Position numbers and translations under genes: made by a program
The notes under the pieces: model-generated
What the model was told of the DNA's origin: nothing
Database searches by the model: none
The model's input: only the letters and a program-made list of their open reading frames with translations
Part shown: positions 1 to 64,000 of the stretch, piece by piece
Layout of the letters: every line of letters starts with the position of its first letter
Position numbering within the stretch: the stretch's first letter is position 1
Source: Coriobacteriia bacterium
GTDB taxonomy: Bacteria; Actinomycetota; Coriobacteriia; Anaerosomatales; SLCP01
Direction of reading: 5' to 3'
DNA length: 64,000 bases
NCBI GenBank assembly: GCA_030603745.1
Contig: JAUVXE010000006.1
Coordinates: forward strand, 1 to 64,000

Positions 1-1005
1 GCGGCCGCCCCGGACCTCGCCGCGGGCCTGCTCCTCGCGACCCTCGCCTGGGTCGCGACCGCGCTGCTCGTGCGCGCGCCCGCCCTCGGCGCCGCCGCTG
101 CCCTCACCGGCTGGGGCGCCCTGCTCGCCGCGCTCGCGTGGCTCGAGGGGCCGCCGTGGGCGACGCTCGCCGCGCTCACCGCCTACGCGGCCCTGCTCTT
201 CGCGCCCACCTTCGCGCGCCCGCGCCGTCCCGCCCGTGCGGCGACGGACGCCGCCGCGTCACGCGTCGCACCCGCACCCCTGTCCTCCGCGGCTCGTCCG
301 CTCGCCGCGCCCCTCGCCGCCGTCTCGCTCCTCGTCGCGCTCGGCACGGTGGGACTCGCCGCCTGGTCGGTCGTCTCGCCGAGCTCGCCGGCCCGCTGGG
401 TCGACCTCGGCCAGTGGGGGCTCGCCCTCGCGCTCGCCGTCCTCGGCGGACAGCTCGTGCTTGCGGCGCGACCGTACCGGCTCGAGGTCGCCGAGTACGC
501 GGGCGGGCTCGCGTTCCTCGGCGCGGCGTGGGTCGTGCTCGACGGCGCGGGCGTCGGCGTGCTCGAGCCCTACCTCGTGCTGCTCGCGCTCTACATCGCC
601 GGCATGTCGTACCGGTTCGCCGCGGCTGGCGGGCACCGCCGCGTGCCGGTGGCGGCCGACTGGGCTGCCGTGGCCTGCGCCGCCTGGCTTCCGGCGCTGC
701 TCGCCGTCTCGGCGCGCACCCCCGCCGACGCCCTCACGCACGCGGCGTGGGCGGTCGGGCTCTCGCTCGCCGCGATCGCCGCGGGGATCGTGCTGCGCGT
801 GCGCGGCTACCTGTTCGGCGGCGTGGCAGCGCTCGTACTCGTGTCGGTGTGGCGCTCGTTCTTCCTGCTCGTGGAGTTGTGGTGGGCGGTCCTCGGCGTG
901 ATCGGCGTCGCGATGCTCGTGATCGCGCTGACCTGGGAGCGCCAGCAGCTCCTGCTCGCCCGCACGGGGCGTCTCGTGCGGGAGTTCTTCGGCGGGTGGC
1001 GGTAG
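1..1005 (+). CDS. Polytopic membrane protein, 5' end outside window
   Basis: The reading frame is open from base 1 to a TAG at 1003-1005, so the start lies upstream of the window; an internal GTG at 70 is not a convincing start. The visible part, about 334 residues, is nearly all hydrophobic helices rich in Ala, Leu and Val with short Arg-rich linkers. It has one longer hydrophilic stretch near residues 75-95 and ends in a basic tail. I recognise no catalytic motif and assign no function; DUF2157-type multi-pass proteins end in a similar way, but that is only an impression. Confidence 0.6.
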   Translation, partial: AAAPDLAAGLLLATLAWVATALLVRAPALGAAAALTGWGALLAALAWLEGPPWATLAALTAYAALLFAPTFARPRRPARAATDAAASRVAPAPLSSAARPLAAPLAAVSLLVALGTVGLAAWSVVSPSSPARWVDLGQWGLALALAVLGGQLVLAARPYRLEVAEYAGGLAFLGAAWVVLDGAGVGVLEPYLVLLALYIAGMSYRFAAAGGHRRVPVAADWAAVACAAWLPALLAVSARTPADALTHAAWAVGLSLAAIAAGIVLRVRGYLFGGVAALVLVSVWRSFFLLVELWWAVLGVIGVAMLVIALTWERQQLLLARTGRLVREFFGGWR

Positions 1006-1084
1006 GTGCGGCGGGTATACTCCCTCGTAGTGCCGGCGCGCCGCGCCCCGGTCCGCCCCGCCCGTTCGCCGAGGAGGTAGCCGC

Positions 1085-1432
1085 ATGAGGTTCGTGCTCC
1101 GCATGCTCGTTTCTGCCGTCGTCATCTTCGGGGTCGCCTACCTGTCGGGCGGCTGGCTGCTCGAGGTCGCCGACTTCACGGCTGCGCTGTGGGCCGCGCT
1201 CGTCCTCGCGCTCGTCAACGCCTTCGTCCGTCCGGTCGCGGGCCTGCTCTCGCTGCCCATCACGATCCTCACGCTCGGGCTGTTCGCGCTCGTGCTCAAC
1301 GCGCTCATGATCTACCTCGTCGCCTGGGTCGTCCCGGGTGTCGAGGTCACCGGGTTCCTCCAGACCCTGCTCGCCGCGCTCATCATCTCGGTGGTCGGGT
1401 CGTTCTTCTCGGCAGCCATCGACAAGGAGTGA
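1085..1432 (+). CDS. Phage-holin-4-like/YvlD family membrane protein
   Basis: A 115-residue protein with about four transmembrane helices and no soluble domain. The pattern with a central NAFVRP segment, followed by an ITILTLGLF helix and an LNALMIYL helix, is typical of the YvlD/PF04020 'phage holin family 4' proteins, which are chromosomal and of unknown function. The ATG at 1085 follows a strong GAGGAGG at 1071-1077, and a TATACT at 1016-1021 could be a -10 box. The stop lies 4 bases before rapZ, so it is probably co-transcribed with rapZ-yvcK-whiA. Nothing nearby suggests a prophage. Confidence 0.75.
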   Translation: MRFVLRMLVSAVVIFGVAYLSGGWLLEVADFTAALWAALVLALVNAFVRPVAGLLSLPITILTLGLFALVLNALMIYLVAWVVPGVEVTGFLQTLLAALIISVVGSFFSAAIDKE

Positions 1433-1436
1433 GCGC

Positions 1437-2381
1437 ATGACGAGCGAGCGCGTCGAGGAAGAGGGCTGTCCGCCGGACGGCCTCCCCGAGGGGGCCGAAC
1501 GGTCGGCGCCCGAGCTCGTGGTCATCACGGGGATGTCCGGGGCCGGCCGCAGCCAGGCGATCCACACCTTCGAGGACCTCGGCTACTTCTGCATCGACAA
1601 CCTGCCGCCGGCGTTCATCCGCCAGCTCGTGGACCTCACGCGCCTGCCGGGGAGCCGGGTGCGGCGGATCGCCGTGGTGTGCGACGTGCGCGCCAAGGAG
1701 TTCTTCGAGGAGCTCGTGGGGGAACTGCGCCACCTCGAGGAGGTCGGCGTGCCGTTCCACCTGCTCTACCTCGAGGCGGACGACGACACGCTGGTGCGCC
1801 GCTTCAAGGAGACGCGGCGCCGCCATCCGCTCTGCGCGGAGGGCGACTCGGTCGTCGACGGCATCGCGCACGAGCGCGAGGCGCTCGCCGAGATCCGCAC
1901 GCGGGCCGACCTCATCATCGACACGAGCCGGCTCAAGCCGGGGGAGCTGCGTAACGCCATCCGGGAGCGCTTCTTCATCGGCAGCCTCGCGACCTCGCTC
2001 GCGGTGACCGTGGTCTCCTTCGGCTTCAAGTACGGGCTGCCCACCGACGCCGACATCGTCATGGACGTCCGTTTCCTGCCCAACCCCTACTACCTCGCGG
2101 ACCTCCGTCCGCGCACCGGCCTCGAGGAGCCGGTGCGCCGCTACGTGCTCGAGCGGGAGCAGACCGCCGAGTTCCTCGAGAAATGGTTCGACCTCCTCGG
2201 CACGCTCGCCCCGAGCTACCTCATGGAGGGCAAGACGCACCTCATCGTCGCGCTCGGATGCACCGGCGGTATGCACCGCAGCGTCGCGCTCGCCGAGGAG
2301 ACCGCGCGCTTCCTCGGCCAGCTGGGCTTCCGGGTCGCGGTGAGCCATCGCGACATCGCGAAGGACCGGGAGCAGCGGTGA
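1437..2381 (+). CDS. rapZ: RapZ/YvcJ family nucleotide-binding protein
   Basis: A 314-residue P-loop protein. The Walker A motif GMSGAGRS is at residues 32-39, with Arg where many families have Lys; other actinobacterial homologues also have this. The following DNLPP stretch, the FGFKYG motif and the CTGGMHRSV C-terminal motif are diagnostic of RapZ. In E. coli RapZ is an adaptor that delivers GlmZ sRNA to RNase E; in Gram-positives the YvcJ form binds and hydrolyses nucleotides and its role is less clear. The ATG at 1437 is chosen because the upstream extension is shadow sequence. The gene overlaps yvcK by a GTGA junction, the classic rapZ-yvcK-whiA order. Confidence 0.95.
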   Translation: MTSERVEEEGCPPDGLPEGAERSAPELVVITGMSGAGRSQAIHTFEDLGYFCIDNLPPAFIRQLVDLTRLPGSRVRRIAVVCDVRAKEFFEELVGELRHLEEVGVPFHLLYLEADDDTLVRRFKETRRRHPLCAEGDSVVDGIAHEREALAEIRTRADLIIDTSRLKPGELRNAIRERFFIGSLATSLAVTVVSFGFKYGLPTDADIVMDVRFLPNPYYLADLRPRTGLEEPVRRYVLEREQTAEFLEKWFDLLGTLAPSYLMEGKTHLIVALGCTGGMHRSVALAEETARFLGQLGFRVAVSHRDIAKDREQR

Positions 2382-3358
2382 GCGCGGCGCCGGTCCGCGG
2401 ACGGGCGGTCGCGGTCGGGGGCGGGACCGGGCTGCCGGGCGTGCTGCGCTGCCTCGCCGGACTGGGCTACGACACCTCGGCGGTCGTCACGATGGCCGAC
2501 GACGGCGGCTCGAGCGGCAAGCTGCGCGCCGAGCTCGGCATGCTGCCCCCGGGCGATGTCCGCAACTGCCTCGTCGCGCTCGCCGACGAGGCGAGCCCGC
2601 TCGCGCGGCTCTTCCAGTACCGGTTCCCCCACGGCGAGGGCCTCGCGGGACACGCGCTCGGCAACCTCGTGATCGCGGCGCTCGCCGACATCACCGGCTC
2701 GTTCCCGCGCGCGATCGAGGAGGCGGGCCGGCTCCTCGGCGCCGGCGGGCACGTGCTGCCCTCCACGCTCGCCGACGTCTCGCTGCACGCGACCGACGCC
2801 GTCGGCGAGCCGGTCTCCGGCCAGGCGCGGATCGCCACGAGTGACGGCCCGGTCGCCCACGTCCGGCTCGAGCCCGCGGCGCCGCCGGCCTATCCGCCCG
2901 CCGCCGAGGCTATCCGCGAGGCCGACCTCGTGGTGCTCGGCCCGGGCAGCCTCTTCACCTCGCTGGTGCCCAACCTGCTGGTCCCCGGTATCGCCGAGGC
3001 GCTCCGCGAGACCGCCGCCACGCGCGTGTACGTGTGCAACGTCGCCAACCAGCGCGGCGAGACGAGCGGGATGGACGCCGCCGACCACGTCGAGGCGCTG
3101 CTCGCGCACGGGCTCGACGGCGCGCTCGACGTCGCGGTGGTCCACGTCGCCGACGCGACCCCCGAGCGGCCGGGCCGGTGTCTCGTGTACGATGACGGCT
3201 GCGGGCGGCTCGAGCCCGTGGGCGCGGGCCGCGAGGCGCTCGCCCGCATCGAGTCACGGGGGGTCCGCGTGGTCGCGGCCGACGTCGTCGACGCCGACGA
3301 CCACCGCCGGCACTCCCGCCACAAGCTGTGTCGCGTACTCGAAGGGTTGACGGGCTGA
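2378..3358 (+). CDS. yvcK: YvcK/CofD-like gluconeogenesis factor
   Basis: A 326-residue protein of the CofD-like family. The N-terminus carries the nucleotide-sugar binding loop AVGGGTGLP, followed by a DDGGSSGKLR segment and PPGDVRNCL, all hallmarks of YvcK. Known members bind UDP-sugars and control carbon flux into cell-wall precursors on gluconeogenic substrates. GTG at 2378 overlaps the rapZ stop (GTGA); the longer in-frame opening is shadow. The next gene, whiA, begins 1 base after the stop, so translation of the three genes is tightly linked. Confidence 0.95.
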   Translation: MSAAPVRGRAVAVGGGTGLPGVLRCLAGLGYDTSAVVTMADDGGSSGKLRAELGMLPPGDVRNCLVALADEASPLARLFQYRFPHGEGLAGHALGNLVIAALADITGSFPRAIEEAGRLLGAGGHVLPSTLADVSLHATDAVGEPVSGQARIATSDGPVAHVRLEPAAPPAYPPAAEAIREADLVVLGPGSLFTSLVPNLLVPGIAEALRETAATRVYVCNVANQRGETSGMDAADHVEALLAHGLDGALDVAVVHVADATPERPGRCLVYDDGCGRLEPVGAGREALARIESRGVRVVAADVVDADDHRRHSRHKLCRVLEGLTG

Positions 3359-3359
3359 C

Positions 3360-4301
3360 GTGTCGTTCACTGCCGAGGTCAAAGACGAGCTGTCGAGGAT
3401 CGAGCTCAAGCGCCAGTGCTGCCTGAAGGCGGAGCTCGCGGCGCTCGTCCGCGTCGAGGGCACGCTGCACATCACCGGCAAGGAGCGCTACCGGCTCGAG
3501 ATCGCCACGGAGACCGCTCCGGTCGCCCGGAAGACCATCAAGCTGCTGCACGGGATCTACGACCTCAAGACCGAGCTCACCGTGCGGCGCAGCGTGCTGC
3601 ACAAGACCAACAACTACCTCATCACCGTGGTGAGCCAGGCCCGCCTGCCCCAGGCGCTCAACGAGCTCGGCGTGCTCGACGACACCCTCTCGCTCACCTA
3701 CGGCATCCTGCCGCGGCTCGTACGGCGGGACTGCTGCGCGATCTCCTACCTGCGCGGCGCGTTCCTCGGCGGAGGGTTCGTCGCGGACCCCCACGGGGAC
3801 TTCCACTTCGAGCTCACCGCCGAGACCGAGCAGATGGCCGACGACCTCGTCAGGCTGATGGCCCGCTTCGGCATGCACGCCAAGACCACGAGGCGGCGGG
3901 GGCAGTACTCCGTCTATCTCAAGGGGGCCGAGCCGATCGTCACCTTCCTCGCGCTCGTGGGGGCGCACCGCGCGCTGCTGCGGACCGAGGACGTGCGCAT
4001 CGTCAAGTCGATGCGGAACGAGGTCAACCGGCTCGTCAACGCCGAGACCGCGAATCTCCAGAAGTCCGCCGAGGCGGCGATCGCCCAGATCGAGGCGATC
4101 CGGGTCCTCGAGCAGACGCGCGGGCTCGAGAGCCTCCCGCCGGCGTTGCGTGAGCTCGCCGCGCTCAGGCTCGAGCACCCCGACGTGAGCCTGCGCGAGC
4201 TCGGGGAGCTGGCCGACCCCCCGCTTTCGAAGTCGGCGGTATATCATAGGATCAGGCGCATCGAGGAGCTGGCGGTTCGCGGCACCTCCGGCGACGGATA
4301 G
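3360..4301 (+). CDS. whiA: WhiA sporulation/cell-division regulator
   Basis: A 313-residue protein starting at GTG 3360 with the characteristic SFTAEVKDELSR opening. The N-terminal half is the LAGLIDADG-like fold, seen as the LRGAFLGGGFVADP segment near residues 130-145. The C-terminal 80 residues form a helix-turn-helix ending in SKSAVYHRIRRIEEL. WhiA binds DNA and in streptomycetes controls sporulation septation genes; in Bacillus it affects nucleoid organisation and division. Its retention beside rapZ-yvcK is the conserved arrangement. No sporulation-specific gene cluster lies nearby. Confidence 0.95.
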   Translation: MSFTAEVKDELSRIELKRQCCLKAELAALVRVEGTLHITGKERYRLEIATETAPVARKTIKLLHGIYDLKTELTVRRSVLHKTNNYLITVVSQARLPQALNELGVLDDTLSLTYGILPRLVRRDCCAISYLRGAFLGGGFVADPHGDFHFELTAETEQMADDLVRLMARFGMHAKTTRRRGQYSVYLKGAEPIVTFLALVGAHRALLRTEDVRIVKSMRNEVNRLVNAETANLQKSAEAAIAQIEAIRVLEQTRGLESLPPALRELAALRLEHPDVSLRELGELADPPLSKSAVYHRIRRIEELAVRGTSGDG

Positions 4302-4320
4302 TCAGACAGGAAGGTCGCGT

Positions 4321-4343
4321 CCGCCTCCCGGTATCGGGAGCGG
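4321..4343 (+). terminator. Hairpin between whiA and gap
   Basis: CTCCCG-GTAT-CGGGAG flanked by CCG/CGG forms a stem of about 9 bp with one bulge in the 99-base gap after whiA. There is no following T-run, so it may end or attenuate the whiA transcript, or act in the 5' leader of gap. No other promoter-like sequence is obvious here. Confidence 0.35.
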
Positions 4344-4400
4344 GCGTTCGCATGGCGAGCGGCTCCGGTGCCGCCGCCGTTCCCAGAGGAGGGAGTCACC

Positions 4401-5411
4401 GTGACGGTAAAGGTCGGAATCAACGGTTTCGGGCGAATCGGACGACTCGTGTACCGCGCGTGCGCGGCCGATCCCGCGATCGAGGTCGTGGCGGTCAACG
4501 ACCTGACCGACGCCAAGACGCTCGCGCACCTGCTCAAGTGGGACTCGGTGCACGGCAGGTTCGGCGGCGAGGTCAAGGCGGTCGAGGACGGCTTCTCGGT
4601 CGACGGCTCGTTCGTCAAGGTGCTCTCCGAGCGCGATCCGGCGAACCTCCCCTGGGGGGCGCTCGGTGTCGACATCGTCGTCGAGTCGACCGGCTTCTTC
4701 ACCGACGCGACCAAGGCGAAGGCGCACCTCGACGCCGGCGCGTCGAAGGTCGTCATCTCGGCCCCGGCGAGCAACGAGGACATCACGATCGTGCTCGGCG
4801 TGAACCATGAGGAGTACGACGGCTCCAAGCACCACATCGTCTCGAACGCCTCGTGCACCACGAACTGCCTCGCGCCCTTCGCCAAGGTGCTGCGTGACGA
4901 GTTCGGTCTCGTGCGCGGGTTCATGAACACGATCCACAGCTACACCAACGACCAGGTCACCCTCGACGCACCCCACAAGGACCTGCGCCGCGCCCGTACC
5001 GCCGCGGCGTCGATCATCCCCACGAGCACCGGCGCGGCCAAGGCCATCGGCCTCGTCATGCCGGACATGAAGGGTAAGCTCGACGGCATGTCGATGCGCG
5101 TGCCGACCCCTGACGGCTCGGTGGTCGACCTCGTGGCCGAGCTCGAGCGCGAGGTCACCGTGGAGGAGATCAACGCCGCGATGAAGGCCGCGGCGGACGG
5201 TCCGATGAAGGGCTACCTCGAGTACTGCGACGAGCCGATCGTCTCGGTCGACGTGGTGGGCAACCCCGCCTCCTCGGTCTTCGACTCGCTGCAGACGATG
5301 GTGATGGGCGGCGGCTCCGGCGACTTCGTCAAGTGCGTGTCGTGGTACGACAACGAGTGGGGCTACTCGAACCGGGTCAAGGACCTCGTCAAGTACATGG
5401 TGAGCGCCTAG
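4401..5411 (+). CDS. gap: Glyceraldehyde-3-phosphate dehydrogenase
   Basis: A 336-residue enzyme converting glyceraldehyde 3-phosphate, NAD(P)+ and phosphate to 1,3-bisphosphoglycerate. The NAD-binding INGFGRIGR loop is at residues 7-15. The active-site cysteine lies in [12 protein letters not shown] near residue 155, and the C-terminal [11 protein letters not shown] motif is intact. GTG at 4401 is chosen because AGAGGAGGG at 4385-4393 gives ideal spacing; the residues upstream of it are not family sequence. It is the first gene of a gap-pgk-tpiA-gpmI-secG operon. Confidence 0.97.
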
Positions 5412-5428
5412 GCGCGATGGACGTGACG

Positions 5429-5456
5429 CGACGGGGTCCCCGAGGGGGCCCCGTCG
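5429..5456 (+). other. Strong intergenic hairpin between gap and pgk
   Basis: CGACGGGGTCCCC, a short loop, and its complement GGGGGCCCCGTCG form a stem of about 12 bp with one G-U pair. There is no T-tract. Because pgk has its own Shine-Dalgarno site 15 bases further on and shows no clear promoter, this hairpin more likely acts as a partial attenuator or a 3' stabiliser of the gap message than as a full terminator. Confidence 0.55.
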
Positions 5457-5485
5457 TGTGCGCCCGGGACCGGGAGGGATCGGAG

Positions 5486-6670
5486 TTGGACAAGCTGACC
5501 GTCAAAGACGTCGACGTACGCGGCAAGCGAGTGCTCGTGCGGGTCGACTTCAACGTGCCGCTGCACGAGGGGGCCGTCGCCGACGACACGCGCATCCGGG
5601 CGGCGCTGCCCACGCTGCGCTACCTCGTGGACCACGGCGCGCGGGTCATCGTGATGAGCCACCTCGGCAGGCCGACCGGCGAGCCCGACCCGCGCTACTC
5701 GCTGCGCCCGGTGCGCCGCGTGCTGCAGCGGCTCATGGGCCGCAACGTGGTCTTCGTCGACGACATCGTCGGTGACGAGGCCCGCGAGGCGGTGGGCCGC
5801 ATGGTCGACGGCGAGGTGCTCATGCTCGAGAACGTGCGCTTCCACGCGGGCGAGAAGGCGAACGACCCGCGGTTCGCCGCCGACCTCGCCTCCCTCGGCG
5901 ACCTCTACGTCAATGACGCGTTCGGCGCGGCGCACCGCGCGCACGCCTCCACGGCCGGCGTCGCGGCGCACCTGCCCGCGGTGGCCGGGCTGCTGCTCAC
6001 GCGCGAGGTCGAGACGCTCTCGGGCATGCTGCTCGAGCCCGAGCGTCCGTTCGTGGCGATCCTCGGGGGGTCCAAGGTCTCGGACAAGTTCGGCGTGATC
6101 GACCGGCTGCTCGAGTGCGCCGACACGGTGATCATCGGCGGCGGGATGTGCTTCACGCTGCTCGTCGCCAAAGGCGTCGACGTGGGCCGCAGCCTGGTGG
6201 AGGACGAGTGGGTCGAGCCCGCCAAGAAGATGCTCGAGAAGGCGGCCGCGAACGGGGTCGAGCTGTTGTTGCCCGTCGACTTCGTGGTCGCCGAGGAGAT
6301 CACCGACGACGCCGACACCACGATCGTGGGTCGCGAGGAGATCCCCGCCGGCATGATGGGGCTCGACGTGGGGCCCACCACCACGGAGCTCTTCAAGGGC
6401 GCGATCTCCTCGGCGAAGACGATCTTCTGGAACGGGCCGATGGGCGTGTTCGAGATGACGCCGTTCGCCACCGGCACGCGCGAGGTCGCCACCGCGGTCG
6501 CGCGCAACAACCGCGCGGTGTCGGTGATCGGAGGCGGGGACTCGGTCGCCGCGCTCAAGAAGTTCGGACTGGAGGAGCGCGTCACGTTCGTGTCAACGGG
6601 CGGCGGCGCGTCGATGAAGCTCCTGGAGGGGTCGAGCCTGCCCGGCATCGACGCCCTGCAGGACCGGTAG
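5486..6670 (+). CDS. pgk: Phosphoglycerate kinase
   Basis: A 394-residue kinase transferring phosphate from 1,3-bisphosphoglycerate to ADP. Seen are the substrate-binding RVDFNVPL segment near residue 17, the SHLGRP motif, LLENVRFH-type text, and the C-terminal nucleotide motif FWNGPMGVFE followed by IGGGDS and STGGGAS. The TTG at 5486 is preferred because GGGAGG at 5472-5477 sits 8 bases upstream and the protein then begins LDKLTVKDVDVRGKRVLVR, matching the family N-terminus. tpiA follows after 9 bases. Confidence 0.96.
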   Translation: MDKLTVKDVDVRGKRVLVRVDFNVPLHEGAVADDTRIRAALPTLRYLVDHGARVIVMSHLGRPTGEPDPRYSLRPVRRVLQRLMGRNVVFVDDIVGDEAREAVGRMVDGEVLMLENVRFHAGEKANDPRFAADLASLGDLYVNDAFGAAHRAHASTAGVAAHLPAVAGLLLTREVETLSGMLLEPERPFVAILGGSKVSDKFGVIDRLLECADTVIIGGGMCFTLLVAKGVDVGRSLVEDEWVEPAKKMLEKAAANGVELLLPVDFVVAEEITDDADTTIVGREEIPAGMMGLDVGPTTTELFKGAISSAKTIFWNGPMGVFEMTPFATGTREVATAVARNNRAVSVIGGGDSVAALKKFGLEERVTFVSTGGGASMKLLEGSSLPGIDALQDR

Positions 6671-6679
6671 GGAGGACAC

Positions 6680-7447
6680 ATGGCACGCCGACCGATGGTC
6701 GCCGGCAACTGGAAGATGTACAAGACCGCGGGTGAGGGCGCGATCCTCGTGCAGAACCTCGAAGAGCACGTCCGCGACCTCTGGGAGGACGTCGAGGTCG
6801 TCGTCTGCCCGCCGTTCACCGCGCTCAAGAGCGTGTCGACCGTCATCGAGCTCGACCGGCTCCAGATCGGCCTCGGCGCGCAGGACATGCACTGGGAGCC
6901 CGAGGGCGCCTACACCGGGGCGATCGCCGCGCGCATGCTCGTCGACCTGCGCTGCGACTACGTGATCGTGGGTCACTCGGAGCGCCGCGAGTACTTCGGG
7001 GAGACCGACGCCACTGTGAACAAGAAGGTCCACGCCGTCTTCGAGGCCGGCATGGTGCCGATCGTGTGCGTGGGCGAGTCGCTCGCGGTGCGGGAGGCCG
7101 ACGAGACCGAGGCGTTCGTGCGCTCGCAGGTCCGGGCCGCACTCGAGGGGCTCACCGCCGAGCAGGGCGCGCGGGTCGTCATCGCCTACGAGCCCGTCTG
7201 GGCGATCGGCACCGGCCGCACGCCGACCCCGGAGGGGGCCAACGACGTGGCCCGCTCGATCCGCGCGACGGTGGGGGCGATGTTCGGCCAGCCGGCGGCG
7301 ATGCAGGTCCGGGTGCTCTACGGCGGCTCGGTCAAGCCCGAGAACGCCTCCACCTTCTTCGTCGAGCCCGACATCGACGGCGCGCTCGTGGGCGGCGCGG
7401 CCCTCAAGGCCGACTCGTTCGCCGAGATCGCCGAGGCGGCGCGGTGA
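6680..7447 (+). CDS. tpiA: Triosephosphate isomerase
   Basis: A 255-residue TIM-barrel enzyme interconverting dihydroxyacetone phosphate and glyceraldehyde 3-phosphate. The catalytic set is complete: Asn/Lys in AGNWKMYK near residues 9-16, His in IVGHSERR near residue 98, Glu in AYEPVWAIGTG near residue 170, and the phosphate loop YGGSVKPEN. ATG at 6680 follows GGGAGGA. Its stop codon overlaps the gpmI start (GTGA). Confidence 0.97.
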   Translation: MARRPMVAGNWKMYKTAGEGAILVQNLEEHVRDLWEDVEVVVCPPFTALKSVSTVIELDRLQIGLGAQDMHWEPEGAYTGAIAARMLVDLRCDYVIVGHSERREYFGETDATVNKKVHAVFEAGMVPIVCVGESLAVREADETEAFVRSQVRAALEGLTAEQGARVVIAYEPVWAIGTGRTPTPEGANDVARSIRATVGAMFGQPAAMQVRVLYGGSVKPENASTFFVEPDIDGALVGGAALKADSFAEIAEAAR

Positions 7448-9027
7448 CCGCTGCGCACGACAGCGGTGCCACGTCCGGCCGCGGACCGCTCGCGCTCGTC
7501 ATCATGGACGGCTACGGACTCGCGGAGCCGGGGCCGGGCAACGCGATCGAGGCCGCGCGCACGCCGGAGCTCGACGACCTGTTCGCCCGCTTCCCGCACG
7601 GGCGCCTCAAGGCCTCGGGTCTCGCGGTGGGCCTGCCCGAGGGCCAGATGGGCAACTCGGAGGTCGGCCACCTCAACATCGGCGCCGGGAGGGTCGTCTA
7701 CCAGGAGCTGACCCGGATCGACGCCGCGATCGCCGACGGCTCGATCGAGGAGAACGAGGTCCTCGACACCGCGATCGACGCGGCCATCGGCGCCGGCGGC
7801 GCGGTCCACTTCATGGGCCTGCTCTCCGACGGCGGCGTCCACAGCCACCGCGAGCACCTCTACGCACTCCTCCGTCTCGCCGCGCACCGCGGCGCGGACC
7901 GCGTGTTCGTGCACTGCTTCCTCGACGGACGCGATGTCGCCCCGGACTCCGGCGCGGGGTTCGTCGCCGACCTCGAGCGCGTCATGGCCGAGGCGGGCGT
8001 GGGGCGGATCGCCACGGTCATCGGCCGCTACTGGGCGATGGACCGCGACAACCGCTGGGAGCGCGTCGAGCGCGCCTGGCGCGCGATGGTCCTCGGCGAG
8101 GGCGCGGACGCCACGTCGGCGGTCGCCGCCGTCGAGGCATCGTACGCGGCCGGCGTGACCGACGAGTTCGTCGAGCCGGTGGTGCTCGTCGGGCCCTCCT
8201 CGGCGGAGGCGGGCGCCCGGGCCCCGGTGGCCACCGTCGCCGACGGCGACGCCCTCGTGTTCTTCAACTTCCGCCCCGACCGTGCCCGCGAGATCACGCG
8301 CGCCTTCGTCGACCCGGGATTCTCCGCGTTCGAGCGCCCGGTCGTCCCCGACGTGCGCTTCGTGTGCCTCACCGAGTACGACCCGCTCATCCCCGCGCCT
8401 GTGGCGTTCCCCAAGAACCTCCCCGAGGGCGTCTTCGCCGACGTGCTCGCCGAGGAGGGCCTCCGCCAGCTTCACATCGCCGAGACAGAGAAGTACGCGC
8501 ACGTGACGTTCTTCCTCAACGGCGGCGCGGAGGAGCCCAAGGACGGCGAGGAGCGCGTCCTCGTTCCGAGCCCGCGGGTCGCGACCTACGACCTCCAGCC
8601 GGAGATGAGCGCGCCCGAGGTGACCGACGCGCTCGTCGCGGCGATCGAGGAGGGGAGGGCCGACGTCTACATCGTCAACTACGCGAACTGCGACATGGTC
8701 GGCCACACCGGCGTGTTCGACGCGGCCGTGCGTGCCGTGGAAGCGGTCGATGAAGGTGTGGGCAGGGTGGTCCGGGCCGTGCGCGAGCGCGGGGGGAGCG
8801 CCCTGATCACCGCCGACCACGGCAACGCCGAGCGGATGCTCGCCGCGGACGGCCGGAGCCCGTTCACCGCGCACACGCCGGCCGACGTGCCGCTCGTCGT
8901 CGTCGCCGACGGCGTCACCGCCGTGGCCGACGGAGGCATACTCGCCGACGTCGCGCCCACCGCGTGCGACCTCCTCGGCGTGGCGCGGCCGGCGGAGTGG
9001 ACGGGTCGCAGCCTCCTGGTATACTGA
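7444..9027 (+). CDS. gpmI: 2,3-bisphosphoglycerate-independent phosphoglycerate mutase
   Basis: A 527-residue alkaline-phosphatase-superfamily enzyme interconverting 3- and 2-phosphoglycerate through a phosphoserine intermediate, usually Mn-dependent. The metal site starts with LVIMDGYGL, the nucleophile Ser is in GNSEVGHLNIGAGR, and further conserved pieces are FLDGRD, IGRYWAMDRD, FFNFRPDRAR and ITADHGNAE. GTG at 7444 overlaps the tpiA stop; the longer upstream reading is a shadow of tpiA. Completes the lower glycolytic block of this operon. Confidence 0.96.
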   Translation: MTAAHDSGATSGRGPLALVIMDGYGLAEPGPGNAIEAARTPELDDLFARFPHGRLKASGLAVGLPEGQMGNSEVGHLNIGAGRVVYQELTRIDAAIADGSIEENEVLDTAIDAAIGAGGAVHFMGLLSDGGVHSHREHLYALLRLAAHRGADRVFVHCFLDGRDVAPDSGAGFVADLERVMAEAGVGRIATVIGRYWAMDRDNRWERVERAWRAMVLGEGADATSAVAAVEASYAAGVTDEFVEPVVLVGPSSAEAGARAPVATVADGDALVFFNFRPDRAREITRAFVDPGFSAFERPVVPDVRFVCLTEYDPLIPAPVAFPKNLPEGVFADVLAEEGLRQLHIAETEKYAHVTFFLNGGAEEPKDGEERVLVPSPRVATYDLQPEMSAPEVTDALVAAIEEGRADVYIVNYANCDMVGHTGVFDAAVRAVEAVDEGVGRVVRAVRERGGSALITADHGNAERMLAADGRSPFTAHTPADVPLVVVADGVTAVADGGILADVAPTACDLLGVARPAEWTGRSLLVY

Positions 9028-9077
9028 GTGGCCGTCGTGGCCACGCGGGTCACGAGTCGATCGAAGGAGAATCACGA

Positions 9078-9323
9078 GTGAACGCCCTGGTCGTGCTGCT
9101 GCTTGTCATCCATGTGCTCGCCTCGCTTGGGCTGATCGTCTTGATCCTGCTCCACTCAGGCAAGGGCACCGGCGTCTCGTCGATGTTCTCGGGCATGATG
9201 TCGCCCACCGCGTCGGGCACCGGCATCATCGAGAAGAACCTCGACCGCTTCACCATCGGCGCGGCTCTCGTGTTCGCCGTCACGACGCTGCTCCTCATGG
9301 TCACCTACAGCCCCGGCGGGTAG
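9078..9323 (+). CDS. secG: Preprotein translocase subunit SecG
   Basis: An 81-residue two-helix membrane protein. The first helix, LVVLLLVIHVLASLGLIVLI, is followed by the cytosolic LLHSGKGTGVSSMFSG loop and a second helix near residues 56-75, the normal SecG pattern. GTG at 9078 is supported by GAAGGAGA at 9063-9070. SecG assists the SecYE channel. Its placement after the glycolytic genes is common in Gram-positive genomes and it ends the operon at a strong terminator. Confidence 0.93.
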   Translation: MNALVVLLLVIHVLASLGLIVLILLHSGKGTGVSSMFSGMMSPTASGTGIIEKNLDRFTIGAALVFAVTTLLLMVTYSPGG

Positions 9324-9355
9324 CGCGGCCGTCTGAACCACCTTCGCGAATCCTC

Positions 9356-9386
9356 GAACGGGTCCGATTCACGGGCCCGTTCTTTG
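9356..9386 (+). terminator. Rho-independent terminator after secG
   Basis: GAACGGGTCCG, loop ATTCA, CGGGCCCGTTC, then TTT. An 11-bp stem with one G-U pair followed by a short T-run; it closes the gap-secG operon. Confidence 0.85.
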
Positions 9387-9583
9387 CTGTCCCATCCAGC
9401 GGCTTTTCGACTTCAGGGTTATTCATCCGGACTTGCACTCCTATGCAAAGAGGGGGACACTCATGGGTGGATGCCACGTGTGGTCGCAGGGCATCCGACG
9501 CGGGGTTTCCGGCCGTGTCCTCGAGGGGGCGGCGACCGGTGTCCACGCGTCTGTCGGTTGGACGATTCGGAGGGAGGCACACA
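9387..9583 (+). promoter_or_regulatory. Leader region of the peptide transporter operon
   Basis: About 200 bases with lower GC than the neighbourhood at its left end. A TTGCA-N6-TGCAA inverted repeat lies at 9433-9448, and its left half doubles as a possible -35 (TTGCAC) with a weak GACACT -10 at 9456. The strong Shine-Dalgarno GGAGGGAGG at 9569-9577 belongs to the binding-protein gene. No known riboswitch class is recognised. Confidence 0.35.
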
Positions 9584-11236
9584 TTGTCGAAGAGATTCCG
9601 TACGGGCATCGCGTTGCTCCTCGTGCTCGGACTCGCACTCTCGGTGATCGGTCTGGGAGGGTGCGCGACTGAGGGCGACGAGCCCGAGGCGCCCGAGACG
9701 CCGGCGGAGGGGCCGGTCGAGGGTGGCACGTTCAACTACTACATCGCTGAGCCCGCCTACATCGATCCGGTGAACCTGCAGGAGTCCGAGGGGACGCAGG
9801 TCGGCCAGGCGCTCTTCGACAGCCTGGTGACCTTCGATCCACTGACCTCCGAGGTCCGCCCGGCCGCCGCCGAGACTTGGGAGTCCAACGAGGACGCCAC
9901 GGTGTGGACTTTCAACCTCGTCGAGGGCGCGAAGTTCCACAACGGCCGTGACGTCGTCGCGGAGGACTTCAAGTACGCGTGGGAGCGCATCGCCAACCCG
10001 GAGAACGAGTCCGAGATCTCCTATCACCTCTCGGCCGTCAAGGGCTTCTCGGCGATGCAGGACGGCGAGGCCACCGAGCTCGAGGGTGTCCGTGTCGTCG
10101 ATGACTACACGCTCGAGGTGACCCTCGAGTACGCCTTCGCCGACTTCGAGTACGTCGTCGGCCACCCGGCGCTGGCCCCCGTGCCGGCCGAGGAGGTCGA
10201 GGCGGGCGACTTCGGCGAGATGCCGATCGGCAACGGTCCGTTCAAGATGAGCGAGCCGTGGGCGCGCGACCAGTACATCAAGCTCGAGAAGTTCGCTGAC
10301 TACTACGGCGACATGCCCTACATCGACGGGATCGAGTTCAAGATCCTCGCCGACTCCGACACCGCCTTCCTGGAGTTCCAGGCGGGCAACATCGACTTCA
10401 CCCAGATCCCGACCGGCCAGATCCAGGCCACCGTGGACCAGTACGGCGAGAGCCCTGACGGCTACAGCCTCAACCCGGGACAGCAGGTCAGCCTCGGCAC
10501 GGAGCTCGCGACCTACTTCCTGCTCATCAACAACGCCGAGGAGGCGCTCGACGACGCCAACGTGCGCCGCGCGCTGTCGCTCGCGATCGACCGTCAGGCG
10601 ATCTGCACCACCATCTTCGAGGACACCCGTGAGCCCGCCACCGGTATCGTCCCGGACGGCATCTTCGGGTTCCAGGACATGGGCTGGGAGTACTCGCGCT
10701 ACGACGTCGACGAGGCCAAGGAGTTGCTCGCCGAGGCCGGCTACCCCGACGGTGAGGGCTTCCCGACCATCAAGCTCGAGTACAACACCGGCGTAGGCCA
10801 CGAGGACATCCTGCAGCTCGTGCAGCAGGACTTCGCCGAGCTGGGCATCACCGCCGAGCTCGAGGGTACCGAATGGGCCGCCTACCTCGACAAGCTCGAT
10901 GCGAAGGACTACCAGATGGGTCGCCTCGGCTGGATCGCCGACTACCCGATCATGGACAACTTCCTTTATCCGCTCTTCAAGACCGGCAGCGGTGACAACT
11001 ACACCGGCTACAGCAACACCGCGGTCGACGAGCAGCTCGAGGAGGCACGTCGCACCACCGACGACGACGAGCGCGTCGAGCTCTACCGCGAGATCGAGCG
11101 CACCATCGGCGCCGACTCTCCCGTGATCCCGCTCATGTTCTACCGCCACTTCCATGTCGCGTCCGACAGGGTCATGGACGGTGTCTACAGCCCGAACGGT
11201 CTGTTCGACTTCCAGAGCGTCTGGCTGAAGCAGTAG
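9584..11236 (+). CDS. Peptide-type ABC transporter substrate-binding lipoprotein
   Basis: A 550-residue family-5 solute-binding protein (DppA/OppA type). The N-terminus is a lipoprotein signal: basic start, hydrophobic core and lipobox LGGC with the acylated Cys at residue 27, then an acidic Glu/Pro-rich linker. Family landmarks are TFNLVEGAKFHNGRDVVAEDFKYAWER near residue 110 and NVRRALSLAIDR near residue 325. TTG at 9584 is chosen because GGAGGGAGG lies 6 bases upstream and the signal peptide begins there. Probable ligands are oligopeptides; nickel or sugars cannot be excluded. Four transporter genes follow. Confidence 0.92.
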   Translation: MSKRFRTGIALLLVLGLALSVIGLGGCATEGDEPEAPETPAEGPVEGGTFNYYIAEPAYIDPVNLQESEGTQVGQALFDSLVTFDPLTSEVRPAAAETWESNEDATVWTFNLVEGAKFHNGRDVVAEDFKYAWERIANPENESEISYHLSAVKGFSAMQDGEATELEGVRVVDDYTLEVTLEYAFADFEYVVGHPALAPVPAEEVEAGDFGEMPIGNGPFKMSEPWARDQYIKLEKFADYYGDMPYIDGIEFKILADSDTAFLEFQAGNIDFTQIPTGQIQATVDQYGESPDGYSLNPGQQVSLGTELATYFLLINNAEEALDDANVRRALSLAIDRQAICTTIFEDTREPATGIVPDGIFGFQDMGWEYSRYDVDEAKELLAEAGYPDGEGFPTIKLEYNTGVGHEDILQLVQQDFAELGITAELEGTEWAAYLDKLDAKDYQMGRLGWIADYPIMDNFLYPLFKTGSGDNYTGYSNTAVDEQLEEARRTTDDDERVELYREIERTIGADSPVIPLMFYRHFHVASDRVMDGVYSPNGLFDFQSVWLKQ

Positions 11237-11265
11237 GGAACGCTTCCTGACGGGAGTGGAGCGCG

Positions 11266-11295
11266 CGCCGGGATGCCCGTCCGGGCGTCCCGGCG
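11266..11295 (+). other. Hairpin between binding protein and permease genes
   Basis: CGCCGGGATGCCCG and CGGGCGTCCCGGCG are complementary over 14 positions with one G-U pair. Lying between the binding-protein gene and the first permease gene without a T-run, it fits a 3' stabilising or partial-termination element that keeps the binding protein more abundant than the membrane subunits, as known in other binding-protein-dependent operons. Confidence 0.6.
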
Positions 11296-11343
11296 CCGCT
11301 CGTTCCCGGCCCCGTTCACGACGGACTAGGACGAGACGAGGCT

Positions 11344-12321
11344 ATGCTCAAGTACATCGTCCGCCGAGTGCTCCAGATGATCCCGGTGTTCATCGGCGTG
11401 ACCATCATCCTGTTCATCCTGCGCGCCCCGGGCGTCCTGCCCGGTGACCCGGTCCGCATGATCACCGGCGAGCGCGCGATCTCCGAGCAGCTGCGGGCGC
11501 AGATCATCGAGAAGCACGCGCTCGACCAGCCGCTCCATCGGCAGTACGCGCTCTACGTGAGCAACCTGCTCCGGGGCGACCTCGGCGAGTCGTACCAGCG
11601 CGGCAGGCCGGTGCTCGACATCTTCGCCGAGAAGTTCCCCAACACGCTCCGGCTCGCGCTCGCGGGCATCCTGGTGGAGATCGTGCTCGGGGTGACCGCC
11701 GGCATCATATCGGCGGTCAGACAGTACTCCTTCTCCGACGTGCTCGTGACGTTGTCGACGTCGGTGCTCGTGTCGGTGCCGGTCTTCTGGCTCGGCATGC
11801 TGTTCCAGATCTTCTTCGGCATCAAGCTCAAAGAGTGGACCGGCGGGGCGTTCTACCTGCCCATATCGCAGATGTCGTCGGCGGACTTCCCCGACTGGGT
11901 CCACCTCATCCTTCCGGCCATCACCCTGGCGTCCGTCTCGACCGCGTACGTGGCGCGCATCATGCGCTCCCAGATGCTCGAGGCCATGGGCCAGGACTAC
12001 ATACGCACCGCCGAGGCGAAGGGCCTCACGCGGCGCGCCGTCACCTTCCGGCACGCGCTCAAGAACGCGCTCATCCCGGTCGTGACGTTCATCGGCATCG
12101 ATTTCGGCGTGATGATGAGCGGGGCGATCCTGACCGAGACGGTCTTCAGCTGGCCGGGGGTCGGTCGTGAGATCTTCCTCGCGGTGGGCCAGCGCGATTG
12201 GCCGATCGTGATGGGCGGCGTGATCATCATCGTGTTCCTCGTCATGATCATCAACCTGATCGTGGACCTCAGCTACGCCGTCCTCGATCCCAGGATCCGC
12301 TACGGGGGTGGTGCCGAATGA
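11344..12321 (+). CDS. Peptide ABC transporter permease (DppB type)
   Basis: A 325-residue inner-membrane subunit with six predicted helices. The N-terminus, YIVRRVLQMIPVFIGVTIILF, is typical of DppB/OppB permeases. The cytoplasmic EAA loop is the segment RTAEAKGLTRRAVTFRHALKNAL near residues 220-243, which docks on the ATPases. The ATG at 11344 is preceded by a GACGAGACGAGG stretch. Its last codons overlap the next permease gene. Confidence 0.92.
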   Translation: MLKYIVRRVLQMIPVFIGVTIILFILRAPGVLPGDPVRMITGERAISEQLRAQIIEKHALDQPLHRQYALYVSNLLRGDLGESYQRGRPVLDIFAEKFPNTLRLALAGILVEIVLGVTAGIISAVRQYSFSDVLVTLSTSVLVSVPVFWLGMLFQIFFGIKLKEWTGGAFYLPISQMSSADFPDWVHLILPAITLASVSTAYVARIMRSQMLEAMGQDYIRTAEAKGLTRRAVTFRHALKNALIPVVTFIGIDFGVMMSGAILTETVFSWPGVGREIFLAVGQRDWPIVMGGVIIIVFLVMIINLIVDLSYAVLDPRIRYGGGAE

Positions 12322-13304
12322 TGTCCGCAGGTGACGAGCGGCCGACGCGCCGCCCCAACGGCGCGACCGACGTCGAAGGCCACGAGACGCGCAACGAGGG
12401 CACGACGCTGCCCACGCTGCCCGGTGGCCTCCACGCGCACGCCAAGAGCCGCACGCTGTGGGGGGACGCTTTGCGGCGCCTCCGCAAGAACAGGCTCGCC
12501 ATCGTCGGCCTGATCTGGATCACGGTCGTGCTCCTGATGGCGGTCACCGCCGACCTGTGGGTGCCGCCCACCTTCGGCGATCCCCTCGCGGTCAACACCA
12601 CGCCGGGAGCGAACCTGCAGCCGCCCTCGCTCGAGCACCCCTTCGGCACCGACAAGCTCGGTCGCGACGTCTTCTCGCGGGTGGTCTACGGCGCGCGCGT
12701 CTCGCTCACGGTGGGCGTGCTGGCGGTCTCGATCTCGCTCGCGATCGGGCTGCTCCTCGGCGCGCTCTCCGGCTACTACGGCGGGTTCATCGACTCGCTC
12801 GTGATGCGCTCGGCCGACGTGTTCTTCGCGTTCCCGTACATCCTCTTCGCCATCGCGCTCATCGCGGTGCTCGGGCCGAGTTATCGCAACGTCTTCATCG
12901 CGATCGGTATCCTCGGCTGGCCGAGTATCGCGCGTGTCTTCCGCAGCTCGATCCTCTCCGTGAAGGAGACCGAGTACGTCGACGCCGCACGCGCGATGGG
13001 CGCCTCGGACCTGCGGATCATGTTCCGCCATATCATGCCCAACGCCATCGCGCCGATCATCGTCTACGGCACCATGAGCATCGGCGGGGCGATCATCACC
13101 GAGGCCGCGCTCTCGTTCCTCGGCATGGGGGTCCAGCCGCCCACGCCGTCGTGGGGACTCATGCTCTCCGACGCCAAGTCGCTGATGTTCGGCGCGCCGT
13201 GGCTCACGATCTGGCCCGGGTTCGCGATCCTGACCACCGTGCTCGCGTTCGTCCTCATGGGTGACGGGCTGCGCGACGCGCTCGACGTGAAGATGAAGGA
13301 CTGA
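12318..13304 (+). CDS. Peptide ABC transporter permease (DppC type)
   Basis: A 328-residue partner permease. A polar N-terminal tail of about 55 residues, longer than usual, precedes the [21 protein letters not shown] helix. The [21 protein letters not shown] segment and the EAA loop [22 protein letters not shown] identify the DppC/OppC group. Two adjacent ATG codons are possible starts (12318 and 12321); the first overlaps the dppB-type stop as ATGA. The gene is 3 bases from the ATPase gene. Confidence 0.92.
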
Positions 13305-13307
13305 CCG

Positions 13308-14336
13308 ATGACGTCCCTGCTCGAGGTCAACGGCCTCACCACGCACTTCACCACGCGCGACGGCATCGTCAAGGCCGTCGACGGCGTGTCGTTCCGTCTC
13401 GACTCCGGCAAGACGCTCGCGGTGGTGGGGGAGTCGGGATCGGGCAAGTCGGTCACCGCGCTCTCGATCATGCGCCTGGTCCAGGAGCCGCAGGGCAAGA
13501 CGGTGGCCGGCGAGGTCCTCTTCAAGGGGACCGACGTGCTCAAGATGAACGAGCGCGAGGTCCGCGACCTGCGCGGCGACCGCGTCGCGATGATCTTCCA
13601 GGACCCGATGACCTCGCTCAACCCGGTGTTCAAGGTTGGTCGCCAGATCGGCGAGTCGCTCATGCTGCACAAGGGGATGAGCCGGAAGCAGTCCTTCGAG
13701 CGCGCCGTGGAGCTGCTCGACATGGTGGGCATCCCGCATCCGCGGGAACGCGCGGGCGACTACCCGCACCAGTTCTCCGGCGGGATGCGGCAGCGGGCGA
13801 TGATCGCCATGGCGCTCGCGTGCGACCCGGACATCCTCATCGCCGACGAGCCCACCACCGCGCTCGACGTGACGATCCAAGCGCAGATCCTCGAGCTGAT
13901 GATGGAGATCCAGGAGCGGACGGGGACCGCGATCATCATGATCACGCACGACCTCGGGGTCGTGGCCGACATGGCCGACGACGTGATGGTCATGTACGCG
14001 GGCAAGCAGGTCGAGTACGGGTCGGCCGACGAGGTGTTCTACCGTCCGCGCCACCCCTACACCTGGGGGCTGCTCGACAGCCTGCCGCGGCACGACATCG
14101 ACGAGAAGGGCGCGCTGCAGCCCATCACGGGGCAGCCGCCCAGCCTCATCGACGTGCCTTCCGGGTGCTCGTTCCATCCGAGGTGCCGCTACGCCCAGCC
14201 GGTCTGCTCCGCCGAGGTGCCCCCGCTCGCCGAGGTCTCGGACCGCCACTGTGCCGCGTGCCTGTTCGCCGCGGACCCCGAGTTCGTGCGGGGCGCGCCC
14301 CTGCCGGTCGCGGCTGGGGAGGGCGGTGCGCGATGA
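13308..14336 (+). CDS. Peptide ABC transporter ATP-binding protein (DppD type)
   Basis: A 342-residue ATPase. Walker A is GESGSGKS near residue 43, the signature is FSGGMRQR, Walker B is [13 protein letters not shown] and the switch His is in MITHDLGVV. The C-terminal extension has the Cys-rich oligopeptide-transporter motif [14 protein letters not shown], which in related ATPases binds an Fe-S cluster. It pairs with the next gene as a heterodimer. The stop overlaps that gene as ATGA. Confidence 0.94.
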
Positions 14337-15343
14337 GCGAGCTTCTGAGGGTCGAGAACCTCTGCAAGTACTTCCCGGTCGAGCAGGGCCTGATCAGCGC
14401 CCGCCTCGGCCGTAAGGTCCACGCGGTCGATGACGTGTCCTTCTCGGTCAACGCCGGCGAGACGCTCGGGCTGGTGGGGGAGTCGGGCTGCGGCAAGTCG
14501 ACCACCGGCCGCTGCGTGATGCGCCTGCTCGAGCCGACCTCGGGCACGATCACCTTCGACGGCGCGGACGTCGGCTCGATGCGCCGGGGCGCGCTCAAGG
14601 AGTTCCGCCGCGACGTGCAGATCATCTTCCAGGACCCCTACGCCTCGCTCAACCCGCGGATGACGATCGGCGAGATCGTGTGGGAGCCCCTCGTCGTGCA
14701 CGGCATCGGCACGCGGGAGGAGCGACGCGACAAGGTCCGTGAGATGCTCGAGGTCGTGGGATTGAACCCCGAGCACATCAACCGGTATCCCCACGAGTTC
14801 TCCGGCGGGCAGCGTCAGCGGATCGGTATCGCCCGGGCGCTCATGCTCAGGCCGCGTCTCATCGTCTGCGACGAGCCGGTCTCCGCGCTCGACGTCTCGA
14901 TCCAGGCGCAGGTCGTGAACCTGCTCGACGACCTCCAGGACCGCTTCGGCCTCACGTACCTCTTCATCGCCCACGACCTCTCGGTGGTCCGCCACATCTC
15001 CGACCGGGTCGCGGTCATGTACCTCGGTAAGATCGTCGAGATCTCGGACTGGCGCGCCCTCTACGACGCGCCGCACCACCCTTACACGCAGTCGCTGCTC
15101 TCCGCGGTCCCGGTGCCGGACCCGGAGAAGCAGCGCTCACGCGAGCGCATCATCTTGCGAGGCGACGTGCCGAGCCCGATCGACCCGCCGAGCGGCTGCC
15201 GGTTCCACACGCGCTGTCCCATCGCGCAGTTCCCGATCTGCTCCGCCGAGGAGCCCCCGCTCGAGGAGGTCGCCCCCGGCCACCGGGCGGCGTGCCACTT
15301 CGCCAAGCCATGCCCCATCGATACCGACCAGGAGCGCCGATGA
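14333..15343 (+). CDS. Peptide ABC transporter ATP-binding protein (DppF type)
   Basis: A 336-residue second ATPase. Walker A is GESGCGKS, the signature is [15 protein letters not shown], Walker B is [13 protein letters not shown] and the H-loop is FIAHDLSVV. The C-terminal motif [15 protein letters not shown] is the OppF/DppF cysteine cluster. ATG at 14333 overlaps the previous stop; the longer frame upstream is a shadow of the first ATPase. The gene runs by ATGA overlap into a PH-domain protein, so the transporter and the PH proteins probably share a transcript. Confidence 0.94.
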
Positions 15344-15819
15344 GACCGGACCCGAGCCAGCGTATCGACGGCCGAGCCGTCACGGTGTGGCGGATCGCCG
15401 CAGCGGGCGTCGCGCTGCTTCCCGCGGTCGCCGCCGGTGTCCTCGTCGGCCTGGTGGTGACCGACATCGTCCCCATGGTCCCCGGCATCGCGGGTGCCGC
15501 GCTCCTGCTCGTGGCGGCGATCGCGCTCGTGGCCGTCGTGCCCAAGGTCCGGTGGATCCGCTGGCGCTACGAGGTGCTCGAGGACGAGATCTATCTGCGC
15601 CACGGCCTGTGGATCCGCAAACGCACGCTCATCCCGATGACCCGCGTGCAGCACGTCGACACCAAAGCGGGGCCGATCCTTCGGGCGTTCGGCCTCTCGA
15701 CGGTGACGGTGGCGACCGCCGGCGGTGAGCACGAGATCCCCGCGCTCTCCGATGAGGTCGCCGACGGCCTGCGCGACCGGATCGCCGCGCTCGCGCGGGT
15801 GACCGAAGATGTGGTCTGA
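15340..15819 (+). CDS. PH domain-containing membrane protein (YdbS-like)
   Basis: A 159-residue protein with two transmembrane helices (about residues 17-38 and 44-64) followed by one bacterial PH (bPH2/DUF304) domain with the repeat signature [29 protein letters not shown] at 15340 overlaps the ATPase stop. The next gene is the larger YdbT-like partner and starts inside this gene's end, so the two are a translationally coupled YdbS/YdbT-type pair. In Bacillus the pair contributes to resistance to certain bacteriocins; the mechanism is not established. Confidence 0.85.
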
Positions 15820-17332
15820 GCCTCGCAGGGCGCACCCTGCGGGCGTCATCCTGTACTCCCTGCGCTTCCTCGGCGCGCTCGTGGCGCCGGCGGTCGGCGT
15901 GCTCTTCGCGTTCGGCCCGCGTGCGGAGGAGCGATGGTTCGCGCTCGGGACCGCGGTCCTGATCGCCATCGTGGTGCTCGCGGCGGCGACCGCGGTCCTG
16001 CTCGCCTGGCTGCAGTGGCGGCGCTTCACCTTCCACGTCGATGGCGGCGCGCTCCGGGTCGAGCAGGGGCTCCTGATCCGCAAGAGCACGCGGCTCACGC
16101 CCGAGCGCATCCAGTCGGTCGACACCAAGGCGAACCTCCTCTTCCGGGTCCTCGGCCTGGTCACCGTGGACATCCATACCGCCGGGCGCGGGCAGGAGCC
16201 CGAGGTCTCGATCCCGGCGCTCGTAGAGGACGAGGCGCGCGACCTGGTGGCGACCTTGCGTCGCCGGGGTGCGGTCGAGCCCGCTCACGCCGAGGGCGAG
16301 GGCGGCACGCTCGGAGTACCCGCCGAGGAGGGCGCCGGGGGTGTCGCGCGGCCGGTCGCAGCGCCCGCGTCCGGTCCCGCCTGGCGGCTGACCGGCAAGG
16401 AACTCGCGGTGGTCGCCGCGACCTCGAACGCGGCGCTCCTGGTGCTCGCCGCCGTGGGGCCGGTCGTCGGGGCGCTCGCTCCGATGGTCTCCATCGACAC
16501 CCTCGGCGAGTGGTTCGCCCCGGTGAGCGGCGTGTGGTGGATCGTCCTCGGCGTGCTCGCAAGCATGGTGTTCCTGGTGAGCGCCTGGGTGATCGGGAGC
16601 GTCGCCACGGCGATGCAGTACTGGGACTTCCTGACCGTCCGAACCGACGGCGAGGTGCGCATCGAGCAGGGGCTCCTGCAGCGCAACACGCGCAACGTGC
16701 CGCTCGACCGGGTCCAGGCGGTGCGACTGATCGAGGGACCGCTCAGGCAGATGATCGGCCGCGTCACGGTGGGCGTGGACAGTGCGGGGCTCGCCACGGG
16801 CAGCGAGCTCGGGCCCACGGTGCTCCATCCGCTCCTCGGCCGCCGCGACGCCGTGCGCTTCTGCGACCTCATGGTGCCGGGTCACGACGCGCCGCCCCTC
16901 CTGCCGCTGCCGGAACGGTCCCGGAGGCGCTACGTGATCCGCACGATGATCGTCCCGCTGGTTCTCGCGATCCCGCTCGTGGTGTGGCAGCCGGTTGCGT
17001 GGCCTGCGCTGCTCGTGGTGCTCCCGGCGGCTGCCGCGTGGGCGCTGCTCGCCTATCGCGACGCGGCGTGGGGCCTACGGGGCGACGTGCTGGCGCTCAG
17101 GTGGCGGGGGTTCGGCCGGACCACGGCGCTCGTCCGCCGGCGCCGGGTGCAGTCCATCGAGGTCAGCCAGCACCCGCTCCAGAAGCGCGCGGATCTGGTC
17201 ACCCTCTCGGTCCGGGTGGCGGCAAGCCCCTCCACCGCGGTCTTCACCGTCCGGCATCTCGACGCAGCCGACGCGGAACGCGTGCTCGAGTGGGTCTCGC
17301 GGGGTGTCGAGAGAACCTCGGAATCTGTGTAG
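15809..17332 (+). CDS. Triple PH-domain membrane protein (YdbT-like)
   Basis: A 507-residue membrane protein built of three units of two helices plus a bPH2 domain. The three PH signatures are visible: VEQGLLIRKSTRLTPERIQ (about residues 84-102), IEQGLLQRNTRNVPLDRVQ (about 285-303) and FGRTTALVRRRRVQSIE (about 430-448). Size and arrangement match YdbT. ATG at 15809 overlaps the YdbS-like gene by 11 bases. The last gene before tRNA-Leu. Confidence 0.85.
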   Translation: MWSEPRRAHPAGVILYSLRFLGALVAPAVGVLFAFGPRAEERWFALGTAVLIAIVVLAAATAVLLAWLQWRRFTFHVDGGALRVEQGLLIRKSTRLTPERIQSVDTKANLLFRVLGLVTVDIHTAGRGQEPEVSIPALVEDEARDLVATLRRRGAVEPAHAEGEGGTLGVPAEEGAGGVARPVAAPASGPAWRLTGKELAVVAATSNAALLVLAAVGPVVGALAPMVSIDTLGEWFAPVSGVWWIVLGVLASMVFLVSAWVIGSVATAMQYWDFLTVRTDGEVRIEQGLLQRNTRNVPLDRVQAVRLIEGPLRQMIGRVTVGVDSAGLATGSELGPTVLHPLLGRRDAVRFCDLMVPGHDAPPLLPLPERSRRRYVIRTMIVPLVLAIPLVVWQPVAWPALLVVLPAAAAWALLAYRDAAWGLRGDVLALRWRGFGRTTALVRRRRVQSIEVSQHPLQKRADLVTLSVRVAASPSTAVFTVRHLDAADAERVLEWVSRGVERTSESV

Positions 17333-17352
17333 CGCGGCCGAAACAGGTGCGC

Positions 17353-17358
17353 TATACT
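17353..17358 (+). promoter_or_regulatory. -10 box for tRNA-Leu
   Basis: TATACT lies 30 bases upstream of the mature tRNA 5' end, in the 56-base gap after the YdbT-like gene. No good -35 hexamer is visible 16-18 bases further upstream. Confidence 0.55.
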
Positions 17359-17388
17359 CTCGTTCGTCGCGCTCGCGGGCGCGCACTC

Positions 17389-17474
17389 GTCGGAGTGGCG
17401 GAACGGCAGACGCGCTAGGTTGAGGGCCTAGTGTCCCCAGGGACGTGAGGGTTCAAATCCCTCCTCCGACACCA
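17389..17474 (+). tRNA. tRNA-Leu (anticodon GAG)
   Basis: An 86-base class II tRNA with encoded CCA. Acceptor GTCGGAG pairs with CTCCGAC, discriminator A. The anticodon stem CTAGG/CCTAG encloses TTGAGGG, giving anticodon GAG for CUC/CUU. A long variable arm (GTCCC/GGGAC) and the T arm GAGGG-TTCAAAT-CCCTC are intact. Confidence 0.95.
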
Positions 17475-17486
17475 GAACGATCTGAA

Positions 17487-17515
17487 GACGGCCCTTCCCA
17501 AGCGGGGAGGGCCGT
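17487..17515 (+). terminator. Hairpin after tRNA-Leu
   Basis: GACGGCCCTTCCC, loop AAGC, GGGGAGGGCCGTC: a stem of about 12 bp directly behind the tRNA gene, with no T-run but in the expected position for a terminator. Confidence 0.65.
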
Positions 17516-17592
17516 CGTGCTGTCCGGCATAGACCCGGGCGAGCCACCCCTCGGCCGCCCCGACACCGGGCCTGCCGTCGTGTCCGGCGTCC

Positions 17593-19266
17593 CTAGTAGT
17601 CGTGCCGCCTCTGGCGCCAGCGCCGGAAGACGATCGAGAGGAAGAACCACACGCCCACGCCGGCGGCGCACACGAGCGCGAACGCGGCGATGACCTCGAG
17701 CCACCACGGCAGCTCGGTCGGGGCGAGGAGCCAGGAGAACCCGAGCACGAACGCCGAGACCACGAGCGCGAAGGCGAGCCGGTCGATGGCCTGCTCGACG
17801 CGGGACATGAGCGGGTCGAACCCTCCGGGGCGAACGGTCATCCGCAGGTCACCGTCGGCGACCCTGCGCAGCGCGCGGTTCACGTTGTCCGGGAAGCCCT
17901 GGAGCGCTTTCAGCGTGCGCCGCATGGTGACCGTCAGCCCGCGCGCCATCGTCTCGGGCCTGGTCTGCTCGGCCACGATCCGCTGGGCGAACGGCTTGAC
18001 CGACTCGACGAAGTGGAACTCCGGGTCGACCGCGGTGCCGAGGGCCTGGATCGTCGCGAGCGTGGTCAGCAGGAGCGCGAACTCGGATTCGAGCACCAGG
18101 CCGCGCTTGCCGATCAGTGACATCACCTCGACGATGAGCTCCCGCGTGTCGACCTGGTTGAGCCGAAGGTCGTAGTACTTGCGGATGAGGTTCGACACGT
18201 CGCGCTTCAGCCCGATGGCATCGACATCGGCGGTGCTCCGGCTCACCTCGAGCAGGATATCGCCGGCAAGCTCGCCGTCCTGGCCGATGATCGCCACGAG
18301 CAGGTCCGCCACGTGCGCCTTCGCCTCGGCGGAGAGTACCCCCGCGCGTCCGAAGTCGGTGAAGGCGACACGGCCGTCGGGCATGGCGAAGAGGTTCCCG
18401 GGGTGCGGGTCGGCGTGGTAGAAGCCGTGGATGAAGATCTGCTCGTAGTAGCAGGTGATGCCGCGCCGCGCGATCTCCTGCCGGTCGACCCCGTGCTCGT
18501 CGAGCGCCTCGAGCCGGTTGAAGGGGATGCCTTCGATGCGGTCGAGGGTCAGCACGGTGGCCGAGGTGAGGTCCCAGTGCACCGCGGGGAAGCTCACCGT
18601 CGGGTCGTCGGCGAACGCAGCGCGCAACCGCTGGGCGTTCTCGGCCTCGTTGACGTAGTCGCACTCCTCGCGCAGGACGCGCGAGAACTCCTCGACGAGC
18701 GCGACCACGTCGAACCGCCTGCCGAGGTCGGTCCTCCCGTGGATCCGGCGCGCCTGGGTGCGCAGGATGTCGAGGTCGGCGTCGATGATCTCGCGGATCC
18801 CGGGCCGCTGCACCTTCACCGCCACCGGCGTGCCGTCGGGAAGGGTGGCGAGGTGGACCTGACCGATGCTCGCGGCGGCGACCGGCTCCCGCTCGAACGT
18901 GGCGAACAGCTCGCCGACGGGCTGGCCGAAGGCGGACTCGATCTCGGCGGCGGCCTCCTCGTAGGGAAACGGCGCCATCTCGTCTTGGAGCCGCGTGAGC
19001 TCGTCGGCGAAGGAGGCGGGGACGAGGTCGCGGCGCACCGAGAGGAGCTGGCCGATCTTGGCGAAGGTGGGGCCGAGGTGTTCGAGGGTGCGGCGGACGC
19101 GTTGTTCGGGCGAGAGCGAGGGGTCCTCCTCGGCGGAGCGGCGTCGCAGCACCCCGGCGACCCAGGGTGCCCGGATGCCGAGTTGGTCGAGGACCGTGCC
19201 GAACCCCTCATCGACGAGCACCGTCACGATGCGTCGATACCGCTGGCTGCGGGTGATGGGGGACAT
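17593..19266 (-). CDS. ABC1/AarF/UbiB-family atypical kinase
   Basis: A 557-residue protein-kinase-like membrane protein. The signature FAKIGQLLSVR (KxGQ) is near residue 75, AVKVQRPG marks the nucleotide-binding Lys, HADPHPGN and FTDFGRAG are the catalytic and metal loops. Two C-terminal helices near residues 495-545 anchor it in the membrane. Family members regulate isoprenoid-quinone or lipid metabolism by an ATPase activity; the exact substrate here is unknown. Start at 19266 follows a complement of AAGGAGCT, 3 bases after the SpoIIE-type gene on the same strand. Confidence 0.88.
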   Translation of the reverse strand: MSPITRSQRYRRIVTVLVDEGFGTVLDQLGIRAPWVAGVLRRRSAEEDPSLSPEQRVRRTLEHLGPTFAKIGQLLSVRRDLVPASFADELTRLQDEMAPFPYEEAAAEIESAFGQPVGELFATFEREPVAAASIGQVHLATLPDGTPVAVKVQRPGIREIIDADLDILRTQARRIHGRTDLGRRFDVVALVEEFSRVLREECDYVNEAENAQRLRAAFADDPTVSFPAVHWDLTSATVLTLDRIEGIPFNRLEALDEHGVDRQEIARRGITCYYEQIFIHGFYHADPHPGNLFAMPDGRVAFTDFGRAGVLSAEAKAHVADLLVAIIGQDGELAGDILLEVSRSTADVDAIGLKRDVSNLIRKYYDLRLNQVDTRELIVEVMSLIGKRGLVLESEFALLLTTLATIQALGTAVDPEFHFVESVKPFAQRIVAEQTRPETMARGLTVTMRRTLKALQGFPDNVNRALRRVADGDLRMTVRPGGFDPLMSRVEQAIDRLAFALVVSAFVLGFSWLLAPTELPWWLEVIAAFALVCAAGVGVWFFLSIVFRRWRQRRHDY

Positions 19267-19269
19267 CGG

Positions 19270-21720
19270 TCAGCTCCTTTCGGGGGAGGCCTCGCTCACG
19301 TGGGAGGTCGCGTGCGGCCCGGTGCCGGTGTAGCGCAACACGATCACCGCGACATCGTCGCCGATCCGCCCGCCGGAGTGCCGCTCGGCCTGCTCAACGA
19401 GCGCCGAGACCACCGCGGCAGGACCGTGAGCGGCACGTTCGCGCACGATCTCGCCCACGCGCTCCTCGCCGAGGAACTCGTTGCCGGAGCGCGCCTCGAT
19501 GAGGCCGTCACTGAACGCGACGAGCAGGGAGGTCGGGTCGAGCAGCGTCGTGTGCTCGGAGAACGTCGTGTCCGGGAGGACTCCGAGCGGCGGCGAGCTC
19601 TCCACGAGGCTTCCGTGGCACTCCCCTCGGGAACAGAGCACCGGCTCGGGGTGTCCGGCGCACGCGAGCCGCAACTCTCCGTTGAGCGTGTCGATGGTGC
19701 CGTAGACCGCGGTGATGAACTGGCTGTCGCCGACCTGCGATGCGATGGCGGCATTGGAGGCCTGTAGGACCGACGCCGGCCGATGGTCGCGGTACGCGAA
19801 GGCCCGCACGGTGCTCTTGGCGACCGCGGTCAGCGTCGCGGCCTCGAGTCCCTTGCCGGAGACGTCGCCGAGCACGAATGCGACCGTGTGGTCGCCGATC
19901 TCGAACACGTCGTAGAAGTCCCCGCCGATCCGGGTGAGTTCGGTGGCGCTGCGGTAGGCGTAGGCGAGCTCGATCCCCGGCAGCGACTCGGGCATGTCGA
20001 GCAGGGCGTTCTCGATGGTGTCGGCGATCGCCTGCTGGGCCCGCGCGAGCCGCGCGTTCTCGATCGCGAGGGTCGTGGACGACGAGAGTCCCCGGGCGAA
20101 CTCCACCTCGGGGTCGGTGAACCGGTGGACCCCGGAGTGGTGGTTGAAGTAGATGACGCCGAGGTCCTCGCCGCGGAAGCGGAGCGGTACCGTGATGAGC
20201 GACCGGATGCCGAGGATCCGCATGGTCTTCGGGCTCATCCGCGTGTCGTGGTAGGCGTCGTCGATCACGAGCGGCCCTCCGTCGGCGTCAGCGACAGGGA
20301 CGGGGCGGTCGGCCGGCGCGTGCTCGGGGATGTCCTCGTGCGGGAAGCGGTGGAGGTGGAGCGGCTTCCACCGTCCGCCGTCGCGCATGAGGACCGCGGC
20401 GCTCTCCGCGTCGAGCGCGCGGGCGCCCTCCTCGGCGGCGATCCGGGTGATCTCGTCGATATCGTTCGTCGCGTTGATGGTGAGGTCGATGGCGTTGAGC
20501 GCCTCGGTCAGGTCCCGGGACTGACGCAGGTCGGACTCCTGGGCCTTGCGCGCGCTGATGTCCTCCACGATGGCGATGAAGTGCTTCGGCGTGCCCTCGG
20601 AGGAGCGCAGCAGGGTCCGGCTCACCTCCACCCAGGCGATCGTGCCGTCCTTGCGGATATAGCGCTTCTCCAGCCGGTACTCGCCGATCTCGCCGGCGAC
20701 GAGCTGCTCGATGAGCACGCGCTCGGTCGGCCGGTCCTCGGGATGGGTGATGTCCTCGGGACGCAGGTGCACCAGCTCGTCGTGCGGGTACCCGGCGATA
20801 TCGGCCAGGCGGTGATTCACGCGCAGCCAGCGTCCCTGCAGGTCGACGTGCGCGATGCCGAGGGTCGCCTGCTCGAACGTCGAGCGGAACCGCTCCTCGC
20901 TCTCGGCGAGTCCCTCGTTCGCGCGGCGCAGGTCGCCGAAGAGGACGTCGAACGGGCGCACCAGCACGGTCTCGACCACGGCGCGGTAGAACAGGAAGTA
21001 GGTGAGGACCTTCAGGAGGTGGCCGATCATGTTCCACGGCGCGAACGGGTCCGTGTAGAGCGTGAAGGCGAGCTCGCTCGCGACCGCCGCGCCGATCGCG
21101 CCCGTGAGCAGCCACAGCACCTCGCGCTGGAAGCTCGAGCGGTGGCGCCACACGGCGACCAGCGCGGCCACCATCGCGGCCGAGATCGCGTACTCGCTGT
21201 AGATCTTGAAGGGCGTGAGCCCGCTGCCCTCGATGAACGCGGTCGGGAACACGTCGAACACGAAGATCGTGGAGAGTAGCGCGGCGGTCACCGCGGCGAA
21301 GGTCCAGAAGGTGGCGATCGGTGGCGCCTTGCGGTCGACGAACGCCGGGGCCGCGAGCAGCGCGCCGGCCTGGAGGTATCGTGCCACGAGCCAGAGTTGG
21401 GTCGGCAGGTCGACGGTCGCGTCGGGGAACACGTTCATCCCGCGGTACGCGAAGGTGTGCAGCGCGTCGACCCCGGCGGCGAAGAACAGGCCGACCGCCA
21501 CCACCACGAGGTAACCGGCGTCGAAGTGGCGGCGCAGGTTCCAGGTGACCATGAACATCCCGGCCGCCACGCCGATGGAGAAGAGCTCGACGAGCGCGTG
21601 GAAGAGCGGGTAGCCGAACGACACCCTGATCCCCACCAGGATCGCGGTCACCACGACGGCGATGGCCCCGTAGGCGGCGATGGGTGTCCTCTGTCCGTGG
21701 AACTCCTCGAGTACCGACAT
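19270..21720 (-). CDS. MASE3-PAS-GAF-SpoIIE signalling phosphatase
   Basis: An 816-residue protein. A MASE3 membrane sensor of about seven helices, marked by DALHTFAYRGMNVF, covers residues 1-255. A PAS domain with PAC (RKDGTIAWVEVSRTLL) covers about 275-390, a GAF domain about 405-555, and a PP2C/SpoIIE phosphatase domain about 585-800 with GGDFYDVFEIGD, LGDVSGKG and LVAFSDGLIEARS. The start at 21720 is chosen because GAGGACGGGG precedes it and the first 25 upstream residues are not membrane-like. It probably dephosphorylates a STAS anti-sigma antagonist. Operon with the ABC1-type kinase. Confidence 0.9.
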   Translation of the reverse strand: MSVLEEFHGQRTPIAAYGAIAVVVTAILVGIRVSFGYPLFHALVELFSIGVAAGMFMVTWNLRRHFDAGYLVVVAVGLFFAAGVDALHTFAYRGMNVFPDATVDLPTQLWLVARYLQAGALLAAPAFVDRKAPPIATFWTFAAVTAALLSTIFVFDVFPTAFIEGSGLTPFKIYSEYAISAAMVAALVAVWRHRSSFQREVLWLLTGAIGAAVASELAFTLYTDPFAPWNMIGHLLKVLTYFLFYRAVVETVLVRPFDVLFGDLRRANEGLAESEERFRSTFEQATLGIAHVDLQGRWLRVNHRLADIAGYPHDELVHLRPEDITHPEDRPTERVLIEQLVAGEIGEYRLEKRYIRKDGTIAWVEVSRTLLRSSEGTPKHFIAIVEDISARKAQESDLRQSRDLTEALNAIDLTINATNDIDEITRIAAEEGARALDAESAAVLMRDGGRWKPLHLHRFPHEDIPEHAPADRPVPVADADGGPLVIDDAYHDTRMSPKTMRILGIRSLITVPLRFRGEDLGVIYFNHHSGVHRFTDPEVEFARGLSSSTTLAIENARLARAQQAIADTIENALLDMPESLPGIELAYAYRSATELTRIGGDFYDVFEIGDHTVAFVLGDVSGKGLEAATLTAVAKSTVRAFAYRDHRPASVLQASNAAIASQVGDSQFITAVYGTIDTLNGELRLACAGHPEPVLCSRGECHGSLVESSPPLGVLPDTTFSEHTTLLDPTSLLVAFSDGLIEARSGNEFLGEERVGEIVRERAAHGPAAVVSALVEQAERHSGGRIGDDVAVIVLRYTGTGPHATSHVSEASPERS

Positions 21721-21849
21721 CGTCCCCGTCCTCGGCCGCCCGACCTGGTCATGGTCGCATGCGGTGGCCGCCCGGGGCAACCGTGTCCCTGCCATGAGCG
21801 GTGGTTTCGGCTATGCTGGGACGCGTTCCTGGACAGGAGGTCGGCCCGG

Positions 21850-22584
21850 TTGTTGAGGTTTCGCGACATAGTCCTGGGAACGGGCCCGCGACCCGGCGAG
21901 TGCCGCCTGTGCACCCCTGCGCCCGAGAGCCCGGTCCCGGTGTTCCGCCCCGCCGAGGAGATCCTCGCCGATCTCGCTGCGCACCCCGGCGAGATCGGCG
22001 CGCCTGTCGGCGTCCGCCTCACCGGCGCCGACCCGCTCGCGCACCCCGACCCGCCCTCGCTCGTCGCGGCGGCCGTGCGCACGGGCGCGCAGCGGGTCGC
22101 GCTCGACACCCCGGGCGAGGGTCTCGCCCGGCCGGGGGCGGCCGACGCGCTGCTCGCCGCGGGCGCCCGCGTCTTCGAGGTCGCCCTCCTCGGCTCGACC
22201 GAGGCGACCCATGACCGCCTCGCGGCCCGTTCGGGCTCCTTCGACGCGCTCGCCGAGGGCCTGGCCGCGGTGGCCTCGGCGGCCGAGGGGCGCGAGGCCC
22301 GCGTCTTCGTCCGGGCGCGTGTCACGGTGTGCCCGCACACCGTCGCCGACCTTCCCGCCACCGTGATGCGCTGCGCCGAGCTCGGCGCATCGCAGGTCGT
22401 CCTCGTCGCGCGCGAGGGCGTCGACCCGCGACGCGCCCTCGAGTGGATCGGCGCCGCGTGCGACACGGGAACGGTGAACCGCCTCTGGGTCAGCGTGAGC
22501 GGGGTGCCCGCCGAGGCCCTCGGCGAGCGAGGGCTGCACGCGGTCGACCCGTTCGAGGCCGTGCACGCGGGGAGCCTGCCGTGA
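21850..22584 (+). CDS. Radical-SAM-like protein lacking one cluster cysteine
   Basis: A 244-residue protein starting at TTG 21850, 9 bases behind AGGAGG; a second TTG follows at once. The layout follows a radical SAM half-barrel: a GECRLC segment at residues 16-21, VRLTGADPL in the place of the TGGEP glycine motif, a GAQRVALDTPGEGL strand, and a SFDALAEGL helix. However, the CxxxCxxC motif is incomplete: Cys18 and Cys21 are present but the first position (14) is Arg. It may be a non-catalytic partner of the B12 radical SAM enzyme encoded next (GTGA overlap). Assignment rests on pattern only. Confidence 0.6.
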   Translation: MLRFRDIVLGTGPRPGECRLCTPAPESPVPVFRPAEEILADLAAHPGEIGAPVGVRLTGADPLAHPDPPSLVAAAVRTGAQRVALDTPGEGLARPGAADALLAAGARVFEVALLGSTEATHDRLAARSGSFDALAEGLAAVASAAEGREARVFVRARVTVCPHTVADLPATVMRCAELGASQVVLVAREGVDPRRALEWIGAACDTGTVNRLWVSVSGVPAEALGERGLHAVDPFEAVHAGSLP

Positions 22585-23855
22585 GCCCCGCCCCCCGGCA
22601 GAAGGTCGCGCTCGTGGGGCTGAGCTCGGTCGGCTACCGCTCGCTCGCGCTCGGCTACGTCCGCGCCGCGGCCCAGGCCGACCCCCGGCTCGCCGGCTCG
22701 AGCGGCTTCATGACGCTCGACCTCGACGTCTCGGTCGACCCGTGGTGGGTCGCGTTCCGCGTTGCGGGCCTGCGCCCGGACGTGGTCGGCTTCTCGGTGA
22801 CCTGCTGGAACGCTCGCGCGGTCTACGACGCGTGCCGGCTCGTCCGCCGCTCGGTGCCCGGGGCGGTGATCGTCCTCGGCGGCCCTGAGGTCTCGCCGAT
22901 CGCCGAGGACGTGCTCGCGGCCAACCCGGATGTCGACGCCGTGGTGCGCGGCGAGGGCGAGGAGACGTTCCCGGAGCTGCTCGTCGCGCTGCTCAGGGAC
23001 CGCCCGTTGTGGCGCGTCGAGGGCGTGACGGCCCGCCGGGAGGGGAGCGGCATCGTCTCGGCGCCCGACCGTCCCCTCATCGCCGACCTCGACACGATCC
23101 CCTCGCCCTACCTGGCCGGCGTCATCGAGCCCGCTGAGGGCTCCGCCTACATCGAGACCTACCGCGGCTGCCCGCACCGGTGCGGCTACTGTTTCGAGGG
23201 CAAGGGTTTCGGCCGCATCCGCTCCTTCTCGCGCGAGCGGGTCCAGGCCGAGGTCGACCACCTCGCCACTACCGCCGGCCTGCGCTCCTTCTCCTTCATC
23301 GACCCTGTCTTCAACCTGACCTCCGACCGTCTCGAGTGGTTGGCCGGGATGCTCGAGCCCCATGCGCGCCGAAGCGTGCGCCTCCACACCATCGAGGTCG
23401 ACATCGAGCGGATCGGCCCCGCCGAGGCCGGGCTGCTCCGTCGCGCCGGCGTGGCCTCCGTCGAGACCGGGCCGCAGACGGTCGGCGAGCGCGCGCTCGC
23501 CGCGTGTCGCCGCACCTTCGACCGCGAGAGGTTCGTGGCCGGCGTGGAGGCGCTGCGCGCGGCGGGCATCTCGGTGGAGTGCGACTTGATCGTCGGGCTG
23601 CCGGGCGACCGCGCCTCAGACGTCCTGGACGGGATGCGCTTCGCGGTGGGGCTCGACCCGGGCTCGGTCCAGCTCTCCTCGCTGCACGTCCTTCCCGGCA
23701 CCGATCTGTGGGCGCGCGCCGACGAGCACCGTCTCGTCTTCGATCCCGAGCCGCCGCACGAGGTCGTGAGCACCGCCGACATCCCCTTCGCCGACCTGAG
23801 ACGCCTCGAGCTCTGCGGCAACGCGCTGATGAACCTCTACAAGGCACGCGTGTGA
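22581..23855 (+). CDS. B12-binding domain radical SAM protein
   Basis: A 424-residue protein. Residues 1-140 are a cobalamin-binding-like Rossmann domain (VALVGLSSVGYRSL, DVVGFSVTCWNA, VIVLGGPEVSP, VVRGEGEETFPELL). The radical SAM domain follows, with the complete cluster motif CPHRCGYC at residues 197-204 (Cys197, 201, 204) and a GLPGDRASDVLDGM segment near residue 340. Family members methylate, isomerise or cyclise diverse substrates; the substrate here is unknown. GTG at 22581 overlaps the stop of the radical-SAM-like gene. Confidence 0.85.
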   Translation: MSPAPRQKVALVGLSSVGYRSLALGYVRAAAQADPRLAGSSGFMTLDLDVSVDPWWVAFRVAGLRPDVVGFSVTCWNARAVYDACRLVRRSVPGAVIVLGGPEVSPIAEDVLAANPDVDAVVRGEGEETFPELLVALLRDRPLWRVEGVTARREGSGIVSAPDRPLIADLDTIPSPYLAGVIEPAEGSAYIETYRGCPHRCGYCFEGKGFGRIRSFSRERVQAEVDHLATTAGLRSFSFIDPVFNLTSDRLEWLAGMLEPHARRSVRLHTIEVDIERIGPAEAGLLRRAGVASVETGPQTVGERALAACRRTFDRERFVAGVEALRAAGISVECDLIVGLPGDRASDVLDGMRFAVGLDPGSVQLSSLHVLPGTDLWARADEHRLVFDPEPPHEVVSTADIPFADLRRLELCGNALMNLYKARV

Positions 23856-23874
23856 CGTGCCGGTAAGGAGTGAC

Positions 23875-25059
23875 ATGGAGTCTCTGCACCGCTTCGCCCC
23901 GCACGTCTCCGACCGCGCCGAGGCGATCCGCCCCTTCGTGGTGATGGACGTGGTCGCGCGCGCCAAGGAGCTCGTGGCCGCCGGTCACGACGTGGTCCGC
24001 CTCGAGATCGGCGACCCCGACCTTCCCACCCCCGCCGTCATCACCCGCGCCGCCGAGGAGGCGATGGAGCACGGGGATACCGGCTACACCCAGTCAGCCG
24101 GCCTGCCCACCTTGCGCGAGGCGATCGCCGCCCACGCCCTGGGCGCGTACGGCGTGACGGTCGATCCGGCCGACATCGTCGTGACGCAGGGCACCTCGCC
24201 GGCGATGCTGCTCGTCTTCGGCGCGCTGCTCGACCCGGGCGACGAGGTCATCGTCTCCGACCCGTGCTACCCGGCCTACCCCAACTACGTGAACTTCCTC
24301 GGCGGTGTGCCGGTCCCGGTCCGCGTCCGTGCCGAGGAGGGCTTCCGGTTCCGTCCCGAGGAGATCCGCGCGGCGATCACCCCGCGGACCCGCGCGATCA
24401 TGGTGAACTCCCCGTGCAACCCCACCGGCACGGTGCTCCCGGCGGCCGACCTGGCCGAGCTCGCCGCCATCGCCGAGGAGCACGGTATCCGGATCGTGAG
24501 CGACGAGATCTACCACGGCCTGGACTTCTCCGGGGCGAGCCGGTCGATCCTCGAGTTCACCGACCGCGCGTTCGTGCTCAACGGCTTCTCCAAGGCGTAC
24601 GCGATGACAGGGTGGCGCCTCGGCTACCTCATCGCGCCCAAGCCGTTCGTGCGGGCGTGCGAGAAGATCCAGCAGAACTTCTTCCTGTGCGCGAACCACT
24701 TCGTCCAGGTGGCGGGCACCGTCGCGCTCACGCAGGCGCAAGCCGAGATCGCCGCCATGCGCGAGGTCTACGACGAGCGGCGCCGCTACCTCGTGCCCGC
24801 GCTGCGGGAGATCGGGCTGACCGTCGCGTGCGAGCCCACCGGGGCGTTCTACGTCTTCGCCGATGCCCGGGCGTGGGGCGACGACTCGCTCGTGCTCTCC
24901 CGCCGCATCCTCGAGGAGGCGCACGTCTCGGTCGCCCCGGGCATCGACTTCGGCCCGGGCGGGGAGGGCTTCCTGCGTTTCAGCTACGCGACCTCGCTCG
25001 AGCGTCTCGCCGAGGGGGTCGCGCGGCTCGGTTCGTGGGCGGGTGAGAACGCGGGCTGA
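23875..25059 (+). CDS. Class I/II pyridoxal-phosphate aminotransferase
   Basis: A 394-residue fold-type I aminotransferase. The N-terminal EIGDPDLPTP, the cofactor region TQGTSPAML, NSPCNPTGTV, SDEIYHGL and the Schiff-base lysine in NGFSKAYAMTGWRLGY are all present; the C-terminal substrate Arg is in FLRFSYA. ATG at 23875 follows AAGGAGTGAC. Substrate specificity (aspartate, aromatic or alanine type) cannot be settled from sequence. It lies 19 bases after the radical SAM gene and may share its transcript. Confidence 0.9.
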   Translation: MESLHRFAPHVSDRAEAIRPFVVMDVVARAKELVAAGHDVVRLEIGDPDLPTPAVITRAAEEAMEHGDTGYTQSAGLPTLREAIAAHALGAYGVTVDPADIVVTQGTSPAMLLVFGALLDPGDEVIVSDPCYPAYPNYVNFLGGVPVPVRVRAEEGFRFRPEEIRAAITPRTRAIMVNSPCNPTGTVLPAADLAELAAIAEEHGIRIVSDEIYHGLDFSGASRSILEFTDRAFVLNGFSKAYAMTGWRLGYLIAPKPFVRACEKIQQNFFLCANHFVQVAGTVALTQAQAEIAAMREVYDERRRYLVPALREIGLTVACEPTGAFYVFADARAWGDDSLVLSRRILEEAHVSVAPGIDFGPGGEGFLRFSYATSLERLAEGVARLGSWAGENAG

Positions 25060-25192
25060 GGTCGTGGCACGGCCGGACGCGATGACCCCCAGCCCGTCGA
25101 GACGCGTACACGTCACCGCCCGCGCCGGCGTGTCGACCGTTCGTCCCGCGCGGGGTCGTGCTCGCGCTTCGGCCTGCCGAAGTGTAGTGTGA

Positions 25193-25206
25193 GTGACGGC
25201 CGTCAC
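25193..25206. promoter_or_regulatory. Perfect 14-bp palindrome upstream of PHP gene
   Basis: GTGACGGCCGTCAC is a perfect palindrome about 90 bases before the PHP-gene start, within a 235-base gap that otherwise shows no gene. It could be a regulator site. No promoter hexamers are clear beside it. Confidence 0.3.
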
Positions 25207-25294
25207 CGCGACGGCATGGTTGTTGCAATCGTCTCACCGTGGGCCGCACGACCGGCCGGCGGCACGGGCGATGCGCCCGGGAGGGAGATTCGCG

Positions 25295-26017
25295 TTGAGC
25301 GACACGTGGAGCAAGGCAGACCTGCACATCCACAGCAATCACAGTGACGGACTGGCGAAGATCCCCGAGATCATGCAGCACGTGCAGGACAACACCGACC
25401 TGCGCGTGATCGCGATCACCGACCACAACACCATCGAAGGCGCGCTGTTCGCCAAGTCGATCGAGGACCTTTACGACATCGAGGTCGTCGTCGGCGAGGA
25501 GATCTCGTCGAAGTCCGGTCACGTCATCGGCCTGTTCCTCGAGGAGTACATCCCGCCGGGGCTCTCGGTCGCCGAGACCATCTCGCGCATCAGCGAGCAG
25601 GGCGGCATCGCGATGATCCCGCACCCCTTCTCGAACCAGGGCGTCTTCGGCCCCTTCGGGATGAACGCGTTCGGTAGCGCCATCAACGACCTCGCCTTCC
25701 ACGCGCTCGAGGTCTACAACTCGATGCCGTTCCTCGTCTACGCCAACAAGGTCGCCGCCAAGATGTTCGCCGGCGGGCAGGGGATCGCCGCGACCGGCGG
25801 CTCCGACGCCCACGTGCTCCAGGGCATCGGCAAGGGCTACACCGTCTTTCGCGGCGAGACCGCCGCGGATCTGCGCGCGAGCATCGACAAGCTCGAGACC
25901 CGCGCCGAGGGCGGGAACGGCGGCCTGAGCGTCGCGCTGCGCTACGCCTTCGGGATCCCGCGGATCCACCGGCAGCGGTCCCTCAACTGGGAGCGCTGCA
26001 AGGTCGCGAACCGCTAG
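25295..26017 (+). CDS. PHP-domain metal-dependent phosphoesterase
   Basis: A 240-residue PHP protein. Metal ligands are seen in DLHIHSNHSDG (residues 9-19), ITDHNTIEGA, GEEISSKSGHVIGLFL and the C-terminal GGSDAHV. This is the single-domain YciV/TrpH type, which hydrolyses phosphate esters such as short oligonucleotides or nucleoside bisphosphates. TTG at 25295 is chosen over the earlier in-frame ATG because GGGAGGGAG lies 9 bases upstream and the protein then starts right before the catalytic strand. Confidence 0.85.
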   Translation: MSDTWSKADLHIHSNHSDGLAKIPEIMQHVQDNTDLRVIAITDHNTIEGALFAKSIEDLYDIEVVVGEEISSKSGHVIGLFLEEYIPPGLSVAETISRISEQGGIAMIPHPFSNQGVFGPFGMNAFGSAINDLAFHALEVYNSMPFLVYANKVAAKMFAGGQGIAATGGSDAHVLQGIGKGYTVFRGETAADLRASIDKLETRAEGGNGGLSVALRYAFGIPRIHRQRSLNWERCKVANR

Positions 26018-26045
26018 CTGGCTCGCACTCGCGGCCGCTGGACGC

Positions 26046-27287
26046 TCAGAGCGCGTCCGAGTCCCGTATCGCCCGCACGATGGCGGTCGCGATCTCCTCG
26101 GCCACCACGGGCTCGTCCTGCCACGGATCCAGGTGCACGACGGGCACGTCGTCGTCAACGCGCGCCTGGCGGGCGGCGGCGGGCAGCTCGACGAGCGTGT
26201 CGAGGTTGGTGAACGGGTAGGTGACCGGCGCCACGATGATCCGGTCGCATCCGGTCATGGCGAGGTGCCGCACCGTCTCCGTCACGTCCGGCGTCTGCCA
26301 CGAGTCCCAGCACAACCGGATGCGCTCGCTCTCGACGCCCCGCTCCGCGACCGCCGTGCGCACCCGGTTCGCGAACGAGTTCTCCTGCTCGGCGAACGCG
26401 TCGCTCCCGTGTCCGGCGGGCCCGGGGCGTCCGTGCATCACGAGCGCGACACCCGGCGCGGTGGCATCGCGCGCCGCGGCCCAGGTCCGCTCGGCGACCG
26501 CGTCGGCGATCGCGGCCGAGGTCCAGAGCGTCCGGGTGTGGAGTACCTCCGGTGCCGCTTCACCGCTGCGGGAGCCGTGGCGCGCCTCGGCGAGCGAGCG
26601 CTTCGCCGCCGCGATCCGCCGGGGTTCGGCGACGTAGGGCGAGGCGAGCACCACGCGTCCGAACCCGGCCGCGCCTGCGGCGGCGACGATCCCCGCGAGC
26701 ACGTCGCCGTCCGGACACGGGGCGACCACCGGTCCGGTGACGCGCTCGCCCTCGAGCAGTGTCTCGAGCCGCTCGCCGAGCGCCGCCGCCTGCGCGCCCT
26801 CCGGGTTCACGCCCCCGACCGCCCGGTAGCGGGCCTTGTGGCCGGCGTAGAAGAAGGGGAGGACGGCGAGAGCCGGGTCGGGCAGCCCGGTGTCGGTGAG
26901 CTCGGAGATCCGGCGCGTGACATCGCCGGGCGCGTAGCTCTCCGGCTCGAGGTCGACGAGGAGTGCGACCAGCGTGTCGGAGCCGGGTCGCGGCGGTGGT
27001 ACCGTCGGCAGGTCGCAGCGATGCCGCACGCCGCTGAGCAGCGCCGAGACGAGCGCGTAACCTCCCACCGAGCCGCCGAGGGAGACGAGTCCCGCCACGA
27101 CGGCCGCCAGCGGCGTGCCGAGGATGGCGGTGATGGCGCCGCTCGCGGTCACGGCGACCGCGAGGCCGACCGCGATCCCCGCGAGGGTGAGCGGTTCCCG
27201 ACGCCGGGGGACCACGAGCAGTCCGGCGAGCGCCGCACCGGCGGCGAACGACCCCCCGACCACGCCCGTCCATGCCAGCGGAGTCAT
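26046..27287 (-). CDS. Membrane-anchored ferrochelatase-like protein
   Basis: A 413-residue protein. Three hydrophobic helices fill residues 1-90, then a chelatase-like domain of about 310 residues. The C-terminal half has the chelatase order: VALVMHGRPGP with a candidate catalytic His, WDSWQTPDVTETVRHLA, then RIIVAPVTYPFTNLDTLVELP with a Glu in the place of the metal-site acid. A separate ordinary ferrochelatase is encoded at 58388-59380, so this is a divergent paralogue, perhaps for another tetrapyrrole. The start at 27287 is backed by a GAAGGGA site; it diverges from the thioredoxin gene. Confidence 0.65.
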   Translation of the reverse strand: MTPLAWTGVVGGSFAAGAALAGLLVVPRRREPLTLAGIAVGLAVAVTASGAITAILGTPLAAVVAGLVSLGGSVGGYALVSALLSGVRHRCDLPTVPPPRPGSDTLVALLVDLEPESYAPGDVTRRISELTDTGLPDPALAVLPFFYAGHKARYRAVGGVNPEGAQAAALGERLETLLEGERVTGPVVAPCPDGDVLAGIVAAAGAAGFGRVVLASPYVAEPRRIAAAKRSLAEARHGSRSGEAAPEVLHTRTLWTSAAIADAVAERTWAAARDATAPGVALVMHGRPGPAGHGSDAFAEQENSFANRVRTAVAERGVESERIRLCWDSWQTPDVTETVRHLAMTGCDRIIVAPVTYPFTNLDTLVELPAAARQARVDDDVPVVHLDPWQDEPVVAEEIATAIVRAIRDSDAL

Positions 27288-27338
27288 GCTGTCCCTTCTC
27301 ACGGCCTTCGGGGAAGATTCTAGACGAGCGGACCGCGG

Positions 27339-27368
27339 TTGACTAAGATACCCCCCGGGGTATACAAT
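27339..27368 (+). promoter_or_regulatory. Thioredoxin promoter with CsoR/CstR-type operator
   Basis: TTGACT at 27339-27344 is a good -35 and TATACA (27361-27366) or TACAAT (27363-27368) the -10. The spacer carries ATACCCCCCGGGGTAT (27348-27363), a palindrome with 7-bp arms ATACCCC/GGGGTAT overlapping the -10. Repressor binding there would block polymerase. The same palindrome recurs at 28628 and 35623. Confidence 0.8.
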
Positions 27369-27420
27369 CCCCGAACCGGGGATCCGGGATCGAGAGAGGA
27401 TCCCCGAACCAGGGACCCGG
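27368..27420 (+). repeat. Two direct repeats in thioredoxin leader
   Basis: TCCCCGAACCGGGGATCCGG (27368-27387) and TCCCCGAACCAGGGACCCGG (27401-27420) match at 18 of 20 positions, 33 bases apart. Each copy is itself a quasi-palindrome (TCCCC-GAACC-GGGGA), so both could form hairpins in the 5' leader. They lie between the promoter and the start codon. Confidence 0.6.
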
Positions 27421-27445
27421 CATCGACAAGATGGGAGGGGAGCCG

Positions 27446-27772
27446 ATGGCTTCCGACGTGCAGGACGTGACCGCAGGCGAGTTCCAGTCCGAGGTGCTCG
27501 AAGCCTCCGTCCCCGTGGTCGTCGACTTCTGGGCACCGTGGTGCGGGCCGTGCCGCATGGTCGCCCCCGAGGTGGCGAAGCTCGCCGCCCGCGCAGGCGG
27601 TGCGGTCAAGTTCGTCAAGGTCAACATCGACGACAACCGCGATGTCGCCGCGAAGTACGGCGTCATGAGTATCCCCACGCTCGTCAAGTTCGAGCGCGGC
27701 TCCGTCGCCGGTCAGATCGTCGGGGCACGAGGCGCCGACGCGATCTCCAAGGAGCTCGACCTCGGCGTCTGA
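27446..27772 (+). CDS. trxA: Thioredoxin
   Basis: A 108-residue single-domain thioredoxin with the active site WCGPC (Cys33/Cys36) and the cis-proline in MSIPT. It reduces protein disulfides in the cytoplasm and can feed electrons to CcdA. ATG at 27446 is preferred to the ATG at 27431 because GGGAGGGG lies between them at proper spacing. It is controlled by an operator-bearing promoter and followed by the DUF302, repressor and cation-transporter genes, which suggests a dedicated redox role rather than the sole housekeeping thioredoxin. Confidence 0.92.
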   Translation: MASDVQDVTAGEFQSEVLEASVPVVVDFWAPWCGPCRMVAPEVAKLAARAGGAVKFVKVNIDDNRDVAAKYGVMSIPTLVKFERGSVAGQIVGARGADAISKELDLGV

Positions 27773-27857
27773 ACGTTGCCGACAGGTGCTCTGACGTGTC
27801 ACGATGCGGGGGAGAGCGTGTGACGAGTGCGTCCGGCCGACCGGCGAACGGGACCGC

Positions 27858-28232
27858 GTGGTGGACTACGCGTACAAGCGAACAGCGACCAGGGAGTTCC
27901 CGGAGACGATCGAAGCCGTGGAGCGCGCGGTGCGCGGCCACGGCTTCATCGTGCGCAACTCCTACGACATCGGCGGAACGGTCGTGGCGAAAGGGTTCGC
28001 GATCAGGCCGCTCGTGATCCTCGAGGTCGGGCCTGAAGGGGAGGACGTGGGGCTCCCGCTCTCCCTCGTGCTGCCGTGTCGCATCAACATCTACGAGGAG
28101 GACGGGTCGGTGGTTGTCGCCGCGCTGCGCCCGACCATCTTCAAGGCCGTCTATCCCGAGCACGACCTCGAGGAGGTCGCCGAGGAGGTCGAGCGGACCA
28201 TCATCGGCATCGTCGACGAGGCGGCCGGCTGA
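27858..28232 (+). CDS. DUF302 domain protein
   Basis: About 124 residues if begun at GTG 27858 (GTG 27861 and ATG 27804 are alternatives; none has a clear ribosome site). The body fits DUF302: FPETIEAVERAVRGHGF followed by the LPCRINIYEEDGSVVV strand pair and an EEVERTIIGI helix. The function is unknown, though DUF302 proteins often occur with sulfur, thioredoxin or metal genes. It lies 85 bases downstream of the thioredoxin gene on the same strand and probably on the same message. Confidence 0.7.
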   Translation: MVDYAYKRTATREFPETIEAVERAVRGHGFIVRNSYDIGGTVVAKGFAIRPLVILEVGPEGEDVGLPLSLVLPCRINIYEEDGSVVVAALRPTIFKAVYPEHDLEEVAEEVERTIIGIVDEAAG

Positions 28233-28270
28233 CGTTCTCGCCCCGGCGGGCCCCGGCGCGACCGCCGTCC

Positions 28271-28567
28271 CTACTTCACGCAGGACGAGTACTTGAGGAA
28301 GACGGCGATCGCCTCGTCGATGAGCTCGTCGCGACTCTTCTCCTCCTCGTCGAGGAGGCAGCGCTTCATCGAGTGGCCGATGATGTGCAGGCCGACCTGG
28401 TTGAGCGCGGACTTGGCGGCCATGATCTGGGTGAGCACGTCCTCGCAGTCCTTGCCCGACTCGATCATCGACTGGAGGCCGCGAATCTGGCCCTCGAGCC
28501 TGCGGAGCCGGTTCAGGATCCTCTTCCGTTCGGTGTCGGTCTCGAGTGGTCCGAGCGCGTCGCTCAC
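28271..28567 (-). CDS. CsoR/CstR-family transcriptional repressor
   Basis: A 98-residue all-helical regulator (DUF156 fold). Key residues: RLRRLEGQIRGLQSMIESGKDC with Cys41, and GHSMKRC with Cys70. In copper-sensing CsoR a His stands four before the second Cys (HxxxC); here that position is Ser66, while His65 is one residue off. Cys41/Cys70 without the His matches the persulfide sensor CstR of staphylococci better than CsoR; Cys96 is extra. GTG at 28567 follows GAGGTG. It is divergent from a CDF transporter across an ATACCCC-type operator, so autoregulation is likely. Confidence 0.85.
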   Translation of the reverse strand: MSDALGPLETDTERKRILNRLRRLEGQIRGLQSMIESGKDCEDVLTQIMAAKSALNQVGLHIIGHSMKRCLLDEEEKSRDELIDEAIAVFLKYSSCVK

Positions 28568-28627
28568 GGCGTTCACCTCGCAGCGTGGGTGGGGTACTAT
28601 CATCGTTCGTGCGGGTACCAGGACAAT

Positions 28628-28644
28628 ATACCCCTGGGGGGTAT
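28628..28644. promoter_or_regulatory. CsoR/CstR-type operator between repressor and CDF gene
   Basis: ATACCCCTGGGGGGTAT has 7-bp arms ATACCCC/GGGGTAT around 3 bases, extended by T/A to TATACCCC/GGGGTATA. It lies in the divergent gap; minus-strand hexamers TTGTCC and GATGAT/GATAGT towards the repressor gene, and TATAAG towards the CDF gene, are possible promoter parts. Confidence 0.75.
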
Positions 28645-28697
28645 AAGACGGCAAGAGGGGGTGCGCGGTGGGCTACACAAGGCCGGTCGAGGGAGCG

Positions 28698-29612
28698 ATG
28701 TCCCACGACCGCATCTCGCGGATCCGGCGCGCGCTCGTCGTCATCCTGGTGCTCAACCTCGCCGTCGCCGCGGCCAAGCTCGTGTGGGGCGTCGTCTCCG
28801 GCTCCGTATCGATGCAGGCCGACGGGTTCCACTCGCTGTTCGACGGCACGTCCAACGTCGTGGGTCTCGTGGGGCTCGCGCTCGCGGCGCGACCCGCCGA
28901 CCGCGACCACCCGTACGGGCACGGCAAGTACGAGACCTGGGCCTCGGCGGCCATCGGGGCGATGCTGGCGCTTGCGGCCTACAACGTCGGCACCACCGCG
29001 ATCGGGCGGCTGCTCGCCGGCAGCCCGGCGCCTCGCGTCGACGCGATCGCCTTCGCGGTGATGATCGGCACGCTGGCCGTGAACCTCGGCGTGACCTTCT
29101 ACGAGCGGCGCCTCGGCAAGCGCCTCGGCAGCGAGATCCTCGTCGCCGACGCGAGCCACACGGCCAGCGACGCGATGGTGAGCGTCGGCGTCATCCTCGG
29201 CCTGGTCGCGGTGCGGCTCGGCTACCCGGTCGCCGATCCGCTGATCGCGCTGCTCGTCGCGGGCGCGATCGCGTACACGGCGCTCAGCGTCTTCCGGCAG
29301 GCGACCGTCACGCTCTCCGACACAGCCCGCATCGACCCGGCGAGGATCGCCGCTCTCGTCAACGCGGTCCCGGGTGTCCTCGGCTCGCACCACATCCGGA
29401 CCCGCGGCTCTCAGGCCGAGGTCTACGTCGACCTCCACATCCAGGTCGACCCGTCTGCGACCGTGACCGAGGGGCACCGGATCGCCGAGGAGGTCGAGCG
29501 CGCGGTGTGCCACGGGTTCGCCGAGGTCGTCGACGTCGTCTCGCACCTCGAACCGCTCGACGCGTACCAGTCGGACAAGACGGCACGTGAGATCGATGCG
29601 GGACTCGTCTGA
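28698..29612 (+). CDS. CDF-family divalent cation efflux transporter
   Basis: A 304-residue cation diffusion facilitator with six helices and a C-terminal cytosolic domain of about 80 residues. The transport-site motifs are HSLFD in helix 2 and HTASD in helix 5 (HxxxD in both, the common zinc/iron/manganese pattern), with DHPYGHGKYE between. ATG at 28698 with GAGGGAG upstream is preferred to the GTG at 28668, which adds ten unlike residues. The operator in front indicates control by the divergent repressor. Confidence 0.88.
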   Translation: MSHDRISRIRRALVVILVLNLAVAAAKLVWGVVSGSVSMQADGFHSLFDGTSNVVGLVGLALAARPADRDHPYGHGKYETWASAAIGAMLALAAYNVGTTAIGRLLAGSPAPRVDAIAFAVMIGTLAVNLGVTFYERRLGKRLGSEILVADASHTASDAMVSVGVILGLVAVRLGYPVADPLIALLVAGAIAYTALSVFRQATVTLSDTARIDPARIAALVNAVPGVLGSHHIRTRGSQAEVYVDLHIQVDPSATVTEGHRIAEEVERAVCHGFAEVVDVVSHLEPLDAYQSDKTAREIDAGLV

Positions 29613-30597
29613 GGCGCGGGCCGCCGACGCGGCCGAACACCGATGGCGCGGATACGCGCTCGCCGTGCTCGCGGCGGTCTGCTGGGCGACCGGCGGCCTC
29701 ACGGCCAAGTGGCTCTTCACCGCCGAGGGGGCGGCCACGGCCGCCTGGCGCGTGCCGCCGCTCGGCCTGACCATCGAGCCCGTCACGCTCGCGGGCGCGC
29801 GGGCCGTGACCGCCTTCCTGGTGCTGCTCGTCTACCTGCTGCTCACCCGGCGCGGCGCACTCGCGGTCGCCGCGCGGCGCCTGCCGTTCCTCGCCCTGTT
29901 CGGCGTGGTGGGACTGGCGGGCGTCCATCTGACCTACTTCCAGGCGATCTCGCACACCAACGTCGCCACCGCGATCCTCCTCGAGTACCTCGCGCCCGTG
30001 ATCGTGCTCGTGATCGCCGTGCTCTTCCTCGGCGAGCGGTTCACCTGGACGTTGCCCGTGGGCGTCACGATGTCGATCGGCGGGTGCGCGCTCGTGGTGG
30101 GCGTCGCGAGCGGGGCGGGCCTGGTGGTGAGCCCCGCGGGACTCGCGTGGGGCCTCGCCTCGGCGGTCTTCTTCGCGGCCTACTCCCTCATGGGCCGCTA
30201 CGGGGCCCCGCGCTTCTCTCCGTGGACCCTGCTCGTCTACGGCCTCGGTTTCGCCTCGGTGTTCTGGTTGATCTACCTCGGCGGCCCGGCCGGGATGGCG
30301 CCCGCGTTCGTGAGCTGGCGGGCGGTCGCCGCGGTCGGCTTCATCGCCGTGGTCAGCACGATCGTCCCGTTCGCGGCCTTCTTGAAGGCGCTCCACTATG
30401 TCGACCCCACGCGCGCGACCATCGTCGCCACGCTTGAGCCGGTGATCGCCGGCGTGGCGGCCTACGCCACCTTCGGCGAGTCGTTCGGCGCGACCCAGCT
30501 GCTGGGCGGGGCGCTCGTGCTGGCCGCGATCATGATCGTGCAGGCGCCCGGGCGCGCCGAGCCGGCGCAGCCGTTCGAGGTGCCACCTGCGGGCTGA
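29596..30597 (+). CDS. EamA/DMT-family transporter
   Basis: A 333-residue membrane protein with ten predicted helices in two EamA repeats. Typical features are the LAAVCWATGGLTAKWLF first helix, VHLTYFQAISHTNVATAILLEYLAPV, and in the second half KALHYVDPTRATIVATLEPVIAGVAAYATFGE. Such proteins export amino acids or other metabolites; the substrate is unknown. ATG at 29596 overlaps the CDF gene end by 17 bases, so the two are coupled. GTG at 29587 is an alternative start. Confidence 0.85.
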   Translation: MRDSSEARAADAAEHRWRGYALAVLAAVCWATGGLTAKWLFTAEGAATAAWRVPPLGLTIEPVTLAGARAVTAFLVLLVYLLLTRRGALAVAARRLPFLALFGVVGLAGVHLTYFQAISHTNVATAILLEYLAPVIVLVIAVLFLGERFTWTLPVGVTMSIGGCALVVGVASGAGLVVSPAGLAWGLASAVFFAAYSLMGRYGAPRFSPWTLLVYGLGFASVFWLIYLGGPAGMAPAFVSWRAVAAVGFIAVVSTIVPFAAFLKALHYVDPTRATIVATLEPVIAGVAAYATFGESFGATQLLGGALVLAAIMIVQAPGRAEPAQPFEVPPAG

Positions 30598-30635
30598 GCT
30601 GCACAGGAACCACACGAATAACCAGCCCCCTGCGG

Positions 30636-30651
30636 TGGTATATTCTTTGCT
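30636..30651 (+). promoter_or_regulatory. Possible sigma-54-like or -10 element upstream of rpoN
   Basis: TGGTATATTCTTTGCT has the GG-N10-GC spacing and the TTGCT end of a sigma-54 promoter, but the CAC of the -24 element is missing. The same bases hold TATATT, usable as a sigma-70 -10 box. It lies about 55 bases before the rpoN start. Confidence 0.35.
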
Positions 30652-30704
30652 AGAGGCCGCCCTTCTTCCGGGCGCCGGGACGCGAGGCAGGGGAGGTGAT
30701 CGGC

Positions 30705-32099
30705 GTGGAACTCGGGCAGCGGACCGAACTGCGTCAGAAGGTCACCCTCTCCCCCCAGGTCTACCAGGGGTTGAGCATCCTCGCCATGCCCGTGTTCGAA
30801 CTCCAGCAACTCATCGAGCAGGAGATGCTCGAGAACCCCGTCCTCGAGGTCGAGGACAGCGAGCCCGAGCCCGCCGAGGGCGAGGACGAGCGTCGTGAGG
30901 ACGGCGAGGAGGAACGGGCCTGGGACGAGTGGCTCGACATGTACGAGGACCTCGACTCGACCGACTACTCCGGGCCACGCGACCCCAACGAGGAGAGTGC
31001 CAACACCGAGGAGTTCGTCGGCGGCGTCATGAGCTTCACCGACTACCTCGCCGAGCAGCTCGCCCTGCTCGACCTCACCGCTGAGATGCGGGTCGCCGCG
31101 CTCGCGGTGATCGGCTCGCTCGACACCGACGGCTTCTTCCGCGGGGACTGTGGCGAGGTCGCCGCCGTCGCCGGCGTCACCACCGGGCAGGCCGAGGAGG
31201 CGCTCCGGGTCGTGCAGCAACTCGATCCGCCGGGCGTCGGGGCGCGCACGCTCCCCGAGGCGCTCCGCATCCAGATGGACTACCTCGGCGTGGACGACCC
31301 GCTGCTCGAGGCGATCGTCGAGTCCCACCTCGACGACGTCGCCGCGAGCCACTTCCGCAAGATCGCGCGTGCTCTCAAGGCCGAAGAGGACGCGGTGCGC
31401 GAGGCGATCGACACGCTGCGCACCCTCAACCCGCGTCCCGCGGGCGCCTACTCGCCGGGCCCCTCGCCCGGCTACATCGTGCCCGACGTGACGGTGCGGC
31501 GCTTCGACGACGAGTGGCTCATCATCCCCAACAACGAGTCCGTCCCTACGCTGCGGGTCAGCCCGCGTTATCGCTCGATGCTGCGCTCCGGGTCGACCGC
31601 CGACGAGGAGACGCGGCGCTACCTCAAGGACCGCATCCGCTCGGCGGAGAGCTTCATCCGCAACGTGGACCGCCGCAAGGACACCGTGAGCCGGATCGCG
31701 TCGATCATCCTCGAGGTCCAGGCGGAGTTCTTCGAGGACGGCAAGGGGCCGCTGCGTCCGCTCCGGCTCGAGGACGTCGCCGTCGAGATCGGCGTGCATC
31801 TGTCGACCGTGAGCCGTGGGGTCACCGGCAAGTACATGGCCACGCCCTACGGGCTGTTCGAGCTCAAGCACTTCTTCGCCGGCGGCTACCGCACGAGCAC
31901 CGGCATGGACATCGCCTCCACGAGCATCAAGCAGCGCCTCAAGGAGCTCGTGCGCGACGAGGACGCCGGCAAGCCGCTCTCCGACCAGAAGCTCGCCGAG
32001 CTGCTCTCGGCGGAAGGCGTGACCGTCGCGCGCAGGACGGTCGCCAAGTACCGCGAGGAGCTCGGCATCGAGCCGTCGTGGGCGAGGAGGCGCAGGTGA
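30705..32099 (+). CDS. rpoN: RNA polymerase sigma-54 factor
   Basis: A 464-residue sigma-54. Region I (residues 1-50) is the Gln/Leu-rich activator-responsive part (QKVTLSPQVYQGLSILAM). An acidic region II of about 50 residues follows, then the core-binding and HTH regions, ending with the RpoN box ARRTVAKYRE at residues 442-451. The HTH segment STVSRGVTGKYMATPYG, which contacts the -12 element, is intact. GTG at 30705 is chosen because GGGGAGG lies 7 bases upstream. It overlaps a histidine-kinase gene (GTGA) and forms a three-gene operon with the activator. Confidence 0.96.
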   Translation: MELGQRTELRQKVTLSPQVYQGLSILAMPVFELQQLIEQEMLENPVLEVEDSEPEPAEGEDERREDGEEERAWDEWLDMYEDLDSTDYSGPRDPNEESANTEEFVGGVMSFTDYLAEQLALLDLTAEMRVAALAVIGSLDTDGFFRGDCGEVAAVAGVTTGQAEEALRVVQQLDPPGVGARTLPEALRIQMDYLGVDDPLLEAIVESHLDDVAASHFRKIARALKAEEDAVREAIDTLRTLNPRPAGAYSPGPSPGYIVPDVTVRRFDDEWLIIPNNESVPTLRVSPRYRSMLRSGSTADEETRRYLKDRIRSAESFIRNVDRRKDTVSRIASIILEVQAEFFEDGKGPLRPLRLEDVAVEIGVHLSTVSRGVTGKYMATPYGLFELKHFFAGGYRTSTGMDIASTSIKQRLKELVRDEDAGKPLSDQKLAELLSAEGVTVARRTVAKYREELGIEPSWARRRR

Positions 32100-33622
32100 G
32101 CGACGGGCAGCACGCCGAGCCGACGGCGGAGATGCTCCGCCGGAAGCAGAAGGTGCGCGCGGTGGTCATCGTCGTCGCGATGCTCGCGGTGGTCTCCGGG
32201 CTGCACGTCTACACCAACGTCGCCGGGGGCGCGGTCGTGCTGCACCTGCTCTACCGGCGCCTCTACTACATCCCGATCCTCTACGCCGCCTTCGTCTTCG
32301 GCGCGCGCGGCGGGCTCGCCACCGCGGTGGCGGCGGCCGTCCCGTTCATGCTGCACGCGCAGGTCACCCTCGGCGGTTTCACCGGCCGCAACCTCGACAA
32401 CGCGCTCGAGGTGATGATGTACCTCGTGACCGGCCTGCTCTTCGGCACGTTGCGCGACATGGAGGAGCGCAAGACGGCCGACCTGCGGCAGGTCAGCCGC
32501 CGGCTGGAGGAGGCGTACAAGAAGCTCGAGGAGCGCGCGATCCAGCTCATCAACATCCAGGACTACACGCAGTCGATCCTGCGCTCGATCACCTCGGGCG
32601 TGCTCACGGTCGGACCCGACGCCTCGGTGACCACCGTGAACCCGGCCGCCGAGCGGCTCCTCGGCATGTCCGAGTACGAGATGGTGCCCAAGAGCATCGG
32701 GTCGATCTTCAGTGACGACGGGGGGCTCGAGGGCGACGTACGCAAGGTCCTCTCCGGGCGGATCCCGCTCATCATGCGCGAGGTCACGCTGACCACGCGC
32801 GGCGGCCGCGAGGTCAGCGTGCAGGCGTCGACGTCGCGGATGCGCGCTGTGGGAGGGCGGATCCTCGGCGCGGTCGTGACGATCGAGGACGTCTCCGAGA
32901 TCAGGGCGCTCACCGACCAGCTGATCAGGGCGGACCGGCTCGCCGCGATGGGCGAGTTGACCGCGGGCGTGGCGCACGAGGTGCGCAACCCGCTCGGCGT
33001 GATCCGCGCGAGCGTCCAGCTGCTCGAGGACGCCGAGTGCGACGCGAGCCGGATCCATGACGCGGGCGCCGTCATCAAGCAGGAGATCGACCGGCTCGAC
33101 AAGGTCATCAAGGCGCTGCTCGACTTCGGGCGCCCGAGCAAGCCGACGATGCTCCTGACCGACGTGGCCGACGTCCTGACCGACGTGGTGCTCTTCACGA
33201 GCCGGTTCGCGAGCCAGTCCGAGGTGGTGATCGAGGAGCACATCCCCGCCGACCTCTCGCCTGTCGTGGCCGACCCCGACCAGCTCAAGCAGGTGTTCCT
33301 GAACCTGATCACCAACGCGGTCCAGGCGATGGAGGACGCAGGCGGGACGATCGTGCTGGCGGCGACGGAGCGCGACGACTTCCTCGAGGTCTCGGTCACC
33401 GACAGCGGGCCGGGCATCCCGCCGAGCGACATCGGCAAGGTGTTCGACCCGTTCTACTCGACGCGGGACGCGGGCACGGGGCTCGGGTTGACGATCGTGC
33501 ACCGCATCATCGACGAACATGATGGGCATATCGAAGTGGAAAGCGGGCCGGACGGCACGACCTTCAAGGTCTCGTTGCCGGTCGGTATCGTGGATGACGA
33601 CACGACAAGGAGCGTTCGATGA
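32096..33622 (+). CDS. PAS-domain sensor histidine kinase (NtrB/ZraS-like)
   Basis: A 508-residue membrane sensor. Residues 20-120 contain about four hydrophobic helices including YRRLYYIPILYAAFVFG, then a coiled linker. A PAS domain spans about residues 155-265. The HisKA domain has the phospho-acceptor His294 in GVAHEVRNPLG, and the ATPase domain shows NLITNAVQAM, DSGPGIP and GTGLGLTIV. GTG at 32096 with AGGAGG upstream overlaps the rpoN stop. Gene order rpoN-kinase-activator suggests it phosphorylates the next protein; the signal is unknown. Confidence 0.93.
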   Translation: MSDGQHAEPTAEMLRRKQKVRAVVIVVAMLAVVSGLHVYTNVAGGAVVLHLLYRRLYYIPILYAAFVFGARGGLATAVAAAVPFMLHAQVTLGGFTGRNLDNALEVMMYLVTGLLFGTLRDMEERKTADLRQVSRRLEEAYKKLEERAIQLINIQDYTQSILRSITSGVLTVGPDASVTTVNPAAERLLGMSEYEMVPKSIGSIFSDDGGLEGDVRKVLSGRIPLIMREVTLTTRGGREVSVQASTSRMRAVGGRILGAVVTIEDVSEIRALTDQLIRADRLAAMGELTAGVAHEVRNPLGVIRASVQLLEDAECDASRIHDAGAVIKQEIDRLDKVIKALLDFGRPSKPTMLLTDVADVLTDVVLFTSRFASQSEVVIEEHIPADLSPVVADPDQLKQVFLNLITNAVQAMEDAGGTIVLAATERDDFLEVSVTDSGPGIPPSDIGKVFDPFYSTRDAGTGLGLTIVHRIIDEHDGHIEVESGPDGTTFKVSLPVGIVDDDTTRSVR

Positions 33623-34968
33623 GTCGACGGGTACTCGTTGCCGACGATGAGAAGAACATGCGCTGGGTGCTCGCCCAGGCGCTCGAGGGCGAAGGCTTCG
33701 AGGTGGTGCAGGCGGTCGACGGCAAGGAGGCGCTCGCGGCGATCGCCGAGGTCGAGCCCGACGTGCTCGTACTCGACCACCGCATGCCCAAGCCCGATGG
33801 CATGGAGGTCCTCCGTCGTCTGCGCGCGCAGGGGAACACCTTCCCGGTCATCATGCTCACCGCGCACGGGAACGTGGCGCAGGCCGTCGAGGCGATGAAG
33901 GCGGGCGCGAGCGAGTACCTCACGAAGCCGTTCGACCTCGAGGAGCTCAAGATCGCGATCGAAAAGGCGCTCAAGGTGCGCTCGCTCTCGGCCGAGGTCG
34001 AGCGGTTGCGCGAGGAGCTCGACCGTGAGTACGACGTCGAGGGCATCGTCGCCGCGGACTCGCGGATGATGGCCGTGATCGAGGACGTCCGTAAGGTCGC
34101 GCCCACGAACGCGACGGTGATTCTCTACGGCGAGTCCGGGACCGGCAAGGAGCTCGTCGCCCGGGCGCTGCACAGCCTGTCCGAGCGTGCCGAGAAGCCC
34201 TTCGTCTCGGTGAGCGCGGGAGCGCTGCCCGAGACGCTTCTCGAGAGCGAGTTGTTCGGTTACGAGAAGGGAGCCTTCACCGGCGCGATGAACGCGAAGC
34301 CGGGCCGCTTCGAGATGGCCAACGGCGGGACGCTGTTCCTCGACGAGATCGGCGACATCACGCCGGCGGTGCAGGTGAAGCTGCTCCGCGTGCTCCAGGA
34401 ACGGCGGTTCGAGCGCCTCGGCGGGACCCGTACGATCGAGGTCGACGTGCGCGTGGTCGCCGCGACCAACCGCGACCTGCAGCAGCTCATCGCCGACGGC
34501 GAGTTCCGCGAGGACCTCTTCTACCGTCTCAACGTGGTGCCGATCACGCTCCCGACGCTTCGCGCGCGCTCGGGAGACATCCCGCTGCTCGTCGCTCACT
34601 TCCTTGAGAAGTTCAACGCCGGAGCGAAGCGGATCTCCTCGGCGGCGATGGAGCTGCTCGTCAACTACCAGTGGCCCGGCAATATCCGCGAGCTCGAGAA
34701 CACCGTCGAGCGCATCGTGATCCTCTCTCACGACGAGGAGATCGGGGTGGACGACCTGCCGCTCGAGATCCGGATGAACGCGCGGGAGTGCCCGGTGCCG
34801 GAGGGCGGCTTCGCCCTTCCGGCCGATGGGGTCGATCTGGAGGAGGTCGAGCTCGACCTCGTGCGCCAGGCGCTGGAGCGCTCCGGAGGCAGCGCACCCA
34901 AGGCCGCGAAACTGCTCGGGCTCACGGCCAAGACGCTCGAGGCGCGGATGGCGCGCCTCGGTCTGTAG
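33619..34968 (+). CDS. NtrC-family sigma-54-dependent response regulator
   Basis: A 449-residue activator with three domains. The receiver (1-120) has phospho-acceptor Asp53. The AAA+ domain (about 140-375) has Walker A GESGTGKE, the sigma-54-contacting GAFTGA at residues 218-223 and Walker B GGTLFLDEIGD. The C-terminal Fis-type helix-turn-helix ends APKAAKLLGLTAKTLEARM. ATG at 33619 overlaps the kinase stop (ATGA). All features needed for ATP-dependent opening of sigma-54 promoters are present, and a near-consensus sigma-54 promoter lies 10 bases past its stop. Confidence 0.95.
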   Translation: MSRRVLVADDEKNMRWVLAQALEGEGFEVVQAVDGKEALAAIAEVEPDVLVLDHRMPKPDGMEVLRRLRAQGNTFPVIMLTAHGNVAQAVEAMKAGASEYLTKPFDLEELKIAIEKALKVRSLSAEVERLREELDREYDVEGIVAADSRMMAVIEDVRKVAPTNATVILYGESGTGKELVARALHSLSERAEKPFVSVSAGALPETLLESELFGYEKGAFTGAMNAKPGRFEMANGGTLFLDEIGDITPAVQVKLLRVLQERRFERLGGTRTIEVDVRVVAATNRDLQQLIADGEFREDLFYRLNVVPITLPTLRARSGDIPLLVAHFLEKFNAGAKRISSAAMELLVNYQWPGNIRELENTVERIVILSHDEEIGVDDLPLEIRMNARECPVPEGGFALPADGVDLEEVELDLVRQALERSGGSAPKAAKLLGLTAKTLEARMARLGL

Positions 34969-34977
34969 GACCGGGTC

Positions 34978-34994
34978 TTGGCACACGCCTTGCA
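34978..34994 (+). promoter_or_regulatory. Sigma-54 promoter
   Basis: TTGGCACACGCCTTGCA fits the sigma-54 consensus TGGCAC-N5-TTGCA, with exactly ten bases between the GG of the -24 and the GC of the -12 element. It sits just behind the activator gene; the expected transcription start is near 35005, leading into the zinc-ribbon and HMA genes. Confidence 0.85.
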
Positions 34995-35036
34995 CCTGCG
35001 GAGGTATCGTGACCGCACCCCCGATGGAGCCCTGAC

Positions 35037-35384
35037 GTGGCAGGCGACACACAGAGGCGGACCCTTGTGATCCTTGCGATCGTGGCGGGCGCGCTGCTGG
35101 TGTCCGGGATCGTGATCGCCATGGCGTCCGCGGGGCGGGGGAGCGCGTCGGGCTCGGCGATCACCTGGACGGTGCCGATCGTCGCGGGCATCCTGGTCGC
35201 GCTCGTGGCACTCCTGCTCGGCGAGCAGCCGGGCGGCGCCGAGGCCGGGGAGGAGCTCCGGAGCACGTCGTGCGCGGCGTGCGGCACGTCGATCATCGAT
35301 GAGTGGCGGTTGTGCCCCTACTGTGGTCAACTGCTCGAGTGTGACATGACGTTCCCTGCCGAAGGAGGACCCACCCGTGGCTGA
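35037..35384 (+). CDS. Small membrane zinc-ribbon protein
   Basis: A 115-residue protein with two helices (about residues 9-30 and 42-62) and a C-terminal rubredoxin-like zinc ribbon, CAACG...CPYCG, near residues 80-102. The function is unknown. GTG at 35037 has only a weak GGAG ahead of it. As first gene behind the sigma-54 promoter it is probably a direct target of the kinase/activator pair. It overlaps the start of the HMA gene by 8 bases. Confidence 0.75.
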   Translation: MAGDTQRRTLVILAIVAGALLVSGIVIAMASAGRGSASGSAITWTVPIVAGILVALVALLLGEQPGGAEAGEELRSTSCAACGTSIIDEWRLCPYCGQLLECDMTFPAEGGPTRG

Positions 35385-35601
35385 CGTGTCGACCATCAGG
35401 CTCAGCACGACCGGCATGCACTGCGGCTCGTGTGCGATGTTGATCGATCTGACGCTCGGGGAGCTTCCGGGCGTCGCCGAGGTCACGACCGACTACGCGA
35501 CCGGGATCTCGACCGTCACCTACGACACCACCGCGCTCAGCGTCGACGACCTGCTGGGCGCCGTCCGCGCCGCGGGATACGACGCCGTCGTCGAGGGGTG
35601 A
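35377..35601 (+). CDS. Heavy-metal-associated (HMA) domain protein
   Basis: A 74-residue protein consisting only of an HMA ferredoxin-like fold with the metal-binding loop GMHCGSC (Cys16, Cys19). Such proteins (CopZ, MerP types) bind soft metals such as Cu(I), Zn(II) or Hg(II) and pass them to transporters. GTG at 35377 is backed by GAAGGAGGA at 35362-35370. It shares the sigma-54-driven transcript with the zinc-ribbon gene and lies directly before the operator of ccdA. No P-type ATPase is present in the window. Confidence 0.88.
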   Translation: MADVSTIRLSTTGMHCGSCAMLIDLTLGELPGVAEVTTDYATGISTVTYDTTALSVDDLLGAVRAAGYDAVVEG

Positions 35602-35611
35602 CGCCGCGGGG

Positions 35612-35641
35612 TTGTGGCGGAAATACCCCTAAGGGTATACT
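35612..35641 (+). promoter_or_regulatory. ccdA promoter with CsoR/CstR-type operator
   Basis: TTGTGG (35612-35617) and TATACT (35636-35641) are 18 bases apart. The palindrome ATACCCCTAAGGGTAT (35623-35638) overlaps the -10 box; its arms ATACCC/GGGTAT equal those of the operators at 27348 and 28628. Confidence 0.8.
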
Positions 35642-35674
35642 GTCGCCACGCTCGTCTCGACCGGAAGGATCGGC

Positions 35675-36394
35675 GTGGAGATCGGATCCATCGGCGTGGT
35701 GGCCGCGTTCGTCGCGGGCCTTCTCTCGTTCCTCTCGCCCTGCGTCCTGCCGCTGATCCCCGGCTACCTCTCGTTCATGACCGGGCTCACCGTCGCCGAC
35801 CTCGAGGGCGGCGCGTCCCGCCGGGCCTCGCTCGTCCCCGCGCTCCTCTTCGTCGCCGGCTTCTCGACGGTCTTCATCGTGCTCGGCGCGTCGGCCAGCA
35901 TCCTCGGGTCGCTGCTGCTCGAGCATCGCTTCTGGCTCGAGCGGGCGGCCGGGCTCCTCGTGATCGCCTTCGGGGTGCTGATGCTCGGGCTGATCAGGCT
36001 GCCGTGGCTCTACGGCGAGGCCCGGTTCGACCTGTCGCGCGCCCGTAGGTTCGGGCCGGCGGCCGGGTTCGTGATGGGCGCGGCGTTCGCTTTCGGCTGG
36101 ACGCCGTGCGTGGGCCCGGTCCTCGGCGCGATCCTCGCGCTCGCCGGGGCCTCCGCGAGTGTCGGGCAGGGGGTCGTCCTCCTGCTCGCGTACTCGGCCG
36201 GGCTCGGGGTGCCGTTCGTCGCCGTCGCGGCGCTGTTCGGGACGATGTCACCCCTGCTCGCGCGCGTGAATCGCCACGCGCTGCTCCTGAACCGGGTCGC
36301 GGGCACGCTGCTCATCGCGGTGGGGCTCCTGATCGCGACCGGCCGGATGTCGCTGCTCGTGGGTGCGCTCGCCCGGGTCGTGCCCCAGCTCTGA
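35675..36394 (+). CDS. ccdA: CcdA/DsbD-type transmembrane electron carrier
   Basis: A 239-residue membrane protein with six helices. Redox cysteines are Cys23 in SFLSPCVLPLIPGY and Cys145 in FGWTPCVGPVLG, the hallmark pair that moves electrons from cytoplasmic thioredoxin to extracytoplasmic thiols, for example in cytochrome c maturation or disulfide control. GTG at 35675 follows GGAAGGA. The operator-bearing promoter links it to the same repressor as the thioredoxin gene, its natural electron donor. Confidence 0.9.
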   Translation: MEIGSIGVVAAFVAGLLSFLSPCVLPLIPGYLSFMTGLTVADLEGGASRRASLVPALLFVAGFSTVFIVLGASASILGSLLLEHRFWLERAAGLLVIAFGVLMLGLIRLPWLYGEARFDLSRARRFGPAAGFVMGAAFAFGWTPCVGPVLGAILALAGASASVGQGVVLLLAYSAGLGVPFVAVAALFGTMSPLLARVNRHALLLNRVAGTLLIAVGLLIATGRMSLLVGALARVVPQL

Positions 36395-36407
36395 GGCCGC
36401 TCTCCGG

Positions 36408-36436
36408 TTGGTCGCGGGCATCCGGTGCATTACGAT
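36408..36436 (+). promoter_or_regulatory. Promoter for the SpoIIE-type phosphatase gene
   Basis: TTGGTC (36408-36413) and TACGAT (36431-36436) are 17 bases apart. The expected start near 36443 supports translation from GTG 36474 rather than from an upstream ATG. Confidence 0.55.
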
Positions 36437-36473
36437 GGGCACGGATCGCACCGGAGACAGGGGCGGACAGGGA

Positions 36474-39400
36474 GTGAACCCGAGACGGGATCGCCGGGCG
36501 CAGAGCCTGGCCACCAGCGTCATGCTTCTCACGCTCGTGATGACGATGCTCTCACTCAGCATCGTCAGCCTCGCCGCGCTCGTGGGCGTCTACGACCTCG
36601 CCCGCAGTCAGGTCAGCGCCCGCCACCAGGCCTACCTCCAGGCGGTCGCCGGTGACATCTCGCTCCGTCTCGACCCGGCCCGCCGACTGGTCACGCGCGC
36701 GATCGCCGTCTCGGTGGACACCGAGACCGGGGCGGTCGACCGCTCCGCCATGGCGGCACAGTTCGACACCGGGATCGAATTCGTCGACCAGCTGCTCCTC
36801 GTGAACCGCGATGGCACCGTGGTGAGCTCGTACCCGACGTTCCGCGCGCCGAGGACGGTCGAGCAGCTCCCGCTCGTCGCCGAGGCGACCCCGGACGACA
36901 CGTTGTTCCACTACGAGCGGACCGACAACGCCGCCGACTCGCGCCTGTGGGCAGCGCGGGCGGTGGAGGGGGAGAGCGGGCTCGTGATGGTGGCGCGCGT
37001 CCGCTCCGGGTTCGTCCGACCCGTGGTGGACCGGTTCGCCGACCAGTCGATCGGCCGATGGACGCTCCTGATAGACGGGCAGGGCGCGCCGATCGTCTCG
37101 AGCGTGGGCGCCTCGGGACTGGTTCCTGAGAGCGTGGTCTACGACGCGGGAAGCGGCCCGCAGTCCGAGGGGACGGTCTCGGCGGTCACCGACGACGAGA
37201 CGATCATCTGGGGCCACTACCTCGGCATCGAGGGCTTCCCCGGACTCGAGTGGCGTGCGGTGATCGTCGAGCCGCGCGCCTCGATGGTCATGGCGACCGT
37301 TCGCGCGCTCACCCCGGCGGTGCTCGCCCTGTTCGTGAGCGGGCTCACCACGCTCGTTCTCGTCTGGGTGTTCGCCCGCCGGCTCGTCTCGCCCCTCACG
37401 CACCTCGAGGAGCGTGCACGCGAGGCGGTCACCGGCGCATACGTGCGCCCGCTCGAGAGCGACCGCACCGACGAGGTGGGCCGTCTCGCGCTGGCGTTCA
37501 ACGCGATCGCGCTGCGGCTGAACGCCCTCCACGACCTCTCGCAGCTGCTCGCCTCCTCCTCACGCCTCGACCAGGTCCTCGACGGCATCGTCTCGGCGAT
37601 GGGACACATCGTGGGCACCGCGAACGTGGCGGTCTTCCTCATCGACGACCAGCGGGGCACGCTCGCGCTCGCCCGCGCGCGGGACCTCGCAGACGACGCG
37701 GTGACCGGGGTCGCCCTCGACGAAGGGTCGTGGCTGGTCGAGGCGATGCACGCCGCCGGCCCCGAGGAGCACACGGCCTTCGGCGACGATGTCGCGACCT
37801 TCGTTCCCGGGACGTACGGCTCCACCGTCACGGTGCTCACCGCGCCGCTCGTGGTGGGTACCGAGCCCCTCGGCGTGGTGCTCGTGATCGAGGACGGGCG
37901 TCGCGTGTTCACCGAGGCCGAGACGGAGATGGTGCGGACCTTCAGCGCCCAGGCGGCGGTCGCCGTGCACAACTCGCGGCTGTTCGAGGTCGAGACGCGG
38001 TCGCGGACCGAGGCGGAGGTCCTGCGCGCCGTCGCCGAGCAGCTCACGCACCCCAGCGCGCTCGCCGAGTCGCTCGAGAGCGTCCGCGAGACCTCGGCGA
38101 TCCTGCTCGGGGCCTCGGTCACCGGCCTTGCGGTCCTCGACCGTCCGGCGTTCGGGCTCTCACCCGCGACGGACGCGGCCCTCGAGCGGTGGATCCTCGC
38201 GGCGTGGCGCGAGCAACGCGGGGAGGACGGGGCGACGACGATGGTCCTCGAGGCGGGGGACGGAGAGGCGACACGGCACCTGCTCGAGCAGACCTCGGCC
38301 TCGCGCGCGCTCCTGACCACGGTCGAGACGGACGGTGAGCCGCGGGCGGTGCTCGCGTTCATGCGCAGCGGTGAGCGCGCGTTCACGCTGCGCGACCAGC
38401 GGCTCGCGGCGACGCTCGCCAACCAGCTCGCCCTTGCGCTCGACAGCGCGTACCACTTCGAGCAGGCGAGCCAGCGCGCGGTGAACCTCGAGACGATCTT
38501 CCGGATCAGTCAGGCGGTCAGCTCCTCCCTGCAGACCAAGGTCGTCCTCAACCGCGTGCTCGACGTCGTGCAGAAGATCTTCACCGCCGACGCGATCGCG
38601 CTGATGACCTACGACCCTGCGTCGGGCCGGATCGTGACCGAGATGGCTCGCGGCATGATCTCCTCGGACATGCTCTACTTCGAGACGGAGTCGGGACAGG
38701 CCGGTCCCGGCATGGTGTTCGCGAGCGGGGAGCCGTCGCGGACCTCGCCCCTCAGCCCGCAGGCCGGCGGCATCGAGGCTCTCGCCGCCGCGCAGGGCCT
38801 GCGGTCCCTGGTGTCGGTGCCCCTGCTCGCGCGGGGCCGCAGCATCGGGGTCCTCACCGTGTTCTCCACGGCTGCCGAGGCGTTCACCGACGAGGACACC
38901 GGGCTGTTGCACACGTTCGCCTCACAGGCGGCGCTCGCGATCGACACCGCGAAGCTCTATGGCAAGGAACACATGGTCGCCTCGGTCCTGCAGGCGTCGA
39001 TCCTGCCCTCCACGCTCCCGGAGTTCCACGAGGTGGAGTCGAGCAGCGTCTACCTGCCGGCCGGGGTGGAGGCCGACATCGGCGGCGACTACTACGACCT
39101 GTTCCGCTCGCCCATGGGGACCATCTTCATCGTCATGGGTGACGTGTGCGGGAAGGGTGTCGTCGCGGCGACGAAGACCTCGATGATCAAGTACACGGTC
39201 CGGGGACTGGCCGCGGCCGGCCTCGGCCCGGCCGAGGTCCTCACCGAGGTCAATCGCATGGTCGCCGACACCGGCGACACGAGCGACATCGTCACGCTCT
39301 GGATCGGCGAGCTCGACGCCGAAGCGGGCACCCTCGGCTACGCCAACGGCGGTCATCCGGCCGCGCTGTTGCGCCGGGAGGCCGACCGCTCGATCGTGCG

Positions 39401-39710
39401 GATGCCGCCGACCGGGGCGCTCCTCGGCGCCTCCGCGTCGGCGGGATACGAGCTCGAGACCGTGGGGGTCGAGCCGGGCGATCTGCTTCTTCTCTACACC
39501 GACGGCGTGACGGAGGCGCGACGTGGGAATAAGTTCTTTGGCGAAGGGCGGGTCGAGCGGGTGCTTCGCGCCAGCGCCGACGCCAACGATGCGACACAGC
39601 GGCTACTCTCCGCACTCGATCGGTTCGTTCCAGGAGCGATACGCGACGATGCGGCCATCCTCGCGCTACGGGTGTCCGGCGCCGACGCGCCGACGGAATC
39701 GAACGGTTAG
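36474..39710 (+). CDS. HAMP-GAF-SpoIIE membrane phosphatase
   Basis: A 1078-residue signalling protein. A helix near residues 15-40 and one near 275-300 enclose a Cache-like extracellular region; a HAMP domain (about 300-355) follows. Three GAF-like domains occupy roughly 365-510, 520-670 and 690-835. The PP2C/SpoIIE domain (about 855-1065) has IGGDYYDLF, MGDVCGKG, NGGHPAALLRR and LLYTDGVTEARRG. GTG 36474 is preferred because the promoter leaves no room for the ATG at 36435. It probably dephosphorylates the STAS domain encoded 9 bases downstream. Confidence 0.9.
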   Translation: MNPRRDRRAQSLATSVMLLTLVMTMLSLSIVSLAALVGVYDLARSQVSARHQAYLQAVAGDISLRLDPARRLVTRAIAVSVDTETGAVDRSAMAAQFDTGIEFVDQLLLVNRDGTVVSSYPTFRAPRTVEQLPLVAEATPDDTLFHYERTDNAADSRLWAARAVEGESGLVMVARVRSGFVRPVVDRFADQSIGRWTLLIDGQGAPIVSSVGASGLVPESVVYDAGSGPQSEGTVSAVTDDETIIWGHYLGIEGFPGLEWRAVIVEPRASMVMATVRALTPAVLALFVSGLTTLVLVWVFARRLVSPLTHLEERAREAVTGAYVRPLESDRTDEVGRLALAFNAIALRLNALHDLSQLLASSSRLDQVLDGIVSAMGHIVGTANVAVFLIDDQRGTLALARARDLADDAVTGVALDEGSWLVEAMHAAGPEEHTAFGDDVATFVPGTYGSTVTVLTAPLVVGTEPLGVVLVIEDGRRVFTEAETEMVRTFSAQAAVAVHNSRLFEVETRSRTEAEVLRAVAEQLTHPSALAESLESVRETSAILLGASVTGLAVLDRPAFGLSPATDAALERWILAAWREQRGEDGATTMVLEAGDGEATRHLLEQTSASRALLTTVETDGEPRAVLAFMRSGERAFTLRDQRLAATLANQLALALDSAYHFEQASQRAVNLETIFRISQAVSSSLQTKVVLNRVLDVVQKIFTADAIALMTYDPASGRIVTEMARGMISSDMLYFETESGQAGPGMVFASGEPSRTSPLSPQAGGIEALAAAQGLRSLVSVPLLARGRSIGVLTVFSTAAEAFTDEDTGLLHTFASQAALAIDTAKLYGKEHMVASVLQASILPSTLPEFHEVESSSVYLPAGVEADIGGDYYDLFRSPMGTIFIVMGDVCGKGVVAATKTSMIKYTVRGLAAAGLGPAEVLTEVNRMVADTGDTSDIVTLWIGELDAEAGTLGYANGGHPAALLRREADRSIVRMPPTGALLGASASAGYELETVGVEPGDLLLLYTDGVTEARRGNKFFGEGRVERVLRASADANDATQRLLSALDRFVPGAIRDDAAILALRVSGADAPTESNG

Positions 39711-39719
39711 GACCGGCTG

Positions 39720-40505
39720 ATGGGATTCACGATCGACCGGCGTGAGGCTCAGCGCGCCTGCGTCTTCCATATCGACGGGGACATCGACGTCGCGGTGGTG
39801 CCCGAGCTGCGCGGCGCGCTCGACCAGGTGATCGAGACCGGCTGCGAGAACGTCGTGCTCGACCTCGCCGAGGTCACCTACGCCGACAGCTCGGCCCTCG
39901 GGCTGCTCGTCTGGCTCGACCACCGGCTGCAGCCGAGCTCTGGCAAGGCGGTGCTTTCGGGCGCGAGCCAGGAGGTGGCGCGCATCTTCGAGCTCTCGGG
40001 GCTGCTGAGCGTCGCCGGGGCGCTCGAGACGCGCGAGGACCTCGACACCGCGGTCGCGTGCTTCGGGCCGCCCGAGCGGCCGGTCGAGCCCGAGTGGAGC
40101 GAGACCATCGAGATCCCGGCCGACGTCAGCGTGCTCGCCGGCGTGCGCGAAGCGGTCTGCGACCTGGTCGCGCCGCTCGACTTCGGCGAGTCGGCGCTCT
40201 TCGACATCAAGGTCGCGCTCGGGGAGGCCCTCGCCAACGCGGTGCGGCACGGATCGGCAGACGACGGTGACGCGGCCGTGCGCCTCGACGTGACCGGCTA
40301 CGCCGACCGGGTCGTCATCGACGTCACCGACTCCGGTGCGGGATTCGACGGCGACCACGTCTGTAGCGACGACGTCTACGCGGTCGGAGGGCGCGGGATC
40401 ATGTTCATGCGCGCGCTGATGGACCAGGTCTGCTTCTCGTGTCTCATGGACGGCGGCACCCGCGTCACCCTCGTGAAGCACCGTCCGGCCCGGGCGGCGG
40501 AGTGA
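39720..40505 (+). CDS. Fused STAS antagonist and anti-sigma serine kinase
   Basis: A 261-residue two-domain protein. Residues 1-110 are a STAS domain (SpoIIAA/RsbV type) with the phosphorylatable DSS at 56-58. Residues 125-255 are a HATPase_c_2 serine kinase (RsbW/SpoIIAB type) with the N box GEALANAVRHGS, DSGAGFDG and GGRGIMFMRALMD. The two partners are normally separate proteins encoded side by side; here they are joined. ATG at 39720. With the upstream SpoIIE phosphatase it forms a compact partner-switching unit. No target sigma factor is adjacent. Confidence 0.88.
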   Translation: MGFTIDRREAQRACVFHIDGDIDVAVVPELRGALDQVIETGCENVVLDLAEVTYADSSALGLLVWLDHRLQPSSGKAVLSGASQEVARIFELSGLLSVAGALETREDLDTAVACFGPPERPVEPEWSETIEIPADVSVLAGVREAVCDLVAPLDFGESALFDIKVALGEALANAVRHGSADDGDAAVRLDVTGYADRVVIDVTDSGAGFDGDHVCSDDVYAVGGRGIMFMRALMDQVCFSCLMDGGTRVTLVKHRPARAAE

Positions 40506-40506
40506 C

Positions 40507-41658
40507 GTGTCGCCTTCCGCCGTCGAGCGCACCGCCTCGTCCGGGGCACCCATCCGGATCCTCATCCTCAGCGCGACCTTCGGGGGCGGGCACTGGTCCG
40601 CGGCGATGGCGCTGCGCGACTACCTGCGGTCGCGACACGCGGACCGCGTGACCGTCGAGGTCATCGACTTCTTCGAGGAGTTCACGCCCAGCCTCAACGT
40701 GTTGGCCAAGTTCGCCTACCAGCAGTCCGTCCAGTTCTTCCCGGTGGCCTACGGCACGTTCTTCGAGCTCTCCAACAAGCTGCCGACGAACCCCGTGGTC
40801 CACGAGCTCAAGATCATGGGGCTCGCCCGTGCCGCGTCGTTCATCGACGAGTGGGCGCCCGACGCCGTCATCTCGACCTTTCCCGTGGCCGGCGGCGTGG
40901 TCGCGGACATCAAGACCGCCCGTCCGGTCCTCTCGGCGACCGTCATCACCGACTTCGGGGCGCACCGCACCTGGCTGCACCCCGCGACCGACCTCTACTT
41001 CGCCGCCTGCGACGAGGTGCGCGAGGACCTCGTGGTGCGCGGCATCCCGTGGGACCGGATCGTGGTCTCGGGTATCCCGATCCGCGAGAGCTTCACCGAG
41101 TCGGTCTCCGCCGAGGAGGTCCGCCGCGAGCACGGGCTCGCCGAGCGGTTCACGGCCCTGCTCGCGCCCATCGGGGGGAGCGCGAGCGACGCTGCCGCGC
41201 TCGCGTCGCGGATGGCCGCCTCCGGGATCCAGGTCGCGGCGGTGTGCGGGAGGCACGAGCGGCTCCGGAAGCGGATGGAGTCCGTGGCCGCCCGCCAGGA
41301 TCTTGTGAAGGTGTTCGGGTATGTGGATGGAATGCATAGTATGATGAGGGCTGCGGACGTTCTGGTCGGAAAGGCCGGCGGCCTGACCGTCTCGGAGGCC
41401 CTCGCGATGAGGTTGCCGCTGCTGATCTTCAACCCGGTGCCCGGGCAGGAGGTCTACAACGTCGACTTCCTCGTGAACTACGGCGCCGGGATGTGGTGTC
41501 GTGACGAGGATGATGTGGTGGAGAAGGTCCGCTTCTTGTCCACGCATCCCGGACGTCTCGCGCAGATGGCGGACAACGCGGGTGCGCTCGGAAAGTCCGG
41601 GGCCGTTCAGGTGGTCTGTGAACGGGTCCTCGCGGGAGTCCGCGCTGGTAGAGCCTGA
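40507..41658 (+). CDS. MGDG-synthase-type glycosyltransferase
   Basis: A 383-residue GT-B enzyme. The N-terminal half is the MGDG_synth domain with the loop SATFGGGHWSAA, and the C-terminal half a GT28-type domain with FGYVDGMHSMMRAADVLVGKAGGLTVSEALA, the nucleotide-sugar site. Relatives transfer galactose or glucose to diacylglycerol (UgtP/MGD type). GTG at 40507 is one base after the preceding stop, so it is coupled to the partner-switching genes. Donor and acceptor are not settled by sequence. Confidence 0.88.
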   Translation: MSPSAVERTASSGAPIRILILSATFGGGHWSAAMALRDYLRSRHADRVTVEVIDFFEEFTPSLNVLAKFAYQQSVQFFPVAYGTFFELSNKLPTNPVVHELKIMGLARAASFIDEWAPDAVISTFPVAGGVVADIKTARPVLSATVITDFGAHRTWLHPATDLYFAACDEVREDLVVRGIPWDRIVVSGIPIRESFTESVSAEEVRREHGLAERFTALLAPIGGSASDAAALASRMAASGIQVAAVCGRHERLRKRMESVAARQDLVKVFGYVDGMHSMMRAADVLVGKAGGLTVSEALAMRLPLLIFNPVPGQEVYNVDFLVNYGAGMWCRDEDDVVEKVRFLSTHPGRLAQMADNAGALGKSGAVQVVCERVLAGVRAGRA

Positions 41659-41673
41659 GGAGGATGTCCGGAG

Positions 41674-42243
41674 ATGGATCTGTTCGAGGCGATCGAGCAA
41701 CGACACTCGGTCCGAGCCTTCAAGCCCGATCCCGTACCCCGTGAGATGATCGAGCGGCTGATCGCCGCCGCCGCAGCGGCGCCTTCGGCGATGAACGAGC
41801 AGCCCTGGCGCTTCTACGTGACCACGGGCGAGACGCGTACCCGGGTCGGGGAGATCATGGCGCGCGGCACCACCCACCTCGAGGAGTTCATCGACGTCAT
41901 AGGGCCGGAGCACCATGCCAAGGCGGTCGAATGGTACTCCGAGCTCGGCCACGCCCCCGTCGTGATCGTCTGCACGATGCCGCGGGTCGACGACGAGTTC
42001 TGGCGCCTCAACAAGCACCTGTCGATCGGGGCGGCCATCGAGAACATCCTGCTCGCCGCGACCGCCCTCGGACTCGGGGCGTGCAACATCACCTTCTCGT
42101 TCTACGTGCGCGACGAGCTCTTCGAGGCGCTCGGCGTCCCGGAGGACCGCACGATGGTCGCGATCATCGCGGTCGGGTACGCCGAGGACGAGCAGCCCGC
42201 CCCGCCGTCCCGCGAAGCCGACGTGGCCGTGTATCTCGACTGA
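41674..42243 (+). CDS. Nitroreductase family flavoprotein
   Basis: A 189-residue FMN-dependent oxidoreductase fold. FMN-contacting motifs are RHSVRAF (residues 10-16), PSAMNEQPWRF and the GLGACNITF segment near residue 135; the normal PxSxxNxQPW order is kept. Substrates of single-domain members range from nitroaromatics and quinones to reductive dehalogenation. ATG at 41674 follows GAGGATG. The stop overlaps the HAD gene start as TGATG. Confidence 0.85.
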   Translation: MDLFEAIEQRHSVRAFKPDPVPREMIERLIAAAAAAPSAMNEQPWRFYVTTGETRTRVGEIMARGTTHLEEFIDVIGPEHHAKAVEWYSELGHAPVVIVCTMPRVDDEFWRLNKHLSIGAAIENILLAATALGLGACNITFSFYVRDELFEALGVPEDRTMVAIIAVGYAEDEQPAPPSREADVAVYLD

Positions 42244-42941
42244 TGGTCCGCGCAGTCTTCTTCGACGTCGGCAACACGTTGCTCTACCCGTACCCGAGCG
42301 TCTCGGAGGTGTGCCGCCAGGTCCTTGCCGAGGCGGGCCACGAGCGCGATCTCGCCGATATCGACCGCTACATGCCCCTCGTCGACGCGTTCTACGAGGA
42401 CACCTACCGGGCAGACGACACCTTCTGGACCGACGAGGAGCGCACCTCGCAGGTCTGGGTCGGCATGTACTCGCTCCTCTGTCGCAAGCTCGGGATCGAG
42501 GACGACGCCGAGACCCTCGCGACGCGCGTCTACGACGAGTTCGGCGACCCCGGCCGGTGGCAGGCGTACGCTGACGTCCTTCCCGCGTTCCAACGCCTCA
42601 GGGAGCGGGGTCTGTCCCTCGGGATCATCTCGAACTGGGACCGCCGCCTCGAGTCGATCCTCGAGGGACTCGGCCTGACCGACGTGCTCGACACCGTGAT
42701 CTCCTCGGCGAGCGTGGGGCTGCACAAGCCGGATCCGCGCATCTTCGAGCACGCCTGTGAGCGCCTCGGCGTCATGCCCGCCGAGGCGGTCCACGTGGGT
42801 GACCACCACTACGCCGACGTCCTCGGCGCGAGGACCGCCGGCATGCGTCCGGTGCTCATCGACCGGATCGGCGCGCACGATCCCGGCACCGTGCTCACCA
42901 CGCTCGATCGCCTTGAGGCGGAGCTCGGCTGGACACCGTAG
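42243..42941 (+). CDS. HAD-superfamily hydrolase
   Basis: A 232-residue haloacid-dehalogenase-like phosphatase of subfamily IA. Motif I is FFDVGNTLL, where the second Asp is replaced by Asn (DxG-N), as seen in the REG-2/HDHD3 group. Motif II is IISNWD, the Lys is in GLHKPDPRIF and motif IV is HVGDHHYADVLGA. A helical cap covers residues 15-90. The substrate is unknown. The start overlaps the preceding stop. Confidence 0.85.
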   Translation: MVRAVFFDVGNTLLYPYPSVSEVCRQVLAEAGHERDLADIDRYMPLVDAFYEDTYRADDTFWTDEERTSQVWVGMYSLLCRKLGIEDDAETLATRVYDEFGDPGRWQAYADVLPAFQRLRERGLSLGIISNWDRRLESILEGLGLTDVLDTVISSASVGLHKPDPRIFEHACERLGVMPAEAVHVGDHHYADVLGARTAGMRPVLIDRIGAHDPGTVLTTLDRLEAELGWTP

Positions 42942-42992
42942 TCGCGGGGCGCTCCCGCGTGCTGTCGAACGAACCGATGGAAGGGGAGGGCC

Positions 42993-44486
42993 ATGGCCCT
43001 GAAGGACCTGCGTGAGTACATCGCGCTGCTCGAGCAGCGCGGACAGGTGCGACGGATCACGACCCCGGTCGATCCCGAACTCGAGATCGGAGAGATCACC
43101 GACCGCGTGAGCAAGGCCTACGGCCCGGGCCTCATCTTCGAGAACCCGGTCTCGCGCGCGACGGGGACCCCATACGAGATGCCGGTCGCCATCAACCTCA
43201 TGGGCAGCTACGACCGCATGGCGTGGGCGCTCGGCGTCGACGCCGACACGGGCACGTGGCGCGACCTCGACGCCAAGGCCAAGCAGCTCATGGAGATGCT
43301 GCCGCTCGACATGCCCGCCTCGATGAAGGGCAAGCTCGACATCCTGATGAGCCTCAAGGACGTCGCGGGCGCGGGCGCCAAGGAGGTCAAGCCCGCCAAG
43401 GCGCCGGTCCAGCAGGTCGTGCTCCGGGGCGACGACGTCGACCTGACCAAGCTGCCCGTCTTGACCACCTGGCCTGAGGACGGCGGTCCTTTCATCACGC
43501 TGCCGCTCGTGGTCACCAACAATCTGAAGGGCCGCCCCAACCTCGGCATGTACCGCCTGCAGGTCTTCGACCGCGCGACCACCGGGCTCCACATCCACGA
43601 GCACCACGATGGCGCCAAGAACCTGCGGGAGTGGGCCGCGGCGGGCCATACGCGCATGCCCGTCTCCGTCGCGCTCGGCTCGGACCCGGTCACGATCTTC
43701 TCAGCGACCGCCCCGGTGCCTCCCATCATCGACGAGTACCTCTTCAGCGGGATCCTGCGGGGAGAGCCGGTCGAGGTCGTCAAGTGCGTGACCAACGACC
43801 TGCTCGTGCCGGCGCACGCCGAGATCGTGCTCGAGGGTTACGTCGAGATCGGCGAGATGCGCTGGGAGGGTCCCTTCGGCGACCACACGGGCTACTACTC
43901 GCTCGCCGACGACTTCCCCGTCCTCCATGTCGAGGCGATCACGATGCGCCGCGACCCGATCTACCCCACCACCATCGTCGGCCGCCCGCCGATGGAGGAC
44001 TGCTACATGGCCAAGGCGACCGAGCGGATCTTCCTGCCGGTCATCAAGGCGATGATGCCCGAGGTCGTCGACTACGACCTGCCGCTCGAAGGCGTCTTCC
44101 ACAACTGCGCCATCTTCCAGATCAAGAAGGAGTTCCCCGGCCAGGCGTTCCGCGTCATGAACTTCGCCTGGTCGATGGGGCAGATGATGTTCACGAAGTT
44201 CGTGATCGTGGTCGACGAGGACGTCGACTGTCACGACTACTCGCAGGTCGCGTGGCGCTGCTTCAACAACGTCGACCCGAGCAGGAACATCCTCATCAGC
44301 AAGGGGCCGCTCGATCGCCTCGACCACACGAGCAACTTCGAGAGCTTCGGCTACAAGATGGGCATCGACGCCACCAGGCCGCTGCCCGGCGAGGGGCATG
44401 AGCGCGACTGGCCCGATGCGCTCGAGATGGACGCCGAGGTCAAGGCTCGAGTGGACGCGATGTGGAGCGAGCTCGGCCTTGAGTGA
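42993..44486 (+). CDS. UbiD-family prenyl-aromatic decarboxylase (menaquinone)
   Basis: A 497-residue UbiD-type decarboxylase that needs prenylated FMN. Typical pieces are LREYIALLEQRGQVRRI at the N-terminus, EDGGPFITLPLVVT, MGRPPMEDCYMAKA-like text (VGRPPMEDCYMAKATERIFL) and the conserved acidic segment GEMRWEGPFGDHTGYYS. Directly followed by UbiA- and UbiX-type genes, it fits the late step of futalosine-pathway menaquinone synthesis (MqnL role); the mqnABCD genes are not in the window. ATG at 42993 follows AAGGGGAGGG. Confidence 0.9.
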   Translation: MALKDLREYIALLEQRGQVRRITTPVDPELEIGEITDRVSKAYGPGLIFENPVSRATGTPYEMPVAINLMGSYDRMAWALGVDADTGTWRDLDAKAKQLMEMLPLDMPASMKGKLDILMSLKDVAGAGAKEVKPAKAPVQQVVLRGDDVDLTKLPVLTTWPEDGGPFITLPLVVTNNLKGRPNLGMYRLQVFDRATTGLHIHEHHDGAKNLREWAAAGHTRMPVSVALGSDPVTIFSATAPVPPIIDEYLFSGILRGEPVEVVKCVTNDLLVPAHAEIVLEGYVEIGEMRWEGPFGDHTGYYSLADDFPVLHVEAITMRRDPIYPTTIVGRPPMEDCYMAKATERIFLPVIKAMMPEVVDYDLPLEGVFHNCAIFQIKKEFPGQAFRVMNFAWSMGQMMFTKFVIVVDEDVDCHDYSQVAWRCFNNVDPSRNILISKGPLDRLDHTSNFESFGYKMGIDATRPLPGEGHERDWPDALEMDAEVKARVDAMWSELGLE

Positions 44487-45372
44487 GACAGCACGCGCCG
44501 GAGGACTCGGGGAGAAGGTGCGGCTCCTGCTCGAGCTCGTGAAGTTCGAGCACTCGATCTTCGCGCTGCCCTACGCCTACATCGGCGCGCTCTACGGCGC
44601 GGCGGCGGTGGGCCGCTGGCCCACGTGGGCGGAGATCGGCTGGGTCACCGTCGCCATGGTGGGCGCCCGCGCTTTCGCGTTCGTCGTGAACCGTGCGGTG
44701 GACAAGGAGATCGACGCGCGCAACCCGCGCACCGCCGGGCGCGCGGTGCCCGCCGGGCTCATCAAGGCCGGCGAGCTCTGGGCGTTCGCGGCGGTGATGC
44801 TCGCCGCGTTCCTGCTCGCCGTCTGGCAGCTCGCGCCCGTCACGCGGCTCCTCTGGCCTCTCGTGCTCGCCGCGTTCCTGGTCTATCCGTATACCAAGCG
44901 CTTCACGTGGCTCTGCCACTACTGGCTCGGACTGTGCCTCGGACTTGCGCCGGTCGGAGCGTGGGTCGCCGTCGGGGCGCCCATCGGGGACCCGGCGCCG
45001 TGGCTCCTGGGCGCGGCCGTGCTCGTGTGGACCGCGGGTTTCGACATCATCTACGCCACGCAGGACTACGAGTGTGACGTGCGCGACGGCGTCCACAGCG
45101 TGCCGGCCGACCTCGGCATCGCGCCCGGACTGCTCATGACCCGGGCACTGCACGTCCTGACCGTGGTGCTCTTCGGCGCCGCAGGACTGCTCGTCGGCGC
45201 GGGGTGGCCCTACTACGCGGCTCTCACGATCGCCGCGGGGCTGCTGGCCTACGAGAACGGCATCGTGACGGCCGACGACCTGTCCCGGGTCGACGCGGCC
45301 TTCTTCACCTTCAACGGCATCATCGCTATGGTTGTGTTCGCGGGCGTGCTCGCCGACCGCCTGTTCGCCTGA
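44479..45372 (+). CDS. UbiA-family prenyltransferase (menaquinone)
   Basis: A 297-residue membrane prenyltransferase with eight or nine helices. The two aspartate-rich motifs are NRAVDKEIDARNPRT (NxxxDxxxD) and ATQDYECDVRDGVHS (DxxxD), which bind the Mg-diphosphate of the polyprenyl donor. Placed between UbiD and UbiX genes, it probably prenylates 1,4-dihydroxy-6-naphthoate (MqnP role). The TTG at 44479 overlaps the UbiD gene by 8 bases and has a poor ribosome site; GTG at 44518 is an alternative. Confidence 0.88.
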   Translation: MSETARAGGLGEKVRLLLELVKFEHSIFALPYAYIGALYGAAAVGRWPTWAEIGWVTVAMVGARAFAFVVNRAVDKEIDARNPRTAGRAVPAGLIKAGELWAFAAVMLAAFLLAVWQLAPVTRLLWPLVLAAFLVYPYTKRFTWLCHYWLGLCLGLAPVGAWVAVGAPIGDPAPWLLGAAVLVWTAGFDIIYATQDYECDVRDGVHSVPADLGIAPGLLMTRALHVLTVVLFGAAGLLVGAGWPYYAALTIAAGLLAYENGIVTADDLSRVDAAFFTFNGIIAMVVFAGVLADRLFA

Positions 45373-45397
45373 CATACTTCGAGGAGAGGGTTCACTC

Positions 45398-45994
45398 ATG
45401 GGCCGCTACACCGTCGCGATCACCGGTGCCTCAGGCAGCGCCTACGGGATGCGGCTCGTGGAACGCCTGCTCGCGGGAGGTCACGAGGTCACGCTCGTCA
45501 TGACCCAGGCCGGGATCGACGTCGCCGCCTACGAGCTCGAGTTCGACCTTCCCGCCGAGGAGCCCGCCCGGGCGCTCCTCCGGTTCCTGGAGCTCTCCGC
45601 AGAGTCACCGCTGCGGATCGCGTGCGCCGGCGACCTGTTCGACCCGATCGCCTCCGGATCACACGCTGTCGATGCGATGATCGTGATGCCCGCCTCGATG
45701 GGGTTCTGCGCCAGTGTCGCCGCGGGCCTCGCATCCAACCTGCCCGAGCGCGCCGCGGACGTCGCGCTCAAGGAGCGCCGGCCGCTGATCATGGTGCCGA
45801 GGGAGACCCCGCTCTCGCTCGTGCATCTGCGCAATCTCACCGCCCTCGCCGAGGCGGGCGCGGTGATCTGTCCCGCGATGCCGGCGTTCTACCATCGCCC
45901 CCACAGCCTCGATGACCAGGTGAACTTCCTCGTCGGCAAGGTCCTCGACCTCCTCGGCCTCGAGCACTCGCTGTTCGAGCGGTGGGGGGAGTGA
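45398..45994 (+). CDS. ubiX: UbiX-family flavin prenyltransferase
   Basis: A 198-residue flavoprotein that attaches dimethylallyl phosphate to FMN to make the prenyl-FMN cofactor of UbiD enzymes. It begins YTVAITGASGSAYGMRL, has IVMPASMGFCASVAAGLASNL near residue 95, the phosphate-binding RRPLIMVPRETPLS and a C-terminal HSLDDQVNFLVGKVLDLLG. ATG at 45398 follows GAGGAGAGGG. Its presence completes the UbiD-UbiA-UbiX trio. Confidence 0.93.
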   Translation: MGRYTVAITGASGSAYGMRLVERLLAGGHEVTLVMTQAGIDVAAYELEFDLPAEEPARALLRFLELSAESPLRIACAGDLFDPIASGSHAVDAMIVMPASMGFCASVAAGLASNLPERAADVALKERRPLIMVPRETPLSLVHLRNLTALAEAGAVICPAMPAFYHRPHSLDDQVNFLVGKVLDLLGLEHSLFERWGE

Positions 45995-46004
45995 CCCGCG
46001 GCGC

Positions 46005-46035
46005 TTGACGCTCCGTTCGCCGAGGGGGAGAATAT
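46005..46035 (+). promoter_or_regulatory. Possible promoter for the 50-residue protein gene
   Basis: TTGACG (46005-46010) and GAATAT (46030-46035), 19 bases apart, or AGAATA with 18. The leader to the ATG at 46113 is about 70 bases. Confidence 0.4.
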
Positions 46036-46112
46036 CTGTTCGAGGGTCGCACCATCGTAGCAGCACCACCGTAGCCGTAGTCGCAGTACAGTCGCAGCAG
46101 GAGGTATGGGCC

Positions 46113-46265
46113 ATGACCCTGTCGCAGGCGCGCGAGCGCTTCCCCCTCGTGCCCGTCGAGATCGTGAAGTGGGCACTCGAGAACATCCCTGATCCCCGCG
46201 ATGTCGAGCGTGGACTGCTCCGGCTGGAGCGGTCACGGCAGATCGAGATCAGGTACTCGGCGTAA
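46113..46265 (+). CDS. Small protein of 50 residues, function unknown
   Basis: ATG at 46113 follows the strong site AGGAGG, and a terminator hairpin stands 7 bases after the stop, so this looks like a real monocistronic gene. The protein is MTLSQARERFPLVPV... with a helix of alternating charged and hydrophobic residues (VEIVKWALENIPDPRDVERG) and a basic end. It has no Cys, no signal peptide and no membrane segment. I do not recognise a family. The longer in-frame reading from 46005 runs through the promoter region and is rejected. Confidence 0.6.
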   Translation: MTLSQARERFPLVPVEIVKWALENIPDPRDVERGLLRLERSRQIEIRYSA

Positions 46266-46272
46266 GAGTGCG

Positions 46273-46306
46273 GAAGGGCCGCCCGGAGGCGGCCCTTCTT
46301 CGTTTC
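46273..46306 (+). terminator. Terminator after the 50-residue protein gene
   Basis: GAAGGGCCGCC, loop CGGA, GGCGGCCCTTC, then TTCGTTT. A perfect 11-bp stem with a T-rich tail; it also lies directly past the 3' end of the minus-strand tRNA-Cys. Confidence 0.85.
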
Positions 46307-46380
46307 TGGAGGCGACGCCCGGATTCGAACCGGGGATAAGGGCTTTGCAGGCCCCTGCCTTACCCCTTGGCCACGTCGCC
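46307..46380 (-). tRNA. tRNA-Cys (anticodon GCA)
   Basis: A 74-base tRNA with encoded CCA. Acceptor GGCGACG pairs with CGTCGCC, with U73, the identity base of Cys tRNAs. The anticodon loop CTGCAAA gives GCA; T arm CCCGG-TTCGAAT-CCGGG. It lies 93 bases downstream of tRNA-Gly on the same strand and is probably co-transcribed. Confidence 0.95.
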
Positions 46381-46473
46381 GTCTGGTGCGCCGAAGCGGC
46401 GCGATATAAGAGCGAAGGTCGGCCCCGTGGGGCGCGTATCAAGCCTCCCGGACCGACCTTCGGATCGAATCGA

Positions 46474-46548
46474 TGGAGCGGACGAAGGGATTCGAACCCT
46501 CGACCCCCACCTTGGCAAGGTGGTGTTCTACCACTGAACTACGTCCGC
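46474..46548 (-). tRNA. tRNA-Gly (anticodon GCC)
   Basis: A 75-base tRNA with encoded CCA. Acceptor GCGGACG/CGTCCGC with discriminator T, anticodon stem CCACC/GGTGG around TTGCCAA (anticodon GCC), and T loop TTCGAAT. First of the minus-strand Gly-Cys pair. Confidence 0.95.
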
Positions 46549-46559
46549 GCGCAAAGGGT

Positions 46560-46588
46560 AGTCTAGCAGTGAGGTATGAGGGGTGCAA
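46560..46588 (-). promoter_or_regulatory. Promoter of tRNA-Gly/tRNA-Cys
   Basis: On the minus strand TTGCAC (46588-46583) and TAGACT (46565-46560) are exactly 17 bases apart, and the -10 ends 11 bases before the mature tRNA-Gly. Confidence 0.75.
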
Positions 46589-46647
46589 GGAAGAATCCCA
46601 GGAAGATGCGGTGCGAAATCGGGGGTGGCGCGAACGCCAGGAGTTGG

Positions 46648-46653
46648 TACAAT
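46648..46653 (+). promoter_or_regulatory. -10 box for tRNA-Val
   Basis: TACAAT, 27 bases before the mature tRNA; no good -35 is visible. The tRNA-Val and tRNA-Gly promoters diverge within the 132-base gap 46549-46680, which holds nothing else I recognise. Confidence 0.5.
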
Positions 46654-46680
46654 GTGCGTCGCTGCCGATGTGCGGCACAT

Positions 46681-46755
46681 GGGCGCTTAGCTCAGGGGGA
46701 GAGCACTTCCTTGACGCGGAAGGGGTCAGAGGTTCAAATCCTCTAGCGCCCACCA
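46681..46755 (+). tRNA. tRNA-Val (anticodon GAC)
   Basis: A 75-base tRNA with encoded CCA. Acceptor GGGCGCT/AGCGCCC, discriminator A, anticodon stem CTTCC/GGAAG around TTGACGC (anticodon GAC), and T arm AGAGG-TTCAAAT-CCTCT. Confidence 0.95.
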
Positions 46756-46764
46756 TGTACTCAG

Positions 46765-46800
46765 AAAGGCCCTGCCGGGAGCATCCGGCGGGGCCTTTGT
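46765..46800 (+). terminator. Terminator after tRNA-Val
   Basis: AAAGGCCCTGCCGG, a six-base loop, and CCGGCGGGGCCTTT, then GT. A 14-bp stem with one G-U pair immediately behind the tRNA. Confidence 0.8.
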
Positions 46801-46865
46801 CGTCGCGGGTACGGGTATAGACCCCACGAGACACCCGACTGTACCCGCGCGATGGAGGAGACCAC

Positions 46866-47228
46866 ATGCCCCGCACGGCATCCGTTCGTCCGCTGACACT
46901 GCTGCTGCTCGCCGTGGTGCTGTTCGCCCTCGTGGCTGTCGGGCCGATCGGGTGCGGGGCCGATGAGCCGGTCACGCCGCCTCCCGCGCCTGAGCCCGCG
47001 CCTGAGCCCGCGCCCGAGCCCGGAGGTGACGCCGCCGAACCCATGGACGACCCCGACCTCGTACTCGTCGAATCGAAGTGTTCCGGTTGCCATGCCCTCG
47101 ACCGGGTCTGGGCGAAGACGCAGGACCGCGCCGGCTGGGAGGCCACCGTGGGGCGCATGGAGGCGAACGGGTTGCAGGTCACCGACGCCGAGCGCGCCAG
47201 GATCATCGACTACCTCGCCACTCGGTGA
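46866..47228 (+). CDS. Single-haem lipoprotein (c-type cytochrome-like)
   Basis: A 120-residue protein. A lipoprotein signal ends in a GPIGC lipobox with Cys30, followed by a Pro/Ala/Glu repeat linker (repeats of APEP) up to residue 52. The C-terminal part has one haem-attachment motif CSGCH at residues 72-76 and a candidate distal Met near residue 97. It should lie outside the membrane, tethered by lipid, and carry electrons. Haem attachment would need a cytochrome c maturation system, which fits the presence of CcdA in this window. ATG at 46866 follows GGAGACC. Confidence 0.82.
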   Translation: MPRTASVRPLTLLLLAVVLFALVAVGPIGCGADEPVTPPPAPEPAPEPAPEPGGDAAEPMDDPDLVLVESKCSGCHALDRVWAKTQDRAGWEATVGRMEANGLQVTDAERARIIDYLATR

Positions 47229-47269
47229 GCGCCGCCTGACCTGTCGGGAGTCGCAGGTCCGCCGGCTTC

Positions 47270-48157
47270 CTAGGGGACGATCATCCTGGCCGCCCGTGGC
47301 AGGACCCGGGCGGTCAGGGGGGTCGTCGCCGAGGCGACCTCGCCGTCGTACTGCAGCCTAAGCGGGGGATCGGACTCGATGCGCACCTCGCGCGCGGTGT
47401 GCACCTCGAGGCCCGGCGAGCGAGCCGGGTTCTCGATGAACCGGTCGATGAACGCCGCCCAGACGGCCGGTATGAGTTCAGGCACGTACTTCGTGCGCAC
47501 GACCACCACCTCGAACAGGCCGTCCGACGGGTCGCTCTCGTGCGCGAGCGCGAGGTCGAACTGGACGCGCACGACGTTCATGACGAGCACCGCCATCCCC
47601 TCGGTCTCCACCGTGCGTCCGTCGAGATCCAGGGTGAAGTGCGCGACGGTCGGGGTGAGGTTCTGCAAGGCGCCCACCAGGTAGGCGGCTGCGCCGAGGG
47701 ACTTCTTGTAGCGGTCCGCCGCCTCCATGATGGCCGCGTCGTAGCCGGCGCCGGCCGCGACGATGAACCCGCTCGGGGCGCCGTCGGCTCCGAACGTGAG
47801 CTCCCCGAGGTCGATGTCACGGGTCGCGCCGCGCACGGTCGCGCGTGCGAGCGCGAGCGGATCGGTCGGGATATCGAGGTTGAGGGCGAGGAGGTTGGCG
47901 GTACCTGCGGGGTAGGCGAGGATCGGGATCCCCGTGTTGGCGAGCGTGCGGCAGACCGCGGACACGGTACCGTCGCCGCCGGCCGCGACCACGCAGTCGT
48001 GGTCCGCGGCGTCCGCGAGCAGCCGCTCGAGCTCTCCTCCGAGGCCGAGGAACCTGATCGTGACCTCGGCCCCGGCCTCGCCGAGGGCGCGGACGTAGTC
48101 GTAGAGGCCGGAGTCACCCTGGCCCGACCTCAGGTTCACGATCATCAGGACGCGCAT
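47270..48157 (-). CDS. Diacylglycerol/lipid kinase family protein
   Basis: A 295-residue enzyme of the DgkB/YegS family. The catalytic nucleotide loop is AAGGDGTVSAV near residues 58-68, followed by PILAYPAGTANLLA, and IVAAGAGYDAAIME in the second domain; the C-terminal half is a beta-sandwich. It probably phosphorylates diacylglycerol or a related lipid with ATP. The start at 48157 has a complementary AGGAG upstream. It is divergent from the RNase D gene across about 117 bases. Confidence 0.87.
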   Translation of the reverse strand: MRVLMIVNLRSGQGDSGLYDYVRALGEAGAEVTIRFLGLGGELERLLADAADHDCVVAAGGDGTVSAVCRTLANTGIPILAYPAGTANLLALNLDIPTDPLALARATVRGATRDIDLGELTFGADGAPSGFIVAAGAGYDAAIMEAADRYKKSLGAAAYLVGALQNLTPTVAHFTLDLDGRTVETEGMAVLVMNVVRVQFDLALAHESDPSDGLFEVVVVRTKYVPELIPAVWAAFIDRFIENPARSPGLEVHTAREVRIESDPPLRLQYDGEVASATTPLTARVLPRAARMIVP

Positions 48158-48274
48158 CTGCTCACTCCTCAGCGGGCGATCTCTGCGGTGCGGTCGTGCA
48201 CCGTCACGTACACTCGTACCCGATACGGTATTGTGTGAACGGGTCGGTTACCAGGGTGTGTCGAAGGGAGCGCG

Positions 48275-49435
48275 GTGTACGTCAGCGACAGGGCGGGCTT
48301 GCGTTCGTTGGTAGAGCAGCTGCGCGGGGCGGAGTTCCTCGCGCTCGACACGGAGTTCATGCGGGAGCGGACGTACTACGCGCGGCTCTGCCTGATCCAG
48401 GTCGGCACCGACGACGTCCAGGCGATCATCGACCCGCTCGTCATCGACGATCTCGGTCCGCTGCTCGACCTGCTCGCCGACACGCGGACAACCAAGGTGC
48501 TGCACGCCGGCTCGCAGGACCTCGAGATCTTCTACCAGCTCTCGGGCCGGGTCCCGGCGCCGGTGTTCGACACCCAGGTCGCCGCCACGCTCGCGGGATA
48601 CCCTACCCAGGTGGGCTACGGGCAGTTGGTGAACGAGGTCTGCGGCGTCAAGCTCGACAAGTCCGACACGTTCACCGACTGGGCGCGACGGCCGCTCTCC
48701 GGGACCCAGATCGAGTACGCGCTCAACGACGTCCGCTACCTCCCCACGATCTACCGTGAGCTGCGCGGACGGCTCGAGGCGGAAGGCCGGCTGGCGTGGC
48801 TTGAGCCCGACTTCGACCGGATGGTCGATCCGGCGACCTACGAGGTCGTTCCCGAGGAGCAGTTCCGGCGGGTCAAGCGGATGGCGTCGCTCAAGCCGAG
48901 GCAGCTCGGCGTGCTGATGGTGCTCACCGCGTGGCGAGAGCGCGAGGCGCAGCGACGCGACGTGCCCCGTCGCTGGATCCTCGGAGACGAGAGCCTGCTC
49001 GAGATCGCGCGGCGCGCGCCGAAGGACCGCGCCGAGCTGCTTGCCATCCGCGGGGTGGGGGACAAGCTGCCCAAAGCCGCGTACACGGGCGTTCTCGAGG
49101 CGGTCGCGCGCGGTCTCGCCCTGCCCGAGGACGAACTGCCGCGGCTCGAGCGTCGCCGCCGCCGCCCGGTCGACGTCGACGGGGCCGTCGACCTCATGGC
49201 CGCCCTCGTCCGGCTGCGGGCCAAGGAGCACGGGGTCGCGACCCCGCTCCTGGCTTCCCGTGACGATCTCGAGATGCTCGCTGGCGGGGAGCGGGACGGC
49301 TCGTCGCTCCTGGAGGGGTGGCGCCGGACGATCGTGGGTGATGAGCTCCTGCGGCTGCTCGACGGATCACTCGCGCTCCGTCTCGGCGACGGCAGGATCG
49401 TGGTCGAGGAGTTCGAGGAGCCTGGCGGGGAATAG
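48275..49435 (+). CDS. rnd: Ribonuclease D
   Basis: A 386-residue DEDD-type 3'-5' exoribonuclease involved in tRNA and stable-RNA 3' maturation. The exonuclease domain shows LALDTEFMRERTYYARL (residues 22-38), VLHAGSQDLEIFY and YALNDVRYL (DEDDy). An HRDC domain spans about 205-285 with KDRAELLAIRGVGD. GTG at 48275 follows GAAGGGAGC. The C-terminal 100 residues form a second helical domain, as usual. Confidence 0.92.
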   Translation: MYVSDRAGLRSLVEQLRGAEFLALDTEFMRERTYYARLCLIQVGTDDVQAIIDPLVIDDLGPLLDLLADTRTTKVLHAGSQDLEIFYQLSGRVPAPVFDTQVAATLAGYPTQVGYGQLVNEVCGVKLDKSDTFTDWARRPLSGTQIEYALNDVRYLPTIYRELRGRLEAEGRLAWLEPDFDRMVDPATYEVVPEEQFRRVKRMASLKPRQLGVLMVLTAWREREAQRRDVPRRWILGDESLLEIARRAPKDRAELLAIRGVGDKLPKAAYTGVLEAVARGLALPEDELPRLERRRRRPVDVDGAVDLMAALVRLRAKEHGVATPLLASRDDLEMLAGGERDGSSLLEGWRRTIVGDELLRLLDGSLALRLGDGRIVVEEFEEPGGE

Positions 49436-49557
49436 GAATCGTATGGTGGTCCCTCGCGCATGCGAAGCATGGCAGGGGGTTTGCATCTATCGCGGTTCCC
49501 GCGCCCGTCGCGCACGGCGGGCGCGACCAGGCAGTATCGATCGACACGGAGGCGCAT

Positions 49558-50226
49558 ATGTTCGGGTCCTACCTTCCGATCCTCATTCTCGCGGTCGCTC
49601 TCGGCGCGATCACGCAGTGGTTCGTGAACTCCTCGTTCCGCCGCTTCTCGGCCGTGCCGCTCGCCACGGGCCGTAGCGGGGCCGAGGTCGCTCGCTCGAT
49701 GCTCGACGCCGAGGGGCTCCACCATGTCGGCATCGAGATGGTCTCCGGACACCTCACCGACCACTACGACCCGCGAGCGGACGTGCTGCGGCTCTCGAAG
49801 GATGTCTTCCAGGGACGTACCGTCGCCGCGGCGGGCGTCGCCGCGCACGAGGCCGGTCATGCCGTCCAGCACGCCCGGGGTTTCCTCGCGGCCCGCGCGC
49901 GGCAGGTGCTCGTGCCGACCGCCAACATCGGCTCCTCGCTCGCCTTCCCGCTCATCCTCGGTGGCATCTTCATCGGGCTTGCGGACCTGATCATGCTCGG
50001 CGTGATCTTCTTCGCGGGCGCGGTGCTCTTCCAGATCGTCACGTTGCCGGTCGAGTTCGACGCCTCCAGGCGCGCGCTGGCCTCCCTGAACACGGGCAAC
50101 GTGCTCCCCGACGACCAGGTGAGGGGCGCCCGTACGGTGCTGACCGCTGCGGCGCTGACGTACGTCGCCGCCACGCTCGTCGCCGTGCTGCAGCTGCTCT
50201 ACTACCTCGGCCTGGCACGACGGTAG
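49558..50226 (+). CDS. YugP-type membrane zinc metallopeptidase
   Basis: A 222-residue membrane protein of the PF04298 neutral-zinc-peptidase group. An N-terminal helix is followed by a cytosolic part with the zinc motif HEAGHAVQHARG near residue 99 and then three or four helices. The DHYDPRADVLRLS segment is also conserved in the family. Substrates are not known. ATG at 49558 follows ACGGAGG. It is a single gene between rnd and xseA. Confidence 0.88.
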   Translation: MFGSYLPILILAVALGAITQWFVNSSFRRFSAVPLATGRSGAEVARSMLDAEGLHHVGIEMVSGHLTDHYDPRADVLRLSKDVFQGRTVAAAGVAAHEAGHAVQHARGFLAARARQVLVPTANIGSSLAFPLILGGIFIGLADLIMLGVIFFAGAVLFQIVTLPVEFDASRRALASLNTGNVLPDDQVRGARTVLTAAALTYVAATLVAVLQLLYYLGLARR

Positions 50227-50306
50227 CCGGTCGCCTCGGCGAGGCGCGACGCGAAACGCGGTCGCGGTACGAGTCCTGATCCAGATCGATCTCGAGGGGG
50301 GAACCG

Positions 50307-51593
50307 GTGGGTCCACAACGCGCGGTGAGCGTCACCGAGGCGATGGGGTCGGCCAAGCGCGCCCTCGAACAGGTGCGCCTGCGGGTGGTCGGCGAGGTCT
50401 CGGAGTTCGCTGACAAGCCCGGCTACCGGGCGGCGTACTTCACCGTCGCCGATGGCGGCGCCGCCATGCCGTGCCTGATGTGGCGGGACCAGTACCAGGC
50501 GAGCGGCGTCCGGCTCAGATGCGGGATGCTCGTCGAGATGACCGGCCACTTCTCGGCCTACGCCCCCAAGGGCCGCCTCCAGTTCGTCGTACGGGACCTG
50601 CAGCTCGCCGGCGAGGGGCAGCTGCGCATGCAGGTGGCCGAGCTCGCCCGGCGGCTCGAGGCGGAGGGGCTCATGCGCGAGGAGCGCAAGCGCTCTCTGC
50701 CGGCCTACCCCCGGCGCATCGGCCTCGTCACCTCGCCGAGGGGCAAGGCCGTCCATGACGTCGTCCGCACGCTCAAGCGGCGCTACCCGCTCGCCGAGAT
50801 CGTCTTCGCCGGGGTGCCGGTCGAGGGATCCGACGCCGCCTCGGCGATCGCCGCGGGTCTTCGCACCGTCGCCGAAGCGGGTCCGGATCTCGTCCTGCTC
50901 GTGCGTGGCGGCGGCTCCTACGAGGACCTCATGCCCTTCAACGCCGAGGAGGTCGCGCGGGCCGTTGTCGCGTGTCCCGTGCCTGTCGTGACCGGTATCG
51001 GGCACGAGCCCGACACCTCCATCGCGGACATGGTCGCCGACCTTCGTGCGTCGACCCCCACCGCGGCCGCCGAGTCCGCCGCACCGGCGATCGAGGAGGT
51101 GCGCGCCGCGCTCGCCACCACCTCGCGCCGGCTCGGCCGCGCGCTCGCGCACCGGGTGCAACACGCTGAGCACCAGGTCGCCGTCCTCGCGCGACGACCT
51201 GTCTTCACGGACTGCTCGGTCGTGGTGGGTCAGGCGGCACAGGCGCTCGACCAGGCGGCGCTCGCCCTGCACCGGGCGCTCCCGGCGCGTCTTGAGCGCG
51301 AGGCGGAGCGGGTGCGCTACGCGCGGGAGGGGCTCGTCCGGGTCGGGCCGCGCATCGGCGAACGGGACGCCGAGCGGGTGGCCGTGGGCGCCGCGGAGCT
51401 CGATGCGCTCTCGCCGCTGAAGGTCCTCGGCAGAGGGTACGCCGTGTGCTACACGGCCGACGGCGCGAACGTGGTGCGCTCGGCGGCCGAGGTCGGGGTG
51501 GGGGACCGGGTCGGAGTACGGGTCGGGTCGGGTCGGCTCGGCTGTATCGTTGAGGAAGTGGAGAGGAGTGACGATGGACGAAGCGGTCTGTAA
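50307..51593 (+). CDS. xseA: Exodeoxyribonuclease VII large subunit
   Basis: A 428-residue enzyme subunit that degrades single-stranded DNA into oligonucleotides. The N-terminal OB fold (about residues 10-110) contains FTVADGGAAMPCLMW, and the catalytic part IGLVTSPRGKAVHDV, LVLLVRGGGSYEDLMPFN and GIGHEPDTSIADMVADLRASTPTAAAE. GTG at 50307 follows GAGGGGGGA. The gene overlaps xseB by 20 bases, giving the two subunits in tandem. Confidence 0.94.
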   Translation: MGPQRAVSVTEAMGSAKRALEQVRLRVVGEVSEFADKPGYRAAYFTVADGGAAMPCLMWRDQYQASGVRLRCGMLVEMTGHFSAYAPKGRLQFVVRDLQLAGEGQLRMQVAELARRLEAEGLMREERKRSLPAYPRRIGLVTSPRGKAVHDVVRTLKRRYPLAEIVFAGVPVEGSDAASAIAAGLRTVAEAGPDLVLLVRGGGSYEDLMPFNAEEVARAVVACPVPVVTGIGHEPDTSIADMVADLRASTPTAAAESAAPAIEEVRAALATTSRRLGRALAHRVQHAEHQVAVLARRPVFTDCSVVVGQAAQALDQAALALHRALPARLEREAERVRYAREGLVRVGPRIGERDAERVAVGAAELDALSPLKVLGRGYAVCYTADGANVVRSAAEVGVGDRVGVRVGSGRLGCIVEEVERSDDGRSGL

Positions 51594-51807
51594 GGCGCCC
51601 GACGAGATGGCGTTCGGAGAAGCGCTCGCCGAGCTCGAGGCTATCGTGCGGGGTCTCGAGAGCGGGCAGCTCGAGCTCGAGGAGAGCATGACCCGCTATC
51701 AGCGGGGCGTGGCACTGTTGCAGGCGCTCCAGGGCAAGCTCTCCGATGCGCAGCAGAAGGTGACGGCGCTCCTCGGCGAGATCGAGGCCGACGCCGAGGG
51801 CGAGTAA
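51574..51807 (+). CDS. xseB: Exodeoxyribonuclease VII small subunit
   Basis: A 77-residue helical protein with the XseB core FGEALAELEAIVRGLESGQLELEESM. ATG at 51574 is chosen because AGAGGAGTG precedes it; an upstream GTG in the same frame adds eight unlike residues. The C-terminus is acidic. Confidence 0.92.
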   Translation: MDEAVCKAPDEMAFGEALAELEAIVRGLESGQLELEESMTRYQRGVALLQALQGKLSDAQQKVTALLGEIEADAEGE

Positions 51808-51898
51808 GAGGGGCGAGGTGCGACCCTCAGCACGTCGCAGCCCTGCACGTGCGGGTGCGCTACACTTGGACTCACCGGTCGAGAGGGAGGGGGCACGC

Positions 51899-52249
51899 GT
51901 GTCCAGCTGTGTGTTCTGCATGATCGCCAGGGACGAGATCCCGGCGAAGAGGGTCCTCGAGAACGACGCGGTCATCGCGTTCGACGACATCGCGCCGCAG
52001 GCGCCGGTCCACGTGCTGATCATCCCGCGTGAGCACCACGCGGACCTCGGCGACCACGTGCCCGCCGAGACGCTGCGGGCGCTGTTCGAGGCGGTTCCGG
52101 AGGTCGCCGCCATCAAGGGCGTCGAGGAGTCCGGATACCGGGTGATCGTCAACAACGGGCGCGACGCGAACCAGACGGTCGCGCATCTGCACGTGCATGT
52201 CATCGGTGGCAAGGCCATGTCGCACGGCATGGTCGCGTTCGAGGAGTGA
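51899..52249 (+). CDS. HIT-family nucleotide hydrolase
   Basis: A 116-residue histidine-triad protein of the HINT type, which hydrolyses AMP-lysine or related phosphoramidates. It opens with CVFCMIARDEIPAKRV, contains the NNGRDANQTVAHLHVHVIGG stretch with the HxHxH triad, and is typical in length. GTG at 51899 follows GAGGGAGGGGG. A TACACT at 51861-51866 might be its -10 box. It overlaps the DegV gene (TGATG). Confidence 0.9.
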   Translation: MSSCVFCMIARDEIPAKRVLENDAVIAFDDIAPQAPVHVLIIPREHHADLGDHVPAETLRALFEAVPEVAAIKGVEESGYRVIVNNGRDANQTVAHLHVHVIGGKAMSHGMVAFEE

Positions 52250-53109
52250 TGATGACCGAGTCCCGTGGTACCGCCAGCGTGGCCGTCGTGACCGACTCGA
52301 CCTCCGACCTGCCCGCCGCCGAGCGGGAGAGACTCGGGATCCGCGTGGTGCCGCTCAACGTGACGATCGCCGGCGAGACGCTGCTCGACGGGGTACTCAC
52401 GCAGGCCGAGTTCTTCGAGCGCATGGCCGCCGCCCCGCAGCTGCCTACCACCTCGCAGCCCTCGGTGGGGGCGTTCGTCGAGGCCTACGCCGAGGCGCTC
52501 GAGCACGCCGAGGAGGTCGTCTCGATCCACATCTCCTCGGACCTCTCCGGCACGTTCGAGTCGGCCAGCGCCGCCGCCGAGCGGTTCCCAGGCCGTGTGC
52601 ACGTGTTCGACTCGCGCAACCTCTCGATGGGCCTCGGGTTCCAGGTGCTCGCTGCAGCCCGTGCCGCCGTCGCCGGTGCGTCCGCCGCCGACGTGCTCGA
52701 GCATGCCCGCCGTGCACGCGACCGGGTGCAGATGATCGTCGGGCTCGACAAGCTCGACAACCTCGTCAAGGGCGGACGTGTCGGGCGCGTGGCCGGTCTC
52801 GTCGGCGGCATGCTGAGCCTGAAGGTGACGCTCACCGTGAAGGACGGCGCGTTCGAGCCGATCGCCCGCACGCGCGGCGCCAAGGCGGCCCTCGACCACA
52901 CCGTCGAGTGGTGTGCCGAGCGCATGGGGAGCGCGCGCAGGGGAGCGTTCTGCGTGATGCATGCGATGGCGGCCGATCGCGTCGAGTGGCTCCGGGAGGC
53001 CCTCACGTCCCGGTTCGACGTGAGCGAGCTCTACGTGGTCGAGACCGGGTCGGTCATCGCCGCGCACACCGGGACCGGGTGGGGAGTCGCGTTCCTGCCC
53101 GAGGAGTGA
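52249..53109 (+). CDS. DegV family fatty-acid-binding protein
   Basis: A 286-residue protein of the DegV/FakB fold. Typical pieces are VVTDSTSDLP near the start, LPTTSQPSVGAF, SIHISSDLSGTFESA and VGGMLSLKVTL. Relatives bind one fatty acid and present it to a FakA-type kinase, which is not encoded here. Three closely spaced start codons exist (GTG 52246, ATG 52249, ATG 52252); ATG 52249 overlaps the HIT stop. Confidence 0.9.
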   Translation: MMTESRGTASVAVVTDSTSDLPAAERERLGIRVVPLNVTIAGETLLDGVLTQAEFFERMAAAPQLPTTSQPSVGAFVEAYAEALEHAEEVVSIHISSDLSGTFESASAAAERFPGRVHVFDSRNLSMGLGFQVLAAARAAVAGASAADVLEHARRARDRVQMIVGLDKLDNLVKGGRVGRVAGLVGGMLSLKVTLTVKDGAFEPIARTRGAKAALDHTVEWCAERMGSARRGAFCVMHAMAADRVEWLREALTSRFDVSELYVVETGSVIAAHTGTGWGVAFLPEE

Positions 53110-53111
53110 GC

Positions 53112-54710
53112 GTGCCCTCGCGCGTGCGCGTCACGTTCCTGCCCGCGGGGCTGACCGCGGAGGTCGCGCCCGGCACCACGGTGCTGGCCGCTGCCGCCGA
53201 GGCGGGGTTGCTCATCCCGGCCCCCTGTGGGGGGCGCGGCGCCTGTGGCCGGTGCGCGGTGCGCGTCGAGTCGGGCGCGCTGGCGCCGCCGGATGAGCGC
53301 GAGACCGCCGCGCTCGAGCGCGCGGGATCGCCCGACGCTTCCCTCCGGCTTGCCTGCATGGCCGTGGTCACGGGGGCGGTGAGCGTCCGCACGCGCGGGG
53401 CGACGACCTCGCCGGCAGTCCGTCCTGGCGGCGGCACCGGGGTCGAGACCGCCGGCGCGCGCATGGTCGCCGCGGTCGACCTCGGCACGACGGGTGTCTC
53501 CGCGGCGGTGCTCGACGCCTCATCGGGTGCGCGCCTCGGCGTGGCGAGCGTGCCGAACGCGCAGGCCGTCAGGGGCGCCGACGTACTCTCGCGCATCGCG
53601 TACGCGCTGGCCGGCGGCGCCGATGAGCTGCGGGAGGCCGCCGAACGGTCGGTGCTCGCGGCCCTCGCGGCCGCCGGCGGGGGCGCGGTCACGGACGGGG
53701 CGCCCACCTTCGAGCGGGTGGTCGTCGCGGGCAACACCGGCATGGTGTCGCTCCTGGCCGGCGCCGACACCGCCGGGCTGGCGTCGCATCCCTTCACCCA
53801 CGGCCTGCCCCGCACCGGTCCGCTCACCCGCACTCCGCTCGCCGAGGCGCTCCCCGGCGCCGAGATCCTCCTGGTCCCGCCCGTCGCCGCGTTCGTGGGT
53901 GGCGACCTCACTGCCGGACTGATCGCCGAGGGTCTCGCCGAGGCTGCCGACGGGGTCGCCTACCTCGACATCGGCACCAACGCCGAGGTCGCCGTCTTCG
54001 AGGCGGGCGAGGCGTGGGTGACCTCCGCGCCTGCGGGGCCGGCCTTCGAGGGGTGGGGCATCTCGTGCGGCGGGAGCGCGGGGCCAGGCGGGATCGTCGC
54101 GGTCGAGTGGGGCAGGCCCGGGTGGCGGCCGGTCGTCGCGGGAGGCGGGTCAGCCGCCCACCTCACGGGCTCGGGTCTCCTCTCGGGCGTGGCGGCCCTC
54201 CGTGGCTCCGGACACCTCGCGCCCGACGGGCTCCTCGGCGAGGGGGGTCCGTTCGCCGCGCGCCTGTTCACGCTCCCCGACGGCGTTCGGGCGTTCGCGC
54301 TCGGGGGGGACCCGGCGGAGCGCTCGGTCTACCTGTCCCAGCTCGACATCCGCGCGTTCCAGTACGCCAAGGCGGCGGTGCGCGTCGCACTCGAGGGCTG
54401 CGTGGAGGCGGCGGGCCGCCGGGCCCCGATCGAGGCGTACGTCCTCGCGGGCGCGTTCGGGGGCGCGTTGGCCGAGGAGGACCTGATCGCGACCGGGGTC
54501 GTCCCGCGGGAGGCCGCCGGGCGGGTCCGGCACGCGGGAGGGGCCGCGCTCGAGGGCGCGGCGGCGATCGCTCTCGACCCGGGGCTCCTCGGCGTGGCGG
54601 AGCGGTTCTCCGCGATGGTCCGCCACGTCGACCTCGCGGCGGGCGCCTCGTTCAGCGAGCGGTTCGTCGCCGCGACGCGTCTCGAGCCATACACGCTCGA
54701 ACGGGTCTGA
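53112..54710 (+). CDS. RACo-like 2Fe-2S protein with ASKHA domain (DUF4445)
   Basis: A 532-residue protein. Residues 1-95 are a plant-type [2Fe-2S] ferredoxin with Cys39, Cys45, Cys48 and Cys82. After a Gly/Thr-rich linker, the rest is the ASKHA ATPase-like domain with AVDLGTTGVSAAVLD, VAGNTGMVSLLAG, AYLDIGTNAEVAVF and AGAFGGALAEEDL. RACo proteins reactivate corrinoid proteins of methyltransferase systems by ATP-driven reduction of Co(II). No corrinoid methyltransferase is nearby; B12 use is seen only at 22581. GTG at 53112 is 2 bases after the DegV stop; the upstream frame is a shadow. Confidence 0.9.
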   Translation: MPSRVRVTFLPAGLTAEVAPGTTVLAAAAEAGLLIPAPCGGRGACGRCAVRVESGALAPPDERETAALERAGSPDASLRLACMAVVTGAVSVRTRGATTSPAVRPGGGTGVETAGARMVAAVDLGTTGVSAAVLDASSGARLGVASVPNAQAVRGADVLSRIAYALAGGADELREAAERSVLAALAAAGGGAVTDGAPTFERVVVAGNTGMVSLLAGADTAGLASHPFTHGLPRTGPLTRTPLAEALPGAEILLVPPVAAFVGGDLTAGLIAEGLAEAADGVAYLDIGTNAEVAVFEAGEAWVTSAPAGPAFEGWGISCGGSAGPGGIVAVEWGRPGWRPVVAGGGSAAHLTGSGLLSGVAALRGSGHLAPDGLLGEGGPFAARLFTLPDGVRAFALGGDPAERSVYLSQLDIRAFQYAKAAVRVALEGCVEAAGRRAPIEAYVLAGAFGGALAEEDLIATGVVPREAAGRVRHAGGAALEGAAAIALDPGLLGVAERFSAMVRHVDLAAGASFSERFVAATRLEPYTLERV

Positions 54711-54718
54711 GATACGCG

Positions 54719-54746
54719 AAGGCCCCGGCCTTCGGGCCGGGGCCTT
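54719..54746 (+). terminator. Terminator after RACo-like gene
   Basis: AAGGCCCCGGCC, TTCG tetraloop, GGCCGGGGCCTT: a perfect 12-bp stem. The loop is the stable UUCG type and the sequence beyond is only weakly T-rich. Confidence 0.85.
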
Positions 54747-55215
54747 GCCATTCCTTCCCCTGCTCTTACCCCTGAGCTTCTGGCGGTCGTGCGCGGGCTG
54801 CCTGGAGCCTGCTCACACGTCGCGATGCCGGTCGTCGACGTCCGCCCCGTTGCCAACCGGATCCCCCGGAAGGCGTTTCGCTGGGAAGGGAAACTGTCCT
54901 GCAGTGAAACTTACCCGAAACACGGCGGGGTTGCAACATTTGTTACAAGGGATTCTCATCGTGCTCCGGCGTTCCGCTGGACGGGGGCGGCGCACGCGGC
55001 ACGCCGGGGGCGGGCGCTGCCGTCCACCGAGCGCATGCGACCGCCCACCAGATTACAGGGGAGCGTTCGGCGCCGTCACTCAGTAGGATGTCGGGTACCA
55101 TCCGTGACCACCCGCGAGGCGCCCCTTCACCGCGCCGACCGGGCCACCGTCCTTAGGGGAGCCGTGGACGGGGTCACGCCCCAGACCTGAGACCGTTGGA
55201 CGAAGGAGGCCGTTC
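54747..55215 (+). promoter_or_regulatory. 469-base non-coding region before acetyl-CoA synthetase
   Basis: No gene is supported here: short open frames lack ribosome sites and family sequence. Notable content is the AT-rich inverted repeat TTGCAACATTTGTTACAA at 54931-54948 (arms TTGCAAC/GTTACAA, one mismatch), which resembles a CRP/FNR-family site. A TAGGAT at 55084-55089 may be a -10. CCGTCC...GGACGG near 55147-55171 could form a hairpin in the leader. The Shine-Dalgarno GAAGGAGG sits at the end. I recognise no riboswitch. Confidence 0.5.
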
Positions 55216-57207
55216 ATGACTGACGAGTCCACATCGATCGAATCGTTGATGAAAGAGCTCCGGGTCGTCGATCCGCCCGAGTGGGTGCGCGAGAGGGCGC
55301 ACATCAAGTCGATGGACGAGTACGAGGAGATGTACCGTCGCTCCGTGGAGGACCCCGAGGGCTTCTGGGCCGAGCAGGCCGAGGAGTTCCTCTACTGGCA
55401 CAAGAAGTGGGACACGGTCCTCGACTACGAGTTCGAGACGCCCCGCGTCGAGTGGTTCAAGGGCGGCAAGACCAACGTCGCCTACAACTGCATCGACCGC
55501 CACCTCACCACCTGGCGGCGCAACAAGGCCGCGCTCATCTGGGAGAGCGACGAGGGCCGTACCAAGATGTACACCTACCAGTCGCTCTACTACAAGGTGT
55601 GCCGCTTCGCCAACGTGCTCAAGAAGCACGGGATCAAGAAGGGCGACCGGGTCGCCATCTACCTGCCGATGGTGCCGGAGCTGCCGATCGTCATGCTGGC
55701 CTGTGCCCGCATCGGCGCCATCCACTCGGTCGTCTTCGGCGGGTTCTCCGCCCAGGCGCTGCGCGACCGCATCCAGGACTGCGGCGCCAAGATGCTCGTC
55801 ACCGCCGACGAGGGTATCCGCGGCGGGCGCATCGTCCCGCTCAAGGCCGAGGCCGACACGGCGCTCCTCGAGTGCCCCTCGATCGAGTCGGTCATCGTGG
55901 TCTCGCGCGCTCAGACCCGGGTCGACATGGAGCCGGGCCGCGACTTCTGGTATCACGAGGAGGTGCGCGCGAGCGACGTCAGCCAGCACTGCGACATCGA
56001 GTGGGTCGACGCCGAGGACCCGCTCTTCATCCTCTACACCTCGGGTTCGACCGGCAAGCCCAAGGGCGTGCTGCACACGACCGCCGGCTACCTGCTCTAC
56101 GCGGCGATGACCTTCAAGTACACCTTCGACTACCGCGACGAGGACGTCTTCTGGTGCACCGCCGACATCGGGTGGGTCACCGGTCACTCCTACATCGTCT
56201 ACGGCCCGCTCGCGACCGGAGCGACCTCGGTCATGTTCGAGGGCGTGCCCACCTACCCGGACGCCGGCCGCTTCTGGCAGGTGTGCGAGAAGCACGGCGT
56301 GAACCAGTTCTACACCGCTCCCACCGCGATCCGCGCCCTTATGAAGTCGGGCGAGGAGTGGCCGGCGAAGTACGACCTGTCGAGCCTGCGGGTCCTCGGC
56401 ACGGTGGGCGAGCCGATCAACCCCGAGGCGTGGATGTGGTACTACAAGAACATCGGCCGCGAGCGGGTGCCGATCGTCGACACCTACTGGCAGACGGAGA
56501 CCGGCGGGCACATCATCACCAACCTGCCCGGCGCGACCCCGCAAAAGCCCGGCTCGGCGACGCGTCCGTTCTTCGGCGTCCGTCCCGTCGTGCTCAACGA
56601 GGACGGCACGCCCACGCCCGAAGGTTCCGGCGGCCGCCTGTGCATCGAGTTCCCCTGGCCCGGCATGCTGCGCGGCACCTGGGGCGACCCGGACAACGCG
56701 CGGGTCAAGGAGGTCTACTTCACGACCTTCCCCGGCAAGTACTTCACCGGGGACGGCGCGCGCAAGGACGAGGACGGCTACTTCTGGCTCCTCGGCCGGG
56801 TCGACGACGTCATCAACGTCTCGGGCCACCGGATGGGCACCGCAGAGGTCGAGAGCGCGCTCGTCAGCCACCAGTCCGTCGCCGAGGCGGCGGTCGTCGG
56901 GTTCCCGCACGACATCAAGGGTGAGGGCATCTACGCGTACGTGATCCTCAAGACAGGCCAGGAGGCCACCGACGACCTCAACATGATGCTCTCCGGTCAT
57001 GTGCGCGAGGAGATCGGGCCGATCGCCAAGCCGGACCACATCCACTTCGTGCCTGAACTGCCCAAGACCCGCTCCGGCAAGATCATGCGCCGCATCCTGC
57101 GCAAGATCGCCGCCGGCGAGACGGACATGGAGGCCTTCGGCGACATCTCGACGCTGGCCGATCCGTCGATCGTGAAGACCATCCTCGAGACCCGTCCGGG
57201 CCGCTAG
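55216..57207 (+). CDS. acs: Acetyl-CoA synthetase (AMP-forming)
   Basis: A 663-residue adenylate-forming enzyme making acetyl-CoA from acetate, ATP and CoA. Seen are the P-loop-like [11 protein letters not shown] near residue 275, [12 protein letters not shown] near residue 420, and the C-terminal hinge region with the regulatory lysine in [11 protein letters not shown]. Length and the N-terminal [17 protein letters not shown] fit Acs rather than other acyl-CoA synthetases, though propionate may also be used. ATG at 55216 follows GAAGGAGG. A long leader with a possible CRP/FNR site precedes it and a terminator follows. Confidence 0.94.
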
Positions 57208-57239
57208 CGCCCCAGCCGTATCGACCAGGAACGCACCAG

Positions 57240-57280
57240 GAAGCGGGTCCCGCCTCACCGAGGCCAGGGGCCCGCTTCTT
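57240..57280 (+). terminator. Terminator after acs
   Basis: GAAGCGGGTCCC pairs with GGGCCCGCTTC around a nested GCCTC/GAGGC stem, ending in TT. A TAGACT at 57285-57290 just past it may be the -10 box of hemE. Confidence 0.75.
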
Positions 57281-57335
57281 GGTGTAGACTTCAGAGCGGT
57301 TTCTTCTTCGGCCGGTAACGAAAGGAAACACGACG

Positions 57336-58391
57336 ATGGCCTACGACGACCTCTTCCTGCGCGCGTGTCGCAGGGAGCCGACCGAGCGCACGCCGATGTG
57401 GATGATGCGGCAGGCGGGGCGCTACATGCCCGAGTACCGGGCGATCCGCGAGAACCACGACTTCCTCACCATGTGCAAGACCCCCGAGCTCGCGGTCGAG
57501 GTGACCTTGCAGCCGGTGGACCTCATCGGCGTGGACGCGGCGATACTCTTCGCCGACATCCTGCTGCCGCTCGAGGGGATGGGGCTCGAACTCGCCTTCG
57601 CCAAGCACGAGGGTCCGGTGATCGGCAACCCGGTGCGCGACCGCTCCGACGTCCGCAACCTGCGTGTCGCCGACCCGGTCGCGGACACCGGCTACGTCAT
57701 GGAGGCGATCCGCCAGCTGCGGCACGAGCTGCGCGACAAAGTGCCGCTCATCGGGTTTGCCGGCGCGCCGTTCACGCTCGCGTCCTACATGATCGAGGGC
57801 GGGTCGACGCGGGCCTACATCAAGTGCAAGTCACTGATGTGGAGCGACCCGCAGGCGTGGGACGAGCTCATGACGGTCACGACCGACACGGTGATCGCCT
57901 ACCTGCTCGCCCAGATCGAAGCCGGCGCGCAGGCGGTCCAGGTGTTCGACTCATGGGTCGGGTTCCTCTCGCCCTCGGACTACGAACGCTCGGTCCTGCC
58001 GCACACGACCCGGCTGATCGCCGAGGTCAGCAAGGCCGGTGTCCCGGTCATCAACTTCGCGAACAACGCCGCGGCCATGCTCTCGAAGGTCAAGCGGGCC
58101 GGAGGCGACGTGATCGGTCTCGACTGGCGGGTGGATATCGGTGACGCCGCCGAGTGGATCGGCCCCGACTTCGCCATCCAGGGCAACCTCGATCCGATGA
58201 CGCTGTTCGCACCGGTCGAGGTGATCGAGGCCAAGGCACGGGAGGTGCTCGAGAAGGTCGGGACCCGACCGGGCCACATCTTCAACCTCGGCCATGGGAT
58301 CCACAAGGACACCGATCCCGAGCACGCCAAGGCGCTCGTGCGAGCCGTCCGCGAACACTCGAGCAGGATCAGGGGAGGCGGTGTGGCGTGA
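57336..58391 (+). CDS. hemE: Uroporphyrinogen decarboxylase
   Basis: A 351-residue TIM-barrel enzyme that removes the four acetate carboxyls of uroporphyrinogen III to give coproporphyrinogen III. The diagnostic N-terminal motif MMRQAGRYMPEYR (residues 14-26) is present, as are AAILFADILLPLEGMG with the catalytic Asp, GFAGAPFTLASYMIEGG and FNLGHGIHKDTDPEH. ATG at 57336 follows AAAGGAAA. Overlaps hemH by GTGA; hemE-hemH-hemY is an operon. Confidence 0.95.
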   Translation: MAYDDLFLRACRREPTERTPMWMMRQAGRYMPEYRAIRENHDFLTMCKTPELAVEVTLQPVDLIGVDAAILFADILLPLEGMGLELAFAKHEGPVIGNPVRDRSDVRNLRVADPVADTGYVMEAIRQLRHELRDKVPLIGFAGAPFTLASYMIEGGSTRAYIKCKSLMWSDPQAWDELMTVTTDTVIAYLLAQIEAGAQAVQVFDSWVGFLSPSDYERSVLPHTTRLIAEVSKAGVPVINFANNAAAMLSKVKRAGGDVIGLDWRVDIGDAAEWIGPDFAIQGNLDPMTLFAPVEVIEAKAREVLEKVGTRPGHIFNLGHGIHKDTDPEHAKALVRAVREHSSRIRGGGVA

Positions 58392-59380
58392 GCGAGGAGA
58401 AGCGTCCGACCAGCGCGGTGCTGCTGCTCGGGTTCGGTGGGCCGGACTCGCTCGAGGCGATCGCGCCCTTCATGACGAACCTCATGGGCCGCGAGCCCTC
58501 CGAGGAGCTCCTCGAGCAGGTCACGCTCCGCTATCTCGCCGTGGGCGGCGCATCCCCGCTTCCCGCGGTCGCCCAGCAGATCGCGCAGGGCATCGAGGCG
58601 AAGCTGCTCTCCGAGGGGGTGCAGGCCCCGGTCGCGATCGGCATGCGCTACTGGCATCCCTTCATCGGCGACGTGCTGCGGGGGATGTACGAGTGGGGTA
58701 TCCGCAAGGTGGTCACCGTCTCGCTCTCGCCGTTCGAGACGGCGGTCGCCACGGGAGCGTACCGCGAGGCCATCGAAGCGGTGCTCCCCGAGCTGCCCGG
58801 CCTCGAGATCGTGGAGGCCCCGCCCCTCGGCGCTATGCAGGCGTACAGCGGCATGGTGGTCGCGGGCGTCGTGGATGCGCTCACCAACCTCAAGGAGGTC
58901 GAGCCGCTGCTCGCGGTGTTCACCGCGCACAGTCTCCCTGTCGAGGACCTCGCCGATGACGACCCGTACGTCGGGCAGATCCGCTGGATGGTCGACGGCG
59001 TGGTCGAGAGCCTCGGGATGCCGATCGGGGAGGAGCTCGACGGTTCGGGCGAGCGTCTTCCGGGCATCCGCGGGTACGGCAACCTGCGCGACCCCCAGCC
59101 GTGGGTGTTCGCCTACCAGTCCAAGGGCGAGCGGGGCGGCGAGTGGCTCGGCCCGGACATCGACGACGTGGTCGACGCGGCGATCGAGGGCGGCTTCAAG
59201 GGTATCGCGGTCTGTCCCATCGCGTTCGCGACCGACCACCTCGAGACCCTCTACGACCTCGACATCGTGCTCGCGGGCAAGGTGCTGGAGGCGGGACTCG
59301 AGTTCTCGCGGGCGCCTGTGCCCAACGACGATTCGATCCTCATCGACGGCATCGCCGGCGAGGTCGAACCGCTGCTCTGA
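58388..59380 (+). CDS. hemH: Ferrochelatase (probably coproporphyrin ferrochelatase)
   Basis: A 330-residue chelatase inserting Fe2+ into a porphyrin. The catalytic His is in FTAHSLPVED near residue 185 and the acidic metal site in FATDHLETLYDLD near residue 280. In Gram-positive bacteria with a HemY-type oxidase alongside, the natural substrate is usually coproporphyrin III, so CpfC activity is likely. GTG at 58388 overlaps the hemE stop; longer upstream frames are shadows of hemE. Confidence 0.93.
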   Translation: MSEEKRPTSAVLLLGFGGPDSLEAIAPFMTNLMGREPSEELLEQVTLRYLAVGGASPLPAVAQQIAQGIEAKLLSEGVQAPVAIGMRYWHPFIGDVLRGMYEWGIRKVVTVSLSPFETAVATGAYREAIEAVLPELPGLEIVEAPPLGAMQAYSGMVVAGVVDALTNLKEVEPLLAVFTAHSLPVEDLADDDPYVGQIRWMVDGVVESLGMPIGEELDGSGERLPGIRGYGNLRDPQPWVFAYQSKGERGGEWLGPDIDDVVDAAIEGGFKGIAVCPIAFATDHLETLYDLDIVLAGKVLEAGLEFSRAPVPNDDSILIDGIAGEVEPLL

Positions 59381-59428
59381 GGCAGGGCGCGTGACCGCGG
59401 GTACGACGACGAGAGGCGGGGAGCCCAG

Positions 59429-60916
59429 GTGAGACGAGTCATCATCATCGGCGGAGGCGTGGCGGGCCTCGGCGCGGCGTACAAGGTCGCCCGTGCCGCC
59501 GCGGAGGGTCACGACGTCACGTTCGAACTCGTCGAGAAGGACCCGCGCCTCGGCGGTAAGGTGCTCACCGAGACCGTGGACGGCTTCGTCGTCGACGGCG
59601 GCCCGGACTGCTTCCTGACCGAGAAGCCCGCGGTGCACCGGATCGCCAAGCTCACCGGGATCTTCGACGACGAGCTTCCCACCGATGACGCGCGGAAGCG
59701 CACGTTCATCCTCTCACGCGGCCGGCTCCATGACCTGCCCGACGGCGTCATGATGTTCGCCCCCACCAAGTTCTGGCCGTTCGCCACGACCGGCCTGTTC
59801 TCCTGGCCGGGCAAGATCCGCATGGGCGCCGACCTTCTGATCCCGCGCAGGGAGCGGTGGGCCGAGGGCGAGACCGCGGCCGACCACGACGAGACCCTCG
59901 AGAGCTTCGTGGTGCGCCGGATGGGCCGCGAGTGTCTCGACCGCCTCGCTGAGCCCCTCGTGGGGGGCGTGCACGCCTCGGATCCCGCCAAGATGAGCCT
60001 CGCCGCCACGTTCCCCCGGCTGCTCGAGATGGAGCAGACCTACGGCGGCATGATCAAGGGGTTCGTCGCGGCCCGCAAGAAGGTCGCCGAGATGCGCAAG
60101 AAGTACCCGCCCAAGCCGGGCGCCAAGCAGCGCACCTTCTTCACCTCGTTCGAGGCCGGGATGGGGCAGCTCGTCGACGCGATGGCCGACGCCGCGGGCC
60201 GAGAGCGCATCCGGACCGGGACGGGCGTGGCCGAGGTGGCGCGCGACGGCGCGGTATGGCGGGTCGTGCTGGACGACGGCACCTCCCTTACCGGTGACGC
60301 GGTCATCGTGGCCACCGAGAGCTGGGCGGCCGAGTCTCTCGTCCGGCCGGTCGACGCCGGTATCGCCGATGCGCTCGCCGGCATCGAGCACTCCTCTTCG
60401 GCGACGGTCTCGCTCGCGTTCGACGAGTCAGACGTCGGCATCGACATGGACGCGTTCGGCGTGCTCTGCCCTCTCATCGAGGGGCGGTCGCTCATGGCGG
60501 CGACCTTCTCCTCGACCAAGTGGCCGGGTCGCGCCCCTGAGGGTCGGGTGCTGCTCCGCGGGTTCGTCGGCGGGCCACACAACCAGGCGATCATGGCCGA
60601 GAGCGACGAGGCGCTCGTCGGGATCGTGCTCTCGGAGCTGCGCGACATCCTCGGCGTGAAGGGGGAGCCGCTCATGAGTCGCGTCTACCGGTGGGAGCGG
60701 GGGATGCCGCAGTACACCCTCGGCCATCTCGCCCGGATCTCGACCATCGAGCAGCGCAGCGCCCAGGTCGGCGGCCTGGCGCTTGCGGGCGGGTCGTACC
60801 GCGGCGTCGGCCTGCCCAACTGCATCGAGAGCGGCGAGCGCGCGGTGAGCACGGTGCTGGGCGAGTGGGGCATCACGCTCGCCGAGGACGCCGAGGAGCA
60901 GAAGCGCTACTACTAG
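59429..60916 (+). CDS. hemY: Copro-/protoporphyrinogen oxidase (HemY type)
   Basis: A 495-residue flavoprotein oxidising porphyrinogen to porphyrin. The FAD-binding VIIIGGGVAGLGAAY is at residues 4-18 and GGSYRGVGLPNCIESG near residue 455 is the C-terminal FAD motif; PLVGGVHASDPAKMS is the family signature. Beside hemE and hemH it is probably the coproporphyrinogen oxidase CgoX. GTG at 59429 follows GGGGAGCCCAGG. It needs an electron acceptor such as O2, a point of tension with the anaerobic traits. The stop codon overlaps that of the convergent next gene (CTAG). Confidence 0.92.
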   Translation: MRRVIIIGGGVAGLGAAYKVARAAAEGHDVTFELVEKDPRLGGKVLTETVDGFVVDGGPDCFLTEKPAVHRIAKLTGIFDDELPTDDARKRTFILSRGRLHDLPDGVMMFAPTKFWPFATTGLFSWPGKIRMGADLLIPRRERWAEGETAADHDETLESFVVRRMGRECLDRLAEPLVGGVHASDPAKMSLAATFPRLLEMEQTYGGMIKGFVAARKKVAEMRKKYPPKPGAKQRTFFTSFEAGMGQLVDAMADAAGRERIRTGTGVAEVARDGAVWRVVLDDGTSLTGDAVIVATESWAAESLVRPVDAGIADALAGIEHSSSATVSLAFDESDVGIDMDAFGVLCPLIEGRSLMAATFSSTKWPGRAPEGRVLLRGFVGGPHNQAIMAESDEALVGIVLSELRDILGVKGEPLMSRVYRWERGMPQYTLGHLARISTIEQRSAQVGGLALAGGSYRGVGLPNCIESGERAVSTVLGEWGITLAEDAEEQKRYY

Positions 60917-61743
60917 GCGCCGCCCGAGGGATGCTCGGCTCCGACCCGCCGGACCACGTCGAGCATGAGCGGGTGCAGCGCCGGGTTCGCCGTGATGATC
61001 CCCGCCGAGGAGGTCGTCCACTCCTCGCCGTCGACGCCGGTCGCCACGGCGCCCGCCTCGCGGCAGATCACCACGCCCGCCGCCATGTCCCACGGCTTGA
61101 GGCCGTACTCCCAGAAACCGTCGGCGCGTCCGAGCGCGACGTGGCAGCAGTCGATCGCCGCGGAGCCGTCGCGCCGGATGCCGTGCACCGGCGAGCGGAG
61201 GAACGTCGCGAGCACCGCGAGCTGGCGGTCGAGCGGGGCGCCGCGGTCGTATGGGAAGCCGGTGACGAGCAGCGCCTGGTCGAGCCGGGCCGTCTCGGCG
61301 CAGCGCACGCGCCGGTCGCCCAGGTACGCGCCGAGGCCATCGGCCGCCGAGACCGTCTCGTCGAGCACCACGTTCGCCACGGCGCCGGCGACCGGCCTGC
61401 CGTCGCGGAGCAGCGCGACCGCGACCGAGTAGCAGGGGAACCCGTGCACGAACGAGGTGGTCCCGTCGAGCGGGTCGACGACCCATACCTCGGCGTCGTC
61501 AAGGCCGCCCCGGGTCGCCCCGGCGAGGTCGTAGACCTCCTCCTCCTCGATCACGAAGCGTGCCGAGGGATCGGCGTCGTGGATGGCACGGGCGACCGCG
61601 ACGCCCGCCGCGATGTCGGTGTCGGTCACGAGGTCGGTCGCCGAGGACTTCGAGCGGACCTCGCCCATCGCCGAGGCGCGCTCCCGGATCGTGGATGCGC
61701 CCGCGGCCGCGGCGAGCCGGCAGAGCATCAGTTCGTCACGCAT
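60913..61743 (-). CDS. Inositol monophosphatase family protein
   Basis: A 276-residue Mg-dependent phosphatase. The metal-site motifs are complete: IEEEE near residue 65, VVDPLDGTTSFVHGFP near residue 88 and KPWDMAAGVVICREAG near residue 215. Substrates may be inositol phosphate, histidinol phosphate or similar. The start at 61743 is chosen because a GAGGAGG complement stands right upstream; 29 further in-frame residues belong to the hydrogenase-protease gene end. It lies 19 bases after that gene on the minus strand. Confidence 0.9.
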   Translation of the reverse strand: MRDELMLCRLAAAAGASTIRERASAMGEVRSKSSATDLVTDTDIAAGVAVARAIHDADPSARFVIEEEEVYDLAGATRGGLDDAEVWVVDPLDGTTSFVHGFPCYSVAVALLRDGRPVAGAVANVVLDETVSAADGLGAYLGDRRVRCAETARLDQALLVTGFPYDRGAPLDRQLAVLATFLRSPVHGIRRDGSAAIDCCHVALGRADGFWEYGLKPWDMAAGVVICREAGAVATGVDGEEWTTSSAGIITANPALHPLMLDVVRRVGAEHPSGGA

Positions 61744-61762
61744 GGGGCCTCCTCGGCGGGTC

Positions 61763-62311
61763 TCAGGAGCTCGGCATGTCCGCCTTGGTGCGGATAGAGG
61801 CGATGATGCCGGCATCGACATCTGTCGCATCCGAGACCTGGGGCGTCACGCCGTGCTCGGCGAGGATCTCCATGACCGCGGAGACCGCGGTGGGAAGGGC
61901 GGCCTCCACCTCCGGCGTGAGCTCGGTGACCCACTGCTCGAGGCTGCCGACCTGGATACCGATGCAGACGGCCGCGGGCTCGATGCCCGTCAGGCGCGCA
62001 GCCTCGAGGACGTCGGCGAACTTGGTGTCGTGGAGCGAGTGCATGATCTGGTTGGGAGCCAGGTCCTCCGGGCTCAGAAGCACCACCGTCCCCGGCGGGT
62101 GCCCGGTGTTGTCGATCGCGTCCACCACGATCACCAGGTCCCGGTCTCGGAAGAGGTTCATGATGCCGAGGCCCATGGTGCCCGCGTCGACGACCTCGAC
62201 GGAGTCGGGGAACTCGTAGCCGGACATGAGGAGCTCGGCGACACGGACGCCGACCCCTTCGTCGGTCATGAGGGGGTTGCCGATGCCCATCACGAGGATG
62301 CGTTCGGTCAT
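61763..62311 (-). CDS. [NiFe]-hydrogenase maturation endopeptidase
   Basis: A 182-residue HyaD/HupD-type protease that cleaves the C-terminus of the hydrogenase large subunit once Ni is inserted. The nickel-sensing acids and His are visible: GIGNPLMTDEGVGV (residues 10-23), VIVVDAIDNTG near 60, and IMHSLHDTKFADVL near 90. The C-terminal extension after residue 150 is unremarkable. The presence of this gene implies a [NiFe]-hydrogenase elsewhere in the genome, none being in this window. Minus strand, between the radical SAM gene and the phosphatase gene. Confidence 0.93.
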   Translation of the reverse strand: MTERILVMGIGNPLMTDEGVGVRVAELLMSGYEFPDSVEVVDAGTMGLGIMNLFRDRDLVIVVDAIDNTGHPPGTVVLLSPEDLAPNQIMHSLHDTKFADVLEAARLTGIEPAAVCIGIQVGSLEQWVTELTPEVEAALPTAVSAVMEILAEHGVTPQVSDATDVDAGIIASIRTKADMPSS

Positions 62312-62380
62312 CGCGGCATGCCGCCTTTCAGTCGGGGATGTGGTGGCACGAACGACTCTACCGCAGTCGCGCCCGCGCCT

Positions 62381-63709
62381 CTAGCCGGCGGCCAGGCGCT
62401 CGGACGCGTCGGCCCCGTCGCAGCCCTCTCCCTCGAGGAGCAGCATACGCTCCTCGAGCGGAAGCGCCTCCCGCGCGTGGTCGCGCAGGTCGTTGGAGCT
62501 GGCGAGGGTCTCCCTCATGATCACCATCAGCAGATAGCGGCCCTTCTCGGTCAGCGTGATGTAACGGCCGTCGTCACCCGCGATGCCGCCGGTCAGGCGC
62601 ATGAACGCGAGCTCGGCGGCGAGCGCCCGCTCCACCGGCACGCCGAAGTCCCGGCGGAACCGCTCCTTGTCGAGCCGCAGGCCGAAGAGATCCGTCACGA
62701 ACCGGTATCGGTAGCGTGCGGTCTTGGTGTAGGGGAGGCCCTCCTTGGCGACCGACATCCGGCCGGCGCCGATGAGGTCCGAGTACTCCTTCAGTGAGAA
62801 GGTGTTGCCGTAGATGCGGCCGTCGAGGAAGGAGAGCGCCCCCGAGCCGATCCCCACGTACTCCCCGAAGTCGACGATGTACTCGTCGATCATCGAGTCG
62901 ACATCTCGGGAGTAGGTCCACGCGGAGGTCGCGGTGAACTCATCGGACAGCGCGTCGGCGATGATCCGGTAGTAGCGGGCCTCGCGCGCGTAGTCGATGT
63001 GGCCGACCGCTCGCGCGAGCTCCACCCGCGTCTTGGGCGAGGCCATGAGCGGGTAGAACGTGGTCTGGTTCGCGCCGGAGGCCTTGAGTAGGCTGATGTC
63101 GCGTCGCAGCATCTCCTCGGTCTGTGAGGGGAAGTTGAAGATCATGTCGACGTTGAGCGAGTGGAACTGGCCCGCGACCGAACGGATCTGGTCGAAGACC
63201 TCCAGGCCGCTCCCGTACTTCTCGTAGCGGTCCATCTGTCGCAGGAGGGTGTCGTCGAAGCTCTGGATGCCCACCGAGAGGCGCTGCACCCGATCCTGGA
63301 GCGCGTCCACCAGCTCGGGTCCGAGGTGGTTCGGGCTGGTCTCGCTCGACACCTCCTCGATGGAGAAGAGCTCGCGTGCGAGGTCGATGGTCTCGCTCAG
63401 CTCGTCGAGGAGGATCGTCGGCGTCCCTCCGCCGATGTAGAGCGACGGGAAGTCGTACCCGAGATCCGCGACCATGCGCATCTCGGCCCTCAGGTCGCGG
63501 AAGTAGGCCCGCGCTCGGTCCTCCCGGTAGAGGAAGCGGTTGAACGAGCAGTAGAGGCAGAGCCGCTCGCAGAAGGGCACGTGCGCGTAGAGCACGTAGG
63601 AGCGCCCAGGGGTGGGGGCGGGGAGCGAGTCTCTCTGGGTGGGTCGCTGATGGAGATAGGAGCGGTTCAGGACACGAAGCGCGGACGTGATGACGCGTTC
63701 GGACAGCAT
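62381..63709 (-). CDS. HemN/HemW-family radical SAM protein
   Basis: A 442-residue protein. The radical SAM motif CERLCLYC has Cys47, Cys51 and Cys54, preceded by LYAHVPF as in HemN/HemW. IGGGTPTIL near residue 100, LSVGIQSFDD near residue 155 and a C-terminal HemN-type domain to about residue 400 are present. Members are anaerobic coproporphyrinogen dehydrogenases, haem chaperones (HemW) or haem-degrading enzymes (HutW/ChuW); the sequence does not decide. Start at 63709 has an AGAGGAAC site upstream. It heads the minus-strand group with the hydrogenase protease. Confidence 0.85.
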   Translation of the reverse strand: MLSERVITSALRVLNRSYLHQRPTQRDSLPAPTPGRSYVLYAHVPFCERLCLYCSFNRFLYREDRARAYFRDLRAEMRMVADLGYDFPSLYIGGGTPTILLDELSETIDLARELFSIEEVSSETSPNHLGPELVDALQDRVQRLSVGIQSFDDTLLRQMDRYEKYGSGLEVFDQIRSVAGQFHSLNVDMIFNFPSQTEEMLRRDISLLKASGANQTTFYPLMASPKTRVELARAVGHIDYAREARYYRIIADALSDEFTATSAWTYSRDVDSMIDEYIVDFGEYVGIGSGALSFLDGRIYGNTFSLKEYSDLIGAGRMSVAKEGLPYTKTARYRYRFVTDLFGLRLDKERFRRDFGVPVERALAAELAFMRLTGGIAGDDGRYITLTEKGRYLLMVIMRETLASSNDLRDHAREALPLEERMLLLEGEGCDGADASERLAAG

Positions 63710-63920
63710 TCGGTTCCTCTCTGACGATCGAGCTGTTCGTGCGCCGGTTGGTGCGGGTCGTGCTCCGCCGGTCGCGACCCCGCCGATCTGGATCGGCGCC
63801 CCTTCGCGCGAGCGGTCCCGCCTGGTGCGTGGGGCATGTGAAATCTCCCACATGCCTACTCTAACGTATTCGCGGAGTGGGTGTCGTGTCCTTCCAGAGG
63901 CGCGTGTTCCCGGGACACGA
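63710..63920 (-). promoter_or_regulatory. Upstream region of the HemN/HemW-like gene
   Basis: No gene is supported in these 211 bases apart from the ribosome site AGAGGAAC before the start at 63709. An in-frame extension of 48 residues from 63853 is Arg-rich and unlike the family. Around 63855-63870 (minus strand) the sequence is less GC-rich and could hold a promoter, but no clear pair of hexamers is visible. Confidence 0.35.
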
Positions 63921-63951
63921 CGAGACCCCGGGCAGATCGCCCGGGGTCTCG
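63921..63951 (-). terminator. Perfect hairpin near the right edge
   Basis: CGAGACCCCGGGC, loop AGATC, GCCCGGGGTCTCG: a perfect 13-bp stem. It lies just past the stop codon of a minus-strand frame entering from the right edge, so it is probably that gene's terminator. Confidence 0.7.
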
Positions 63952-63974
63952 AGGTCGTGCCGTGGAGCGTGGAC

Positions 63975-64000
63975 CTAGTGCTCCGTACCGCCGACGATCT
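63975..64000 (-). CDS. 3' end of a minus-strand gene cut by the window edge
   Basis: One minus-strand frame reads ...IVGGTEH followed by TAG (complement of CTA at 63975-63977). The strong hairpin 24 bases beyond supports this as a real gene end. Too little is visible for identification. Confidence 0.3.

Follow-up and report, generated by a model that had tools for sequence, protein, structure and literature searches.

The CsoR/DUF156-family repressor encoded in the window (the whole 64,000-nucleotide stretch of Coriobacteriia DNA analyzed here) is probably a thiol sensor of a CstR-like type, with sulfane sulfur as its likeliest signal, and would govern an unusual, reductive regulon rich in selenoproteins. 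The residues, operators, promoter geometry, target genes and selenocysteine machinery were read from the sequence, and from these we infer DNA binding, the signal, its chemistry and the direction of the response.

The repressor gene (28271..28567, minus strand) encodes a protein of 98 amino acids with Cys41, Ser66 at the position of the ligand histidine, Cys70 and Cys96; its reading frame is the one given in the first-pass annotation and begins with GTG at 28567. The protein belongs to the DUF156 (CsoR/RcnR) family. It matches PF02583 with 92.9 bits (cut-off 22.8) and is the sole such gene product in the 2.14-Mb genome, and its AlphaFold2 model (pLDDT 83.7; helices 7-36, 41-73 and 79-96) has a three-helix fold for which Foldseek returned solved DUF156 members. 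The Foldseek search with this model did not tell CsoR, CstR, FrmR and InrS apart, and the NCBIfam equivalog cut-offs for RicR, FrmR and RcnR were all missed (44.8 bits against 133 for FrmR, 36.3 bits against 138 for RcnR). Tandem two-domain versions of about 200 amino acids are encoded in several relatives (L029 8001-8585; G009:C27:19356-19880; G021:C4:23787-24308; G017:C10:8299-8814), and the version in L029 keeps the C-terminal cysteine in its second domain only.

Copper-sensing CsoR proteins carry a histidine four residues before the second cysteine (position C-4, the HxxxC motif). The first-pass annotation had held that the repressor retains the cysteine pair of the CsoR family, that the copper-ligand histidine is replaced by Ser66 and that His65 is shifted by one, and all of this was borne out. 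In alignments with solved CsoR and CstR (DUF156) structures, Cys41 and Cys70 fall on the conserved cysteines, and C-4 is Ser66, with His65 one place off; in S. pneumoniae CstR, C-4 is Asn. Among 33 distinct family members, a sample that includes order-level relatives searched as whole genomes, both Cys41 and Cys70 are invariant (33/33 each), C-4 is Ser in 31 and Ala in two, and the C-H-C copper site of Cu(I) CsoR is absent from the repressor, with a C-4 histidine in 0/33 members. The residue preceding Cys41 is Asp in 29 members and Glu in four; the 41 copper-type rows of our tree were defined by Tyr-Cys and HxxxC/H. Position C-5, occupied by His65, is His in 25 members, Tyr in seven and Phe in one. 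His65 is not a conserved ligand, because Tyr or Phe takes its place in 8/33 members, nor is it placed like the CsoR ligand, because the i-5 residue of a helix lies off the i-4 face; on these two grounds we ruled it out as a substitute copper ligand. A third cysteine near the C-terminus, Cys96, which the first-pass annotation did not mention, is present in 30/33 members and is a mark of the subfamily. The contig scan recovered a tight subfamily (L016-L029) in Coriobacteriia and Actinobacteria MAGs, beyond which identity falls to about 50% or less.

We compared the query family with the known subfamilies in a 90-row tree, the references of which were labelled by structure or annotated context. 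Persulfide-type labels came from cstR-cstB-sqr-tauE loci on staphylococcal plasmids and from TusA/DsrE/TauE or rhodanese/PDO contexts. The S. aureus CstR sequence used is 90.7% identical to a S. aureus plasmid copy, and the E. coli RcnR sequence used passes its equivalog cut-off. The query family has support of 97/98, and the best tree splits it, together with the persulfide-type rows, from all Cu and Ni/FrmR rows (98/83). FrmR and RcnR are distant and have long branches, and the query family falls outside their branch. However, AU tests did not reject a grouping of the query with copper-type rows (p 0.46, or p 0.27 when Ni/FrmR rows were also placed among the others), and profiles with the ligand columns masked gave the copper and persulfide types about equal scores for the query. 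The tree was therefore rejected as sole arbiter: the AU tests, and the tree and profiles without ligand columns, leave both groupings standing. By these sequence comparisons the tree leans towards CstR, and it cannot alone carry a claim of CstR type.

The window contains three perfect G-tract palindromes, and three more are found elsewhere in the genome. The first-pass annotation had noticed neither the site at the repressor's own promoter nor those outside the window. The repressor's own putative operator, ATACCCCTGGGGGGTAT (28628..28644; TAC-N9-GTA), is in the autoregulatory register and lies between the repressor and a divergent gene for a CDF-family cation efflux transporter (28668..29612, plus strand; TIGR01297 221 bits, PF01545). 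The other two are TAC-N8-GTA sites in the promoters of a thioredoxin gene (ATACCCCCCGGGGTAT, 27348..27363) and of ccdA (ATACCCCTAAGGGTAT, 35623..35638). A one-strand count of the pattern ATACCC-N4-GGGTAT across 61 genomes of the order gave 333 occurrences, against three of a reversed-pattern control; the taxonomic placement in OPB41/Anaerosomatales was inferred. All 56 genomes with a PF02583 match carry operator sites. The only two genomes without sites (G018, 96% complete, and G033, 94%) both have no repressor (Fisher p 0.0055). In three more genomes (73-91% complete) sites are present although no repressor was detected. Motif searches were exact, and genes at operator sites were called with a simple GC-frame script. 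Alignment of 64 sites in the direction of the downstream gene placed a TTG at operator position -10 and a TATANT at +13, the latter beginning at the operator's last TAT. The predicted operator takes up the whole 17-bp stretch separating the -35 box from the -10 box and reaches into the latter, a geometry that points to a repressor that excludes RNA polymerase.

In order to describe the predicted regulon we clustered the genes starting beside 156 sites in 25 relatives and the window's own genome. A recurrent set was found behind these sites: thioredoxin, with a DUF302 gene downstream in several cases; ccdA; a rhodanese-thioredoxin fusion, which is the form in which rhodanese occurs in the regulon; a 4Fe-4S ferredoxin with a YuzD/DUF1462-like protein, divergent from a chemoreceptor-like gene; an SBF-family permease; and a FAD-binding oxidase with a divergent HAD-like gene. 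An HmcB/HybA-like iron-sulfur protein lies behind sites in four genomes. The predicted targets in the window are thioredoxin (WCGPC; 27431..27772, plus strand; TIGR01068 112.3 bits, cut-off 96.8) and the CcdA/DsbD-TM thiol-electron transporter (35675..36394, plus strand; PF02683 57.9 bits). Both were named as targets in the first-pass annotation. The DUF302 gene downstream of trx (27804..28232, plus strand; PF03625 24.8 bits, cut-off 23) is probably on the same transcript, and the order of the two is kept in several relatives. On the other side of the 27348 operator, a divergent gene (26046..27287, minus strand) whose cluster recurs at 17 sites is a possible co-target. The typical CstR targets persulfide dioxygenase, TauE and SQR were not recognized among the genes behind the 156 sites, and a search of 1.5 kb around each site gave no metallo-beta-lactamase (persulfide dioxygenase) motif. 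We call the repressor CstR-like, and not CstR, because these typical targets are absent and because the tree leaves both groupings standing.

Related repressors adjoin trxA, with a G-tract palindrome upstream, in Chloroflexota (L040, L041, L044) and Armatimonadota (L046), and in L040 a TrxB-like reductase also adjoins the repressor. The thioredoxin link thus reaches beyond Actinomycetota. A distant DUF156 repressor on a Lactiplantibacillus plantarum plasmid (L315 3633-4240) directly follows a thioredoxin gene, with a heavy-metal ATPase and an HMA gene nearby.

Two proteins of the recurrent set are strong candidates for true selenoproteins. The rhodanese-thioredoxin fusion, which has an N-terminal hydrophobic anchor, shows an in-frame TGA at DW-U-P-x-C in 7/7 examples found by motif (L098, G000:C25, operator at 3884; relatives L227, L241, L245, L258, L300 and L309). 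The YuzD-like protein, encoded after the 4Fe-4S ferredoxin (L097, G000:C20, operator at 28883, and 20 relatives), has the motif C[F/Y/W]SGG-U-GP[S/T]WSPEEIT, with TGA in 21/21 and conserved sequence continuing downstream. Both in-frame TGAs occupy catalytic-looking positions. Most of the examples inspected have a hairpin after the TGA, although the average z-scores are weak (-0.62 and -0.92). The window's genome encodes SelB (375.9 bits) and, adjoining it, tRNA-Sec (72.1 bits). A full SelB match is missing in 14 relatives; replacement of selenocysteine by Cys in SelB-poor relatives was considered and rejected, as G016 and G055 keep the TGA and tRNA-Sec passes its cut-off there. The label "SaoT-like" for the CxSGGU protein was also dropped, there being no NCBIfam match and Pfam giving DUF1462.

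The spacing of the operator half-sites bears on the type of repressor. The copper CsoR of Streptomyces has a 5'-TAC-N9-GTA-3' operator (PMC3902906), and the operator of ScCsoR, a Streptomyces sulfane-sulfur sensor, is ATACCn6GGTAT (PMC7533328), which equals TAC-N8-GTA, the pattern of the target operators described here. At eight persulfide-type reference loci the 19 TACC...GGTA sites include 14 with N8, one with N9 and four with other spacings, and 34 of the 35 sites near copper-type repressors have N9 (Fisher p 2e-11 for N8/N9, a value that overstates independence because the rows are related by descent). In the query order, 123 of the 130 predicted target (non-autoregulatory) sites have N8, six have N7 and one has N9, and the repressor's own operator has N9 in 19/19 cases (p 4e-23 against targets, subject to the same overstatement). 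The rule is not absolute, because both spacings occur with non-copper repressors from other families than the query's (nine N8, six N9). For TTHA1953, a one-base insertion or deletion between the repeats shifted the Kd about 10- to 15-fold (PMC10318464), and it is plausible that the two registers reflect a different affinity of the repressor for its own promoter. The N8/N9 distinction offers a simple sequence test for telling sulfur-sensing from copper-sensing DUF156 repressors, which are annotated alike in records as "metal-sensitive".

Alternatively, the repressor could sense a soft metal, with a thiol-only site (Cys41, Cys70 and possibly Cys96) for Cu(I), As(III), Cd(II) or Hg(II) and a regulon for metal handling, which we consider improbable. 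This would explain the CDF transporter divergent at the repressor's operator, the SBF permease among the targets, the HMA gene adjoining ccdA with CopA in its place in G014 and G015, and the N9 spacing of the autoregulatory operator, as at copper loci; the CDF gene, the HMA or CopA gene beside ccdA and the N9 operator also count against a persulfide signal. However, the ligand histidine is missing in 33/33 members, no P-type ATPase motif occurs within 2.5 kb of the 156 sites, the SBF permease fragment with its 38 bits stays below the ACR3 cut-off (283), and none of 30 CopA loci has a regulon-type operator before CopA. A strict match is absent there in 29/30; the one upstream match, in L349, is a different N9 sequence (ATACCGAGATCCGGTAT), and in L348 and L351 operator matches are downstream of CopA, before ccdA. 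The first-pass annotation had counted the nearby HMA gene (GMHCGSC; 35377..35601, plus strand) in favor of copper. In 11/12 checkable loci, all genomes but one, this gene stops shortly before the ccdA operator and so lies outside the predicted regulon, and in G014 and G015 the operator is again on the ccdA side of CopA. As evidence for copper control HMA was therefore rejected; on account of L287, where the operator comes before HMA, it retains some weight as partial counter-evidence. An HMA (or CopA) gene that immediately precedes ccdA, separated from it by the operator, forms a conserved neighborhood in the window and its relatives.

The main rival, ahead of a soft-metal sensor, is a general thiol-oxidant sensor like TTHA1953, in which oxygen, peroxide or disulfide stress would produce an intersubunit C41-C70 disulfide (perhaps with Cys96), free the DNA and induce a disulfide-stress regulon. 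We regard it as unlikely, although it deserves serious consideration, since thioredoxin, CcdA and the Sec-thioredoxin candidate suit disulfide reduction equally well. In TTHA1953, a comparable repressor of the CsoR family, oxidation by Cu(II)/H2O2 lowers the affinity for DNA through the two cysteines; this protein controls a SoxW thioredoxin operon and responded to oxidation and not to NaHS (PMC10318464), the last of which also counts against a persulfide signal. The Chloroflexota and Armatimonadota repressors, moreover, adjoin trxA (in L040 also the TrxB-like gene) and not sulfur-oxidation genes. On the other hand, one core target has a rhodanese domain, which speaks for sulfane sulfur, and the operators share the N8 spacing of persulfide-type loci. 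A sensor of aldehydes or other electrophiles, of the FrmR kind, would have the same fold and could employ the first cysteine, also used by FrmR (PMC5016687), but the long, distant FrmR/RcnR branches of the tree and the fact that formaldehyde-metabolism genes were not recognized among the targets make it very improbable.

If the repressor is a CstR-like sensor of sulfane sulfur, as we prefer, its reduced form would bind ATACCC-N4-GGGTAT within the 17-bp spacer and block RNA polymerase. On build-up of persulfide or polysulfide, Cys41 of one subunit and Cys70 of its neighbor would be modified or bridged, probably by a di-, tri- or tetrasulfide, and the repressor would leave the DNA. Di-, tri- and tetrasulfides between Cys31 and Cys60, the counterparts of Cys41 and Cys70, have been reported for CstR (PMC9774590), and ScCsoR needs both of its cysteines (PMC7533328). 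The induced set (thioredoxin, CcdA, the rhodanese-thioredoxin selenoprotein, ferredoxin with the YuzD-like selenoprotein, and others) would act in reductive thiol repair, returning persulfides to thiols and H2S without oxygen. Electrons for the reduction of persulfides and disulfides would pass via thioredoxin and CcdA, with selenocysteine at two key sites, and this reductive route of an anaerobe would replace the oxygen-dependent dioxygenase of the CstR and ScCsoR circuits. CstR has been reported to be modified by selenite and tellurite too (PMC5016687), therefore a selenium input is conceivable for this repressor. The part of the first-pass proposal that describes a CstR-like, non-Cu(I) dithiol sensor gains support from conserved residues, operator spacing and regulon; persulfide as the signal itself is our interpretation of them.

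The best-known persulfide repressors induce oxygen-dependent persulfide dioxygenases, and little is known of the means by which strict anaerobes growing on sulfur compounds detect and remove an excess of sulfane sulfur. OPB41/Anaerosomatales has two cultivated members, one of which respires S0 and thiosulfate (PMC9686372). If the sulfane-sulfur reading is true, both sensor and operator are defined for such anaerobes, together with a target set that is reductive and makes use of selenium. We tentatively suggest, as a possibility somewhat less likely than not, that a single CstR-like repressor, which would read N8 sites at its targets and an N9 site at its own promoter, links reactive sulfur or reactive selenium to oxygen-independent, selenoprotein-based persulfide reduction throughout a whole order of anaerobic Actinomycetota.

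Among known systems, FrmR, RcnR and InrS have the fold and the first cysteine in common with the repressor, but they form a separate branch of the tree and their metal or aldehyde residues are not conserved in it. The Cu(I) CsoR proteins (S. lividans 4ADZ, G. thermodenitrificans 4M1P, M. tuberculosis 2HH7) share the DUF156 fold, the C41/C70 positions and a G-tract operator. Unlike them, the repressor lacks the ligand histidine, has Asp/Glu and not Tyr before Cys41, and is predicted to act at N8 rather than N9 target sites in a regulon without a copper ATPase. TTHA1953 of Thermus thermophilus resembles the repressor in its dithiol control, its dispersed regulon including thioredoxin and its TAC/GTA operator (PMC10318464), and differs in controlling the Sox pathway and in having no reported response to NaHS. 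ScCsoR (S. coelicolor SCO0620) has both cysteines and the ATACCn6GGTAT operator, as here (PMC7533328); its circuit comprises a persulfide dioxygenase, a rhodanese and a sulfite transporter, whereas dioxygenase and TauE were not seen in the repressor's predicted regulon. Compared with CstR (S. aureus; S. pneumoniae 7MQ1-7MQ3), a DUF156 persulfide repressor, the repressor has an additional C-terminal Cys, an N9 operator of its own and a dispersed regulon with thioredoxin, CcdA and candidate selenoproteins in place of recognized cstA, cstB, sqr or tauE genes. The two nevertheless have in common the fold, the cysteine pair, a residue other than His at C-4 (Asn in CstR, Ser here), an acidic residue before the first Cys, which is found in several CstR-type sequences, and TAC-N8-GTA at their targets.
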